From positions 1,378,501 through 1,442,500 of the forward strand of contig JAIVFI010000001.1 in the NCBI GenBank assembly GCA_025558095.1: 64,000 nt of DNA. Direction: 5' to 3'. Positions 1 to 64,000 of this stretch are shown one piece after another. The notes under the pieces were generated by a model. That model saw only the letters and a list, made by a program, of their open reading frames with translations, ran no database searches and had not been told where the DNA came from. The stretch comes from Hyaloraphidium curvatum (lineage: Eukaryota; Monoblepharomycota; Hyaloraphidiomycetes; Hyaloraphidiales; Hyaloraphidiaceae). Positions within the stretch are counted from its first letter, which is position 1. Every line of letters begins with the position of its first letter. The position numbers were made by a program, and so were the translations under genes.

Positions 1-740
1 GCCAGCAGGTGACAGGTCCGAGGCTCGAGGAGACACAGCCACTGCCGAGCGATGAGGAAAGTCAGATCGTCGGCTCCCGGAACGCGCCCAACGGCCGTGA
101 ATGCCTACCGCTTCGGCCAAGAGGGAGTTTGTTCAGATCTTGCGACCGGGCCAGACTTTGTTTTCAACGGGGCGAAGAGGGTGCCCTTGCGCTGAAATGC
201 GCACCATCATCCCGATGGCACCATCTCGGCGGTCTGACCGGGAACCGTTCAGGTGCATCCCGACGAAGGAGGACGCTTTATGAACCTCTTGATTGATTTC
301 CAAACAATCGCGTCCGAGACGGCGGTGGGCGCGGCCTGCAAATGCATGCGCCGAGTGATCGGGCGGTCGGGCCGGCAGAAACGGGTGGGCGCAACTCCAG
401 AGACCGCCGATCCCCGATCCCCGACGGCCCGGATCGGCAGTGCCAAGGTTGCCCGGGCGATCTCCTATAGATTTGCCTCGGATTTTCCCCGCAGATCCGG
501 TACAGGTGTACCGTCGGTATTGCACTTGGGCGCGGGGGCGACAAGACTAGGAGCCTTGCTATACCGACTCCCATCCCGGCCCGATCTCCCGTCTCAAGGG
601 CAAGGTACATCTCCGAAGATGGCTCCATGCTCGGGCCTACGCTCGGGATGGACCGCTGCCGGATCTCGTCCGCGCCGGCGCGGGGTCTGACTGGCCCACG
701 ACTTCGGCTGTAAACAACCACCCCCGCCGCACTCCGCCCG
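1..740. other. left-edge stretch without a supported gene
   Basis: Only short overlapping open frames with no recognisable domain are present on either strand. Longer frames on the minus strand that reach into this stretch are shadows of the gene at 741. It may hold the end of a gene lying left of the window or the upstream region of the next gene; nothing specific can be supported. Confidence 0.5.
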
Positions 741-1592
741 ATGATCGAGCTCATCCCGTGCCTCGGCGCCCGCGCCTCCGAGAGCTCCGACGGGCCCGCC
801 GCGGTCCGCGATGTGCCCGATTCGCCGACGGACGCGTTCCACCCGACCGCCGCCCGCGTCGTCGTCGTGTTCCGGTCGGGCGACGGGCTCGCCGGCAGGT
901 CGCGCATCGCGGCCACGTGGATCGCCGTCGACGTCGGCGACGCCGCGCCGCCGAACACGGTGATCGCCACGACGGAGAAGCCGCTCGCGGTGCCGGCCGG
1001 CCGAGATGCCGAGTGGTTCTCCGGCAACTTCTCGATGTCGCGCCCCAACGCCGGCTGGCCCGCGGGGAAATACCGCGTCGACATCGCCGTCGACGGCGAG
1101 CCCGCCGCGTCGGCCGCGTTCTCGGTCTCGGACGCCGGGCTCGGCGCGACGGACGACCTGCCCCGCGCGCGCGACTTCCAGGCCGTGGCGTGCGAGGCCG
1201 TCGACGCGTCGAACCCGGACGAGATCGAGGCCCCGGTGAACCCCACCGACACCTTCAGAACGGACGCCGAGACCCTGTTCGTCGTCTGGAGGTCCAAGAT
1301 CCTGGCCGCACTGCACGCCGCCGGCGAGGCCAAGACGATCATGGCGGCCTGGGTCGCCGTCGACGTCGGCCCGTTCGCGCCCCCGGGTACGGTGATCGAT
1401 TCGGTCGGAATTGATCTCGACCAGCTCTTTCCCGCGCAGGAGCGGGGCAAAGGCAAATGGTATTCCGGACATTTCAGTCTCGGCAGGCCGGACCGCGGGT
1501 GGCCGGTGGGCGACTACCGCACCGAGATCCACATCCGCTACACGGACAAAGAGGAGCAGCTCGCCGTAATACCGTTCTCGATCATTCAGTGA
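741..1592 (+). CDS. two-domain beta-sandwich-like protein of bacterial appearance
   Basis: An uninterrupted 283-residue frame. The protein is an internal duplication: two units of about 120 residues each carry a stretch like 'TWIAVDVGDAAPPNTVI' or 'AWVAVDVGPFAPPGTVI', then 'SGNFSMSRPNAGWPAGKYR' or 'SGHFSLGRPDRGWPVGDYR', and end in a hydrophobic 'FSV/FSI' strand. The pattern of aromatic-capped strands suggests paired beta-sandwich domains. From memory, similar repeated domains occur in uncharacterised bacterial proteins, so transfer from bacteria is possible (inference). No signal peptide or membrane segment is evident and no catalytic motif was recognised. It has no intron, while most neighbours do. 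The gene converges with the membrane-protein gene that ends at 1661. Confidence 0.75.
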   Translation: MIELIPCLGARASESSDGPAAVRDVPDSPTDAFHPTAARVVVVFRSGDGLAGRSRIAATWIAVDVGDAAPPNTVIATTEKPLAVPAGRDAEWFSGNFSMSRPNAGWPAGKYRVDIAVDGEPAASAAFSVSDAGLGATDDLPRARDFQAVACEAVDASNPDEIEAPVNPTDTFRTDAETLFVVWRSKILAALHAAGEAKTIMAAWVAVDVGPFAPPGTVIDSVGIDLDQLFPAQERGKGKWYSGHFSLGRPDRGWPVGDYRTEIHIRYTDKEEQLAVIPFSIIQ

Positions 1593-1660
1593 CAAATACT
1601 TTATCAGAGGCCAACTCATTTACTCGCCCTGATGGTGGACTTGATCCGCAGGCGAACGCC

Positions 1661-2580
1661 CTACGCGTTCCGCATCTCGGGCTGCCCCGCGGCGCTCGAC
1701 GGGCTCTCGGCCTCCGGTTCCGCCTCCCCCGCCTCCACCCCTCCCCTCCCCGCCGCCGGCGCCTTCCTCTCCGCGGCGAACACCAGCGCCCCGCTGAGCA
1801 GGTTGCTCCCGTACAGCACGCACAGCACGATGGCGATGGCCATGTCGGTCTCGAACAGCTGCGCCACGTGGCCAAAGTACCGCGACCCCGCAAACACCGA
1901 GGCCGTGTTGAAGGGCACGGTGACGTTGGTCGGCACGCCGAGGGCGGCGGTGGCGGCGGCCGAGGCGGCGGCGCTCAGCACGGCGTTGAAGCTGACGGGG
2001 TTGGCGTAGGTCACGGCGGCGGTGTACTTGGCGTTGAAGCCGGGGCTGAGGAAGTAGGATAGGCAGCCGAATCCGATGACTTTTCGCTCGGATCAGACCC
2101 CTGCAAACACCCCCCCGCGGCGCCGGCGAGACCCACCGCCGATGACCCCCGTGAGGATCAGGAACTCGCCGTAGGCCTTGCGGGTGCCGGCGTTGGGGTA
2201 GGCCTTGAAGCCAAAGACGAGGCTGAAGACGTACTGCAGGCCGAAGAGGATGGAGATGATGTTGCCGATGATGTGGAGGATGGGCTCCCTGGCAAGCGGG
2301 GCGGCAGAAAGGAGGGCAGAAAATCGACAGGAGAAGAGGAAGAGGAAGTCGATTTTCAGTCCTGGCGTCGGCCGACGGCGACGGACGGCGGGGCGACGAA
2401 CCAGGTGTAGGCCGGCTTGCTCCCGACCGGGGGATCCGGCACCACGAGCCGCAGGAACACGGCGAAGTCCACCACCGAGAGCAGGAAGATGGTCACCGAG
2501 ACGAAGTTGACGAGCGCGGCCGATGTCCAGGTGGCGCGCAGCTTCGCGAGGGTGTCGCGGTCCGGCTTGGCGAAGTGCAT
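1661..2580 (-). CDS. small multipass membrane protein, three exons
   Basis: Three coding segments join into one protein that starts at the ATG at 2580 (MHFAKPDRDTLAKL). Exon 1 (to about 2350) encodes a first membrane helix around 'ALVNFVSVTIFLLSVVDFAV'. Exon 2 (about 2300-2145) encodes 'EPILHIIGNIISILFGLQYV', a second helix. Exon 3 (about 2092 to the stop at 1661) encodes a third and fourth helix, including 'DMAIAIVLCVLYGSNLLSGA', and ends in a Glu/Ala/Pro-rich tail. Splicing exon 2 to exon 3 reads through a repeated V-I-G, which supports that junction; the first donor is less certain. No known family was recognised. The pattern fits a four-helix integral membrane protein with a cytosolic tail. 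Confidence 0.65.
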
Positions 2581-2905
2581 GGTTGCGCGGAACGGAGGGG
2601 CGCTGCTGGGTGCGGGTTGGAAAATCATTGCGATGAGAAGCGCGTGAACGTACGGAGAAGGCGGGAGGAGGCCGGGATGGTGCGCGAGACCCTGGTCGGT
2701 GGTGGAGATTTGCGGTGTTGCGCAGGACGCTGGGCCCAGCCTAAAGGACCGCCGCGCATCAACACCCGGATCCCTGGCATATCGAAGCCATCTCCTGGAC
2801 AAAGTACGTGCGATCATTTCTCAGCGATGGTTGCTCAGCGGATTGGTATTCAACTTCATGATTCATTTCGATTTTGGCAGCACGTGCGAATCCGAATCCG
2901 GCCAT

Positions 2906-3496
2906 CTACGCCGCCACCGCCGGCCTCTCCCACTGCACCGCCGCCGGCTCCACCAGCGTGCACACGAAGAACTCCCTCCCCGTGGCGGGATCGATCCGCG
3001 CGCACCATCCCCTGGGCAGCTTCGGCGGCGGGCACGCCGGCGCCGCGAAGTTCGCCGCCTCGGGCGCCTCCCACTGCGTGATCGCGGGGGTGGCGTTGGT
3101 GTTCACGTAGTAGTGCTCTCCCGTGGAAGGATCGGCGATGCGGAGCCAGCCGGCGGGGAGGGAAGGGGTAGCCGGCCTCGGAGGAGGCGCGGGCATGGGC
3201 GGAGGGGAGACGACCACCGTCTGCACCGGCCTGGGTTGCGCCACGGGGGCAGTGTTCATCGGCACCGGCTGCGCGTAGGCCACGGGCTGGGCGGCGTAGG
3301 CGGTCGGTGCGTAGTAGGCCGACCCCGACCCAGCGGCGACGCCGGCGGCGTAGGCCTGCTGCGTGGCCTGCTGGCTCTGCATGGCGTTGATCTGGCTCTG
3401 CTGCTGCCGGATCTCCTTCTTGTTCTTGGAGTTCTGCATGACGAGGCCGGCGATCATGACGTCCTCGACCACGTTGTTGTTGCGGCGCCCGTGCAT
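2906..3496 (-). CDS. WW-domain protein, intact copy
   Basis: A single-exon 196-residue protein. The N-terminus is short and basic. A Gln-rich helix (residues about 20-50) follows, then a Tyr/Ala/Pro-rich low-complexity linker (50-110). Two WW modules close the protein: 'LPAGWLRIADPSTGEHYYV' with a downstream 'TQWEAPE', and 'LPRGWCARIDPATGREFFV' with 'VQWERP'. WW domains bind proline-rich peptides, so an adaptor role is likely (family knowledge). It is transcribed divergently from the secreted-protein gene at 3836 over a roughly 340-bp shared region. A rearranged second copy lies at 17371-18343, where the WW half has been separated from the rest. The partner protein is unknown. Confidence 0.85.
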   Translation of the reverse strand: MHGRRNNNVVEDVMIAGLVMQNSKNKKEIRQQQSQINAMQSQQATQQAYAAGVAAGSGSAYYAPTAYAAQPVAYAQPVPMNTAPVAQPRPVQTVVVSPPPMPAPPPRPATPSLPAGWLRIADPSTGEHYYVNTNATPAITQWEAPEAANFAAPACPPPKLPRGWCARIDPATGREFFVCTLVEPAAVQWERPAVAA

Positions 3497-3588
3497 TTCG
3501 TTGCTGAGGTGGGTAAGAGTTGGTTGCGGTAGTTTCGAGCTTGGAAGTGCTGTTGCGACTGATGGCGATGTCCTGCCGCGATGCCGAG

Positions 3589-3599
3589 CTTATATCTGG
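3589..3599 (-). promoter_or_regulatory. TATA-like element upstream of the WW gene
   Basis: Read on the minus strand this is AGATATAAG, about 95 bp upstream of the WW-gene ATG at 3496. The same motif and its surroundings are preserved in the duplicated copy at about 17989-17999, at a similar distance from that copy's ATG. The assignment rests on motif, position and conservation only. Confidence 0.4.
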
Positions 3600-3724
3600 C
3601 GCCGGGATGGTTTTGGCGGGGTTCTGGCGAGGGGGTTCGAGAATGAGGCGCAGCCGGCGGCGGTCCCTCGCTGTGCACAGCATCCTTCCGCCGCGAGAAC
3701 TCTCGCCAGAACCCGCGAATCGGG

Positions 3725-3732
3725 TGTATATG
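3725..3732 (+). promoter_or_regulatory. TATA-like element upstream of the secreted-protein gene
   Basis: GTATATGA lies about 105 bp before the ATG at 3836. The duplicated copy keeps a near match (CATATAC read on + at 17487-17493), with small changes. Together with 3589-3599 it suggests a bidirectional promoter for the WW/secreted pair. Confidence 0.35.
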
Positions 3733-3835
3733 ACCCCGCGGAGCACGCTGGAACGACATCAAGTCGACCGACAACAGCCAGCGCTCCTCTACTCGAAGCC
3801 AGAACCCACTCCAACCAACCCAGGCACATCGACCG

Positions 3836-4489
3836 ATGGCCCGCCTGAACGCCACCCTCCTCGCCCTCGCCGGCGCCCTCATCGCCGCCATGCTGTCTCC
3901 CGCAAACGCGCAACTCCTTGACCTCAACACGACGGACCCTGCACCGATGCCCTGCGTCGCCGACGTCGCCTTCGCCCTGCCCAACAACGTGCCGTGGTCG
4001 CCCTCGCCCGTCAGGGCCCCCGGTCTCGTCCTCGGCCCCGTCAAGCCGGGCTCGTACTACGGGGTGATGGTCGACACCGTCAAGGCCTTCTCGGACAACT
4101 CGACGCACGGATGCTCGGCACCGGGTACCGGCGGCGACTGCGGCGACCAGTCGGGCCAGCTCTGGCTGACCGTCAACGCCGCGGGCATCACGGCCATGTA
4201 CTCGCCCCGGGCTTCGGGGCCCGTGGTCGGCCGCGTGAGGCAGATGTCGATGTGGTGGTCGTGCGCCAGGCCGGAAAGCTGGGAGCAGATCCGCGCGGGG
4301 GCCGCCACCCAGAAGACCTTCGACGCCTGCACGGACCTCTACTCGTACACCGTCGCGTCGACGGACTCGCAGAAGCCGTTCCCGCAGTGCGCGGACGGGT
4401 ACTATGTCGTGTTGCAGGCGTACGAGTACTCGCTGCCGCAGAGCTGCATCATCCCGGGGTGCCCCGCCAACTCGACTCATCAGGCTTAG
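3836..4489 (+). CDS. secreted cysteine-rich protein, intact copy
   Basis: A single-exon 217-residue protein. Residues 1-26 form a classical signal peptide (MARLNATLLALAGALIAAML, cleavage likely after PANA). The mature part has at least eight cysteines, in contexts such as PMPC, HGC, GDCGDQ, WWSC, DAC, PQC and QSCIIPGC, which points to disulfide bonds and secretion. No catalytic motif or known domain was recognised, so an extracellular protein of unknown function is the fair call. It is divergent to the WW gene. Copy 2 at 16729-17383 is closely similar but carries a one-base insertion. Confidence 0.8.
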   Translation: MARLNATLLALAGALIAAMLSPANAQLLDLNTTDPAPMPCVADVAFALPNNVPWSPSPVRAPGLVLGPVKPGSYYGVMVDTVKAFSDNSTHGCSAPGTGGDCGDQSGQLWLTVNAAGITAMYSPRASGPVVGRVRQMSMWWSCARPESWEQIRAGAATQKTFDACTDLYSYTVASTDSQKPFPQCADGYYVVLQAYEYSLPQSCIIPGCPANSTHQA

Positions 4490-4620
4490 CTGCGACTGCA
4501 ACTCGGTGTACTCAGTCAATTGATGCACCTGCCAACCTATTGTGTTCGAGGGAGCTTCATGTATCCGCAGCCCGGTTCTGCGCGGTCCGGCATCGCTGCA
4601 TTTGCACCGATGCCAGTGCT

Positions 4621-6328
4621 TCAGACGTTCGGGCAGGCCGATTCGACCGTGAGGAACACCCCCGCCCCGCGCAGGATGCTCCAGACGCCGAACGCGACGG
4701 TGAACCCAGTGATGCACAGCGTCCGCACCGCCCCGAACGACACGGGCAACCCGAGGAAGCGCTGCCTTTGCTCGCCGATCTCGGCGAAAGAGCCCAACAC
4801 CTCCGCATGCCGCGCCAAGGCCGCCGAAAGCCGCGTCATGCGCGCATCGCCGTCGGGGAGGCGGGCCGCGCGCGCGGCAGCGGCGGTGGCGAGCTCGCGG
4901 GCCTCACGCCGGGCCTGGAGGTAGAGGTCCGCGGCGGCGGAGACCTGCGTGTTGCCCGTTGCAACGATGATGAGCTCCAAGACGAGGAGGAAGAGCAATA
5001 GGGCAAGAGTGAGGAGGAATCCAAGCGGGATGCAAGATCCTGTGGCCTGCAAAATGAAAGGTCAGCCGATGATCATCGGGGAGGCAGACCGAGGGAACCA
5101 ACGATAAAGACGACGATATACACGACGAAGCTTACTATAGCCGACGAGTAAAAGCTTTGTACGTAGCCAAGCTGGACGACACGCTGGTCGAATGCTGTCG
5201 CAACCCAGGGCTGGAGCGCTTGGTACGGCTCTGCGTCCGGAAGGGAGTCCAATGCAGCTGCAGACACCTCCGTGGAAGCTTCAAGAGCATCCCGGTAACG
5301 TCGAAGGAACGCCGACATATGCAGCCTCAGCGCCCTGTGTGTTAGACGGGCATTCAAATTGAGGACATGGACGCTGGTGCCGAAAACACCCAGGGTGTTT
5401 AGAACCTGAGTGTCGAACTGGAAAATCACTAAGATTTGATCAGGAGATCTTCGACGTCGCGCCTCGGCGTCCGCTTACAGGTCAGCGAAGCCATGACGCA
5501 CGTCCACGGGGTTCCCCAAGTTGCCTCTCCGAAGGTGAACAGAAGCGTCCACAGGGCGCAACAGTAAGTGATGAAAAGGTACGCGAAAGTTGGCAATGTC
5601 TGCAACGTCAGCCGGTCGACAAGGATGCGTCCGGGAATCCGACCGGCACACAACATCCTCCCGCACGGGCAAAGCCGGTCCCCGGGCCCATGGGCCAGCA
5701 AACTGTCCGGTCCCGCGATGTCGACTTTGGGCTCGAGGTCCGGACGTGCAGGACTCGCGGGTCCTCCGACGAGCTGTATCCAGCGCACCAGCGGCGCAAG
5801 CGCATGTCCGTCGAGGCCCACATTTCCCCGCGCGGCCGGGCCATCTGAGGTCTTCTCGGATCTCAGCCAGACAACGAAGCGGTAGATGAATATGTTCACG
5901 GCCCAGGCCAGGAAAAGGCACACGTTATCTGCCACGGCGGCGGGGATATAATCGGCCGGGGGTCCGGCGGGTTGGAGGGGGAACCTACAGGTTGCGAGCT
6001 GCTTCGTCCCAAACCGGCCGTCGTTCCGCCACCAAATCGTGGCCATAACTATCATCGTGGTAGTGAAGCCCAGCAACCGCCTCAGCTGCGGGCGGTAGCT
6101 GAGAAAGGGAGACAGCTGGATCCGCAGAGCGAGCCGCAGCCCGGGGTACGGCTCCAGGGCGCGCAGCATCTCGGCCTCCGTCAGCGGTTCTGATCGGAGC
6201 TCGTGCGCCGGGTCCGCTTCCTCGCTCCGCAGGTCGAAGGTGCCGCCGAGGGACCGCTTCGCGGGCGACGCCGGCACGACCGGGAAGACGGCCCGGAACT
6301 CCTCCGGGCCCAGCAGGAGGCGAGGCAT
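4621..6328 (-). CDS. multipass membrane protein, unknown family, three exons
   Basis: The start is the ATG at 6328 (MPRLLLGPEEFRAVFPVVPA). Exon 1 runs 6328-5479 and encodes an amphipathic N-terminal region and four or so hydrophobic helices, including 'LLGFTTTMIVMATIWW' and 'LPTFAYLFITYCCALWTLLF'. Exon 2 runs from 5428 to about 5115 and holds a long soluble helix and 'SSAIVSFVVYIVVFI'. Exon 3, to the stop at 4621, holds 'GFLLTLALLLFLLVLELIIV', a charged Ala/Arg helix and a last hydrophobic segment. The first intron (5429-5478) has GTAAGC...ATCTTAG, an unusual canonical donor in this window; the second starts GTTGGT and ends TTTTGCAG. The overall shape resembles fungal multi-TM proteins without assigned function. 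No transporter or channel signature was recognised. Confidence 0.65.
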
Positions 6329-6760
6329 GATTCGGGACGAGCGAATGGTGGGCCGGGCGGGTCCGCGGGCAGACGGGTGAACGGCGGAGGATTCGATGGA
6401 AGCGCGCGCGGCGAGACGGGCCGGCAGCTGCTGCGAACTGCGAACGGCCTTCCCGTGAAAAGTCAGACTATGTTATGGCCAGCAGTGCAATGCACTCAGC
6501 CAGATGAACTTCTTGCTATGATTGCTGGCTTGATCCGTTCCAGCACATCGGCGAGGACGAGGGGTTGACCAGCGTGCACCGCTGCCATGGGGAGAGCTCC
6601 ACCATCAAGCGCGCTTTATCCAATCATCTCGCAAAGCTGATATCCGGCGTCCGAGGCCCTCCTCGCCAGAATCGTCCTGGTTCGGGAGCGTCCGGACGAC
6701 GTCAGCCGCCCCCGCCGTCCCTCTGCGCCACATCGACAAAACTCAAACGACTCACACTCC
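6329..6760. other. divergent intergenic region
   Basis: About 430 bp separate the starts of the membrane protein (-) and the acetate transporter (+). It presumably carries both promoters. No convincing TATA box, operator or RNA gene was seen. Confidence 0.4.
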
Positions 6761-7916
6761 ATGCCCGACGGAACCCCGAATCTCCCCATGCTCCCCGGCG
6801 CGATACCCGCGGAAGGCGGCTTCCCCGACGAACCGCCCAAACAGTCCCCCGAGCCGGCCCGCGGCGTGGGTACCCCGCCGAAAAGTCCGGGGACGCGGGC
6901 ACCGACGCCCCCTCCTCCCGCAGGACAACAGCGCCGCCACGACCTCCTTCCGCGCCTCGGTCCTCGACGAGGGCTCCAAAAGGATGACGCCCTCCGCGGC
7001 GGCGCTGGCCGCGGAGCGCCACGCCTTCCTGCGGCACTCGTCGTTCCGCGCCGCCCCCGACTCTGCCCCCGCGGGGCCGTTCGGCGACCCGGAGCTGGTG
7101 TTCCGCACCGATTCTTCGGGGGCAATAGCGAATCCGGCGCCGCTGGGCTTGTTTTCGTTCGCCCTGACGACGCTCTTCCTGTCGTTCAAGAACGCGGGCG
7201 CGGTCGAGGGCCAGTTTGCCGACGTGGTGTTTGCCTATGCCATTGCGCTGGGGGGGATCGTGCAGATATTGGCGGGCCAGTGGGAGTTTGTGAAGAGTGG
7301 GTGTCGTTCTCGGAGGAGGGGCCGCAGGACTTGGAGGGACGAGGACTGATCTCAATTTCTCCTCCTGGGATTACTCAAATTTGGCTCCCACACCATCCGA
7401 ACCCGCTGATCTGCATTCTACGGCAAACAGAAAACACGTTCGGTGCCGTGGCGTTCAACGCGTACGGCGCCTTCTGGATCGGCATCGCCCTGTTCCACTA
7501 TTCCGGCCTCGCCTGGCCGAGCACGGAACCCAAGGCGACCAAGGGCATGACGGCCTTCTTTGCCATCTGGGCCGTGTTCACGCTGGCCATGTGGACGCTG
7601 ACCTTCCGCATCTCGGTCGCGCTGTGCGTGACCTTCGGACTGCTGGTGGGCCGACCGCACCCAATCGGTGATCCCGGCTCGCTCGCTGACCACGGCCCCC
7701 CTGCAGTTCATCACCTTCGTCCTCCTCGCCGGCGGGCTCTACTCTGCCGCGTGCGAGCAGGCCGCGGGGTACCTCGGCATCTTCACCGGCCTCGCGGCGG
7801 GCTACGCGGCTTTTGCCGCGCTGGCCAACGAGATGGAGGGGCGCGAGGTGGTCCCCGTGGGGCCGTTCGCGGAGATTTGGAAGCGGAGGAGGGAGGCGGC
7901 GGGCAAGGCGGTATAG
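6761..7916 (+). CDS. acetate transporter, GPR1/FUN34/YaaH family
   Basis: Four exons, 6761-6865, 6924-7296, 7431-7645 and 7707-7916, join in frame into a 300-residue protein. After a disordered, Pro-rich N-terminus comes the family signature NPAPLGL, followed by six hydrophobic segments: 'GLFSFALTTLFLSF', 'VVFAYAIALGGIVQILAG', 'NTFGAVAFNAYGAFWIGIAL', 'MTAFFAIWAVFTLAMWTL', 'ISVALCVTFGLL' and 'LQFITFVLLAGGLYSAAC'. The family (AceTr) moves acetate and related monocarboxylates or ammonium across the plasma membrane (established). All three donors are GTGGGT or GTGGGC. Joining the exons restores the conserved 'NTFGA.AF..YGAFWI' stretch, which confirms the second splice. The ATG at 6761 is the first in frame. 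Confidence 0.92.
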
Positions 7917-8557
7917 GGGTGGGGGCGTGGGATTGACCGGACGGCGCCGCCAAAGGGGACCTGGATCTGCAGACAGACTGACTATGCATTCATCTCGGCC
8001 GCCGCGACCGCGGGCCGCATCCTATTAGAGCTATAGATGACGCATCATCGCCGTTGTCCCCGGTTATCCAGCGGTCCATCTTGGCTGCCGCAATGACAGG
8101 GGATCGTCCGCGGCGCAGCGGATCGGCCCCGGCGCATGCATGCCACGGCGGGGCGGGCACGGCAGTTTGCTGAGGCCTGCGCACGAAAGCGGTTGGAATG
8201 CGCCGTTTTGCCGGCGATTTTTGCGGAGGCCCCTGCGGATCGAGGCTGGGCGGTGCTGGATCGGGGCGGGTCCTGTTTTGTTTGGCGCCGCAGCAGCGGT
8301 GGGTCCAGGATCGACGCGTCCCGAATCCGGCCCACGGCAGCAAATGCAAAGCGGCAAACAGACGAGATCGTGGATCTCGCCGTCGATCTCCGATTGGTTG
8401 GACGCCGGGGCGGCCGGGCCCGTGCGGAGCGAGATCCGGCGGCCCGCCGCGAAAGGAAGTGCGCTGCTGCGGCGCGGGGCGGCGGTCCCCCCGCAGGGCG
8501 CTGCGGCATCCCGCGACGCCGACGAACCGCGAGCCCGTTCGCCTGTTTCGCGCAGCG
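7917..8557. other. intergenic region before the beta-helix gene
   Basis: About 640 bp in which only overlapping shadow frames were seen on both strands. The open frame of the next gene extends upstream to about 8198, so translation could start earlier than 8558. Otherwise no recognisable gene or element. Confidence 0.4.
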
Positions 8558-11003
8558 ATGGACGCCCCGCGGCGCGCGAATCGGGCTGCGCCGGGCGCGC
8601 GGCCGCCGCGGAGCGGAGATCGGCCGTCCAAAGGCGCGCGGGCGGTGCTGCTCGGGCTGCTCCTGCTCGCCGCTTTTGTCGTCGGATCCGCGGCCGCTGC
8701 AGGCCCGGGGACCCCGGCGCCGGCCGACGATGCGCCCGATTTTGTTGGGGACGCGGCGTCCGCCGGCCTGCACGCCCCGCCGATGCCGCGCAGGCTCGCG
8801 CCGCGGCAGCTGCCCTCCGGCGGCCAGACGTACGCGTGGTTCGACGTCGTCGTGCAGAAGCCGGGCACCGGCCAGCGCGGCAGGCGCGTGCACAGCGTGG
8901 TGGCCCGCGGGCTGGGCGCAGATCGCGACGGCGACGTCACGGCCCAGCTGCAGCGCGGCATCGACGAGTGCGCCCGCGTGGTGCGCGACAGGAACGTCCT
9001 GAGGTGCCAGCTGGTTCTGACCAGGGGCAGGACTTGTGGGTGGACATTCCGTTCCCGCTAATGACAGCTGACCCCCGATCCCGCAGACCGCCTCACCTCG
9101 CTCGTCGTGCCCGCCGGCATGCGCGACTTCACCCTCGTCGGCGCCCAGGCCACCCTCGTCTTCACCCGCGACAACTTCGCCTGCCCGCCAGAGGGCGGCA
9201 ACGAGGACGGCGGCTGCCGCCCGTACTTCGACGTGCGCGGCTGCACCCGCTGCCAGTTCCAGTACTTCACCGTAGATTGGGACTGGAACCGCTGGCGCAT
9301 CGCCTCGCTCGTCAGGCTGCTGGGCACCGCGCACGATTACACCTCCAACATCTCCACCTGGACCTTCCGCATCGAGTCGCCGTCCAACCCGCCGGGGGGG
9401 CTCAACACCGACACCTTGTTCCAGTTCCAGTCTATCCTCCCCGTGGATCCGGACACCCTCACCATCGGAGTGCGCAACACCCCCGAGTTCTACCTGACGG
9501 GGGCCACGGCCGTGTGGGGCGGCCGCACGCGGCTGGCCAGCAACTCGGCGGCTGCCAACCTGCCCAAGGAGGTGCCCGCGGGCGTGCTCGGGGACCCAAA
9601 CGCCCGCGTGGTCAAGGTGGACAACGTGCGCGTCGCCCCCGCGGGCGGGGGCGGGGGCCTCTCGCCCAACATCATCACCTCCTCGCCCGTCGTCACCGTG
9701 GTAATCAACCGGACCAACAACAACGACTTTGGGAGCGCCGAGGTCGCGCCGTCGCCGGTCGGGTCGCTGTGGTGGGTTCGGGGCTCACTCGTCCCGTCAA
9801 CATTCTTGGAGTAACCGCGCTACCTCCTAAACAGGATGATCAAACACCTGACGTACGAGGTCCACGGCTTCCGCCTCCGCAGCTGCGTCCACTGCACCCT
9901 CCTGGGCATCAACGTGCGCTCGGTCCCCGGCAAGGCCGTCATGATCGACGCCCGCTCGGAAAGCATCGAAGTAACCGGGCTCAACGTGGTCATGCAGCAG
10001 GCGCCCTCCATCGGCGGCCCCCGGACCATGTCCGGCGCGGCGGACGGCATCTTTGCCGCCATGACCAGAGGCAACATCCTCATCCGCGACTCCAACTTTG
10101 CCTACCTCGGCGACGACCCCATCAACGTGCACATCCCCACCTCGATGCACAACATCACCTACGGCGCCGACCGCTCCACCATCGTCGTCGCGCGCAGCCC
10201 GGCCTGGCGGGTGCGCTACTCGGCGGGCGAGTACATCCAGTTCCTGGACGCGGACTTTGTCCGCCCCCTCGGCATCTTTCGACGCATCGTGACCGCCAGC
10301 TACAACCCCTGGGCCGGCGAAGGCACCTGGACCCTCCGCCTGGCCAGCCCCGTCCCCGACCTCCCCATCTTCAACGCCGACCCCCCGATCAGCCTGGGCA
10401 TCGCCAACGTGCGCTGGTCCGCGCGCAACGTCATCGTGCGCAACGTGCGGACGAGCAACCACCGCGCGAGGGGGTTGCTGGTGCAGGCGGTGGAGAACGT
10501 GGTGGTGGAGAACTGCAGCTTCAGGAGGGTGCAGCAGGCGGGGATCCTGGTGCGGCCGTGCGCGGCGACGCAGGAGGGGATCGGGGTGACAAACGCGGTG
10601 TTTGCCAACAACGTGTTCGACGGGGTGGACGTGACGGGGTGGAACGCGGCGGCGATGGTCGAGGTGATGAACAGGAGGTGGCAGCGGGTGCCCTCGGAGA
10701 ACAGGAACTCGGACATCCGGATGATCAACAACCGGATCTCGCAGGCACCGTCGTGGGTATCTCGCCATGCTCCCCGCCTCGTCGTCTGACCCCTCGCTCC
10801 CCTCCGCCAGCTACGCCATCGACGCCGACTCGGCCGCAAACCTCTACATCGCCAACACGGTCTCCACCCCCTCCCCGAACCCCGCCGACGAGTTCGCAGG
10901 CCGCATCGGCGTCACCTTCTCCACCAACGTCACCAGGACCGGCAACGTCTTTTGCGGCTCGAGCTGCGAGCGGTCCGAGGCCTGGGTGTCGATCGACTAC
11001 TGA
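8558..11003 (+). CDS. secreted or membrane-anchored right-handed beta-helix protein
   Basis: Four exons, 8558-9035, 9087-9771, 9835-10752 and 10811-11003, give 757 residues in one frame. Near the N-terminus a basic stretch precedes a hydrophobic segment (VLLGLLLLAAFVVGSAAAA, about residues 30-48), a signal peptide or signal anchor. The rest alternates short strands rich in Val, Ile and Asn ('NVIVRNVRTSNHRARGLLV', 'NVVVENCSFRRVQQAGILV', 'RNSDIRMINNRIS'). This is the repeating pattern of parallel beta-helix proteins, many of which are polysaccharide lyases, hydrolases or surface proteins (family knowledge). No catalytic site could be assigned. All three introns (51-63 nt) start GTGGGT. The exact start is uncertain because the frame is open upstream. 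Confidence 0.8.
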
Positions 11004-11510
11004 GGGCCCCGGATCGGGATCGGGGCCGCCATCATCCACGGGCTGTGTCTCTCTGTCGGTACTGCGTTCCCGCGCACGCATGAGGCGCGGGAGGATATCC
11101 CACCAACTTATATCCAGGTCGGAATACATCGCATCTTCGCTGGTCGCTGCCGTGCGCCAGAAAGCAGACGGCCGAACAGCACGGAGCTACCACAAGAGCG
11201 AGAATCCGTTCTTCGGTAGCCAATAATATACTGTCCGTCGAGCAGCTCCTAATCGATCGGCTGTTCCTCGCAGCGCGCCAAGTAAGTCGAGGCATTGCCG
11301 CGCTTCCGAATTTACCGGCAGTCACGCCATGCCGCTTTTCGCGAATGGAGTTCGGATGCATGTATATGGACTTGCCAGATGCTGCCGTTGGAGAGAGTTT
11401 GGGCGTCCACGCGTTCGAGGCTTTTGCGTTTTGCCCGTCCCCTTTTTTGCCACCCGGCCCGGCGCAGCCGATTCATCTGTTTTCACATCCCTCGACGAAG
11501 AAAACGGAAA
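11004..11510. other. intergenic region
   Basis: About 500 bp between two plus-strand genes. It has lower GC in places (11290-11510) and no supported gene; it probably contains the terminator of the beta-helix gene and the promoter of the coiled-coil gene. Confidence 0.4.
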
Positions 11511-12781
11511 ATGCTGCGCGCCTTCGACGACCGCCAAGTTCCCGATTTTGCAGTGGCAGGCCTCGACCCTCCTGCCCGCGCGTCGAACCCGGCGACGTTC
11601 ACGAACGTCGGGCAAGGAGGGAGTTACCTCTTGAAGAGCGTCATGTCCGCCCGTGAGCGCCGCCGCTCCGCAGCTTCGGCGCTTTTTCCGACCCCCTCCG
11701 ACACAGGCGAGACCGGTCAGATCATCCCCGAGCCGCTGCTGGGGGACGGAGTGGTCGTGGTCGGGCTGCAGGCTTTGGAAGCGATGGAAGCCCAAGGGGG
11801 CGGTGGGCAGTTCCCGGCTATCGGTCCAACGGTTGCTCATAGGCTTTGCAACAGGGCCCATGAGTTCTTTGCGCGGTATCCTGGACGCGGCGCTCGGTCC
11901 TCTCATGGCTCAGATGGCTGCGGTGGGAGGCCACGTGGCGTGCATCTCCCACCTTGAGGGCCAACTTACCCACACCAACGCCCAGCTGGCGCCGTTGCCG
12001 GTCCAATTTGCCACCCTCTCGAACCAAGGCGCCGCCCTCTCGACCCAAGTGACCAACCTGTCGACCGAAGTCGCCGCCCTCTCGAACCAAGGCGCCGCCC
12101 TCTCGACCCAAGTGACCAACCTGTCGACCGAAGTCGCCGCCCTCTCGAACCAAGGCGCCGCCCTCTCGACCCAGATGACCAACCTGTCGATCCAAGTGAC
12201 CAACCTCTCGACCCAAGTGACCACGCTCTCGAACAAGGTCGACGTGATCGGCAACGACGTCGCGTTGTCGAGGAACTACCACAAGTGCGGCTCCTCACTC
12301 GACGAGTTCTCGATCATCTGCAACTGCAATGGAGCTCTGCCAACGGACGTGAGCTTCCCCGGCGCGCGTGTGTACCCAATGCCCCATGCTCATCTCTCGC
12401 AATCATCCAACCCAGGTCGGTTTGCCCGCCCTGCGTCGCCTCAGCGATCTCCGCGAACTCAGCACCCACATCCTTGATGAGTACCTCGTGTTCTACCTTG
12501 GCGGGCGGTTCCATCCCGCTGGGCCGCGCAAGGGTCGGGCGCTGAACCGGCAGGAGGTCCGATCGCGCAAGCTCACGAAGCTATGCACACTCATCGGCCT
12601 GTCGGGCGACCGCATCACTGACTTGCTGCTCGGAAGAATCCCGGAGAGCGAGGAGGAAGGCTCCGAGGCGGGCGGAGAAGGCGCGGCGGGCGTCCCGGAA
12701 GGCGACGAGGAAGCCGCTGCAGATGATCCGGATGGCTCTGACGGCAGCGCGGAAGACGATCCGGATGAGAAGCAGGCGTGA
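11511..12781 (+). CDS. coiled-coil protein with exact heptad repeats
   Basis: Three exons, 11511-11802, 11855-12369 and 12416-12781, join into 390 residues. The donor at 11803 is GTGGGC and the second intron starts GTGTAC. The first exon starts MLRAFDDRQVPDFAVAG. The second holds seven-residue units such as LSTQVTN, LSTEVAA and LSNQGAA repeated more than ten times, an ideal heptad coiled coil (about residues 145-220). A Cys-containing hinge (KCGSSLDEFSIICNCNG) follows. The third exon encodes a helical domain (ELSTHILDEYLVFYLGG to RKLTKLCTLIGLSGDRIT), then an acidic Glu/Gly/Asp tail. No known domain was recognised; the build suggests an oligomeric structural or scaffold protein. Confidence 0.75.
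12016..12240 (+). repeat. 63-bp tandem repeat made of 21-bp heptad units
   Basis: Two near-identical 63-bp units start at 12016 and 12079. A third, starting at 12142, diverges after about 30 bp and continues as 21-bp variants. Each 21 bp encodes one seven-residue heptad, so repeat expansion keeps both the reading frame and the coiled-coil register. Confidence 0.9.
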
Positions 12782-12947
12782 AAGGACGCGACGCGATGTA
12801 CATTCTGGCCGATGCATTGCACAACTCGATCTTCCCACGATCCCCGACCAGCAAGGGAGTCCGGAGCGAAAACAACGCAACGCCGGTCCGCGAACATGTG
12901 CATGCGGCTGCCATGCCACATGCGCGACCACGTGCAGGGACCATTGC

Positions 12948-14444
12948 TCACCACCTCGACATGTCGTCCACCCCGGTCGCCTCCGCCGCCGCCCTCGCCG
13001 CCTCCCACCTCCGCTTCGAATCCAGGTACAGCACCATCTCGTCGTACGTCCGCGGCAGGATCCTCGGCAGCACCGGCGCCTCGCTCCCGTCCGCGCGCCG
13101 CTCGGGCCGCGCGTAGAAGCAGATGTGGAAGCTGTTGCTGTTGTGCCGCTCCCCCGACCGCGGGTTGACCACGTCCACCACCACGCGCACGAAGAAGGAG
13201 CGCCGCGTCGGGGAAACGTAGGTGACGTGCCCGCCGAGCGCGAGGAGGGAGCCGATCTCGATCGCGCGGCGGAACTCGACGTCCGACATGGCGAGGAAGT
13301 TCATCCTGTCCCGCGAAAAGAGGGTGCCCACGGCCCATGCGAGCTCGTACCCCAGGCGCATCAGGTGCCCGCCGAATATCTTGAAGTGCACGTTGCGATC
13401 CTGCGGCTGCGTCATGACCGTGTTGTCCAGCCACGTCTCGCCGATGTAGCGCACGTCCTCGGGGCGCGCGGTGCGGCCCTCGCCCACGACGCGGAACTGC
13501 TCCAGCGCGGGGTCGGTACCCTGCGGATTCTCGTACCGCCGCACCTCGAGGTACAGCTCGTGCAGCAGCAGCGTCTCCTCGGGCGTGGGCGGGGTCTCGC
13601 TGGCCAGGAGGCTCTTTGCGCGGGCCTCCTTGGCGGCCTTGGCGCGCCCCTTGCCCTCGGCGAACAGGCGGCGTTCCTCGTCCGTTTCCAGCCTCAGGCG
13701 GTTCACGGGCACCGGCTTGTTGGTCGCCGGATGCAGCGCAACCATCTGGAACAGGCCCTCGACGAACACCTCCTTCCCGTTCTTTGAGCATATCCGCACC
13801 GTGACTTCGAACGACGATCGCCCGACGTAGCTCACGAAGCCGCGCATGAGCACGTCTTGCAGGCTCTTCGGCCGCAGCTGGTATTTGAGGGCCGAAACGC
13901 CGGCCGTGACGATGGTCACGTCGGGGGAGCGCTCCACGGCGGGGTCGGGGTCGCAGTGGCGGTAGCCGACCGCGGCGGCGAACGAGTCGAGGTCCTCGAG
14001 GAGGAGGTCCAGGCGGAGGTTGCCGCGCGTGTCGACGACTGGACGGGGGAGGGGGAAGCCGTTTAGCGCAACCCTTTCAGGGGAGCCGCCTAGCAAACGC
14101 GCAAGCAACCCACCGTCCTCGAGCAAATCCCGATCCGACGCGAACGGCAACACCTCCTCCAGCATCGAATGCCCCATCGTCACCTCGGCCACCCCCGGCT
14201 CCCCCTGGCCCTCCCCCCCGTGCCCCCTGTCGCTCTCCAGGAACCTGTTGAACCACGTCCGCTTGCCCGACATGACCGGCTTGACGTGGTACCGGATCTT
14301 GGCGAGCTGGTAGGCCTCGTAGGCCGGGGACGTATAGCCCGAGGCTGAAGAGCCAGGGGGGAGGGGGGAGTCCAGGCGCTCTTCGGCGGTGGAGGAGCGG
14401 GTGAGGCGGGCGAGGGGAGGGGCGGGAGGGTCTGGAGTGATCAT
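12948..14444 (-). CDS. acyl-CoA thioesterase, double hotdog (ACOT9-like)
   Basis: A single-exon protein of 498 residues from the ATG at 14444 (MITPDPPAPPLARL). Two hotdog domains can be placed: one around 'DTRGNLRLDLLLEDLDSFAA' (residues about 130-300) and one around 'NVHFKIFGGHLMRLGYELAW' (about 330-450), the paired-domain layout of ACOT9-type enzymes. Family members hydrolyse acyl-CoA to free fatty acid and CoA, usually in mitochondria. The Ser/Arg/Pro-rich N-terminus could be a targeting sequence. The frame is open well upstream, so a longer N-terminus is possible. It converges with the coiled-coil gene and is divergent to the cytidine deaminase gene. Confidence 0.88.
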   Translation of the reverse strand: MITPDPPAPPLARLTRSSTAEERLDSPLPPGSSASGYTSPAYEAYQLAKIRYHVKPVMSGKRTWFNRFLESDRGHGGEGQGEPGVAEVTMGHSMLEEVLPFASDRDLLEDGGLLARLLGGSPERVALNGFPLPRPVVDTRGNLRLDLLLEDLDSFAAAVGYRHCDPDPAVERSPDVTIVTAGVSALKYQLRPKSLQDVLMRGFVSYVGRSSFEVTVRICSKNGKEVFVEGLFQMVALHPATNKPVPVNRLRLETDEERRLFAEGKGRAKAAKEARAKSLLASETPPTPEETLLLHELYLEVRRYENPQGTDPALEQFRVVGEGRTARPEDVRYIGETWLDNTVMTQPQDRNVHFKIFGGHLMRLGYELAWAVGTLFSRDRMNFLAMSDVEFRRAIEIGSLLALGGHVTYVSPTRRSFFVRVVVDVVNPRSGERHNSNSFHICFYARPERRADGSEAPVLPRILPRTYDEMVLYLDSKRRWEAARAAAEATGVDDMSRW

Positions 14445-14852
14445 CGCGGGTTGCGGTGGGGGTTGGAGGGCGGAATGGAACGCGTCGGGGCGCGGTGGCG
14501 CTGGGGGTGGAGGGCGTGGGGGGCGGGCGGCAGGGGCGAATCGCGGGCCGTGCCGCCAGGAAACAAAGATGATCGATACGAGAGTCTGATTTGAGGCTCC
14601 AAAGGTCTGCCTTCCGAGCCCGCGGGGCTTCGGAGGACCTTGGAAGCGCGTGATGCTCGCCCTCGCGGGCGCAGACGCGATCGATTGACCGAACTCCGAG
14701 ACGCGTTCCATCGCTCCTCCGGCAGCGCAACGCGTCCAAAACTGTTTAGAACCTTCTCCGGACCTCCCTGCCTCCCGAACTGCACGTTGAGGCCTACGAC
14801 GCGACCTCCTCCTTGACTCCATTGCGCCACTTTCCCGCCCTTTGTTACGGAA
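14445..14852. other. divergent intergenic region
   Basis: About 400 bp between the thioesterase (-) and the cytidine deaminase (+). Minus-strand frames here are upstream extensions of the thioesterase frame. No regulatory motif could be supported. Confidence 0.35.
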
Positions 14853-15363
14853 ATGTCGCTCAAGAAGCTCTCCCAGGTCGCCCTCGACGAGCCCGAGACG
14901 CTCCTCCTCCGCACGGCCATCGACGCAGCGCACCGCCTGCAGATCCCCGGCGTGCAGGACGTCGCCGCGTGCGCGCTCACCTCGTCGGGGCAGCTGTTCC
15001 CGGCGGTCGGCTTCGAGTCCGGGGGGTTCGCGAGCGTGTGTGCCGAGGTGGCGGCGATGTCGTGCATGGTGGCGGCCGGGAGGCGCGATTTGGCGGCGAT
15101 CGTGGCGGTCTGGAAGGCGCCGGACGGCGGGCTCCACATCGTGCCGCCCTGCGGGCGCTGCAGAGAATTGATTACCGATTTCAATCCCCAGTACGGTATT
15201 CTTTGTGATTCGTGATGCTGCGTTTAACCCTGATTTGGACCCCAGGGGGTGGGTCATCGTCAGCGAGGATGAGGACACATGGTCGCACGAGGCCATCATT
15301 AGGCCGGTCAAGGTGTGGATCGGGGACTTGCTGCCGCTGAGGTCGTACCGGAAGGCCGTATGA
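14853..15363 (+). CDS. cytidine deaminase-like protein
   Basis: Two exons, 14853-15190 and 15246-15363, join to 151 residues; the intron starts GTACGG and ends CCCCAG. Zinc and catalytic motifs of the cytidine deaminase fold are present: CAE in 'FASVCAEVAAMSCM' (residues about 63-65, Cys as first zinc ligand and Glu as proton shuttle) and PCGRCRE (about 100-106). The second exon supplies the conserved 'FNPQGWVI' edge and the C-terminal helix. The family deaminates cytidine or deoxycytidine in pyrimidine salvage; blasticidin-S deaminase is a near relative with the same motifs, so the substrate is not certain. Length matches the small tetrameric class. Confidence 0.88.
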
Positions 15364-15544
15364 TGGTGGGACCCTGTACATTGTTCATTGAGTGTATCCG
15401 TGAGAGGGGTCCCTGGGGCTTCCGTCCCCCGTCGCCCGTTCGCGAGTTAAGAGTTCGCAGACCTCCGCCTCCACATGCGGCGGCCAATCGCACCTCTCGC
15501 TACTGAAAAACAAGTCGTCGGTAGCCGGAAAATCGCGAGGGAGG

Positions 15545-16003
15545 ATGAGCACCGCCGAGCCGCCGCCGCTGCTGTCGCTCCCGCCCGAGCTCCACTCTCG
15601 CATCCTCGCTTTCGTGCCCCGCGGCTCGCTGCCCGCTGCCGCCCGCGCGTGCGGCGAATTGGCTGCCCCGGTGGTGCCACTGAAATGGTCGGCGATGAAT
15701 TTGCGGAAGGAGGCGCATCGGGACGCGTTCGCATGGCTGGCCGCGGGGTTCGCGCGCGACGCCTCTTTGGACGTGCCGCGGCCCGAGGCGTCATGGTGCG
15801 GAGCCTTGGGCTGCGCGACCGCATTTCCCAGAATCCCATCTTCCTCCGAGGACGCCACTATGGAATCCGCCCCGCCGAACCGCACACCTCCCATCGTTGC
15901 ATTGTGTGCTCGGAAGAGCGGTTCGGAGAGAAAGGGATCGAGTCATTATCGGAGGAGGATGAGTCGACGCCCGTTTGTCCGCAATCTGTCCGTCCCGCCT
16001 TGA
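15545..16003 (+). CDS. short F-box-like protein, possibly truncated
   Basis: A 152-residue frame starting MSTAEPPPLLSLPPELHSRI. The first 45 residues resemble an F-box ('LPPELHSRILAFVPRGSL'), the Skp1-binding motif of SCF ubiquitin ligase adaptors. What follows is low in recognisable structure, and its last 50 residues are rich in Ser, Arg and Pro and look unlike a folded domain. It may be a decayed or mis-spliced remnant of an F-box/ankyrin gene such as the one at 20245-21102. No splice signals were found that extend it convincingly. Confidence 0.45.
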   Translation: MSTAEPPPLLSLPPELHSRILAFVPRGSLPAAARACGELAAPVVPLKWSAMNLRKEAHRDAFAWLAAGFARDASLDVPRPEASWCGALGCATAFPRIPSSSEDATMESAPPNRTPPIVALCARKSGSERKGSSHYRRRMSRRPFVRNLSVPP

Positions 16004-16180
16004 AGCACTGGCTCCGCATGTTTTTCGTGCCTAAGAGGCATCATCTCCGTCGATCACTTCAGAGGACATAGAGGATCCGCTGGACCTGCTGTCCGCCCCG
16101 TGTTCCGCTGCGCGATCCCGATACGTCTCCGATCGCGTTCCCACCCGGCTCCAATTCGTGCGCGGCACGCAATTCCGGCC

Positions 16181-16651
16181 ATGGACCCGTCCTCCGACGC
16201 GTCCCGCATGCGCACCGCCCTCTCCGAAGCCCGCGCCGCGCTGCTCGCCGGCGACCCGCCGTACGGCGCGGCGCTCTTCTCCCCCGCGGGCGCCGAGCTC
16301 GCCCGCGCGCGCGAACGCGTCTTTTCGATGGACGACGCCACGCGGCACGCGGAATTGGACGCCGTGCGCGGTGCCGCGGGAAGCGCGAAGGGCGCGACGC
16401 TGTACGCCACGGGGGAGCCGTGCGCGATGTGCTTCGCGGCCGCGTGGTGGGCCGGCGTGGACCGCGTGGTGTACGGCTGCGCGGCGGCGGACGTGGCGGC
16501 GATCGTGCCCGAGGAGAGGATGCTGCGGCTGTCGGCGGCGGAGGTGAACGCGGCCGCGGACCCGCCGGTGCTGCTGGAGGGAGGGGTGCTGGCGCAGGAG
16601 TGCCTGGCGCTGTTCCGGGAGTTCGCGGCAACCGAGGCAGGGACGGCTTGA
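16181..16651 (+). CDS. CMP/dCMP- or guanine-type deaminase
   Basis: A single-exon 156-residue protein. The zinc motif is HAELDA (residues about 60-65), with a downstream 'TGEPCAMCFAAAWWAG', the H-A-E plus P-C-x-x-C pattern of the dCMP/guanine/tRNA-adenosine deaminase branch. That differs from the C-A-E pattern of the neighbouring cytidine deaminase at 14853. The conserved 'VVYG' strand after the PCxxC helix is present. The substrate cannot be read from the motifs; guanine, a nucleoside or a small aromatic base is likely. It converges with the degenerate secreted-protein copy. Confidence 0.85.
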   Translation: MDPSSDASRMRTALSEARAALLAGDPPYGAALFSPAGAELARARERVFSMDDATRHAELDAVRGAAGSAKGATLYATGEPCAMCFAAAWWAGVDRVVYGCAAADVAAIVPEERMLRLSAAEVNAAADPPVLLEGGVLAQECLALFREFAATEAGTA

Positions 16652-16728
16652 CGGGAGCTGCGGACTGAAAGACAATAGGGCAAAAATGAATGTCGACTCG
16701 GGCAGCGAGTTACATTTGCTCGTCGGAG

Positions 16729-17383
16729 CTAAGCTTGATGCGTCGACTCCGCCGGGCACCCCGGGATGACGCAGCTCTGCGGGAGCGAGTACTCGTACGC
16801 CTGCACCACGACAAAGTACCCGTCCGCGCACTGCGGGAACGGCTTCTGCGAGTCCGTCGACGCGATGGTGTACGAGTAGAGGTCCGTGCAGGCGTCGAAG
16901 GTCTTTTGGGTCGAGGCGCCCGCGCGGATCTGCTCCCAGCTTTCCGGCTTGCTGCACGACCACCACATCGACATCTGCCTGACGCGGCCGACCACGGGCC
17001 CCGAAGCCCGGGGCGAGTACATGGCCGTGATGCCCGCGGCGTTGACCGTCAGCCAGAGCTGGCCCGACTGGTCGCCGCAGTCGCCGCCGGTGCCCGGTGC
17101 CGAGCATCCGTGCGTCCGAGTTGTCCGAGAAGGCCTTGACGGTGTCGACCATCACGCCGTAGTACGAGCCCGGCTTGACGGGCCCGAGGACGAGGCCGGG
17201 GGCCCGGACGGGCGAGGGCGACCAGGGCACGTTGTTGGGCAGGGCGAAGGCGACGTCGGCGACGCAGGGCATCGGTGCCGGGTCCGTCGTGTTGAGGTCG
17301 AGGATTTGCGCGTTTGCGGGAGACAGCATGGCGGTGATGAGGGCGCCGGCGAGGGCGAGGAGGGTGGCGATCAGGCGGGCCAT
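16729..17383 (-). pseudogene. secreted cysteine-rich protein, copy 2, frameshifted
   Basis: Closely similar to the gene at 3836-4489, including the signal peptide (MARLIATLLALAGALITAML). An extra base at 17115-17117 (GTCCGAG here, GTCGAG in copy 1, read on +) shifts the frame after 'VKAFSDNS'. The remaining two thirds, from about 17110 to the stop at 16729, is still intact in the shifted frame, with its cysteines conserved. Either the inactivation is recent or the base is a sequencing error. The upstream TATA-like element is retained in altered form. Confidence 0.75.
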
Positions 17384-17895
17384 CGGTCGATGTGTCTGAG
17401 TTGGTTGGAGTGGGTTCTGGCTTCGAGTAGAGGAGCGCTGGCTGTAGTCGGTCGACTTGATGTCGTTCCAGCGTGCTCCGTGGGGTCATATACCCGATTC
17501 GCGGGTTCTTGCGACAGTTCTCGCGGCGGAAGGTTGGTGGTGCACAGCCTGGGGACCGCGGGCATGGGCGGAGGGGAGACGACCACCGTCTGCACCGGCC
17601 TGGGTTGCGCCACGGGGGCAGTGTTCATCGGCATCGGCTGCGCATATGCCACGGGCTGGGCGGCGTAGGCGGTCGGCGCGTAGTAGGCCGACCCCGACCC
17701 AGCGGCGACGCCGGCGGCGTAGGCCTGCTGCGTGGCCTGCTGGCTCTGCATGGCGTTGATCTGGCTCTGCTGCTGCCGGATCTCCTTCTTGTTCTTGGAG
17801 TTCTGCATCACGAGGCCGGCGATCATGACGTCCTCGACCAGGTTGCCGTTGTTGTTGCGGCGGTCGTCGCGGCGGTCGTTGCGGCGGTCGTGCAT
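17371..17895 (-). pseudogene. WW-protein copy 2, N-terminal part fused to foreign sequence
   Basis: The frame starts at the ATG at 17895 and matches copy 1 through the Gln-rich helix and the Pro-rich linker (to 'VVVSPPPMPA', about 17561), with an added Arg/Asp-rich stretch near the start. It then runs across a rearrangement junction into sequence antisense to the upstream region of the secreted-protein copy, adding about 60 unrelated residues, and stops at 17371. Both WW domains are lost from this reading frame; they lie on the opposite strand at 18061-18343. Confidence 0.75.
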
Positions 17896-18060
17896 TGTAG
17901 TTGGCGCAAGATAGTGCGAAAAGTGTGCCGTGGATTTGGCTTGGAAGTGTTGTTGCGACTGATGGCGATGTCCTGCCGCGATGCCGAGCTTATATCTGGC
18001 GCCGGGACGGTTTTGGCGGGGTTCTGGCGAGGGGGTTCGAGAATGAGGCGCAGCCGGCGG

Positions 18061-18343
18061 GCCTCCTCCGAGGACGGCTACCCCTTCCCTCCCCGCCGGC
18101 TGGCTCCGCATCGCCGATCCTTCCACGGGGGAGCGCTACTACGTGCACACTACCGTTACCCCCGCGATCACGCAGTGGGAGGCGCCCGAGGCGGCGAACT
18201 TCGCGGCGCCGGCCTGCCCGCCGCCGAAGCTGCCCAGGGGGTGGTGCGCGCGGATCGATCCCGCCACGGGGAGGGAGTTCTTCGTGTGCACGCTGATGGA
18301 GCCGGCGGCCGCGCAGTGGGAGAGGCCGGCGGTGGTGGTGTAG
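18061..18343 (+). pseudogene. detached WW-domain half of copy 2
   Basis: On the plus strand this segment still encodes both WW modules in one open frame (a first module ending 'ITQWEAPEA', then 'LPRGWCARIDPATGREFFV') and ends in a stop at 18343. It is cut off from the rest of its gene by an inversion junction at about 18060. The upstream ATG at 18043 is in a different frame, so the WW frame has no obvious proper start. Confidence 0.75.
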
Positions 18344-18462
18344 GAGGAGCTGGTTCGCAGATGATCTACCATTCAGCCTTGAAGCGCACAAGAAATGAAT
18401 CTGTCATGCCCGCACAACTCTTTCCCCATCCAATGCCCGCACCGCCATCCCTCCCGATCCGC

Positions 18463-19728
18463 TCAAAGCCGCGCCGCGACCTGCTCTGCGCCCTCCCCGT
18501 TGTCCATCACCGTCTTGACGCCCAGCGTGTTGCCGCTGATGATGTCCTGCCCGTCCTTGTGCGTGCCCGCGGACTCGTTCCACGGGCGCGGCGCGCGGCC
18601 GAGGAGCACCTCGGGGGCGACGATGTCGGAGCCGAGGGGGGCCTGCGTGCGGGTTCGTCAGCAGGCTCCGGCGAGGCGAGGATGGGGCGAAGCCCACCGC
18701 CGCGTGGTCCTTGACCAGGTCCCGGGAGGGCACCTCCTCCAGCGTCGGCGCGGACGCGTAGCCGAGCGCGTACCCGCTCAGCGAGTAGCCGAGGAGCTCC
18801 TGGATCTCGGGGGCAAAGGTGCGCGCGATGTGCGGGGGGCAGCTGAGGTACTGGTTCTGTACGTGCGCATGGGTGAGTTACCGGGAATGTGTCGCAAGCG
18901 GGAGCGGTCGGCGCACCTCCTCCTGGCGCAGCCAGCCCAGCGCGTACGACACGTGCATGCCGACCCGCCACTGGTCCTTGGTCGAGTTCTCGCCACCCGA
19001 GTGCATCGCGCTGCCGGTGTAGAAGACGGCGCTGCCTTTGGGCATCTCGGCGTAGCAGATCTCGTCCTCCGAGGGCTCGTAGTCGTAGTTGATGGGGCGG
19101 GTGTGGGTTTCTGTGGGTTGTTGCGGAGATCAATGCCCAGAAGCAAGGACATGAGAATCCGCGCAAAACCCACTAGGGACGATCCTCGTGGCACCGTTCT
19201 CGCGAGTAAAGTCCGACAAAGCCCAAATCGTAGCCATTTGCGGCTCCACGTCCTCGCCTAGGTAGTTCCTCCCCCACGCCGCCCTGTCCCGGTGCAGCGG
19301 CTGCCCCGGCGACCCGGGCCCGATCTTGATCACCTGCGCGACCATGAACTGAAATCGCTCGCACCAAGGGAGCAGGACCTTCTCGCTGGCGCCGATGAGG
19401 AACGGGTTGAGCATCACGTTCTCCCGGAAGGTCTTGGAGCGGGCGACCAGGGCTCCGGTCCGCACGGTGTTCGTGCCGGCGAAGTTGTCGCGGCCCAGGC
19501 CGGATTTCTCCATGAAGGGCGTCATCTCGGCGACGATGCGGTCGGCGACTGAAGACGGGGGCACGAATGTGAGCTTCCGGTACGCGAGTCAGAGACCCTC
19601 TGGATATCGCCCCCACCTTCCGGCGCGATGAGGTTCGTCACGACCGCCGCGCCGTCGTCCTCGATCGCCTTGACGACCTCGGCGACGGACGCCGTGCGGG
19701 CGTCAAAGTACTGCAGTTTCGGGGCCAT
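18463..19728 (-). CDS. phytanoyl-CoA dioxygenase (PhyH) family protein
   Basis: Five exons from the ATG at 19728 to the stop at 18463. Exon 1 encodes 'MAPKLQYFDARTASVAEVVK'. Exon 2 carries the iron-binding HxD in 'QPLHRDRAAWG'. Exon 3 carries the distal His in 'AMHSGGEN' and, shortly after, the Arg that binds 2-oxoglutarate in 'QWRVGMHVSY'. Exons 4 and 5 encode the C-terminal helices and a tail ending 'GAEQVAARL'. The family comprises Fe(II)/2-oxoglutarate hydroxylases acting on lipid-like or secondary-metabolite substrates; the substrate here is unknown. Intron donors include GTGGGG, GTGGGT, GTGCGC and GTGGGC. Splicing restores continuous conserved sequence at each junction, for example 'IAPE|VADRIVAEM'. 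Confidence 0.85.
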
Positions 19729-20244
19729 TTTTGCCGGTGGAGGGGTGTGCGGTGCCTTTGTTATCGCACTCCGTGAGGAACAAAATGGGGCGCGAGGGCG
19801 GCAGCGGGCCTAGAGGGGTCGCTTCTACGGGTGGCCGGGTGGGACGCCGCAGGGGTCACGGGAGCGGGCGGTGCTGCTTGGTGCCGAGCTCTGCGCGGGG
19901 CAATATCCGGCGATAGCACGGCGACAGGCCGAGAGAGGTGCTTGCGCGCGTTGCGGTGTTCGCGTGTGTCCCTCGGGGGGGCGGAACGGATGCGGCGATG
20001 CGCGCCAAACGCCAATGGGTGTGGCCGGTGGCGGCGGAGCGCCTTGCCACTCACCCGATCGATCGGCCCTCCAAAACTCCGAAAGGTCGCTGGCATCTAG
20101 GACGTTATCTACAGACGACGCAATCAATCGCATCTGAGCTCTATGTGCACAATCTCGTACGTGACAGTTCATTCTGGCACCCTGTTCGGACGGAGCCTAA
20201 AGTTGCGCCGACTATCTCCGCCACGTGCAATACGCGGCACCCGA
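19729..20244. other. intergenic region
   Basis: About 500 bp between two minus-strand genes. It should hold the promoter of the PhyH gene. The short open frames are not supported by any domain or codon pattern. Confidence 0.4.
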
Positions 20245-21102
20245 TCACTGCACCCGCGCCCTCTCGGCCAGAAAGTGGAACAGCTCCATATGCCCGCCCC
20301 TCTTTGCGCTCTCGAGCGCGTCCAGCGGCAGCGAGAACCCGCTCTCGAGCAGGAACCTGACAGTCTCCATGTCCCCCTCGGCCGCCGCCACGTCCACCGG
20401 CGCCCTCCTCCGCGGTATCGGCTCGGCCTCGGCCTCCCTGCATATCCGCAGGATGTCGGTCCGGGAATGCAGCCAACGCACCATCTCGGTGCGGCCGTTG
20501 GCGACGGCCTGGTCGAACGCGTTGGCGACCAGCACGTCGTGCGTCGCGTCGCCGCTCTGCTCCCGCACCATGGGGAGGAAGCTCTCGAGCAGGTATTCGG
20601 CGCTGTCCCGCGCCCCCGCGGCGCCGGCGGCCACCCAGGCCCTGGCCAGCCCGCGCGACCACGCGTGCGGGAAGCCAAGGTAGGTCTGGAACGCGCCGCG
20701 GGCATTGGTGCAGAGCCATTTCACCCTCCGCGCGTCGTCCAGCCGCGCCGCCGATACCACGTCCAGGTACCGCCGCACGAAATCGCGGCCGAAGCTCTGG
20801 AGGTGCATCGTGTATACCATGATTCCGGCGTCGAGCACGTCCCACTCCCTCCCTTCGATCAGGCCCGCGAGTACCCGCTTCAGCACGGGCGCGGAATGCT
20901 CGGTGTTGTCCCACATCCGCGTCAGGAGGAAGGGCGGGAGGCGGCCCCGAGGGAAGAGGGCCAGCCGCCAGTGCCGGTTGGGGGAGAGGCACCGCGCGTC
21001 GGTGAGTGGGAGAAAGGCCACGACGCGCTCGAGGAGTTCGGGCGGGAGCGAGGCGGGGTCCGGCAACGGGGGGCCGGCGGGACCGCCCGGCTCAATGTCC
21101 AT
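20245..21102 (-). CDS. F-box and ankyrin-like repeat protein
   Basis: A 285-residue single-exon protein from the ATG at 21102 (MDIEPGGPAGPP); an in-frame ATG at 21180 would add 26 residues. The N-terminal 'SLPPELLERVVAFLPLTDA' resembles an F-box. The remainder has weak ankyrin-like units, for example 'DVAAAEGDMETVRFLLESG', 'AFDQAVANGRTEMVRWLHS' and 'ALESAKRGGHMELFHFLAE'. Such proteins usually recruit substrates to SCF ubiquitin ligases through the repeats (family knowledge). The later start is preferred because it puts the F-box near the N-terminus. It shares a promoter region of about 200 bp with the divergent NCA2 gene. Confidence 0.75.
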   Translation of the reverse strand: MDIEPGGPAGPPLPDPASLPPELLERVVAFLPLTDARCLSPNRHWRLALFPRGRLPPFLLTRMWDNTEHSAPVLKRVLAGLIEGREWDVLDAGIMVYTMHLQSFGRDFVRRYLDVVSAARLDDARRVKWLCTNARGAFQTYLGFPHAWSRGLARAWVAAGAAGARDSAEYLLESFLPMVREQSGDATHDVLVANAFDQAVANGRTEMVRWLHSRTDILRICREAEAEPIPRRRAPVDVAAAEGDMETVRFLLESGFSLPLDALESAKRGGHMELFHFLAERARVQ

Positions 21103-21299
21103 CGTCAAGCCGCGCCGCCGCGATTCAGTGGTTCGAATCTGCCGATCCAAAGCACTAGTAAAGGATATCAAAGGCTCCAAATGTCGCTAGAGATATAGGC
21201 GACGCAGCGGCCGAGCTCGGCCCGGCCGGCCGCCGGCGCACAATGAGGTTGCTCTGAGAGCGGTTGACGCGTAAACAAACGAACGCCTGCCTAGGCACG

Positions 21300-23155
21300 A
21301 TGTCGCGGCGGACGGACTCCCTGACGGCGGCGTTAACACGCCTCGATGCCGAGCTCCTGCTCCCGGCCGCCCAGGAGCAGTCGGCAGCCGCCCATGCCCT
21401 CGTGGCTGCGGTCGACTCGCCTCTATTCTCGCCGGCGGCGCACAGCGACCCCGACGCGGCCGTGCCCTCCCCCAGGCAGCTGATCCGCCTTCTGGATTCC
21501 GTGGAAAACGAAAAGGGCGGCTCGGCGCTCAGGAAGGTGTTCGACGCCAAGGTCGCCCTCATCTCGCGCGAGGTGCTCTCGCAGGCCCTGATCAGCGCCG
21601 TGCTGCCCGTGAACCGGGACGTTCTGTACTACTCGCAGCTGGAGAACGACCGGCTGTGGCGCGGCGTGTACTTTGTTCAGACCCTGCCGGCCAGGCTGGT
21701 CTCGTACGCGCGGTCCTTCTGGGGCACCTCGGCTCCGCTCTCGCTCGAGGGGCTCAAGGCCAGCGGCGGGCTGTTCGTCGAGGCCATGCTGCCCGCCAGC
21801 AAGCTCACCCGGCGCGCCGGCGCCCCCGCGTGGCCAGCGCTGGGGTCCGCCGCGAGACTGCTGCGGTCCGAGGTCAGGGTCAAGAAGGCGCAGCTCGAGT
21901 CGGCCATCGGGTTGCTGGCGGGCTGCATCGGGTACCTGGGCAAGGCTGACGAGGAGGCCGCGGATGCGGGGGCGGTGGCGGCGGCCGTGACGGCGCAGTG
22001 CGCCAAGGTGCTGGACGTCGTGCGGACGGCGACCGAGGAGCCGCTGGACGTGGGCGTCGCCGACACGACCATGGAGGACCTCGCCGCATCGCTCGGCTCG
22101 GGCGCCCCCGCCGCGTCATCTTCATCGCCCAAGGACCTTCGTTCCCTGCTCGAGGAGCTGGAATCCCTCCCCTCCCGCCTCGGCACCGCCCTGGCCCCCG
22201 TCTCGCGCCCCTCTGCGGTCGCCAGGTACTGGCTGCCCGCCGCCGCCGGCGTCTTCGCCCTGGCCTCGCTGCGCTCCCGCGCCGCGGCCAACTGGGACGA
22301 CCTCGTGCAGTTCGCCTCGGACGCCCGCGACGCCGCCCGCGACTTCTTCAACAGGTGGATCGTGGAGCCCCTCTCGTCGCTGTGGGCCACGGTCAGGCCC
22401 AGCGCGGACAGCATCGACATGATGAGCAACGCGGAAAACAGTCTGCGGGCGGACCTCGAGTCGCTCGAGAGGATGGTGGCCGACTTTGCCAAGGACACGG
22501 GCAGCGTTCCCGACGAGGCCGCGGCGAAGGAGGTGGCGGAGCTGGCGAGGCGGGGGGATCTGAGCGTGGTGCAGCGCAAGTACGAGCAGGAGCTCAAGAG
22601 GCCCATCTCGGCCGCGCTGCGGGGCGACCTGGTGCGCACGCTGCTCATCCAGATTCGTGGGTTTTCGATTGCCCCTTCACCTCTCACAGTGTTCTGAACG
22701 CGCTCCCTTCTTTTCCAGAGAAATCTAAGGTCGACGCCGAGACCGCGCTCGCCAGCATCGACAAGCTGATCCAGCAGCAGCAGCTCAACTTTGTCATCCT
22801 CGGCGCCATCCCCTCGTTCCTCGTCCTGTACTTCCTCCTCTCGTGGCTCCGCGCGCTCAGGAACGAGCAGGCCTTCCTCGGCCGCGAGGAGTCGTTCGCC
22901 CTCCTGCGTGCCTCGGTCCGCGAGGCCGAGGTCCTGCTGAACCGGTGGGAAGGTTCGCTCCAGGACGAGGGGATGCTGCGGATCCAGGCGCGCATCATGC
23001 TCTCGCGGCGCAACCTGGTCGAGGGGCCGCTGAGGGGCGAATTTGTGGAGGACGTGTTGGAGCTGGAGGACGCGGGCCTGGATGCGGCTCAGAAGAGAGC
23101 GGTGCTGGAGCGGATGCGTTGGACCTACAAGCCGCTGTGGAGCGTCGCCAGGTAG
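21300..23155 (+). CDS. NCA2: NCA2-family mitochondrial protein
   Basis: Two exons, 21300-22656 and 22719-23155, give 597 residues. The NCA2 signature is clear: 'SLERMVADFAKDTGS' (residues about 395-410), then a 'YEQELKRPISAALRGDLVRT' stretch leading into 'LLIQIQKSKVD', which is restored exactly by the GTGGGT...TTTTCCAG splice, then 'LNFVILGAIPSFLVLYFLLS', a membrane helix. A first hydrophobic segment lies at 'YWLPAAAGVFALASLRS'. In yeast NCA2 is a mitochondrial membrane protein that affects ATP synthase subunit 6/8 mRNA expression; in plants a relative acts in mitochondrial fission and lipids. Length agrees with the family. Confidence 0.92.
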
Positions 23156-23213
23156 ATGCTCCATATAGAGGTCTATCTGCGAGCAGATGCGCAAATGACA
23201 CAAATCGTGCTTT

Positions 23214-25514
23214 TCACCTCTTGCTCTTCCCCACGTCCTTGGCCATCCCATCCAGGTCCCTTGTCAGCATCTCCATCCACACCGCGTCGCACGCCTCCTT
23301 CGCCGCTCCCTCCAGCATCCCCGCCCCGCCAAACGGCGCCTCGGCGCCCCTCCGCATGCACATCTCCTTGAACACCGCCCTCGCAAACTCCTCGAGCCGT
23401 GCCGAGGGCGCCGCGTCCGGCGGCGGCGCGCCGGGGCAGAGGACCGAGCCCGTGGCCAGGTGCGCGAACGTGCGCCAGTCCCGTCCGCTTGCGGCACCTA
23501 GCGCCGCAACGCAGGCCCGCACGTCGACGCGGGCAACGAAAGTGTCAGGGGGTGACGAGGCGTCGCAGAAGAAGCCGCCCAGGAAACCCGGCGCGGCGGC
23601 GCGGGGCGGCTGCGAAGCGAGCCGGCGGGCGACTTCGGCGGCGAACTCCTCCCGGGATTCGGGAGAAGAGTCGGGGGGGAAGAGGGAGCGGAAGAGGTGG
23701 CCCCAGGCGTGGAAACCGCCGCGGCCGAGGGGGCCGGCGGCGAGGATCTTGGCGGCGACCTGCTTGGGGTGGAGCTTGCCAACCAGGCCGAGCGGGACGA
23801 GCAGCTCGCCGAGTACGGCTGCACGGGTCGCGGCGGGGGAGCAGCTAGCGTCGCCTTCCTCGTCTTCGACATGCTCGTCGCCATCGTCCGAGACGGCTGC
23901 GACCCACAGCATGCACACTTCGTCGAACCTGACGGAAGTGTTCCTGACGAGCTTCTGGATCCACTCGCCCGCCCGGCTGCGAAGCGACGGCTCGGCTGCG
24001 AGCAACGAGAGGAGCTCGATACCCGCCTGCGCGTCCACCGAGATCAAATGCCGGTAAATCTCCGAGTCGAGGGTGCCCGCATCCGCGGAAACGTGCAGCA
24101 ACACAGCGCCCAAGACGTCCGCGAAGGCCTGCGCGCTCTGCAGGCACGGGAGCGCCGGAAGCAGCCCCTCCGCGACCCCTGGCACGTCCACCAGCATCCT
24201 CGCCAGCACCTCCCCCGCCCTGGTGCGATCCTTGGTCGCTGCATCTCGGGACGCCAGCGCGGCCGCGACCCGCGCCAGCTCGCCGTACCCGTTCCCAAAA
24301 TCCCTCCAGAGAACGAGCAGCTGCACGACCGCGTCCCTACCCACCGCGTCTTCGGCCCGCTCCTTGGGTGCCTCGACGGCCCCGACGATGCCGGCGGCGT
24401 GGGGCGGGCCGCGCGGCGGGGGCGGCTTGGGGGTGCCCCAGATGCGGGACTGCAGCTCCTCACGGCACGACGGGCCGAGCAGCTCGTGCACGAGGTCGGC
24501 AAGGAACCGTGCCCGCTGCCGTTCCGAGCACGCATCCCGCAGCGGGGCCACCAGATCCAGCAGGAGGTCCGTGCGGCCCTTTGCGAGGAGTGAACGCGCG
24601 TTGAGGGCCTCGGCGAGCAGCCTGCCCCGAACGAAGGGGGGAAGCTTGACCTGTGCCAGCAGGATAATGGACATGCGCGCCAGGTCCTCCGAGTCGAGGC
24701 CCGCAGCGAGCGCTTGCAGGGCCGCGAGCGCTGCGACACACGAGGCCTCGGCATGCGAGGCCTCGGAGCACGAGGCGGGGCAGAACATGGCCTCGGCGCC
24801 GTGCACAAAGTGAGGGAACAGGGCATCCGCCCCAATCTTGGCTGCCAGGGCGGAGATGTGGGGGAAAGGGGTCTCGCCGGGGTGCAGCTTGCGCAGCACA
24901 AACTCGGCAAGCCGGTCCGGGTCTTCAAACAGCTGCGGAGGCAGCACGACGTCCCGTTTGTCTGCCGCGTTCCTGTCGCCCTGGGGAGCGTTGCTGGGCC
25001 CGTCGATGTCCATGTTTGCGGGTTCGGGGGACGGGGAACGAGGTGCCGCAGGAGGGTCCGGCTGCCGGGCGGCCTGGCCGCCAGCGAAGGGCAGCCCCCA
25101 ACTCCAGCGCCCGCCCTCACCCGCATCATGTTCCGCGGGGTCCTCGAATGGCGGCCGGCGGCGCCCTCCGAGCTCCAGAGGCCGGGAACGGAGGGTGGGC
25201 CCGTCGTCCCAGAAGTCCTTGAGAACGAAAACAACGGCGATATCCTTCTCCATCGTGAGGTCCGCCTCGCCGTGGTCGATATAGGAAGCTTGCGAGCTGC
25301 CGGCGTCGAAGATGGGCCCCGATGGCGGGCGCTCTTTGGCGGGGGCGGGCCGGACTGGGGCGGGTCGTTGCCACGTCCTCGGAGTAACCAGGCCAGTCAG
25401 GCCCTGCGCGGGGTGCAGCCGCCTCTGCGGAGGCGTGCTCGGTGCTCGCGGCGGAGCCCGCGGCGAGGACAACTTGAGCCGCCTGCGCGGCGAGGCGGGG
25501 GGCGACAGCTCCAT
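23214..25514 (-). CDS. large helical protein of unknown function
   Basis: A single-exon protein of 766 residues from the ATG at 25514 (MELSPPASPRRRLKLSSPRA); the frame is open for 24 residues upstream. Residues 1-190 are Pro/Arg-rich and disordered, with several Ser-Pro and Thr-Pro sites. From residue 200 on the protein is a run of amphipathic Leu/Ala-rich helices in pairs ('LAARMSIILL'-like), suggesting a HEAT- or ARM-type solenoid, with an acidic loop 'DDGDEHVEDEEGD' near residue 560. No known family was recognised. A nuclear scaffold role is possible from the basic Pro-rich N-terminus, but this is a guess. Confidence 0.75.
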   Translation of the reverse strand: MELSPPASPRRRLKLSSPRAPPRAPSTPPQRRLHPAQGLTGLVTPRTWQRPAPVRPAPAKERPPSGPIFDAGSSQASYIDHGEADLTMEKDIAVVFVLKDFWDDGPTLRSRPLELGGRRRPPFEDPAEHDAGEGGRWSWGLPFAGGQAARQPDPPAAPRSPSPEPANMDIDGPSNAPQGDRNAADKRDVVLPPQLFEDPDRLAEFVLRKLHPGETPFPHISALAAKIGADALFPHFVHGAEAMFCPASCSEASHAEASCVAALAALQALAAGLDSEDLARMSIILLAQVKLPPFVRGRLLAEALNARSLLAKGRTDLLLDLVAPLRDACSERQRARFLADLVHELLGPSCREELQSRIWGTPKPPPPRGPPHAAGIVGAVEAPKERAEDAVGRDAVVQLLVLWRDFGNGYGELARVAAALASRDAATKDRTRAGEVLARMLVDVPGVAEGLLPALPCLQSAQAFADVLGAVLLHVSADAGTLDSEIYRHLISVDAQAGIELLSLLAAEPSLRSRAGEWIQKLVRNTSVRFDEVCMLWVAAVSDDGDEHVEDEEGDASCSPAATRAAVLGELLVPLGLVGKLHPKQVAAKILAAGPLGRGGFHAWGHLFRSLFPPDSSPESREEFAAEVARRLASQPPRAAAPGFLGGFFCDASSPPDTFVARVDVRACVAALGAASGRDWRTFAHLATGSVLCPGAPPPDAAPSARLEEFARAVFKEMCMRRGAEAPFGGAGMLEGAAKEACDAVWMEMLTRDLDGMAKDVGKSKR

Positions 25515-25618
25515 GTTTGATGTTTCTCCGTTCAGATCACGCCGCTTAACGGCCGGATTTCGACAAAGAACTGTGAGAATAAGCACCCTGAATGGACAGA
25601 TAACATATCCATGAAACT

Positions 25619-27512
25619 CATCTCCGCATCCTCATCCATGCGGCAGCTGCGACGGTCGCGCCAGCAACCACCGCCGCCGTGCCCATCCAACCCCATGACC
25701 TTGGCAGCCTCTCGATCCGCTTCCCGTCCATGCCCACGATGACGTACTTCTCCGCCAGCTCCGGCTCCGACCTCGTCTCCCACCACAGCGACCGCCCGGG
25801 GTACGCGTATGTGGAAGGCCATCGTCCATCTGACCGTCCGTCCGGGTTGTACTGTGAAAGAAGAGGTTGAGTTCACGGTACTCAAAAACTCCCAATGCCA
25901 GCACGCACCCAAGCAGCCACCCCTGCCCAAACCGTCTTCTTCAGGTCCTCCCAGTTTCGCACAGTGTACTCCCACTGCGCGTCCTCCTTGGGCTCGACGC
26001 TCTTGATGCCGTACTTGATCATCTGCCTGATGATGTCTATCACGAGGTCCACCTCGCACTCGAGCACAAAGATAATGCTGGGCGACGGTCAGATTCGTGA
26101 CCTCCGCCGCCGACAGAGCGCGCCCAACCTCGTGTTGATGACCGAGTTCGGGCCGAACAGCATGAAGTAATTCGGAAAGCCGCTCGTCATGATCGTCTTG
26201 TAGTGCGCCGCGAGCTTCTTCTCCCCGGTCACGCGCTGCCACTTCTCCGCCCGGTCCAGGCCCTCCCGGCCGATGATCTTGACCTTGTCTGCCGCGAACG
26301 AGGTCTCGAAGCCTGCAATGGCGAGCATGATGATGAGTGGCGACATTCGATGACGGAAGTCCAAACAAACCGGTGGCCGCAACAATGAGGTCGAACTTCC
26401 TATGCTTCCTCCCGTCCCCTCCCTCCGTCCACACCCCCGTCTCGTCAATCTCCACTATCTTCTCGTCCGCCGCATCCACCAGCTCCGTCCCGGGTCTCTG
26501 CAGGATGTCCAAATACGCCACCTGTGGTATGATCCGCTTGCTCGCGGTCGGGTACGGGGGCGTGAGCCGCTGCCGCAGCTTCGGGTCCGCGATGGCCTCC
26601 TCGTAGTACTTGGAAAACATGTCCGTGACGAGCTTCTGCATGTAGCTGTCCCGGATGTGCACGGACCACGACGCCTCGAGCTGGAAGAAGAACCAGTAGC
26701 GGTGGAGTCGCATGGCGAAGGGAACGTAGCGGAACATCCATTTCTGGAAGTCACTGTAGGGGCGCAGGTCCTTCTTCGGATACCACGTCGACGAGCGCTG
26801 GTAAGACGGTGGGACCAGAATCAGCTTCGGCCTCGGAACACACGAAAGAACCTCGAACCTGGAAAATAGTGAGCTTCCCGACCCGATCCGCAATCTTTTC
26901 GATGATCTGGACGGCGCTGGCGCCCGTCCCAATCACGGCGACGCTCTTCCCCTCCAGGTCCGGCTCCTCTGTCGGCCATCGCGCGGAATGGAGGAGCGGT
27001 CCCTTGAACGTCTCGATACCCGGGATGGCAGGCAGCCGGGGATAGTAGAGCCCGCCGCCGCCGGAAATCAGGATATTGTGCTTGGCGACCAGGATCTTCC
27101 CCTCCCCGCCGGAAGCGGAAGTCCCATCGGCGGGGTGCAGCAGGAAGGTGAGCTCCCAGACGCCCTCGCCGTCGTTCCAGCGTGCCTGCTGGAGCTCATG
27201 CCCGAGCTTGACGTGCTCCATGAGCCCGAACTTGCGGGCCGTGTTGGTCATATACGCTTTGATTTCGTCCGCGTTGGCGTACGTCTGGCTCCAACTGGGG
27301 TTCAGGTCGAAGCTGAAGCTGTAGGCGTGGGACCAGACGTCGCACTGGGCCCCGGGATAGTGGTTGATGTGCCAGGTCCCGCCCACGCCGGCCTCCTTTT
27401 CGTAGAGAGTGAAGTCCTCGACGCCGAGGCGATGCTTGAGCTGGTAGCCCGAGATAATCCCCGCGGCGCCCGCCCCGATGACGGCGATGGACGGGCGGAA
27501 CGCGGTCGGCAT
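25619..27512 (-). CDS. Baeyer-Villiger-type flavin monooxygenase with C-terminal membrane helix
   Basis: About five exons. The N-terminal FAD-binding motif is 'VIGAGAAGIISG' (residues about 10-21) and the NADPH motif is 'VIGTGASAVQ' (about 195). Between them lies FKGPLLHSARWP, matching the FxGxxxHxxxW(P) fingerprint of class B Baeyer-Villiger monooxygenases. Splicing at about 26365/26310 restores 'AATGFETSF', the conserved ATG motif. The enzyme should insert one oxygen atom next to a ketone or hydroxylate, using NADPH and FAD; the substrate is unknown. The final exon ends in 'WMGTAAVVAGATVAAAAWM' followed by basic residues, a likely tail anchor that typical soluble family members lack. It lies 148 bp upstream, on the same strand, of nothing but the LysM gene's end. 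Confidence 0.88.
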
Positions 27513-27660
27513 TTTGCCGCGGCAGCCGGAGGCCGTTTCTGAGGCAGGAGGAGGGAGACACTGGGGGACGTTTGCGCCGACAGTTTAGGCGCGAGACCGA
27601 TTCAGGCTCAAAACTCAGAAAGGAACATCGGTGACCCTTTTCGCAGTACAGTGTAGCAGC

Positions 27661-30443
27661 CTACCGCTTGGCCGCAGAAGCGTCGGCGATTGCCTTATTG
27701 ACCAACGCCTTGCTCGAGTTAACGTGATCGGTCATCTGTGGAGGCGTCGCGTTCAGCTCGAGCCACATTGACCCGCTCACTTCGATCCTCACCCTCGGCT
27801 CGGACGCGTACGGAGCGCAGACCGTCTCAATCTCTGTCCTGCAGGCATCCCAGACGCTCTGGTTGGCACTGGGCGCCCAAATCTTGTCAAGGATGGCCTT
27901 GGTCTGCAGGTCGAGCGTGACGTGGCTCTGCGCCAGGTTCGCGGCGTCGTTCACCGTCCGGCGGCAGTCCGCGGCGTGCTGCGCGAGGAGCGGGTTGGCC
28001 TCGGCGGGGGCCAGCACGGCGTTTGAGTCCGTGCGCAGCTTGTCGATCGCGGCCTGCGTCGTGGGCTGGACGGCGTAGAACTGGTTCAAACAGTTCTGTA
28101 CGTCGCTGTCGAGCTTCTGGTGCGCGGCGGTGTCATAGGCAGCTTGTGCCATGTTGTTCGTCGCGGCGCGGGCGTCGTTGGCGTGCGCAGTCAGCTGCAC
28201 ATCGTGTGAGCAAGTAGACACAGTAGTGCATGATGGAGATCGCACCTCCGGGTTGGCTGCGAAAGCATCCCACAGCGTGTTTGCCTCGGCCTTGAGGGAA
28301 TCCACCTGAGGGAGGTTGGTTCCGGCCGCAGCGAAAGCCGTCTCGTAGTGCTTGACCGAGTCGTCGATCCTCTTGTGTTCCGACGCCAGCGACGAGGTGT
28401 TGTTTGCCGCCGCGACCGCAGCATCCACGGTCTTGCGGGACTCGGCGGCGTGCTCCGTGAGCTGCGTGCCCAGCAAGAGATGAACACCGTGGATATCGAG
28501 ACCTCCCGCCCTTCCTTACCGCAGGGTTCTGCTCGGCAGTAGCTAGAATGGCATCAGCCTGCGCCTTGAGCTGGTTGATGGCATCCGGAGTGATTCCGGG
28601 CTGCGACAGGCCGACGACGATTGCGGTAATGTCCTTGTCGAGCTGCTCGTGCGCGGCCTTATCGTAGCCTGCCTGCGCCATCGACTCGATGCTTTTTCGG
28701 GCCTCGGCGACGTGGGCAGTCATCTGCAGCATGCTCGTCAGCATAGAAGGGGGGGAGGAACGTTTGCGCACACTGACCGCAGGGGTCGGGGTCCCCGCCG
28801 CGAAACTGTCAACGAACGCCAGCCCTTCCGCCTTCAGACGGTCTATCTCGGGGATGTTCGTCCCCGCGGCCGCAAAGGCGGCGTCGTACGCCTTGACGCC
28901 CTCGTCCAACCGCTTGTGCTCGGCATCCTCGTTGGTGGCCTGCTGGGCCGAAGCCACAGCCGAGTCCACGGCGCGCCTGCAGTCGGCCGCGTGGTCCTTG
29001 AGCTGCAAACGCCCCTCAGCAACAGGCGGCAAAGATCGCCTCGAAGCACCTACGACAGGGTTCTTCTCCGCGGTCGCCAGAATCGCGTTGGCCTGGTTCT
29101 GGAGGTCCGTGATCGTGGCCGCCGGCAGGGGGCCGGGCGCCGCCAGGGCGAGCAAGATCTTGGAGATGTCAGCGTCCAGCTGCGCGTGGGCGGAGGAGTC
29201 CACGGCTCCCTGCACCGCGGCGTCGACGGCCTTGCGTCCGTCCTCGCAGTGCGCCCTGAGCTGGATCAGCGCAAGGGGATCAGCTCCAGAAGACCGAGAC
29301 GCCCCTCGGATCGCTCACGCTCGGGTTGCGGGCAGCCGTTTCGTTGAACGTCACGTACGCTTCCTCCTTGATCTTGTTTACCTCCTCGAGGTTGGTCCCC
29401 GCGGCCGTGATCTGGGCCACGTACGACTGAATCTGAGCGTCGAGGTGGGCGTGCGCAGCAGCATCCTGCGCGCTGTTGAGGGCCTGGTTGATGGCCTGGT
29501 CCATGACCGCCTTGGCGTCCTTGGCGTGGGCTTTTGTCTGCGCGGGAACTCTGTCAGCAAGGTCGCACGACGGCGCGAGACGTGGAGCCCACGGATTCGT
29601 TCTGGAGGGGAGCCTCGACCGCCTTAGCTGCCTCATCTTTGCAACGGTAGATCGCGGTCGTGTCCGAGCCAGCAGCCGCCACCTTTTGCAGAATATCCTG
29701 GGTATCGGTGTCCAATTTCGCGTGCATGGCATTGTCGAGGGTCATCATGGCCTCAGCCACGTAGCGCTTGCCGTCATTCGCGTGGTCGATGAGCTAGACG
29801 TCCGACGCTCATGTTCAGCGGAGAACAGTTATCCAAGGCACCCAGGACGACTTACAGCAGGGTTCTGGCACGCCTTCTCGAAGACCTGCGCGGACTCGAT
29901 CTGCACCTTCTTGACCTCGTCCATGTCCGTCGGGTTCGGAGGGGTGTTCTTGGCCAAAGTCTCCTGGTAACGCTTGATGTCCCTATTTGCAAAGATCTTG
30001 GGTCAAGAATCCACTCGACCGTCCGGTAGCTTACGCATCCAACTGGGCGTGCCCGGCGGCATCGATGGCCTCCTGATCCGGCCCACCCGGAACGGTCGGC
30101 GGCGGGTTGGTCACGCCCGGGTCGCCCGACCGCGGGATCTTGACGACCTGGCCGACCTGGAGGGCCTCGGGCTTGACCCCTGGCGGCAGGCGGGCCCGCA
30201 GCACGACGCCGGCGGATAGACCAGACCAGACCAGACCAGCACGTCAGCGCCGCGGTCCATAGAGGCATAGACGGCGAACGGACCGGGATTCGCCTTGACG
30301 ATGGCATCGACGGTGGTCTGGTAGCGCTCCGCGAGCTTCGTGAAGGTGTCGCCCGGCTGCGCGGTGGCGGGCCTCATCAGGAGCTCCGCCGGCCCGGAAT
30401 CGCGAATGAGACCCACCGCAATCGTGTGGTCGATCGTGGCCAT
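27661..30443 (-). CDS. LysM protein with about nine helical repeats, mostly one per exon
   Basis: The start is the ATG at 30443 (MATIDHTIAVGLIRDSG). A LysM domain ('AQPGDTFTKLAERYQTTVD' through 'KANPG|VKPEALQVGQVVKIP') is split by an intron (30180-30283), whose removal gives a perfect LysM C-terminal half. Nine repeats of about 65-75 residues follow. Each opens with a pattern like 'LKDHAADCRRAVDSAVA', has 'HKRLDEGVKAYDAAFAAAGT' in the middle and ends at 'NP'. From repeat 2 to repeat 8 each repeat begins at an exon start and all these introns are phase 0. The last exon holds repeats 8, 9 and a partial one. LysM binds GlcNAc-containing glycans such as chitin. No signal peptide is evident, so its location is unclear. 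The stop is at 27661. Confidence 0.85.
30218..30239. repeat. pentanucleotide microsatellite inside a LysM-gene intron
   Basis: About four copies of a 5-bp unit (AGACC read on +). It lies inside the intron 30180-30283, so length changes should not alter the protein. Confidence 0.8.
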
Positions 30444-30876
30444 CGGAATCGTCGGCCCTGTTTGCGGATTCAAATGCGGAAACGGACCCCGGTTTGTCAC
30501 GGAAGGAAGGACCCGCGCCCGACGACCCTGACGGCGGGAGATGGCCGCCACCCGTCCGACGAATTCCGCTAATCTCCGTCCATCGGCGACAATAAAGAAT
30601 CTTATTTTGACTTCAAGGAGTCGCAGGATCAAGTTCCGGCGACAGCATCACTTCCAGGTATCGGATCGCATGAATGACGCGTCGTGGCACCGAAACCCAC
30701 CGCTGTCCGCCACGGCCGAACGGATGAAATGTAAAGGCACTCATCTTCTTTATCTTGGACCTGATCGATGTCGAGAAGTTCTGCAGTCGAAGCGATCGCG
30801 GTCAACCTGGAGTTGTCTCCCGCGGAGTTGAGCCATCACGCGGCCTCCCACAACTCATCTCCACGAATCCGGCGGG
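30444..30876. other. divergent intergenic region
   Basis: About 430 bp between the LysM gene (-) and the alpha/beta hydrolase gene (+), noticeably richer in A/T around 30580-30760 than the flanking genes. This fits a shared promoter; no specific element is claimed. Confidence 0.4.
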
Positions 30877-31821
30877 ATGGCTTCCGCGGCACGAATTCCG
30901 TACGATGAGCTCGGCCTTTTCCACGAGAACGCGGCGGAATACGGCCTGCCCTTCGGCTCGCCCCCCGCGGTGCGCCGCGAGTCCGTCGCCCTGCCGGACG
31001 GCCGCTCCCTTTCCGCGCTCGCGTGGGGCACCGGTCCGCCCGAAATCGTGTTCCTGCACGGCGGGGGACAGAACGCCCACACGTGGGATACAGTCGCCCT
31101 GGCGCTGCGGCCCCGTTCGCTGCTGTGCGTGGACCTCCCCGGCCACGGCCACTCGGACGGCCCGGGCGACGCGCAGAAAGGCGGCGCGGGCCCCGTCGGC
31201 GCGGCGGCGGACGTCGAAGTGGTCGTCAGGAAGCTCGCACCCGACGCCAAGGGGGTCGTCGGCATGTCGTACGGCGGGATGACGGCGGTCGCGCTGGCCG
31301 ACCGCGCGCCGGACCTGGTGCGCAAGCTCGTGCTCGTGGACGTGCTCCCGGGCCTCGAGGGCGGCCGCGGCAAGCACATCGTCGAGTTCATCAACGGACC
31401 GCCGACGTTCCCGACGTTCGACGACATCCTCGCCAGGACGATCAAGTACAACCCCACACGGTCGGAATCGAGCCTCCGCAGGGGCATCCTGCACAACGCG
31501 GTGCAGCTCGAGGACGGGAGCTGGGTGTGGCGGCATTCGCGGTGGCGGATCGCCGAGACGGAGGCGAAGCAGACGGAGGCAGGGGCCGACAAGCCACGGC
31601 CGATCGCGGCCGACCTGCTCGGTGCTCTCGGCAAGATCAAGGTGCCGGTGCTTCTCGCGCGGGGGATGAGGCCGGACTCGGTGCTGCGCGACGACGACGA
31701 GGAGAGGCTGAAGCAGGCGCTGCCCTCGGCCGAGGTGCTCCGTTTCCAGGAGGCCGGGCATTCCATCCAGGGCGACATGCCGGTGGAGCTGGCCAAGGCT
31801 ATCGGCGACTTCATCGGGTGA
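30877..31821 (+). CDS. alpha/beta hydrolase
   Basis: A single-exon 314-residue protein. The oxyanion motif HGGGQ (in 'IVFLHGGGQNAHTWD') is at residues about 60-64. The nucleophile elbow is GMSYGG (about 128-133). A catalytic His is likely in 'FQEAGHSIQGDMP' (about 293), and an acid may lie in the 'VLLARGMRPDSVL' region. 'VDLPGHGHSDGP' is the typical strand-loop before the nucleophile domain. The fold covers esterases, lipases, haloalkane dehalogenases and C-C hydrolases; the substrate cannot be inferred. It converges with the FNT transporter gene, 90 bp apart. Confidence 0.9.
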   Translation: MASAARIPYDELGLFHENAAEYGLPFGSPPAVRRESVALPDGRSLSALAWGTGPPEIVFLHGGGQNAHTWDTVALALRPRSLLCVDLPGHGHSDGPGDAQKGGAGPVGAAADVEVVVRKLAPDAKGVVGMSYGGMTAVALADRAPDLVRKLVLVDVLPGLEGGRGKHIVEFINGPPTFPTFDDILARTIKYNPTRSESSLRRGILHNAVQLEDGSWVWRHSRWRIAETEAKQTEAGADKPRPIAADLLGALGKIKVPVLLARGMRPDSVLRDDDEERLKQALPSAEVLRFQEAGHSIQGDMPVELAKAIGDFIG

Positions 31822-31911
31822 TCTATGACTCTATGGCGAAAGAGGGGTCATGGTACAGCTGTCAGATGAAGGTGAATGATCATGCTTCTGCTTCTGATGA
31901 CGTGTCCCCGT

Positions 31912-34360
31912 TCACTTCGTCGGCGACGCGACCGGCGACCGCGGCGCCTGCGGCCACCCCGGCCCCGCCGAAACGGGCGACTGCGGCGGCGCCTGCACCA
32001 CCACCACGGGTCTCTGCCCCCACGTCCCCGCGTAGGCGAACGTCGGCGCGTACGCGGGGGAAAGCAGCTCGGCCTGCGCGACCTGCTGCCCCGCCAGCGA
32101 GAACGTCGAGCCGCCCCTGCTGCCCGCGGGGCCCGTGACGTAGACCACCGAGTCGGCGCGGGACATGGGGTCCACCAGCGGGCCGATGGGCCCGTCGGCG
32201 TACAGGATCGGGTCCGAGGTCGAGATGAGCGTCGGCACCCTCGACACGGGGGCGGCCGAGGGGTCCAGCTCGGCCATGCCGGCGGCGAAGGACTGCCGGA
32301 TGAGGTCGTTGGAGCTGGGAAGCTCGGTGCCTTCCTCGGGGAGGGGGATCGGGGGGGCGGGGGCGCGGCCCCACTTGCCGGCGTGGCGGGCGGGTTCCGA
32401 GAAGGAGTGCCTTGCAGGAATCGGGTGAGATCATGGGGGAAGAGCGGAAAGAGAAAATGCCCACCAATGGTACATAAAGAACTCCGAGCCGCCGATGAGA
32501 AAGCCGCCGCCGATGATGTTGCCCAGGAGCGCGGCAGACTGGTTGTACCAGAACCCGGCCCAGGTTGCCGTCAGTCCCGGTGGCTGGTAGTACAGTCCGA
32601 GGCTGGGGAAAGAACGTCAGGTGGCAGGCGAGCAACAGGCGCGAAGACCCACGTGATGAAGCTCATGTTGGCGATGCAGTGCTCGAACCCGATCGCCGCA
32701 AACTGTTCACAACAAACCAGTCAGACCCACGAACTCCCGATCGCGCAACGCCCCTCCACCCACGCAGAAGATGGGGACCCACATCCCGATGATCTTGCCC
32801 GTCACGTCCCGCGCCGCCAACCCCATGAAGATCGACAGGCACACGAGCGCATTGGCCGGGATCGCGCGGACGAAGATCATGTACCACGGCATCGAGGTCT
32901 TGGAGTTGGCCACGGTCGCCAGGAAGCTCAGATACGGCTGCGTGCCGTAGATGTTGGTGACGTAGCCGAAGAGGAAGGCGAAGAAGAAGGCGGCGCCCAT
33001 GTTGGAGACGTAGACGAGGGTCCAGTTGAGCAGGACGTCGAGGAAGCGGACCTTGCCGTTGAAGAAGGCGACGAGGCTGGGACAAAGGATAAGCCGCGAC
33101 CAACGTCGGAGCGGGCAGCCGAACCCACAGAATCATGGTGTTTCCGGTGAAGAGCTCACCGCCAAACAGCACGATGAACTGGCGGCGCGAGGATCAGTAC
33201 GGTCCGTCGATGCAGGCGCGCAATACCCACGAAAATCCCGACTGGGAAGGTAGCGCCGATGATCAGCTTCATGACTCCGGGGTACTCGGCGCGGAACTCG
33301 GCCGGTAATCCCCCTCCGGTCGCAATTGCGAAGGCGGCGCCGCAGAAGGTGAAGAAGCCCGCGAGCGCCCCCAGGAACAGCGTCTTGTCCCACGGGATCC
33401 GCGACTTTTCCACCCCGCGCTTCAGGATCATGGTCTCGAGGGCCTTGCCCATGTTGATGTCGTGCTCCTTTGCCGGGGCCTTGCCCGGGGTCGCGAGCTC
33501 CCCCGCCGAGCCGGTCATGTCGACCGCGGTCTCGGCCGGCGCCGCGTTGGCCGTTTCGGGGCTGACGTCCTCGTCGGCGGCCCGCGGACGGCGCTGCGTC
33601 AGCGTGGCGGCGGTGTAGGTGATCTCGGGCGGCGCCTCCGCGTCCGCCGCCTCGCCCGTGTCGATCCTCGCGGGGGTCGGCGTCCTCGGCGCCGCCGGCA
33701 CGGGGGTCCTGCCGCGGGTCGGCACCCGCTCCGCATCCGGCGCCGGGCTGGGCGTGTGGCCCGCGGAACCCGAGTCCTCGCGGGGCAGGGCGCCCGTCTC
33801 GCGCAGCCGGTCGACGTGCCGGGCGATGGCCTCGAGGTGGTACGCCGCCTCGCCGGCCGGGGTCGGCTTGCGTGCGGGGAGCGTCTGGGCGCCGAACGGG
33901 CGGGCCGAGGAGGGGCGCGAGCGCTCGCGGTCGAGGGTTGCGACGACGGCGGGGTCGTGGGTCTGGGCGGTTTCCGAAGGGGAATCCCGGATAGGAAATA
34001 AATCCAATGTCGAGTGTTCCCAGCAGTTTAGATCAATTAATGCGGTGCGCAGGGCGGCCGGGGGAACCGGGGGCGCGGGTCAGGCACCGAGTCGGGCGGC
34101 CCGTGCGCCGCACCCACCGCTCCGACGGCGCGCTCGCCGGCCTCCTGCACGCTGCGCGGCCGCGCAAAGTCGACGTCCGGGTGGACGTGCCGCGCGTGGA
34201 GCGTCAGCAGGAAGTTCGGGTCGAACGGCGCCGCGGCCGGCTGCGACGGGATCAGCGGCGGCGGCGTCTCCGTGTGGTCCGGGGCGGCGGCGCCGGCCGC
34301 CGAGGCGTCCGATTTCGAGGCAGAGACGTCCATTGCGGCCCGAGGCGGGGTATTTGGCAC
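31912..34360 (-). CDS. formate/nitrite transporter (FNT) family protein with long N- and C-terminal extensions
   Basis: About seven exons. The FNT core begins near 'WDKTLFLGALAGFFTFCGAA' and carries the hallmark 'GGELFTGNTMILW', then 'LLNWTLVYVSNMGAAFFFAF', 'PANALVCLSIFMGLAARDVT', 'IGFEHCIANMSFITW' and 'LLGNIIGGGFLIGG', covering all six helices of this pentameric channel family. It is expected to move formate, nitrite, lactate or similar anions. The first exon (ATG at 34360 or 34333) joins with GTGCCT...CGCCCAG to the long second exon. Together they place a disordered region of about 280 residues before the first helix, longer than in most family members. A Ser/Pro-rich tail of about 120 residues follows the last helix. 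The exon edges in 32400-33250 are approximate. Confidence 0.85.
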
Positions 34361-34491
34361 TCTTGGGACGCGCAGGGGTATTCGAGGAGAAAGCAGGTTT
34401 TCGAGGGTGGCGGTGCGACAATCAGGTGGCGCTCGGATCTACTCGGAGAAGCAGAAGCTGACTCCAACCGAAGCATGTTCCGGACTTCGAA

Positions 34492-36003
34492 TCACGGCAG
34501 CGCGGTCCCATTTGCCCTCTCCCGCCCCGCCGCACCCCCCTCCTCGCCAACGTCCAGCGGATCCAAATCCAGCACGTCCATATCGAAGCTCCCCGACCGC
34601 CCGCCAAAGATCCCCCTTGCCGGCATCGCCTCCCCGTCCCCGTTGGGCACATCCAGCATCCTGTACCCCTCCTCATCCGCCGCCGCCGCGGTCCCGCCCG
34701 TGTCGTCGCGCGGGCCGAGCCACATGCCGCCCCAGAACCAGACCCAGCCGACGATCGCCGCCGCGAAGCCCGCGACGGCGGCCAGGTACGCCGCGCCGTC
34801 GATCGACAGCACGAGCAGCACATCCACCCATTCATCGTACGCGCTCATGAGCACGAGACCCGCGCAGAGCACGAGGAACGAGGCCAGGTGGTCCAGGTGG
34901 GCCAGCGCGGGGGCCAGCGCGAGTGCGCGCGCGCACGCGGCGAGGAAGAGCAGGGCGCCGAAGGAGGTGTGCAGCACCGCCGACAGCGAGGTGAACTGCG
35001 CCGTGTGCTGCGAGAGCACGTAGCCGACCACGGCGAAGGAGATGGCGGGGAGGAGGTTGCGGTGAGGCGCGGCCCCCGGCTCGGGGGGAGGAAGACGCCG
35101 CGAGATGACGTGCTGCACGGCCAGGCCGGCGAAGCCGCCGACAAAGAGCACGGCGCCGACGATCCAGTGTTCCTGGTTGCGGTGCGAGCGCGGATCGAGC
35201 TCGATCTCCTCCGTGAACATCGTTATGCAGCCCAGCAGGATCAGGCCCAAACTCTCCAGCGTTTCGTTGGACAGCGAAAGCGGGCCCGATTGCGTGCGCA
35301 GGAGGCCGAGCGATCGCAGGATCCAGAAGGCCGCCAGCTTGATGAGCAGGATGCCCTTGACAAAGTGCGATACGGCGGATCCGGGGTGCCACCAGTAGCC
35401 GAACCTGGCGGCGGCAATGATTCCGAGCAGCACCTGCCACGGCGCCGAAAGCACTAGCACGGGCGCCAGCACCGCGTGGGCCCGCGCCAAGAGCACTTCC
35501 CCCCGGGCCGCGGGATCCCCGCCCGATCTCCACGGCTTCGGCAGCCTCAGTATCGGATTCCACTTGGCCAGCCTGCCCGGCAGGTCCCACGCCGAGCCCG
35601 TCGCCCGCCAACGCCTCAGGTTCCGCACCGCGCCCACGGCCGCCTGCCCGAACGACAGCAGCACCATCACCCAGCCGAGCAGCTTGTGCAACCAGGCGGA
35701 CTGGCTGACCACGCGAAAGTCCCCCTTGAGGAGCCACAGCGCCAGCAGGCCCAGCACCGGGCCGCCGACGGCGGACAGCATCCCCAGGAGCGGGTGCAGA
35801 GGCCACTTGCGCCTCCCGGCGACGACAACGAGCGGTGGCAAAAGAACGAAGGCCAAGGTCATGATCGTTCCGTGGGCAAGCACGCTGCGGTGCCACAGCG
35901 GCAGCGGGCCTTCCACGCGGAGCTGCCACTCGCGGTCCTTGGCAAACTGCGGCACGTCCGAGGACATGTGGCCGCCGTGGCCGCTCCCGTCGGTCGAGTT
36001 CAT
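34492..36003 (-). CDS. Ytp1-like multipass membrane protein
   Basis: A single-exon 503-residue protein starting MNSTDGSGHGGHMSSDVPQF. About ten hydrophobic segments are visible. The first four ('HGTIMTLAFVLLPPLVVV' onward) resemble a cytochrome b561-like N-terminal module, with His residues in 'WHRSVLAHG' and 'WLHKLLGW'. The C-terminal half contains 'RSHRNQEHWIVGAVLFVGGF', which fits the Ytp1 C-terminal domain with its conserved His/Gln pair. Ytp1 proteins are fungal plasma-membrane or mitochondrial proteins of unknown function; heme or metal binding through the His residues is a possibility. The tail is acidic and cytosolic. Confidence 0.7.
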   Translation of the reverse strand: MNSTDGSGHGGHMSSDVPQFAKDREWQLRVEGPLPLWHRSVLAHGTIMTLAFVLLPPLVVVAGRRKWPLHPLLGMLSAVGGPVLGLLALWLLKGDFRVVSQSAWLHKLLGWVMVLLSFGQAAVGAVRNLRRWRATGSAWDLPGRLAKWNPILRLPKPWRSGGDPAARGEVLLARAHAVLAPVLVLSAPWQVLLGIIAAARFGYWWHPGSAVSHFVKGILLIKLAAFWILRSLGLLRTQSGPLSLSNETLESLGLILLGCITMFTEEIELDPRSHRNQEHWIVGAVLFVGGFAGLAVQHVISRRLPPPEPGAAPHRNLLPAISFAVVGYVLSQHTAQFTSLSAVLHTSFGALLFLAACARALALAPALAHLDHLASFLVLCAGLVLMSAYDEWVDVLLVLSIDGAAYLAAVAGFAAAIVGWVWFWGGMWLGPRDDTGGTAAAADEEGYRMLDVPNGDGEAMPARGIFGGRSGSFDMDVLDLDPLDVGEEGGAAGRERANGTALP

Positions 36004-37061
36004 CGTCTGTTGTCCGAGTACGGCGGTAGGGAGGTGTCCGAGGCGGGAAAAAGGGCCCCTTGCGGGTCCGCAGATCCTCGTCGGCGGAGGGTCGGCCGGC
36101 GGTTCCTAGGCGTCCAGGGCCCCAATTGGCCCGTCCGGGGCGCCAAGAGCGATCGCAGGAGCAAGAAAACAACCCCGCTTTTGGGAGAAGTGGCCCGGGG
36201 TGCGCTCGCTCTCCGTACTCGGTTCGCGGTTTGGCCGAGGTCGGCGAGGGTCCCGCTCCGCCCTGTTCCGCCAAAAGCACTTCCAGGCAGGCTCCGAACT
36301 CGCACCGAGCTCGCCCACACAGGCCTCTCGGCTCTTTTCGGAGCTCTATTGCTGTTTGGCCGCCGTCGCCGGAAGTTCCGGTCGCGGGGGACGTTTCCCG
36401 GTTCGGCGGTGATTCACCGATCTGGTGCCCGGCGGTGGGCGCTCCAACGGCGCCATGAGCGGGTCCGCCGGACAGCGGTCCGACTCGACCACCAATATAT
36501 CTTCATCTCCCTTGAAGGAGGGCGCGAGCACCGCCGTGTGGGAGTGCACCAGTGGGTTGGCCCGCCGCTCCCACTTCGACTCTCTCACCCCGCCCCCGCT
36601 CCCCCTCCTTCCGCGGCACCAGAGTGCGGGACCCCGTGGACGGGTCCCAAGGCGCGGCAGAGCCCGTTCGAGCTGACGATCCTGTGCGCCATCTGCGGCG
36701 GGCGGATGTTCGAGAGGGTCCGCAAAAGGCGGCTGGTCGTGGTGTCGTGGGTCGCCAGCGTCCCTCGGTGCGCATGTCTGGCACTGATTGCTATGTGTTG
36801 CAGTGCCAGATAGTGGAATGGCGCTCTCGGTTCGGTGGGGGCGTCGATGCGGCATGTCCCCCACCGCCGTTCTGTAGACGAGAGGCCGCGTAGCTGCAAA
36901 TCAAAACCGTTTCCTCTCTTTGTGCATCTTTCGCCGCCTTTGCCTTCGATCTCGCCTCAACCGAAGCTGGATGGTGATCACACGAAGGGGTGGACCCCGC
37001 TGCGCCGCCTGAATCCCTGCTCCCTGGAATCCCAAGTCGGAGCCCACACCGCGCAACCACG
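36004..37061. other. 1-kb intergenic region between divergent genes
   Basis: The largest gene-poor gap in the window. No frame with a recognisable domain was found. A minus-strand stretch near 36560-36680 has scattered WW-like words (DPSTG, KWERR) but in different frames. It likely holds the promoters of the Ytp1-like and amidohydrolase genes, and perhaps an unrecognised short gene. Confidence 0.4.
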
Positions 37062-38800
37062 ATGGCGGCCCCCGCGCAGCACGCGGACGTCATCTATGTC
37101 GGCAACGCCATCACGATGGTCGACGGCGCGCCGCGCGCCGAGGCGGTGGCCGTGTCGGGCGGCCGCATCCTCGCCGTGGGCCCCCGCGCCGCAGTGGAGG
37201 CGCACAAGGGGCCGGCGACCGAGGTCCACGAGCTGCCGGCCGGCACCGTGCTGCTGCCGGGCTTCGTGGACCCGCACAGCCATTTCTTCAACTCGCTGGC
37301 GACGTCGGAGCAGGTCAACATTTCTGCGCCCCCAGTCGGGCCGTGCAAGACCGTCAAGGACATCGTGGAGGAGCTCAAAAAGGGTGCCGTGGACCTGCCG
37401 GGGCCCGATGTCCTGATCGGCTACGGCTACGACGACTCCATCTTCGGGCCGCTCACGGTGGACGACCTTGACCCCGCTTTCCCCGACCGGCCGGTCCTCG
37501 TGATGCACGTCTCGCTCCACGGCGCGGTGCTCAACTCCGCTGCGATGGCAAAGTACGGCATCACCAAGGACACCGTGACGCCCGAGGGCGGCATCATCGT
37601 CCGCCGGCCGGGCTCCAACGAGCCCCTGGGCCTCGTCATGGAGACGGCCTTCCTGCCCGTGTTCTCGAACCTCCCGCACCCGGGACCGGAAAAGCTCCTG
37701 GAGCTGGTCAAAAAAGGGCAGATGCTCTATGCTGCAGCTGGGGTGACGACGGCGCAGGAGGGCGCCACCAACCTGGGCCAAGTGGAAGTGCTCAAGAAGG
37801 CCGCCGCCGCGGGAGCGCTCTTCATCGACGTCGTATCGTACCCCTTCATCGCCTACGCCGAGCAAACGCTGGCAAAGTACCCGGCCGAGACGTTCGGCAA
37901 GTACGAGAACCGGCTCAAGCTCGGGGGGATCAAGATCACGATGGTGGGCCGCGAAATGTTTGGCGGTCGGCGGACTCGCTGACCCTCCTACCCTCAAAGG
38001 ACGGCTCGCCCCAGGGTCGCACGGCCTACTTCACCACCCCGTACCTCGAAGGCGGTCCCTCCGGCCAGGAGAACTGGTGCGGCGAGCCGACCTTCTCGCA
38101 GGACTTCTTCAACGGCGCCCTGAAAAAATGCTACGATGCCGGGCTGCAGGCCCTGTTCCACGCCAACGGCGACGCGGCGATCGACATGGTCATCAAGGGG
38201 CACGAGTACGCCGCAGCGGGCTCGCTGGACAAGGACAGGAGGTCGGTGGTGGTTCATTCGCAGTTTGTCCGCAAGGACCAGCTGCAGAAGTACGCCGAGT
38301 ACAAGGTTCGCCTCCGCCTCTGTCGCATCCGGCCTCGCTGACGTTGCCCGCAGCTCCTGCCTACCATGTACACCGAGCACACCTTCTTCTTCATGGCCGC
38401 ACACGTGCGCAACCGGGGCGTGGAGCAGGCATCATACATCAGCCCCATGCGGGACGCCCTGGACCTTGGATTACGTGTTACCAATCACACTGACTTCAGC
38501 GTACTCCCCATTGATCAGCTCACGACGGTTTGGAGCGCTGTGAACCGGGTGGACCGCGAGGGGAAGGTGCACGGGCCGGACCAGTGCATCACGCCGTGGG
38601 AGGCCCTCAAGGCCATCACCGCCGACGCCGCGCACCAGTACTTCGAGGAAGACAGCAAGGGCACGCTGGAGCCGGGGAAGCTGGCGGACCTGGTGGTGCT
38701 GGACCGGGACCCGCTGACGGTAGACCCGATGGAGATCAAGGACATCAGGGTGCTCGAGACGATCAAGGAGGGCAAGACGATCTACAGGCGCAAGGAGTGA
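37062..38800 (+). CDS. amidohydrolase family 3 protein
   Basis: Three exons from the ATG at 37062. The N-terminal 'ADVIYVGNAITMVDGAPRAE' strand pair leads to the metal-binding 'LPGFVDPHSHFF' (HxH, residues about 68-74). After the first intron (donor GTGGGC) comes 'DGSPQGRTAYFTTPYLEGG', then 'ALFHANGDAAIDMVI' with another metal ligand. The third exon has 'NHTDFSVLPID' with the catalytic Asp region, 'CITPWEALKAITADAAHQYF', and the closing 'GTLEPGKLADLVVLDRDPLT'. This is the layout of YtcJ-like, metal-dependent amidohydrolases acting on amides or N-acyl compounds. The substrate is unknown. About 540 residues, normal for the family. Confidence 0.9.
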
Positions 38801-39032
38801 ATGTATCTAGCATCCTTATTCTAGTTTCTTGAAGGAGATCCAGACACTCAACCTCGAGCGCTGCTTCGAGGGAGCAGCTGGGATTCGGAGGCCAAGTCAT
38901 CAACCAAACAGCAACCCGGCGGAGCCCGTGTACACGCTCCTCGCCAAGATAACCTCCTCCGTCGGTTGCCGTCTGCTCCGTCTCGCCTCTGCCCTCCGCC
39001 CGGGCGCCCGAATCGCGCGGATTTCGGCCGCC

Positions 39033-40190
39033 ATGGGAGACGCGGACGGCCCGCGGAGATCTCTGCGGAGGGTTCAGACCGCGACGAATCCCGGGCCGGA
39101 TGCCGCGATTCGCACGCCGAGAAAGCGTCGAAGCTCGTCTCCGCCTCCTGCGGTGGCATCGGGCGCGGCAGGAGAACCCGGGGGCGTCGAGCAGAAGGAC
39201 AATGCCTCGGCGCCGGCGAAGCGGAGCCGCGGAAAGCCGAAGGCCACGCGTTCCGCGGGCGGAGGGGACGCTTCGACCGCGCCTCTGCCGTCGGAGCTTA
39301 TGGCCGCCGCCTGGGAGCGCGCCAACAGGACGCGGCGGTTCATCGGAGCGCACGTCAGCGCGTCTGGCGGGGTGCACAACTCTCCGGCCAACGCAGCACG
39401 GATCGGAGCCACGGGGTTCGCGCTCTTTCTAAAGAACCAGCGGCAGTGGGCGTGTCCGGCCCTGGAAGACGCCGTGAAGGACGGGTTCAAGGAGCAGATC
39501 AAGGCGCTCGGCTATGACTTCTCCTCGGTTATTCCGCACGGAAGCTACCTCGTCAACCTTGGCAACCGCGACAAGGACAAGCGGGAGAAGGCTTACGAGA
39601 ACTTCCTCGACGACCTCGTTCGGTGCGAGCAGCTGGGGATCCCGCACCACAACCTGCACCCGGGGAGCACCTGCGGCGAGATTACGGCCGACGAATCCAT
39701 CCGCCTCATCGTCGACTGCATCGACCGCGCACACGCGGCGACGTCGTCCGTTATCGTCGTGCTCGAGAATTGCGCCGGCCACGCCAACACCATCGGCAGC
39801 TTCGAGGACCTGGGCAAGATCTGCGCGCAGGTCAAAGACAAGTCGCGCGTCGGGGTGTGCCTGGACACGTGCCACGCTTTCGCCTTCGGGCACGACATCC
39901 GTACCAAGGAGGCCTACGAGGCGACGATGAGGTCGTTCGAGGAGCTTGTCGGGTTCAAGTACCTCAGAGCGGTCCATCTCAACGACTCCAAGGGCGAGCT
40001 CCGGTGCAGGAAAGACAGGCACGAGAACATCGGCAAGGGGTTCATCGGCATCGAGGGGTTCCGGCTGCTGCTCAACGACCCGCGGTTCGCCGACATACCG
40101 CTCGTGCTGGAGACGCCCGAGAACGCGAAGGATCCCGTTCAGGGCTACCGCGACGAGATCGACCTGCTTTACTCGCTGATCGCGGCTTGA
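39033..40190 (+). CDS. APN1: AP endonuclease, Nfo/Apn1 family
   Basis: A single-exon 385-residue protein from the ATG at 39033 (MGDADGPRRSLRRVQTATNP). Residues 1-90 are basic and disordered, with a likely nuclear localisation signal ('PAKRSRGKPKA'). The TIM-barrel core begins 'FIGAHVSASGGVHNSPANAA' and has the zinc ligands of the family: His in 'IPHGSYLVNLG', 'NLHPGSTCGE', Glu in 'VIVVLENCAG', 'VCLDTCHAFAFGHD', 'VHLNDSKGELRCRKDRHENI' and 'LVLETPE'. The enzyme cuts DNA 5' to abasic sites and trims 3' blocks in base excision repair. The frame is open further upstream, but the later ATG matches the family's length. All metal ligands appear present. Confidence 0.95.
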   Translation: MGDADGPRRSLRRVQTATNPGPDAAIRTPRKRRSSSPPPAVASGAAGEPGGVEQKDNASAPAKRSRGKPKATRSAGGGDASTAPLPSELMAAAWERANRTRRFIGAHVSASGGVHNSPANAARIGATGFALFLKNQRQWACPALEDAVKDGFKEQIKALGYDFSSVIPHGSYLVNLGNRDKDKREKAYENFLDDLVRCEQLGIPHHNLHPGSTCGEITADESIRLIVDCIDRAHAATSSVIVVLENCAGHANTIGSFEDLGKICAQVKDKSRVGVCLDTCHAFAFGHDIRTKEAYEATMRSFEELVGFKYLRAVHLNDSKGELRCRKDRHENIGKGFIGIEGFRLLLNDPRFADIPLVLETPENAKDPVQGYRDEIDLLYSLIAA

Positions 40191-40475
40191 CGGCACCTCG
40201 GGACACGGCTTTCTTTTGACGGGGCATAAATGGATTTTCGGGAGGCAGCTCACAGCAAGGTGTAGATCACGGCAAGGTGTAGGGCTTGAAAATGGGTCGG
40301 TCGCCTTCTCATAAGCCCTTTGCGTCCGAGCACGAACCCCACTCGACATACCGGGTCTCCTGCTGGTGGAGGCCGCGCGCGGCTGCAACTGCGCCGCGGC
40401 GCTACGGTCTACAGTCTGGGGGAGATCTCTTCTATCGTCTCCGAATCTAACGTGTGATCTATCGGCTTCCGTGGC

Positions 40476-41311
40476 CTACGAGTCCTTGACGGCGTCTTTG
40501 CTGTGCGGCCGGTAGGTTCCCCAGATGCGGTCCCAGAACATGGTATATTGGCCGTAGTTGTAGCGGAAGAGATGGTGGTGAACTGAAAAGGGCGCCAAAA
40601 TCAGTACGAGTCTATGCTGATGGCAACATGTGCTCTCCCACCGTCGTGGTACGAGACCTCGTACACGTCCCCCAACCCGAGATCGAACCGCGTGTGATTC
40701 AGGTAGGCCAGCAGCCCGCCGACGCCCACGAACGCGACGAAAGTCGCCGCGTGGAGGCCCGTCGGCAGCAGCCGGCAGACGATCCACGCCGCCAGGAGGT
40801 GGCAGTAATCACCCGCGACGAACTCGACAGGGTGCACGTTGACGGCGTCAAGCCCGCCGCGGAACGGCACGACTTGGCGGTGGTGGTGCCGATGGATCCA
40901 GGGATAGACCTCCCTGATGTGGAGGAACCAATGCCAAAGCGAGTAAAAGAAGTCGTAGACTATGAACAGCGCCGGCACCGAGAGCACGGCGTTCCAGAGG
41001 TCCGCTTCCGCCCAGGCCCACTTGACGCGGGGTTCGCGGAGCATCCAGCGGCCCGAATGGTAGGCAAACACGGCTATGGACAGCCGATTGAAGGCGATGA
41101 ACGCCCAGTCCAGGGGCGAAAGGGTCTCCAGCGCCTTCCCCGACTCGGGAATCCGCTTAACCGCGGGGAAGAGAGCGGGCACCTTTGCCAGCAGCGTCAG
41201 GAGCTCCAGGCCGACCTGGACCACCGCGACCCAGGCCAAGTATGGTCCTAGGCCCCATCGCGTGTTATCAAAAGGGTCGAACCCTACGAGCTCCGTCAAT
41301 GCGGCGGACAT
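40476..41311 (-). CDS. fatty acid hydroxylase / sterol desaturase family protein
   Basis: Two exons. The main exon starts at the ATG at 41311 (MSAALTELVGFDPFDNTRWG), has three or four membrane helices and the histidine clusters HWFLH (in 'YSLWHWFLHIREVYPWI') and HRHHH. The short last exon, ending at 40476, supplies 'VHHHLFRYNYGQYTMFWDRI', the third His box. The di-iron family (FA2H, ERG3, C-4 sterol methyl oxidase, ERG25) acts in the ER membrane with cytochrome b5 electrons. The branch is uncertain; the spacing fits the general fatty-acid-hydroxylase domain. Confidence 0.9.
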
Positions 41312-41388
41312 TTGGATCGGAACGAGTGGTGTGAGGAATGCTGGGCTGGTGTTGCGCCTCCGTCTCTTCACGACCAACATCTCGAAGC

Positions 41389-43136
41389 TCAAAGAAGGTT
41401 ATGCGATCGAGCTTGGTCAAGCAAGGGGCGCGCCACGTAGAACCGAGCAAACTCATGAAGCCTGAGCAACCCGGACGTGCCCAACAGGAGCAACCCCGCC
41501 GCCCAGACGCCGACCAGCTGCCACATGCCCAGCAGGATCCACGGGATCTGCAGCAGCCTAGCGAGGCTGGGCACCTTGTAGAGGCAGTCGAGTTCGGTCG
41601 CGACCTCATCGATGAAGATGGTGACGGCGGCCACGAACAGCGGGTGACCCGAGGATACGGCCACCAGGTAGCTCAAAGCGGCGGCCGTCATCTCGACGCC
41701 GAACTTGTAGAACACCTCGTTCGCGTCGATCTCGTTCGGGTCCATCTCGGCCGCGGGCACGCCGGTTCCGCGCGGGCTTTTGCTCTCCTTGGCCTGCTCT
41801 TCCTGGGCAGCTGCCTCGCGCCCGTGCTCGTGCAGCTCGCGAAGCCTCCTCAGGACCACTTCCACGCGCTCGTCCTCGGATCGCACGGCGGCCTCGTCGT
41901 CCTGGTTCCTGTACGTCCTCCAGAGCTCGCGCAGCTGCTCCCTCCACGCGGCGTCGCCGGCGGCTTCCTCGGCGATCTCGAGCGCGGTCTTGCCCTGCCA
42001 GTTCCTCCTCGCCGACAGCTCGCGCCACTCGAGGCCGGCGACGCCGAGCACCATGCCCAGGGCGCGATCGTCCAGGTAGCGCGCGGCAAAGTGCAGAACA
42101 GTGTTGCCCGACCCGAGATCCTCGAGAGTCGAATCCAACTCGTACCGCAGCAAGATCTGCAGGGAGATGTACGAGCGCGTGCGGATCGCCAGCGCGGCCT
42201 CGTGGCGCGACCGCTCGAACTCGTCCTCGGAGAACGAGCCGCCGCCCAGCTCCTGCTCCGCCGCCATCTTCGCGATGTCCTCGGACGAATGCTTGTACTC
42301 CGAGTTCTCGTCGCGCTGGAGCATTTCTTGCACTTTCGCGACGTACTCGCGGTACCGCTTGTCGAACGCCTTCTTGCGCTGCCGCGCCGTCGCGCTCTTT
42401 TCGTACTCGCGCTCCATCCGCTTGTCCTTCCTCGCGGAACCTGTTCTCGGCCCGCCTCCTCTCCTTTTGCTCCCGGGCCTCCTCGTCGCGGCGGGCCCGG
42501 TTGGCCTTCTGGCGCTCCCTCTTCCTCTGCGGCCTGGACTTCTTTCCCGCGCCGGCCTTGTCAGGGGCGCCGCGGCCGTTCTCCCTCTCGCTCTCGCCCG
42601 AGCTCTCGGCTCCATACGCCATATACGCGTCGTCATCGCCGTCCGAGGCCAGGTACGCGAGGCACGCATCACGGGCCTGCTGCAGGGCGATGAACCTCCC
42701 ATGGGCGCCCGGGGAAGGGTCCTTGTCCGAATGCACGGCGAGAGACGCTTTGCGGAAGGCCGAGTTGATTTCTGCCTCGGTCAGCTCTCCCTTGGGGCGG
42801 TCGGCGAGGCCGAGGGCGGCAAAGGGGTCCTTGGGAGGGGCGCCTCCGGGCCTGCGGTCGGCTGGCGTCCGCCCTGCCGGCTCGCGACTCGAGCAGCTTT
42901 TCCCACATCGGGCGGAGCACCTCGATCATTGCAACGACGCCCGGCGACACCGCATCGATGGCCGCCCCCGCAGCGCTGCGTGCCGCATGGGCGAAACGGG
43001 AGCAGCAGAACTGTCCGGAGGGGGCGTCCTCCACTTCGTCTTCGGGGCCCTCAAAAGGCACGCCACCGGAAAACGCAAACGACGACTGCGCGTGCCGATG
43101 CCGCTGGTAGGCATCCTGCCGGCGTCTCCGGCCCAT
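41389..43136 (-). CDS. J-domain/ankyrin/membrane protein with a frame break
   Basis: The start is at 43136 (MGRRRRQDAYQRHRHAQSSF). A short intron (about 42853-42890) joins 'MWEKLLE' to 'PGGAPPKDPFAALGLADRP', the beginning of a J-like domain with 'INSAFRKASLAVHSDKDPSP'. The HPD triad that activates Hsp70 is HSD here. A charged coiled coil (QRKRERQKANRARRDEEARE) follows, and at about 42440 the frame must shift by one base to continue into 'KRMEREYEKSATARQRKKAF'. After the shift come an ankyrin-like pair ('GNTVLHFAARYLDDRALGMV', 'WQGKTALEIAEEA') and two C-terminal hydrophobic segments ('AAALSYLVAVSSGHPLFVAA', 'WILLGMWQLVGVWAAGLLLL'). The break may be an assembly error or a real mutation. Confidence 0.7.
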
Positions 43137-43328
43137 CTTCTCCGCGAAGATCGGGGGGCACCGTGCAGGTCAAGGGTTTGGTCACAAAAGCAGGGTTCGA
43201 GGGCGGAAGGCGGTCAGGACAACAAACACGCCGCAGGAACCGTCCCTCAGCGCCCTCCACAGCTGTTCCGCAGCTGATCCCGGCACCGGCAAACAGCGTT
43301 TACCGCTCGTTGCGCCGTCTCAGCCGCG

Positions 43329-44921
43329 ATGGCGTCCCTGCTTGCCGGGGGCGTGACGAAGGCCACGCAGGACAATCAGACAACTCAGTACTACGCAAAC
43401 CCCGGGACCTATGCGGCGCCGCCGGCAGATGGACAGTACCCGCCGCCCACGGTCGGCGCCGCCGGACAGTACCCGCCCCCCGCTGGGCAGTATCCCCCTC
43501 CCTCGGGCCAATATCCCCCTCCCCCGGGCGGCGCTTATCCCCAGACCACTGCCCCCGCCTACCCTCCGGGCGCCCAGCCCGTGCCGCAGCAAAGCCAGTC
43601 GGCCGTGGTCGACATGAACGGCGTGCAGTACGCGCCCCCCGACTACCGCAACCCGCTCACGAGCTTGAAGACCGGCTTCGAGGACGACGCCGCGCGGCAG
43701 AAGCGCGAGGCGGCGATGAAGCTGACCGAGGTGGAGATTGACGTCCGCATGAAGTTCCTCCGGAAAGGTGGGTCTTTTGCTGCGTCTCCCAGTGGTCTGC
43801 TAACAGACGTGCGGCGGGCTGTCAATTTCAATTTCCCTCTGATCCGGCAGTCTACGGCATCCTCTTTGCCCAGCTTGCCCTCACCTGCGCTATCACCGCA
43901 ATTCTCATGTTCGCCGGCGGCAGCTTTAAGATCTGGCTCATTACCGGTGGAGGCTACTGGTGGGCTCCCCTGTGGGCGACCGTGATCGCGAGACCGACCG
44001 GCTACGCAGGTTCCCTTGGGTCATGCTCATCGTTTGCATCATCTCAATGATGTGCCTATTTGCCAAACGGCATGAGACCCCGCTCAACTTCATCCTGCTG
44101 GCGATATTCACCGGGTTTGAGGCGCTCAGCATTGGGTCAATCGGTGGGGTGCAGCTACTTGCTACCGGAGAGAGGATCGGAACCTGACCGTTTCTCGGGT
44201 ACAGTTGTTTTCTACGACACGGTGGTCGTGCTCCAGGCTGCAATCGTGGGTTGCTGCTCCGTTTTGTGTGTCGTGCGGACCGACACTGACCTGAACTGCT
44301 CTTCCAGACAACAACCGCCGTCTTTGGTACTGATCTACGTTCGTGTACCTTTCCGGAACTACGTCTAACGTTGTTGCTCCCCGACAGTTGGGCTTTCGAT
44401 ATTCACCTGGCAGAGTGGGTTTCCCCTTCAACTGCCTCCTTCCTGAGGCTAACATCACCCTTTTTTCCAGCCAAGAAGGATTTCTCCTTCCTCTGGCCAT
44501 TCCTTAGCGGCGCACTGATGGCGCTGATCATGGCAGGGTCGGTGGCGCGACTTTTTGGTCCGCGGCCCGCGGCTGACGCCTCCGACAGGTTCATCCAGCT
44601 TTTCCTCCCCTACAACTACTGGTACAACATCGTGATTGCTATCGTGACAGCCCTCGTCTTTTGTGGTTACATCGTTTACGACACGCAGGTGTGTTCGGAG
44701 TGGTTGCGGGGTGTATTTGAGGTTCCTTGAGCACCAGTGCTGCAGATGATCATGAAGCGGATGAGCCCCGAGGACTACATCCCGGCTTCGGTGATGCTGT
44801 ATTTGGACATCCTGAATCTCTTCTTAGGTGCGTAGCGTTTTCTGCGGTGCGGAGACCATGGGAGCTGACTAGAATTGCCTTCTTAAGCATTTTTGCGCAT
44901 TTTCGGGAGCTCCAAGTAGGG
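43329..44921 (+). CDS. TMBIM / Lifeguard (Bax inhibitor-1 family) protein
   Basis: Nine exons, 43329-43767, 43851-43959, 44010-44143, 44205-44245, 44308-44326, 44388-44414, 44471-44688, 44746-44827 and 44890-44921, add up to 366 residues in one frame. The N-terminus has five or so GQYPPP-type repeats (residues 35-75). The family core starts at 'VRMKFLRKVYGILFAQLALT' and has seven hydrophobic segments, with 'FTGFEALSIGSIVVFYDTVV', 'FCGYIVYDTQMIMKRMSPED' and 'VMLYLDILNLFLAFLRIFG' as typical conserved points. Members are ER or Golgi calcium-leak channels that limit cell death. Two exons are only 19 and 27 nt long. Most donors are GTGGGN. Splicing restores 'FTWQTKKDFSFL', as in relatives. Confidence 0.92.
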
Positions 44922-45176
44922 TTCTTTGGTAGACGTCCTCTTCAAGTAATCGTTTCGCACTTTGTGGTGACGACCTTGCGGTGATGCGGTGCCTCTGTGG
45001 ATGGGTTCTAAGGGTTAGACGTTCTCTTGCGGTGGTGGTGGTTGTCTGCAGGGAGTCAGGATTCGGGGGTTTCGGCGTTTGGTGTTTGTGCTTGTAGACG
45101 AGACGGCAAAGTACTCTATCAGCAACTCTCGCAACACACGACTGCATTGATTCCATCGCCGATGGTCTCTCCGTCC
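44922..45176. other. convergent intergenic stretch
   Basis: About 255 bp between the ends of two convergent genes, visibly richer in T on the plus strand than the rest of the window. No gene is seen. Confidence 0.4.
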
Positions 45177-47171
45177 TCACAAGGTCGGCTGCGGGTTGGC
45201 CGCCGGGGGCGGGACTGGCTCCGCCGCCAGCTTCTCGTACGTCGCCCTCGCGTTCCGCGCCGCGTTGCGGACCACTTCCGGCAATGCGGGGTGGATCTGG
45301 AAAGCGGCCAGGTTAGGGTGTGCGGGCATTTGCGCGGCGGTAGACGACGTACATAGATGAATCGCAAAATGTCGTCGAGGGTCGCACCGAACTGCAATGA
45401 GGGCACAATTCAGAATCAGCACGTCACGCAGCACACGAGTGACCCACGTAAAGGTACGAGATGCAGAGATGGATCATGTCCGACGCCTCGGCTCCGATGA
45501 TGTGCGCGCCCACCAGCCGCTTGGTCGTCTTTTCGAAGAGCAGCTTGGCAAAGCCCTCCTCCGACAGCAGAGCGTCGCCCATGGCCGTTGACCGGTATCC
45601 GGCCTTGCCGATGATGACGTCCATGCCCATCATACGGGCCTCCTGGGTGGTCAGCCCGACGCCCCCGACCTGGGGGTTGGAAAAGATGGCGTGCGGGACC
45701 GGTGGGTACGAGACGGGCGCGGCGTGGCCCTTGAAGACGTGATCGAACACGTATTCTCCCTCGAAGTTGGCCGAATGGCGGAACAGGTACCGCCCGATGA
45801 TGTCGCCCCACGCGTAGACGCCAGGGACAGCGGTCTGGAAGTGGTCGTCCACCTTGAGGAACCCGGCCTTGTCGAGCACCATGTCCGTGTTCTCTTTGAT
45901 GCCCAGCTCGTCCGTGTTGGGCACCACGCCCGTGGCGATGAAGAGGCCCTTGGCCTGGAGCGTCTGGCGCTCCTTGGTCTTGACGTTCTCGATCTCCACG
46001 GTGAAGGTGTGCGTCGCCTCGTCGAACGACACGCGGGTCGGGTGCACGCCAAAGTGGCACGGATACTTGGACGAGAAGACGCGCTCAAACTCGGTGATGA
46101 CCTCCTCGTCCTCGGCGCGGATCATCTGGCTCCGCACGAGCACGGTGATCTTGGTCCCAGTCTGGGCCAGGTAGTGCGAGAGTTCCGTGGCGATGTAGCC
46201 GCCCCCGACAACGATGCAGGACTCGAGGGGCTCGGTGTAGCGGAGGACCTCCTGGTAGGTGAGGAAAGGCGTCCCCTTGAGGCCCGGAACGTTCGGAATA
46301 TGGGCGCGGCAGCCCGCAGGGACAAAGATGCGGTCGCCGGTAATGTAGCGGGTCTCGGATCCGGGTTTGGTGAGCTCGATCAGCTTGTTGGCCACGAAAC
46401 GCGCCGCATAACCGTGGAAGGTGGAGAGGTTCGCGGTCCTTCAAAAGGAAGTGAGCCAAAAGGCTCCTAACCAGAAGGCAAGAACCCACTTGGCATACAA
46501 CGGAGCAATGCTGTTGGAATCAGCGTCGATTGCGGCGCTGACACGCTCGACGAGCTTCCTCCGGTCCGTCCAGATCTTTTCGGCGTCGATCCCGTTGATG
46601 TCGAACTTGGCCGCGTGCCGGACCTCCTGGAGCACGTCAGCCGGATGAATGAGCATCTTGGACGGGATGCAGCCCCTGAGAATGAAGCGTATCGGAATGA
46701 GCAGGCTGCACATTGTCGCCGCACGTCTCCCAAGCAGCACCTGTTGAGGCAAGTGCCCCCGTACGGGCCCTTCTCGATGATGGCCGTCTTGAATCCCATA
46801 CCAGCAGCAGGCCGTGTGATTTTTGAGCCCGAACCGGATCCGATGACCACCACGTCGAAGTGCTCGACGTTCGGGTACTTTGACGCGTCCCATTTGTCAT
46901 GGGGCAATCCGGCGTCCTTCACAGGTGGCAGGGGAGCCATGGCGGTCACAGTTCGCCTGAAAGCGGTTCGTGCGGAGCTGGAGATCGGTCTTGAGGTCGG
47001 CCGTTTGTGCGCCGAAGTGAGCTCGCGGAGCTGCTCTCGAGATGCTTCTCTTGACGCGACCAGAGGGTGCCGCCCAGAAACAGCGCCGAAGAGGCGCGAT
47101 TCTAGTGTGCGCGTGCGGAGACTGCAATATCCGGAAGCGATGGCCCGCGAGGAAGGTCGGGCAACGTTCAT
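45177..47171 (-). CDS. flavin disulfide oxidoreductase, mycothione-reductase/dihydrolipoamide-dehydrogenase type
   Basis: Four exons. The N-terminal FAD motif is 'VVIGSGSGSKITRPAAGMGF', a GSGSG variant typical of mycothione-reductase-like enzymes. The redox-active disulfide GGTCLNRGCIPSK is split by an intron exactly between its halves. An NAD(P)-binding site is 'CIVVGGGYIATELSHYLAQ', the second FAD contact is 'VPGVYAWGDI', and the last exon supplies 'IHPALPEVV', whose His-Pro pair is the proton acceptor from the partner subunit. The enzyme should reduce a disulfide or lipoyl-type substrate with NAD(P)H; the true substrate is open. If translation starts at 47171 the first 75 residues are Arg/Ser-rich and look like a mitochondrial presequence; the ATG at about 46940 (MAPLPPVKDA) would give a cytosolic form. 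Confidence 0.88.
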
Positions 47172-47352
47172 AAACGTCCACCTGTTGTTTGCCGCCCGCC
47201 CGAGCAGCACGGAATCACGAAACCGGCGGCAAAACCAACGCCGAATCTTCCCGGCAAGAGAATGGCGCTATCTGGAAATCATCGCCAGGGTAATCATTAC
47301 CAACTCCAAGTTACAGGGAATCTCCAACGGGGTATCTGGGAGTCACATCCGA

Positions 47353-50300
47353 TCAATCGTCCAGCATCTCCACGTCGTCGTCTCCAGCTCCATGCGTCGG
47401 CCCGTTCCCGAGCTCCTGAATCCACTGCTTCTTCGCCCGGTCCCAAACTGCCGGGGGCAGGCTGGGGATGTCAAGCTCAGGGCGCCGCTTCCTCATGATA
47501 TCGATGTCGACCGTGTCGAGGGCGAAAAGACGGTGGATGTAGACCTAAGACCGCGAATGAGCCACGTAACCGGAAGCGAAGCATCTCGTGGTTCACCATC
47601 GGCTTCGTCTGGCCGTAACGGACCGCACGGCCAATGGCCTGCGTCTCCTTTGCATCGAAGCTGGCCTGCGTCGGGGTCTTGAGCGGGCTCAGGAAGATGA
47701 TGTGGTTGGCCACGGTGAGGTTGGCGCCGCTGGCTGTCTCGTTATCGAGGTTCAGAAGGAGCACTCGATGCTTGGAGTTGGGACTCTGGAAGTCGTCGAG
47801 GATTTTCGACTTCGCGTTGGCAGTGCCCTTGTCCAACGTTGCGCAGGTGATGCCGGCGTCGCCGAGAGCCTCCGCCACCTTCTTGAACATATCGAAGAAC
47901 TGCACAAATATCAGGCAGCGCTCGCCTGCGGGAATCCTGCGCACGATGTCGACGAGTCGCTGAAGCTTGGCGCCGAACTTGCCCGAGGTCTCTTCCGCGC
48001 CGACAGAGGAAAGAATCGAAAGGGGCACGACGTTCGTCGCCCGAACAGGGGCGGCGCAAACGTCCGCATCATGCACACAGCGCTGCTGGCCAGCAAAGTT
48101 CTTCAGGCAGTCCAAGCAGGCGACGTGTCCGCAGCAAGACAGCACCCCCATCTCGACCCCGTCTCCCTGGTGCGAACACACAGAGCGTTCCAGGGCGGCG
48201 TCCCGCTCGGCACCCCCGCGCTGGATGTTCCGGATGGTTTCGAAGAAGCGCAGCGAACGACAGCGACCGGCGAGTTCCTTGCTGATCTTGCGCAGCACGA
48301 TGACGCGCTCGCGCAGCTCCCAGATGGTGTCGGAGAGTTTGCCGGACCGGTCGACGACGTCGTACTTCTTGAGCTTCCCTTGGGGAGTGAATCCCTCGTT
48401 GTCCATGATCTCCGCCAGGAGCCGGTCCGCGAACCTGTCGCCGCTCAGTCTCAGGGCGAAAACCGAGCGGGCGAACTCCTCAATCGGCGGCTTCGGCACT
48501 TCCGGCGGGTATCCACCGCCAGCGGCGATCTGCAAGGCGAGAATGCGGCAATAGGCGACTTCGCGAGCAAAGTCGACCTGGCATGCCAGACGCTGGTCGC
48601 GGCGGACCTTGGCAATGTCGTCGCAGGCTTCCTGTGCGTTCTCCGCCGTACTCTCCCTGGTGAAGTCGGGAGAGAAGTGCGCAGCACGCTTCAGGAGTGC
48701 CTCCTCGGCATCTTTGCTGTCTGCGAGAACCTCTTGCAGCCGATTGTTCCGGTCACCGACAGAGACATCCTTGAACGTCTTTGGCGCCTTACTGCGTTAT
48801 CGAGAAGGCGAAGTTAGACTGGTGAGACACTCAACGAAGATGGTGAAGACTTACGCCAGCATCTCGATCGAAAGCAGGTGGTGCTCCAGCTCCAGATAGA
48901 TCGTGCGCTCGTCAGACGGCAGGCACACCTGGTGACAGATGTCGGTCCGAGGGATGAGATCGATCTCCGCCACATTCTGCCGGAGGAACTTGTCGAGGAA
49001 AGCCTGCGCAACGTCGTCGCGGGCGGCGTGCCAGGCGGACGAGTGCACCTCGCGATACCCGTGGAACTGTTCCGCCGCAGTCTTGACGGTCTTCTGCGCC
49101 ACAATGCCCTGTTTGTCGTCGTCGACACCGAGGTGGATGCCGAGGAAAGCAGCGATGCCCTTGATGGACCCAAAGTCCTCGACGGGGGGCGTGCCCGAGA
49201 GAATCCAACGGCTGGAAGCCTTGATGCCGGTCATTGCGGCGAGAGGAAGTCCCTCGAGGTACGTATACTCGTCGATGATGAGCCTCTTGAAGGAGAACAT
49301 CTGCAGAGGGGCGCCCTTGATGTTGCGGAAGCTCTCCTTGACGTTCTTGTCCCCGAGGTTGGTCTTCACATCGTCCTTGCGTTTCGGTTCCTTCTTGGGC
49401 TAATCGCAGCGACGGTCGTAAGCGTTTCTGGGAATGAGAGCTCAGACGACTTCTGACGTACCTTCGGCTGCGCCTTCCCAGACTTTTTGCGACCCTGCTC
49501 GGCCAAATCTGCGGCGACCTTGGCGCGTTTCGCGGCAAGTGCGACGGCGCGCTTCTTGGCATCCGCAATCCGCTGATTGACCTCGTCGATCTTGTTGTCC
49601 TTCAGTAGCCGCGTTTGCTCGCGGAGCCCTGCCAAAACGCCCGATATCGTGTCCTGGAAAAGACGGCCTCCGTTCTTGTCGCTCAGGAGATCCTCCTCAG
49701 ATCCCGCGAAATGGCCAAGACGTTCGAGGTAGACAGGCGACTTCAAGAGCGTGGCGTTCGTGATAATGACATCGGCCTCCTGAAGGTCCTTGATCGAGTG
49801 TTTGTAGAGCTGGGCCACGCTGGGAATCTCGAGAATCTTCAGGACGCCCGAAGAAACAAACTTGTCAAACTCGCTCTTCCACTGCTTGCCCAGATGTGCC
49901 GGGGTTACGACCAGGGTGGCCTTCAAGGGAATCAGAGCATCGTCCGCCACGGGAAGTTGGATGTCCCGAGTCTGGCGGATGAGTCCGATCGAAATGGCCG
50001 TCTTGCCGTAGCCGACCTGGTCCGCAATGACTCCTCCACGGGCCTCGACAAGACGGCTAGCATGTGCCTCGACGCGCAGGCCAAAAGCGGGGAGGTCGGC
50101 TTCAACAATCTCCTTCTCCTCGAAGGTGAACTTTTCGGGGTCCTTCTCCTGCTCCAGCATCCAAGACAACGACCTGAGCTGCTCCGGCCTCAGGTTCAGC
50201 TTAAAGCTCGGAGGCTGGGCGTGCTGAGGATCATTCCGGTTGCTGCTCAGCGTGAAGACGCGCTTGGCATGCTCGTGATCGCCGGTGTAGTCCTGAGCGA

Positions 50301-53300
50301 GCTTCCACGTGACACGAGGAGGCTGCACGTTGGGCTTCCGTGGCAGCATCGACAAGGCTTGATGCGCAAGGGACGCCGCGTTGAGGCTCAGCCGGAGGAA
50401 CCCAAGCCCCGAGATCGGATCGGCACGGATCTGCACCATGAACGGCGCAGGCCGGTTCTTGATGGCAATCTCGTACTCCGTCGCCTCGCGAGCATCTTCC
50501 ACCGGCATCCATTGCTTTGCAGTCTGAACCCACTCGATCGCAGGTCCCAGTGGCGCGCAGCTCGAGCATCTCTCGTCAGATGCCTGGTGAGCGCGGCTGT
50601 GAGCGATCTGGCGAAGCGAGGGCAAGAAATGAGGCCTACCGCGGTCTCGCCGGCAATCGAAAGCTCAGGAAGCAAAGACGTGACCCATGCCAACTTCCGG
50701 AACGTGGATGATCCTTCGCGCAGGAGGTCGATGTCGCGCCACGAACTGCTTTTCCAAAGATCATCGAGCTCCGTGCCTTGGACGATCGGAAGGGGGAACT
50801 CGCACTTGAGGACCACGTGGGCGTGCCGGCAGGACGCAGTCGCCGCGGACGTGTCGATGGTCCTGGCAATCTCGTAGTCCACGTTTTGTCGCTCCCCTTG
50901 CAGATGGGCAGGGACAAAGTGCACCGCCTCCGCGGGGACCCACTTGCCCATCACGTGGAGAGGCACGACCTCTGTGCCGGGCTTGTCGTTGGTGCGCCAC
51001 TTTGCGTCGATCTTGGCAACGATTGGGCGGAAGTACTTGAAACCGCCGCGAGAAGAGTCCGTCGAAAACACGAAGGCGTCTTCGTCGAGCGGAGCGGTGG
51101 GCGTAGCGTCGTGGAAGAAGAAGAGCGGCGGCAAACCCCGGTCCTCTGCCGTCTCCTTCTTGCGGTGCAGAGAGTTCTGCGAGGTGCCGCACTTGTCGAG
51201 CAGAACATACGTGCCCGAAATAGGGCGGTCGAGCTCGGCTTCGACAACAGGAGAAGCGGTGACCGCGTACTGGCTCCAACGCTTCGTGTCCTTGAACTCC
51301 GGCATCACGACCCCGAGGCTCGCTTGCCAAGAGTCGACCAACTCCCCCTCGCCAACGAACTCCACGTCGAACTTCTGCTTCGTCGGGAGGCAGATCTCCC
51401 ACTTGCCGCCCGTTAGACTCGAGGTCTCCTTGTCGAGCTTCAGACGAGCCACGGGGTTCTTGAAAAGAGCGCGGAGGTCGTGACCGACGGGCAGATCTTT
51501 GTCCGGCATTCCGAACAGGAGCCATTCCGGCGCCTGCGGCTGCAACCTGAGCTCCAAGCGCCCGTACGGGGACTCGTAGGAAGCAATCCAACACCGGTCC
51601 CGGATCAGCGCGCGGAAGTAGACGGTGGCGCGCTGCATCCGGTGAACCGCGTCAGCCCACATCGTCCAGTCGGCATCCTTGATGGCGCCCTCGCTGCATG
51701 CGGCGCGAAGAGCATCCAGTTCACCAAGTCCGAGCCCGTCAAGCTGGAGGCACATCGGAAGAAGCGACTTGATGCTCTGTTCCACAGATTTGGGCGGCAA
51801 GCGCGACGCAGGAGCCCGCTCGGTCGCGCTGTTCGGGGATTCGGAGGCCTCGGCAACGGCAGAGCTCTGCCGGATCCAATCGGCTTCCGTCAGCTCGGAT
51901 CCGTCAAAGGTGCACGTCAGGTGTTCCGGGCGCCCGCCGCACGACTTGCAAGCCGTGTTGTGGCACGCAACGCACTGCATGACCGTTTCGGCGGCGATCT
52001 TGTCCCCTGCCTCGCACATGCATCGGCGGGAGCTCAGGTTCGCCTGGCGCAGAATGTCCCTGAGCGCAACTTGGGTGGTGCCCGAAAGCGCAAAAGACCC
52101 CCGGTGCAGCGCGTCGTCCTCGACAACATCCGCGGTCGCCCTGCTCTGCTGCTGCTCCGACCCGCCGGGCGTGCCGTCACCAGGATTCAGGAGATCCTTG
52201 CCGAACGAGAGCGCCGACAGCATTGCCGCCGAAATGACGGTCGTAGACATGGCGTTTCCGGCCAGGTCCGCGAGCTGGTCCTCCGTCTCCACCGTCAGGT
52301 GCAGATCCATGTAATCGATTCCCTGGAGCGCGAGGGCCTCGCGACCGGTCGCGGGCCCGCCTCGCGACGTGATGTAGGGGATCATGGACGGCGTGAGGCA
52401 GGGCGACAGGCCAATGTGACCCGAGTGGGTGTTGCGATCGACGTTCTGGGACGCGACGACCCAAAGTCAGGCGACGAATCGGTGCTGCTCATGCAGCCAC
52501 GCACCTGGCTGACGTTCCAGAGGAAAGTCTTGAAGCTGGGATCCGTGAGCTCCGACGTCGCAACCTTGAGGGTGTTGATGTCGAGCAAATCGACGACGCG
52601 CTCCGTCTGCGAGGTGAACCAGTCGTTCCAGGCGAAATCGAGGCCCTTGCAGACGCCGGCTTGGTGCCACGCGGTGAGCGGCCTCTTGTTCCCCAGCATG
52701 TTCTCCTCGCGGTAGCGGGCGTGCCGGGACTCGCACTTGCTCCAGTCGTTCCTGGAGTTCCTGCTCTTGCCCTCGGCGGTCTGCTTGCGGGCGTAGAAGG
52801 CGCGGGCCTTGGCGATGTCGGGGTGGTCGACCGGCAGCAGGTAGCCGTCGATCGGGACGGTCCAACCTCGCTTGAGGCTCTCGACGCGCTCCTTCCACTC
52901 CTCCGAGATGCCCTCGACGCGGCACGCCATGAAGTACCCCCGAGTGCGGGTGTGGGGGATCGAGAACTCCTTCGTGTCGAGCCTGGAAAAGAGGTCGTGA
53001 GAAGAGACTCAACGACGCTCGCTCCAAAGCGAAGCTCACCTGACGTGAGTGCCGAAGTACCCGATCTCGTTGAAGTGCTCCTCGATCGACTTCCCAGCGT
53101 ACTTAGGCTTCTTGCCGGCCTCCTTGGCCTTCTGGATCTTCTCCTGGACGCCCTGCTTGGTCCAGGGGGCACCGCAGACGTTCTCGAGGATGACGATGGG
53201 CGGGAGGTGCTTCTTGACGTAGCGCAGCATGCCGAAGAAGGTCGACCCGGACTCGCCCATCTCCTGGAGGTTCTTCTGCTTGTTGTTGAGGCCGGAGAAG

Positions 53301-55613
53301 TCCACGCAAGACGTGCCGGCGACGAGGATCTGCAAGCGAAGGCATGAGAACCAGCCGGCCCGATCGCCCGACGAGACCCACGTCGATGTCGCCGGGCACG
53401 GCGACCAGCGCACCGTACGCCGTGTGCGCCTCGTCCCTCCCGAGCTCCTTCACGTCCCGGAACAGGATCGGCGGCTTGAAGTTGCGCTCGATGTAGGCCT
53501 GCTTGAAGGGCTCGATCTCGCACGAGAAGACGGATTCGAACTTGAACAAGATCCCGAACTCTTTGAAGAGCGCGTTCTGGATCTTTGTCAGTGCGATGAT
53601 GGGCGCTTCGGTACCCCTGCGAAGCGCGAAGGGAGTCAGCAACCACACATTCACGAAGCAAAGAAGTGCCCACGAGCACATCGTCGCGATCCTCAGAGAC
53701 CTCCCGTTCAGGTGGGCGACGAGCTCCGCGAGGAGTCCCTGCTCCGGCGTCTGCAAAGGAAAGATGAGGCGGCCATCGTCCGGCTCGCACGGGCAACCCA
53801 CGTTCATGCGCTTGACCTGGTCCGAGATGTGCTCCTGCGGCGTCTGGAGCGGAGCGAGGTGCTTGGCGATCTTGCTCTTGTGGGGCGCCCCGCCGTCCTG
53901 GTTCTCGTCCTCGTCCTCCTCGTCGTCGTCCGAGCCCTTCTTGGCCTTCTTCCTGCCGGGCTTGGCCTTGACCGGCTGCTTCTTGGTCGCCTCCTTGGCC
54001 CGCACGTGCAGCCAGTTCGAACCCGAGCCCGAGGCCGAAGCGCGCTCCTCATCCTCGCCCGAGGCCGAATCCTTGTCGGCAGCCCGCTCCTCCCACGCGG
54101 CCTCGACGTCCTCCTCCGACAGGAACTTGACGGGCTTGCCCTTGGGCCGGATGTCGACCTTCTTCCTGTTCACGCCGTTCTCGTCCTCCTCCCCCTCGGA
54201 GCTCTCCTCCTCCTTCTCGGCCTCCTTCTCGGCGCCGGATCCCTCGGCCTCCCCGTTCTCGTCGTCCGAGCTCTTGCGGGCGCGCTTCTTGGCGGGCGCC
54301 TTTTTGCCGGGAGACTTCTTGGCCTTGCCCGCCGCGGCCTTGCCCTTGCCCTTGGAGGAAGGCCCGGGCTTGGGCTCGGAGTCGCCGCCATCGTCCGACT
54401 CGGAGTCGGCGGGGCGCTTGGCCTTGCCCTTGCCCTTCGGGGTGGCCGCCTTGGCCTTGGGCCGCTCCTCCTCCATCTCCGCATCCCCCTCCGATTCCGA
54501 TGCGACGGCAGGGCGCTTCAGCTTGCGGCGAGGCGGTGAGGGCGCCTTTTCCTTGCCCTTGCCCTTGGACTTGCGCTTGCTCTTGGCATCCGAGTCGTCG
54601 TCCTCGGACGCCGGCTCGCTCTCCGCGGAGCTCGACTCGGCCTCCTCCGACGACGAGGACGACGATTCCGAGGGCGAGCCGCTGCCCGCAAAGTCGGACC
54701 CGCTCTCCTCGTCCTCGTCCTCGTCCTCATCCTCCTCGTCCGACGGCGGGTCGACGACCTCGATCTTGTTGCGCTTGGGCTCCGGCTGCTTCTTGGGCGC
54801 GGCCTTGGGCGACGCCTTGCGCTTGCGTGCGGGTGGCGCGGGGGAGTCGTCCTCGTCGGCCGCGGCCGCCTTGCCGGGCTTGCGGACGGGCTTGACGCCC
54901 GACGCCGGCGGTGCTGACTTGGCTTTGGCGGCTGCGAGCGAGCAAGTCGGAGGTTAGCCAGCGACCGCGAAAACCCCAGAGAATCGACCAACCAGGCTTG
55001 GCAGTCCCCACGTCTTCATCTTGCTCGGACGCAGATGCGCCGGCGGGGCTCTTGGGCGAGGCCGCCTTGGGCGAACCGCTGGCGGGCTGGGCCTTGGATT
55101 GCGGCGGCGCCGATGCCGACGCCGGCGCCGCGGCCGGTGCGGGAGATGCCTTGAAGAAGGAGTCGAGCTTCTTCTGGTTGGGGTCGTCCTTCTTCTTGGT
55201 CGAGGCCTGGGCAGGGGGGGCGGGGGAGTCAGCTCGGTTCCACGCGGATCCAAGAGACGAATGCGGCCGGAGGAGGCTCTCCTGCCTCCATTGCAACATC
55301 CTATTGCAGAATAAAGCAGGCTGAGGAGCCTCACCTGGGCAGAGGCTGCGGACTTTCCCTGGGTCTGCTTCGACGGTCCGGTCTTCCCCCCCGCGGCGGG
55401 CGTCTTTGCCGCTGCGGCGCCGTTCCGTGCCTTCGGCGGCGACGACGTGACCACGGTGACCGGCGCAATGTCCTCCTCGAGCATCTCGTCCGCCGAGTCG
55501 ACGACGATGGGGGCCGCTGGGACGGCGGAACCTCCTTTGGCGGTCTTGGGCGGCGGCGCGTCGTCCGCCGCCGGCGCCGCGCCGTCGCGGTCCGGCGACA
55601 AGTGCGTGAGCAT
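47353..55613 (-). CDS. DNMT5-type DNA cytosine methyltransferase fused to RING-bearing SNF2 ATPase
   Basis: An 8.3-kb gene of roughly 2,500 residues in about a dozen exons, from the ATG at 55613 to the stop at 47353. The N-terminus is disordered, acidic and basic in turns (54000-55600), with a PCNA-binding-type QKKLDSFF. The methyltransferase follows: motif I 'IATMCSGTEAPI', restored by splicing; catalytic Cys in 'LVAGTSCVDFSGLNNKQ' (codon 53306-53308); ENV in 'VILENVCGAPW'; target recognition region; and motif X 'LADLAGNAMSTTV'. A Cys-rich zinc-like cluster ('CMCEAG...CVACHNTACKSC') leads to the SNF2 motor: Walker A 'DQVGYGKTA', DEYT box 'LIIDEYTYLEG', 'RWILSGTPP', a RING finger between the lobes (about 48050-48200) and the C-lobe 'QAIGRAVRYGQTKPM'. 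DNMT5 in Cryptococcus maintains CG methylation using ATP. Confidence 0.92.
55153..55176 (-). other. PIP box in the N-terminus of the DNMT5-like protein
   Basis: These 24 bases encode QKKLDSFF, matching the consensus QxxLxxFF/Y for binding PCNA, the replication clamp. It sits in exon 2, in a low-complexity Pro/Ala/Ser-rich region with flanking lysines (STKKKDDPN before it), which is the usual setting of functional PIP boxes. Confidence 0.75.
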
Positions 55614-55802
55614 GGCGCCCGCAGCCTGCCGGCTAAAGCGGCTCGAGGCTGCGAGACGCGGGACTTCGAGGGGAGCTCGACGGTTGGGCGCGTTCCGCCC
55701 TTCGCCCCACTCGATCCAGCTGCATCCCGAATCCCATCTCGCAAATCGAAGGCAGCTTCTCATCTCCATTTATTGCCCCTAGCATCAGATACACCGGAGC
55801 AA

Positions 55803-57683
55803 TCACTCGTCCGGCACCGCTTCCTCCACGAGGACCGCGCCGTTGGGGACCAGGCCCACGTCCTTGAGTGTTGCCGCCATGTCGGTAAACTCCCGTCGCG
55901 GGTACGTCCCGACGAGCACAAAGTCCGACTCGAGCGGGATCGGATCCAGGTCCTGGGAGAGGACAAAGTCGTAGACCGTCTGCAGAAGCGAGATCGGTTG
56001 AGCAAAGATCGAGGAATCCGAGCTCGTCGACGCACCTCGATCTTCTCGCCGTCCTCGAAGCGCCGCACCACCCTCGCCCCGCTCGGCAGCTTCACGCTGA
56101 GCTTGGTCGTCCCCGGTCCCGTCGGCTCCGCCAGCGACGCCCACTTCTCCTGCGCCGCGGCCCGCATCTCGGCCTTGCTCCGCTGCTTGGACTGGCGCTC
56201 CCGCTCCTCGCGCTCGGCCCGCTCCCGCTCCTCCTCCTCCTGCCGCAGCCGCTCCTGCTCCAGGCGCTCCTGCTCGAGCCGGTCCTGCTCCGCCTTTTTC
56301 GCCTGCAGTGACGTCGAGAGTCAGCAAGTGCGAACGACTCGCCCGTCACCATCGCCAACCTTCTCCTCGTCCGCCCGCAAACTCTCCCTGTACGCCCTAT
56401 CCTGCTGCTCCCTGAGCCTCGTTGCCTCCTCCCTCTCCCGCCGCTGCCTCCGAATCCCTTCCAGCTGCGGTGCCAGCGTCGCTATCCGCCGCGATAGCCG
56501 GTCCACGAGCGCGTCGGCGGTCGTGGGGCCCTCGATCCGGTCGAAGATGCGCATCTGGGAGGAGTGGGGAGCGATCATGGCCATGAAGGGGTAGCGGGTG
56601 GCCTCGAGGATGCCGGAGACTGGGAGAAACGTTGGTGAGCCCAAGCTTGATGGGGAGAATGGAAGGTCGCGCCCACCCTGGAACGCCTCCGACTCCTTGA
56701 TGTTCCCGCCCCAGATCACGAAGTTGTTCTCTCGCAGGAACGTGCAGACGCGTTCGGAGCACAGGACTTGCCTGTTTGCCGGGCAAGAGGCCACTTAAGA
56801 TAAGAACGACCGCAACCTTCCTCGCCCAGCCCACCTCGTGAAGGCCTCCGTGTCGTCGTGCTCCTCGCTCTGCAGCACAGCCAAAAAGTACTTCAGATCC
56901 CTCTTCGCCGCGTCGAGGGCCTGGTTGTACGTCCCCTGGAAGAACTCGGGGTGCTGCCGTCCGTACTTCTGCTCAAAGTCCAGGAGGAACCTCGCGGCCG
57001 CCGCGCGGGGGTCGTCGGTGCGCCGTCGCGGGGGGCCGCTGCGGGATGCTGCGGATAGCGGCCAGAGGGGGGAGGGGCGGGGAAGGCGGAACTGCGACGC
57101 AACGCCGGGTGGGAGGAGCGAGGCTGCGATGGCAGGAAGGGGATGTGAGCCCAGAAGGTCAGGCCACCGAACATTCGTTCCACCCACTGAAGAAGGCAAG
57201 GATATAAAAGACGATGGAATAGGACAGACGGAACGGCAGCGTGACCAGCCCCGTGACGAGGTCCCCGCCGCTCTCCTGCTCCGGCACGCGCCATGAGCGG
57301 CCCAAACGCGGAAACTCGGCAATCGTGGCACCAACCGCAGCGCCAGCACCCGTGTTCCGCTGCTGCGGGCCCTCCGATCCGCCGTTCGACGCGGCGGCTG
57401 CCTGCCCCGCCGGCTGCTTGCCCTTGCCGGCCGCCTCGGCGGGCTGCTCCGGCGGCGCCTCCTCGCCGCCGTCGTCCTCGATCTCGGCGTCCTCGACGTC
57501 GTCGACGTTGTCGTCCAGAACGTTGTGGATCGCGCGCTCGACGTTAAAGCGGTACTTGCGCAGGATGCCGAGCGCGCGCGCGTTGTCGGCGATGTCCGTC
57601 ACGGCGCGGAACTGCGCGAGCGCGTCGCGCTCCTCGGCGCTCAGCGCGGACAGCGACACCGGGCCGGACGACGAGGACGCCAT
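55803..57683 (-). CDS. FAF2/UBXD8-type UBX protein
   Basis: Six or so exons. Domain order matches FAF2/UBXD8 (yeast Ubx2/Ubx3 type): UBA-like helix bundle near the start ('EERDALAQFRAVTDIADNAR', 'YRFNVERAIHNVLDD'); a hydrophobic hairpin 'LPFRLSYSIVFYILAFFSG' for ER or lipid-droplet insertion; a thioredoxin-like UAS domain ('RFLLDFEQKYGRQHPEFF' to 'YPFMAMIAPHSSQMRIFDRI'); a long Glu/Arg coiled coil ('RLEQERLEQERLRQEEEERE'); and a C-terminal UBX domain ('TKLSVKLPSGARVVRRFEDG' to 'FTDMAATLKDVGLVPNGAVL'). UBX binds Cdc48/p97, so the protein should link Cdc48 to ER-associated degradation and lipid-droplet control. The UBX loop reads FVLVGTYPRRE, while FPR is usual. The stop is at 55803. Confidence 0.92.
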
Positions 57684-57908
57684 TTTGGGCGGGGGTTCAC
57701 GTGGAGTGGTCGCAGAACTTACTGGCCGGGCCGCGCATCAACCTGCTCCAATATGATCGAACGGAGGAAAGCACCCGGATGCAATTCGATCTCCCGGTCG
57801 GGAGGGCCGTCAAGATGCTCGTCATCGAAATCAGCGGCAATCAAGGCCGATCCGGAGTTGTCTGGGCCAACAGGCTGCAAGTACAATCGCCTCACTTCAC
57901 AGACCCGC

Positions 57909-60668
57909 CTAGTCGTCCAGGCCCCAGAACCTGAGCCGCTCCTTCAGAGCCTGCTCCTTCTGCGCCTCGGTACGCGCCGCGTCCTCGGCCTCCCGCCGCG
58001 CCGCCGCCTCGGCCTCGTCCTTGGCCGCCAAGATCTTGTCGAAAGCCACGCGGAGCCTGGCGAAGCCCTCCTGGAGCACTTTCGCCAGCTCGGGGTCATG
58101 TCCGGCCTGGTTGGCCTCGTCGGGAGCCGTGGCAAAGCTGGTCCGATCGTCTCCCTCGTCGTCGCTCGATGACGAAGAGTCCGAGCTGTCCTCCGACGGC
58201 GAGCCCGACGATTTGCTGCCGTCAGACCCTGGGCCCCTCCCGCTCTTGGATTCTGAGCCCGAGCCAACTCCCGACGAGGATGAGCGCCGATCCGAGCTCC
58301 GTTGTGTGTCCGACGCAGGCTGTTCGGAGCTATCCGAGTCCTTGTCCGAATCAGCCTCTTCTGAGTCCGCATGCGCCGAGCCCAGGTCAGAGTCCCGAAC
58401 TTGCCCACGTTCCTTGCCGCCGGCGTCCCCGTCGTCACTCTCCGCACTCTCCTCCGCGCCGTCCTGTTTGTCGTCGCCGTCAACGTCCATGCGCTCCTTA
58501 TCCTCCCCCCCGTGCACCTCCCTCCCGAGCCTTCCAAGCGCCTCCTCGTACCACTCACTCAAGCGGTCCCAGCCGTACCCCTTCTTCTTCTTCGGGCGCA
58601 CCCGCTTCACTTTGCCCTCCCTGCCCTCCTTTTCCATGAGCCCAGCAAAATACCCGGTCTCCTTGCCCTGAAGCAGCACGCTCCAGGCCGTCCCCTCCCG
58701 GCCCGCGCGGGCCGTGCGGCCGACCCGGTGAACGTAGGCCTTCAGGTCCCCCGGCGGATCGTAGTTGACCACGTGGCGCACCGATGCTCCGAGGTCCAGG
58801 CCGCGCGAAGCGAGGTCCGTGCACACCAGCACCGCGAGGTCGCCCGAGACAAACGAACGGAGGTGCGACTTCCTCTCCTGCGCCGTAAGCGCCGAGGACA
58901 GGAACGCCGCCTTGATCGGCGGATCCGGCGGCTCATCGCCTGATTCGGCGACCAGCTCGCCGACGAGCTTGAACAGCCGCGCCAGCCTCCCTGCCGCCTC
59001 CACGCTCCGCGTGAACACGAGCAATCCCCTCAGCCCCTCGTTGAACGCGAGGTGAAGTACCACGAGCGGCTTATCCCCCGCGCCGTCCACGTGCACCGCC
59101 TTCTCCTTGAGCGTGGCGGGCAGCGCGTACCGCGACCGCGGGCCGTCGCCTTCGGCCTCGGGCTGCACGTCCTCCGCGTCCGCGGGCATCGCGTCGCCCC
59201 TCACGCTGACCAGCACCGGGTCCTTGAGGTTCAGCGGGGCCAGCTTGGCGGGGTTGCGAGTGAGCGTGGCCGAGCAGAGGATCTTCTGCAGCGGGGTGAT
59301 GGGGAACTGGATCGCAGGGCGCATGTGCAGGTCGGGATCCCAGGTCAGGTCGCGGCGCACGGTGACGGCGGTGTGTTTGGGCAGTTCCGGCCAGACGGGG
59401 TCCGTGCGGATGCCGAAATCGGACCAGGTCAGGGGGCGGCCCGACTTAACCGCGGCGGCGAGGCGGTCCATGTTGGCGCGGTGGATGCGGTCGCCCTCCT
59501 TCTCGGCCGAATCGAGCACGCGGTCCAGCCAGCCGCGGAATTCGTCCTTCAGAAGGCCGTCAGCTTCGTCGATGATGAGGAAGCGGAGGTGCTGCAGCGT
59601 GAACCCGGGCGTCTTGTCCAGGTGCTCGAGCAGCCGTCCGGGGGTCGCCACGAGAATGTCTACTAGGTCGTACCCCTCTTCGACGTCGGTGAGTTTGACG
59701 CCTTCGGCTTCCAAGCTCCGTCCCGAACCCGAAGTCGCCAATCCGACCCGCAGGCCCGTCCCACGGGCGAAGCGCTCAAACTCGTCCCGCACCTGCCTTG
59801 CCAGCTCCCGCGTCGGAAGCACCGCAAGGCACCTGATCCTCGGAATCTTCCTGTGCATAAGGTTGGAGATGACTGGGAGCACGTACGCGAGGGTTTTGCC
59901 GCTCCCCGTTGGGGCAGAGATGAGCACGTCCTTGGGGCCCAAAATCGTGTTCTCGAGGATGTGTGGCAGGGCCACGGCCTGCACGGGGAACAAGGATGGA
60001 ATGTGCTTGTACTTGTTCAAGAGCGCAACAAAGGCCGGATCCAGGGAGAGGGAGGGATCCGAATACGGCGTAGGCACGATGTCCGACGGGATCCAAATCG
60101 GGTTGGCGAGGAAAGCAGGGAGCCCGATGGAGCTGTCCGAACGGCGTTTCCGGCGCTTCTTCTTCTTCGCCGGGCGTGAGCCGCCAGGTTTCCCTGTATC
60201 TGCTTTGCCTGGTGCCTCGTCTGCCGACGCGTCCACATCGGAGCCGTCGCTCTCGGCATCCTCGTTCTCTTCGCTTCCCGACGGACGCCCGCCTTCGGCT
60301 CTTTCATCTGAAGATTCAGACGATGAAGACAACGAAGCCGAAGGTTTTGAAGCCTTTGCGGCCCCGTTGGCGTCCATGTCCTCATCGCTCTCCTCCGCGA
60401 CCCGGGCCGCTTTGCCAGGCTGCACGATCTCCTCGTCGTCCTCATCGTCCGAATTGAACACCCTCTTCTTGCCGGTCGACAGCACAATCGCTTTCGGAGC
60501 CAGAATCCGCTCCCCTCGCGCCAGCACGGCCGGAGATACCCCGTGCACTCGGCCCCGGCTTGGAGCCGACGCGTCGACGGGGTGTTGGTTGCCCCGGCCA
60601 CGGGAGCGCCCGCGTCCGGGTGTCCCGCGACCGTCTGCAGCCTCGTAGCCGCTGTTTGCGCCCTTCAT
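57909..60668 (-). CDS. DBP6: DEAD-box RNA helicase, DDX51/Dbp6 type
   Basis: A single-exon 919-residue protein starting MKGANSGYEAADGRGTPGRG. After an acidic, Ser-rich N-terminal region (to about 170) come the helicase motifs: Q-like region 'YKHIPSLFPVQAVALPHIL', I 'SAPTGSGKT', Ia 'VLPTRELARQV', Ib 'VATPGRLLEHL', II 'IIDEADGLL', III 'CSATLT', IV 'GLLVFTRSVEAAGRL', V 'VCTDLASRGLDLG' and VI 'HRVGRTARAGREG'. The insertion between motifs II and III and the overall order match DDX51/Dbp6, which acts in 60S ribosomal subunit assembly in the nucleolus. A C-terminal tail of about 200 residues is Ser/Asp-rich and ends in a Glu/Lys coiled coil. It is intron-free despite its size. Confidence 0.92.
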   Translation of the reverse strand: MKGANSGYEAADGRGTPGRGRSRGRGNQHPVDASAPSRGRVHGVSPAVLARGERILAPKAIVLSTGKKRVFNSDDEDDEEIVQPGKAARVAEESDEDMDANGAAKASKPSASLSSSSESSDERAEGGRPSGSEENEDAESDGSDVDASADEAPGKADTGKPGGSRPAKKKKRRKRRSDSSIGLPAFLANPIWIPSDIVPTPYSDPSLSLDPAFVALLNKYKHIPSLFPVQAVALPHILENTILGPKDVLISAPTGSGKTLAYVLPVISNLMHRKIPRIRCLAVLPTRELARQVRDEFERFARGTGLRVGLATSGSGRSLEAEGVKLTDVEEGYDLVDILVATPGRLLEHLDKTPGFTLQHLRFLIIDEADGLLKDEFRGWLDRVLDSAEKEGDRIHRANMDRLAAAVKSGRPLTWSDFGIRTDPVWPELPKHTAVTVRRDLTWDPDLHMRPAIQFPITPLQKILCSATLTRNPAKLAPLNLKDPVLVSVRGDAMPADAEDVQPEAEGDGPRSRYALPATLKEKAVHVDGAGDKPLVVLHLAFNEGLRGLLVFTRSVEAAGRLARLFKLVGELVAESGDEPPDPPIKAAFLSSALTAQERKSHLRSFVSGDLAVLVCTDLASRGLDLGASVRHVVNYDPPGDLKAYVHRVGRTARAGREGTAWSVLLQGKETGYFAGLMEKEGREGKVKRVRPKKKKGYGWDRLSEWYEEALGRLGREVHGGEDKERMDVDGDDKQDGAEESAESDDGDAGGKERGQVRDSDLGSAHADSEEADSDKDSDSSEQPASDTQRSSDRRSSSSGVGSGSESKSGRGPGSDGSKSSGSPSEDSSDSSSSSDDEGDDRTSFATAPDEANQAGHDPELAKVLQEGFARLRVAFDKILAAKDEAEAAARREAEDAARTEAQKEQALKERLRFWGLDD

Positions 60669-60851
60669 TTGGCGCCAAACAACCCCCCACGAGCCCCCCA
60701 GGCGGAAATGGAGCCGTTGTTTACACCTCTTAGACGCCGGCGTCGCGCGCGCCGCGCGGAGCGATCACGATCGCGGGAGCCGTTAGTACCGTTTACAGAA
60801 TGAAGCGTGTAATGAGGAGCTAGCAATCCCACCGTACACTTAGAAATCCCC

Positions 60852-63800
60852 CTACGCCCCAAGAATCAGCTCCTCATCTACATTCAAACCAAAAGCGACC
60901 GGCGCGGGGGCCGGAGCGTTGACAGCGGCGGCTTCGGTGCACAGCTGAAGCCAGTGTTGGAGTTGGGCCGCGACGCCAAGAGCCCAGGCCACCGCGATCC
61001 GTTCGCGGAAGCGCCGCACAAAACGAGAGTAAAGGCCATCGAGGTCCACGGGCTGCCCATCGCGGCCGACGATCCCGGGATACTGGATGCGCCCCATCTC
61101 CGAGGAGAAGCGCGAGAAAGTGGCAGAGACAGCGCTGTACGAATCAAAAGCAAGCACGATCAGAGGGTAGAAGTTGGCGTTGAAGGCGAAACGGGAGTAG
61201 TCCTTCCTGGCGGCCTCGACCCGCCGTTCGACTGCGTGGCCCGGGACCGAGAAGACCAGGCCCGTGTGCAAATGGGCCATAGAGGTGAGGGTCTTGATCT
61301 CGAGCAACCACCGTTTCCGGGTTTCGCGGTGCGTGATGAGAATGTCGCCAAGGCGGCCAGCATCCGCAGGCGTGGGCGGGGTGACAGTCTCGTAGCCATG
61401 CGCAAGGAGGTTTGGCGGCATGGGGTGCACGCGGAGGAGCGGGATGGAGCGAAGCGCCGCGCGGATGGCCGCGCAAATGTCGTCGTGACCAGGACTGAAG
61501 AGATCCCGGCCATAGCAGCCCGAGAACGCGTGCTCCCCCGTCAGCGACATGGCCGATCGCTTGCAGCCCCGCCGGCAGGGCAAGGAAAGACCAGGGTAGT
61601 CGGCCTCGTGCAGGAGCGGGAGGCAAAGCCGGAAGCGTACAAGTAAGCGGAAAAAGTTGTTGCGAATGTGGTTGGCAAGCAGCGCGGGAGAGGCAGTCAG
61701 GAAAGCCGACAGGCCGTCCTGCGCCTGGACGAGCCGCTTGCGGCGCTCCAGACCAGCGGAAGTGTCGGGTTGCAAGGCAATCAGAGCCGCGAGGCGGCGC
61801 TGGTCCTCGAGACGCGTAAGGTCGCTCTGCAGGCCGTGCCAGACCGGCTGAGCGAAGAAACTGGCGTCCGCAGGGAGCGTACGGCGGGCGGGCGCGGCGC
61901 CCACCGGTTGCCCAGCACGCGCAGCCTCGGCGTACGCTGCGGCCGTGTCATCCTCGACACGCTCAAAGGCGGGGCGGAGGGCCTCGATGACGGGAACCAG
62001 TTCCCGCACGTGCTCCACGCCCACACCCCGGGCCGAGGTTCGAAGACCAAGCATGGCGTCCAAGGGGCCCGCCGTGAGGTTGAGTGAAGACAGGTAAGCC
62101 GCCGAGGCCACCTTCTCCGATGACAGAAGCCCCATCCCCGAGTAGTGCAGACCCAAGAATACCTGCTCCCGCACAGTCCGACCCTCCACCGACAGCGGAT
62201 CCAGATCCTCGGCCCGATCTCCCAGCAAGCGCAAGAAGGTGGTGAAAAGCGCGTTGTCAAGACGTCGAGCAAAGGGTTGGGTAACCGAGGGGGGGAGAAT
62301 GCGGAGCCAAAACGAGAAGAGCTGGGTCACACAGAGACGGAGGAGGGAGTACAGGCCCTGGAGGGAGGGGATGTCGGCCGGCATGGCGTAGCCGAGCGCG
62401 GCGCGCTCGATTTCATCGAGAAGAGCGGCAATGGAGTCGATCTTGGCCGCGAGGAACGACTCCACATAGGCAGGGGTGCCGACCGGGGCACCTACCACCT
62501 TGAGGCCGCACGAGCGAGCGAAGTCAGGCGAGCCCGGGGCCGACGCCGTGGCATGCACCTCGGGGTCGGCCTCGTGAGGCGGGAAGCCAGCGACGCGGAT
62601 GTTGTGGGCCGCACCGGCCGCGCGCACCCGCTCCAGCACGGCCGGGTTCGTCGAGAGCGAAAGCAGGTAGCTCTTGTCCGGGCGGTGGGTCATGCCGAGG
62701 GAAGAAAGGCCGTCACGCACCTCTCCCAGGACGGCCATGACCGAGTCCAGCGGCCCGACCACGGTGAGGTCGTCGAGGTACCCAAGGATGAGGCAGTCGG
62801 GGTGCCCAGAGCGGATGGGCCGCAGCATGCGGCTCATGGCGCAGGAGAAGATGGCAGACGACAGCGGGTCGCCCTGGATGTTGCCCTCGTACATGGTGAT
62901 CCGGAAAAGGAGCTCCGCCGAGCGCCGGTCGCGGAAGTAGGCGTGGGAAGGGCGCGAGTAAACGAGGTTGTAGTACGGGATAAGCTGAGGCACCTGGCGG
63001 ACCACCTCGCGCGCGAAGAGGCGGCGCAGCGTATTGAAGGCGTTCCTAGAGTCGACCTTCATGACGACGTGGTCGGGGAAGGCCGCCAGCCACGCGTTCA
63101 CCGCGTGGGCGGTCGCCTCCGCGCCCCCGTCCACCCCGTGACCCAGGTCCTCCTGCTGTTGGAGCTTCCTCAGAAGAGCCTTGTGCCGCACGGCCAGGTA
63201 CGAGCCCGCGAGCCGCATGATGCCCTCCATAATGCCAATCGGCCGGAGCCCCCCCTCCGGCTTGAGCAGAGGGACGAGGATTTGATCCGTGAGGAGCGGC
63301 CGGAGCATGGGGGTGTCGAGTCGGCCAGTGCACACGCCGTGCACCATGGCCGCCAGCGGGCGGAGCTTCCGCCGCGTCGCGTCGTTCTCGCAGTTGTGCA
63401 CGATGAAAAGTTTGGCCATGCTGAAACCCGACATGCCGGCCCCCACGCCGTCCTTCTTCCGGCGCAACCGGGCCCAGATGTCCTCCAGGAAAGCCGCGTC
63501 CGTGTAGGCAGGGCAGGGCGCGGGCGCGTTGGGGGGCAGAGACAGCCGACACAGCGGCTCTCCCTCCCGCGGCCCCGGGTACAGCTCCTCCAGTTCCGCC
63601 TGAAGCGTGGGCGTGAAGCCAGCCGGAACGGCCTCCCCCGAGAGGGCCGCGGACGCAGCACCAGGAGCGCCCTTCAAGGCGGCAAGCACGATGGACTTGA
63701 AGAGCTGGTAGTTGAGCGGCCGCAGCCCGTCCCGCCGCGCGCCCCGGTTGACCTGACGGGCGGCGAAGTAGTTCTGCTCGTACATGTAGTCCCCCGACAT

Positions 63801-64000
63801 GACGTAGCCGCCAAACGCAAGGTAGGCGGTGAGAGTGCGGTGCAGGTCGGTTTCCGGTGCCGCCGGGTCCTCGTAGGCCCGTTGGAAAGACTCGCTGGCC
63901 CGGAAGGCGAGCGTGCTCCAGGTGGTGGTCCGGTAGCGGTGCTTCAGCGGCTCCGGCGGCGGCGCCCCCGCGCCCCCGCCCGGCGGCGGATCAGGCCCGG
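60852..64000 (-). mobile_element. non-LTR-type retroelement: reverse transcriptase with restriction-like endonuclease, 5' end outside the window
   Basis: One open frame of at least 1,049 codons runs from the right edge to a stop at 60852. The reverse transcriptase core has 'MKVDSRNAFNTLRRLFAREV' (motif A), 'YEGNIQGDPLSSAIFSCAMS' (B) and 'LILGYLDDLTVVGPLDSV' (C, with YLDD at about 62777-62788), then thumb sequence. Near the C-terminus there is a Cys/His cluster ('CRRGCKRSAMSLTGEHAFSG' plus C) and a PD-(D/E)xK-like nuclease, 'AGRLGDILI' and 'KRWLLEIKTLT', the order found in R2/CRE-type non-LTR retrotransposons with a restriction-like endonuclease. The frame is intact, so the element may be recent or active. 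No poly-A tract or target-site duplication was seen in the 180 bp after the stop. The start lies beyond 64000. Confidence 0.85.

Follow-up and report, generated by a model that had tools for sequence, protein, structure and literature searches.

By sequence comparison, a single gene in the DNA stretch that we analyzed, 64,000 nucleotides from Hyaloraphidium curvatum (the window), is the full-length DNMT5 of this organism. We think it probable that the encoded enzyme docks to PCNA through a PIP box in its N-terminal tail, and that such docking is ancestral in fungal DNMT5. The gene itself is a new member of an already known family, and because the organism is a fungus, its presence is unsurprising in itself. 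The conserved PCNA motif offers a concrete, testable answer to the question of how DNMT5 finds its sites.

The spliced model of the gene has 12 exons encoding 2520 amino acids (Table 1). Its coding span opens at 55613 and its stop codon closes at 47353, exactly the limits given in the initial annotation, which had also placed a methyltransferase and an SNF2 ATPase in one minus-strand gene. We found the two in a single open spliced frame, with the methyltransferase first, no stop inside the frame, and 11 introns of 51-128 nt that are all GT-AG. The public H. curvatum protein P0001 ('hypothetical protein') is identical to the model minus two residues of motif I; its splice donor lies 6 nt upstream, and C566-S567 are thereby lost. 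Homologues were compared using 159 DNMT5 matches, all fungal (the best 120 of 518 and the best 120 of 621, overlapping). Among these listed matches, ATMCSGTE is missing only in P0001 and P0019.

The assignment to DNMT5, likewise proposed from the sequence alone, holds along the whole protein when it is aligned to the Cryptococcus enzyme. Comparison with PDB 7r76, which we take to be Cryptococcus neoformans DNMT5 (the depositors' name is 'DNA repair protein Rad8'), gave 1587 bits (E = 0) over nearly the whole core. Chain 7r76_A aligned at residues 548-1078 and 1115-2482 of the window protein, with 562 bits from the methyltransferase part and 1032 from the rest of the protein.

Table 1. Features of the H. 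curvatum DNMT5 gene (window positions; residues refer to the spliced model).
Feature	Position	Strand	Residues	Basis
DNMT5 gene, ATG-to-stop coding span	47353..55613	-		spliced model; match to public protein P0001
DNMT5 exons	55613-55335, 55206-54993, 54931-53802, 53750-53674, 53616-53382, 53329-53040, 52982-52505, 52445-50640, 50583-49462, 49399-48855, 48791-47597, 47544-47353	-		
N-terminal tail, exons 1-3, charged, apparently disordered	53802..55613	-		simple residue count
PIP box QKKLDSFF, predicted PCNA-binding	55153..55176	-	104-111	read from codons; conserved in homologues
C5-cytosine methyltransferase domain, intron-split	52227..53693	-	561-974	PF00145, 62 bits; 7r76 alignment
Motif I residues C566-S567 of ATMCSGTE	53616..53678	-	566-567	split by intron 53673-53617
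Catalytic Cys of GTSC	53306..53308	-	653	invariant across 34 aligned rows
Cys-rich, probably zinc-binding region after methyltransferase	51921..52022	-	1043-1076	conservation
SNF2 ATPase, first part	49747..50181	-	1638-1782	Pfam PF00176
Walker A DQVGYGKT	49999-50022	-	1691-1698	motif read in protein
DExx box DEYT	49262..49273	-	1920-1923	motif read in protein
RING-like, probably zinc-binding insertion	48056..48178	-	2264-2304	Cys/His conservation
Helicase_C half of SNF2 ATPase	47612..47968	-	2334-2452	Pfam PF00271

A Pfam search of the protein detected DNA_methylase at 588-974 together with the SNF2 and Helicase_C domains. All of the motifs listed in the initial annotation are present: GTSCVDFSG (650-658), ENV (within ENVCG, 694-698), LAGNAMSTT (962-970), DQVGYGKT and DEYT. 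GTSCVD(Y/F)S is found in the window protein and in 158 of the 159 DNMT5 matches listed, P0001 included. The Walker A and DExx spellings had been singled out as unlike those of generic SNF2 proteins; ADQVGYGKT occurs in 84 and DEYT in 136 of the same 159, so that both are ordinary for DNMT5 and may differ from generic SNF2. In the Cys-rich region six Cys and one His are invariant (34/34 aligned rows). The proposed RING finger inside the SNF2 part was borne out as Cys/His positions 2264, 2279, 2281, 2284, 2287, 2297 and 2304, kept in 85-100% of 34 rows; the Pfam search of the window protein returned no RING domain, and the RING-like call is one of conservation. By analogy with the Cryptococcus enzyme, the protein would restore 5mC at hemimethylated CG in an ATP-dependent manner.

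In a tree of the methyltransferase domain (23 rows, DNMT5s only, no outgroup family), an analysis that the initial annotation had suggested, the window protein lies beside the Tremellomycete DNMT5s, and a quick tree of the SNF2 half (23 DNMT5 rows, no outgroup family) places it there as well. A quick 36-row tree grouped Hyaloraphidium with the Tremellomycetes, apart from a second side made up of Chytridiomycota, Ascomycota, Agaricomycetes and rusts. A clade of Hyaloraphidium with the chytrids was rejected (log-likelihood 113.85 lower, p-AU 1.4e-48), and the fixed telling columns exclusive to Hyaloraphidium and one other group numbered four for Tremellomycetes, two for rusts, one for Agaricomycetes and none for chytrids. 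We considered two classes of DNMT5 and set this idea aside: the telling columns are few, the branches are long, and the conflict vanishes without Tremellomycetes and rusts, when the placement of Hyaloraphidium is compatible with the species tree (Ascomycota rows are still split). Either ancient duplication or long-branch attraction may account for the grouping with Tremellomycetes.

The N-terminal tail carries the motif on which the proposed tether is based. The canonical PIP consensus is Q-x-x-[ILM]-x-x-[FY]-[FY], and QKKLDSFF fits it. Disorder of the tail and accessibility of the motif were judged from residue composition alone. We scanned 148 tails, corresponding to the 159 DNMT5 rows minus 10 in which motif I is preceded by fewer than 60 residues and one in which no motif I was recognized. 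The canonical motif was present in 105 of the 148, with 0.05 expected from shuffles and 0/148 in a reversed-tail control. Outside the tails, there was a single match in the 326,221 amino acids of remaining sequence in the DNMT5 rows. A lysine or arginine immediately precedes the motif in 101/105 cases and immediately follows it in 103/105. By these counts, chance explains neither how often the motif occurs nor its restriction to the tail. PIP boxes are short motifs, which is a caution for the predicted PCNA binding.

The distribution of the motif differs among fungal groups (Table 2). One of the three testable chytrid DNMT5s has no PIP motif. Because most of the motif-bearing rows are related Agaricomycetes, the independent evidence amounts to a handful of deep lineages. 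The Tremellomycetes, in which all 17 rows lack the canonical motif, are the group to which the studied Cryptococcus enzyme belongs.

Table 2. PIP motifs in DNMT5 N-terminal tails by group.
Group	Canonical	Relaxed	Relaxed, expected
Hyaloraphidium	1/1	1/1	0.00
Chytridiomycota	2/3	2/3	0.03
Ascomycota rows	6/8	6/8	0.18
Other rows (Agaricomycetes by name, with few exceptions)	96/115	107/115	1.07
Tremellomycetes	0/17	4/17	0.52
Rusts	0/4	1/4	0.16

Among the DNMT5 rows tested, the PF00385 chromodomain was missing from the Pfam lists of 130/148. The canonical PIP motif was found in one of the 18 chromodomain-bearing rows versus 104 of the 130 without a chromodomain, rows that are not independent of one another. 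An N-terminal chromodomain, present in Tremellomycetes, is thus not a defining feature of DNMT5. The Pfam search found none in the window protein, and reading the 247 bases before the start by eye in three frames revealed nothing resembling one.

The presence of a PIP box in most of the fungal relatives examined suggests, contrary to the prevailing view, that DNMT5 may work at the replication fork. PCNA on newly replicated DNA would bind the PIP box and bring DNMT5 to hemimethylated sites, a UHRF1-like SRA protein would help the enzyme to locate them, and the SNF2 motor would then allow the methyltransferase to act. Docking through a chromodomain would be a second route, docking to PCNA the ancestral one in fungal DNMT5, and Tremellomycetes such as Cryptococcus would have retained only the chromodomain, their PIP box having been lost. 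We lean towards a history in which fungal DNMT5 was ancestrally PCNA-tethered and replication-coupled, the Cryptococcus lineage swapped the tether for a chromodomain, and Hyaloraphidium did the reverse, losing the chromodomain and keeping the PIP box. The Cryptococcus enzyme should, as a warning, not be taken as a typical DNMT5.

A 2026 review describes DNMT5 as acting independently of the replication apparatus, and its finding of hemimethylated sites as only partly resolved, with adaptors outside Cryptococcus unknown (PMC13297926). PCNA is treated in two papers that mention DNMT5 (PMC13297926, PMC11343034), and we found no paper in the open-licence literature that links DNMT5 with a PIP box. 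The replication-independent description in that review, together with full-length orthology to Cryptococcus DNMT5, speaks for an ordinary ortholog that maintains CG methylation in the Cryptococcus manner, recognizing hemimethyl-CG with an SRA partner, and has a tail motif that is due to chance or binds something other than PCNA. We consider this unlikely, since the frequency of the motif and its confinement to the tail go beyond chance, and the Cryptococcus chromodomain is missing from the window protein.

The genome contains several genes relevant to a replication-coupled DNMT5. PCNA is present, as is an SRA protein closest to UHRF1. There are two profile matches to zf-4CXXC_R1 (putatively CDCA7-type), two to Pre-SET, one of them directly downstream of a chromodomain match, and one to the chromoshadow domain. 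The genome also encodes a DNMT1-type protein bearing a replication-foci domain (RFD), which could carry out replication-coupled maintenance in place of DNMT5. Tet/JBP oxidases gave no matches, but the search found none in the control genomes either and so says little about their absence. Two HIRAN-DNMT3-like genes were also observed, even though DNMT3 is said to be missing from fungi.

CG methylation in H. curvatum, which the initial annotation had predicted from the intact gene, is neither shown nor excluded: the genome has partner genes, but the sequences checked show no CpG depletion. Observed/expected CpG was 1.12 for the window, and seven retroelement-type chromodomain loci (L013-L019) gave 1.18-1.26; neither shows a lasting trace of CpG methylation. 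CpG depletion as proof of methylation was dropped, as there was none in the window or in loci L001-L019. In young retroelement copies CpG transitions showed a small excess (30/1847 versus 23/2817, p 0.016), with transversions somewhat raised too (11/1847 versus 12/2817); in older copies the transition excess was nil or reversed. A literature search found no paper title on DNA methylation in H. curvatum. The undepleted CpG would fit an unmethylated genome in which an intact DNMT5 has another role, as would the 6mA dominance described for early-diverging fungi in the review (PMC13297926). This seems quite improbable to us, given the conserved catalytic residues and the SRA, zf-4CXXC_R1, DNMT1-RFD and Pre-SET matches in the genome. 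Use of the PIP box in DNA repair (mismatch or post-replication, compare the Rad5-like SNF2 part) and not in methylation maintenance is very improbable: the C-terminal half does weakly match Rad5 and SNF2 remodellers, and annotators named some homologues Rad8 or Rad5, but nearly all of the 159 DNMT5 matches listed have preserved their methyltransferase motifs, indicating that methylation is under selection too.

Compared with known systems, the window protein has the same order as Cryptococcus 7r76, namely methyltransferase, Cys-rich region and SNF2 with a RING-like insert. In contrast, the 7r76 chain has a chromodomain-like stretch (29-98), which the window protein lacks, and no canonical PIP box by eye in residues about 29-305. 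The Agaricomycete protein P0023 (Trametes sanguinea), 42% identical to the window protein over 67% of the compared part, resembles it in having no chromodomain in its Pfam list and a PIP box (QKPITSFF), which lies at residue 13 rather than 104. The chytrid protein P0021 (Borealophlyctis nickersoniae) shares a tail PIP box (QATLDSFF), but has an N-terminal chromodomain, and the tree puts it among Agaricomycetes and Ascomycetes, away from Hyaloraphidium. The proposed tether would liken DNMT5 to animal DNMT1, treated in the 2026 review as a PCNA-coupled maintenance methylase (PMC13297926). DNMT1 belongs to a different family and has no SNF2 motor, and if the tether is real, two different families of maintenance methylases reached the replication fork alike.

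The initial annotation had called this gene a DNMT5, and comparison with solved structures bore this out. The top match was chain 7r76_A (1587 bits; runner-up chain, 28 bits), which its depositors named 'DNA repair protein Rad8' and which we take to be Cryptococcus neoformans DNMT5. A review passage on cryo-EM work agrees with this assignment (PMC13297926). The spliced model runs on the minus strand from 55613 to 47353, the limits originally proposed, and has 12 exons and 11 GT-AG introns (51-128 nt), encoding 2520 amino acids with no stops. The Pfam order is DNA_methylase, SNF2, Helicase_C, and the catalytic GTSC, ENV and LAGNAM motifs reported earlier are all present, as are the conserved Cys/His residues of two regions that are probably zinc-binding. 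The spellings DQVGYGKT and DEYT, which had seemed striking, are usual for the DNMT5 family. In separate trees of DNMT5 rows built from the methyltransferase part, as the initial annotation had proposed, and from the SNF2 part, the protein took the same place, beside Tremellomycete DNMT5s. Because the two halves agree, the protein does not have the appearance of a recent chimera. The initial annotation correctly recognized a known enzyme, here in a fungus of the Monoblepharomycota that has been little studied; the 31.9 Mb assembly comprises 55 contigs, of which C1 contains the window. What merits attention is a PIP box, a predicted PCNA-binding motif, noticed in this protein first and later in fungal DNMT5s more widely.

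The top protein match was P0001, a Hyaloraphidium curvatum protein labelled 'hypothetical protein', identical to the spliced model except for two absent residues, the C-S of ATMCSGTE; its splice donor sits six bases upstream. Among 159 best-listed DNMT5 rows (the best 120 of 518 and the best 120 of 621 matches, overlapping), the full motif is missing only from P0001 and P0019, so the splice choice retaining C-S is likelier than the public one.

Across the first 540 residues, charged and small amino acids are abundant and Pfam recognizes no domain. Within them is a match to the canonical PIP-box consensus (see table). We counted the pattern Q..[ILM]..[FY][FY] in homologue tails, the stretches before methyltransferase motif I, of which 148 were testable among the 159 best-listed rows. 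It was present in 105 of the 148 (79/112 in the first set alone); shuffling the tails gave 0.05 matches and reversing them none, and a single match lay in the other 326,221 amino acids. The motif begins at residues 7-23 in 95 of the 105 rows bearing it, an N-terminal position also seen in several repair and replication proteins.

Coordinates of the PIP box and of other methyltransferase genes in the genome (L-numbers, loci in the assembly; C-numbers, contigs)
Feature	Location	Strand	Remarks
PIP box QKKLDSFF	aa 104-111; window 55176-55153	minus	canonical match
DNMT1-type methyltransferase	L050 4145-7651 (C4)	minus	sub-threshold BAH match; replication-foci domain just upstream
HIRAN + C5-methyltransferase fusion	L052 about 3815-6200 (C11)	minus	paralogue of L051 gene
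HIRAN + C5-methyltransferase fusion	L051 3411-5323 (C31)	minus	paralogue of L052 gene
Single-frame C5-methyltransferase ORF	L001 1474-2859 (C12)	opposite to L004 ORF	weak matches only: HaeIII, chains named DNMT1
Single-frame C5-methyltransferase ORF	L004 1207-2571 (C12)	opposite to L001 ORF	similar-looking to L001 ORF

By group, canonical matches were found in Hyaloraphidium (1/1), Chytridiomycota (2/3), Ascomycota rows (6/8, some environmental) and the other rows, almost all of them bearing Agaricomycete names (96/115), and in none of the 17 Tremellomycetes or four rusts tested. A relaxed pattern matched 107 of the 115 remaining rows (1.07 expected), 4/17 Tremellomycetes (0.52 expected) and 1/4 rusts (0.16 expected). 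Rows failing the canonical pattern carry variants such as QATLDSFV and QSTLNAFI; some begin near the methyltransferase, perhaps because their models are truncated. Some Tremellomycetes retain a remnant lacking the Gln (for example, GIKGFF). The tree groups Hyaloraphidium DNMT5 with Tremellomycetes, an uncertain placement given the long branches; grouping with Chytridiomycota was rejected by a tree test. Because canonical PIP boxes lie on both sides of the tree split, the motif is best interpreted as ancient in fungi.

The sequence itself shows the component parts. By analogy with Cryptococcus, the enzyme would methylate hemimethylated CG in an ATP-dependent manner. We further infer that the PIP box would dock onto PCNA on new DNA, delivering the enzyme to its substrate. 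Passages of a 2026 review describe DNMT5 as independent of the replication apparatus, in contrast to DNMT1, and its location of hemimethylated sites as only partly resolved (PMC13297926). We found no co-mention of 'DNMT5' and 'PIP box' in open-licence literature, and the PCNA passages seen in DNMT5 papers propose no PIP box (PMC13297926, PMC11343034).

The genome also encodes PCNA, an SRA protein closest to UHRF1, DNMT2, two zf-4CXXC_R1 matches (candidate CDCA7-type), one chromoshadow match and two Pre-SET matches, one of which (contig 29) lies directly downstream of a split chromodomain match and is followed by a SET-like stretch recognized by eye. The L050 methyltransferase and replication-foci domain were treated as one putative gene. 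The two HIRAN-methyltransferase paralogues are 55% identical; for the contig 11 gene, the one searched, the top solved relatives were DNMT3B/DNMT3A, then DRM2. Most of the other relatives retrieved were environmental; three of these relatives also have HIRAN in their Pfam lists. With the DNMT1-type gene, Hyaloraphidium appears to combine DNMT1-, DNMT2-, DNMT3-like and DNMT5 genes; passages in two papers describe fungi as without DNMT3 (PMC10538959, PMC13297926). The contig 12 ORFs are about 25 kb apart. Public model P0121 (DFJ74DRAFT_704975) seems to join a short-chain dehydrogenase gene to a HIRAN-methyltransferase gene, judging from its Pfam list.

Downstream of DNMT5, the start of the minus-strand neighbour (46467-47267) resembles dihydrolipoyl dehydrogenase or mycothione/glutathione reductase, although the matches are partial and score far below cut-off. 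A reverse-transcriptase match (62589-63263, minus) lies inside a 1318-codon open frame, and many others of similar score and frame length occur elsewhere in the genome. Regularly spaced runs of such matches were seen on C11 (about 11 kb), C36 (about 1.2 kb) and C37 (about 2 kb).

The substitution pattern is a weak hint of CpG methylation at best. For CpG observed/expected, the window had a value of 1.12 and seven retroelement-type loci had values of 1.18-1.26. Among singletons of three young retroelement families (19/30 loci), transitions numbered 30/1847 at CpG vs 23/2817 at other C/G sites (p 0.016); the corresponding transversion counts were 11 vs 12. Between copies of 99-100% identity, transition rates were 0.0027 at CpG vs 0.0013 at other C/G sites; they were about equal at 95-99% identity, and CpG rates were lower in more diverged copies (for example, 0.045 vs 0.073 at 90-95%).

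A canonical PIP box was found in 1/18 chromodomain-bearing rows vs 104/130 without a chromodomain, a contrast mainly of group against group. Borealophlyctis has both, and the Tremellomycete Kockovaella has QGDLRNWF and a Pfam list without a chromodomain. In P0089 (Gaertneriomyces sp. JEL0708), the public model places a chromodomain at about residue 1454, in the SNF2 half and not the tail, as either a real insertion or a gene-model error. In the 7r76 chain of Cryptococcus DNMT5, no canonical PIP motif was seen by eye in the residues printed (about 29-305); a chromodomain-like stretch lies at 29-98.
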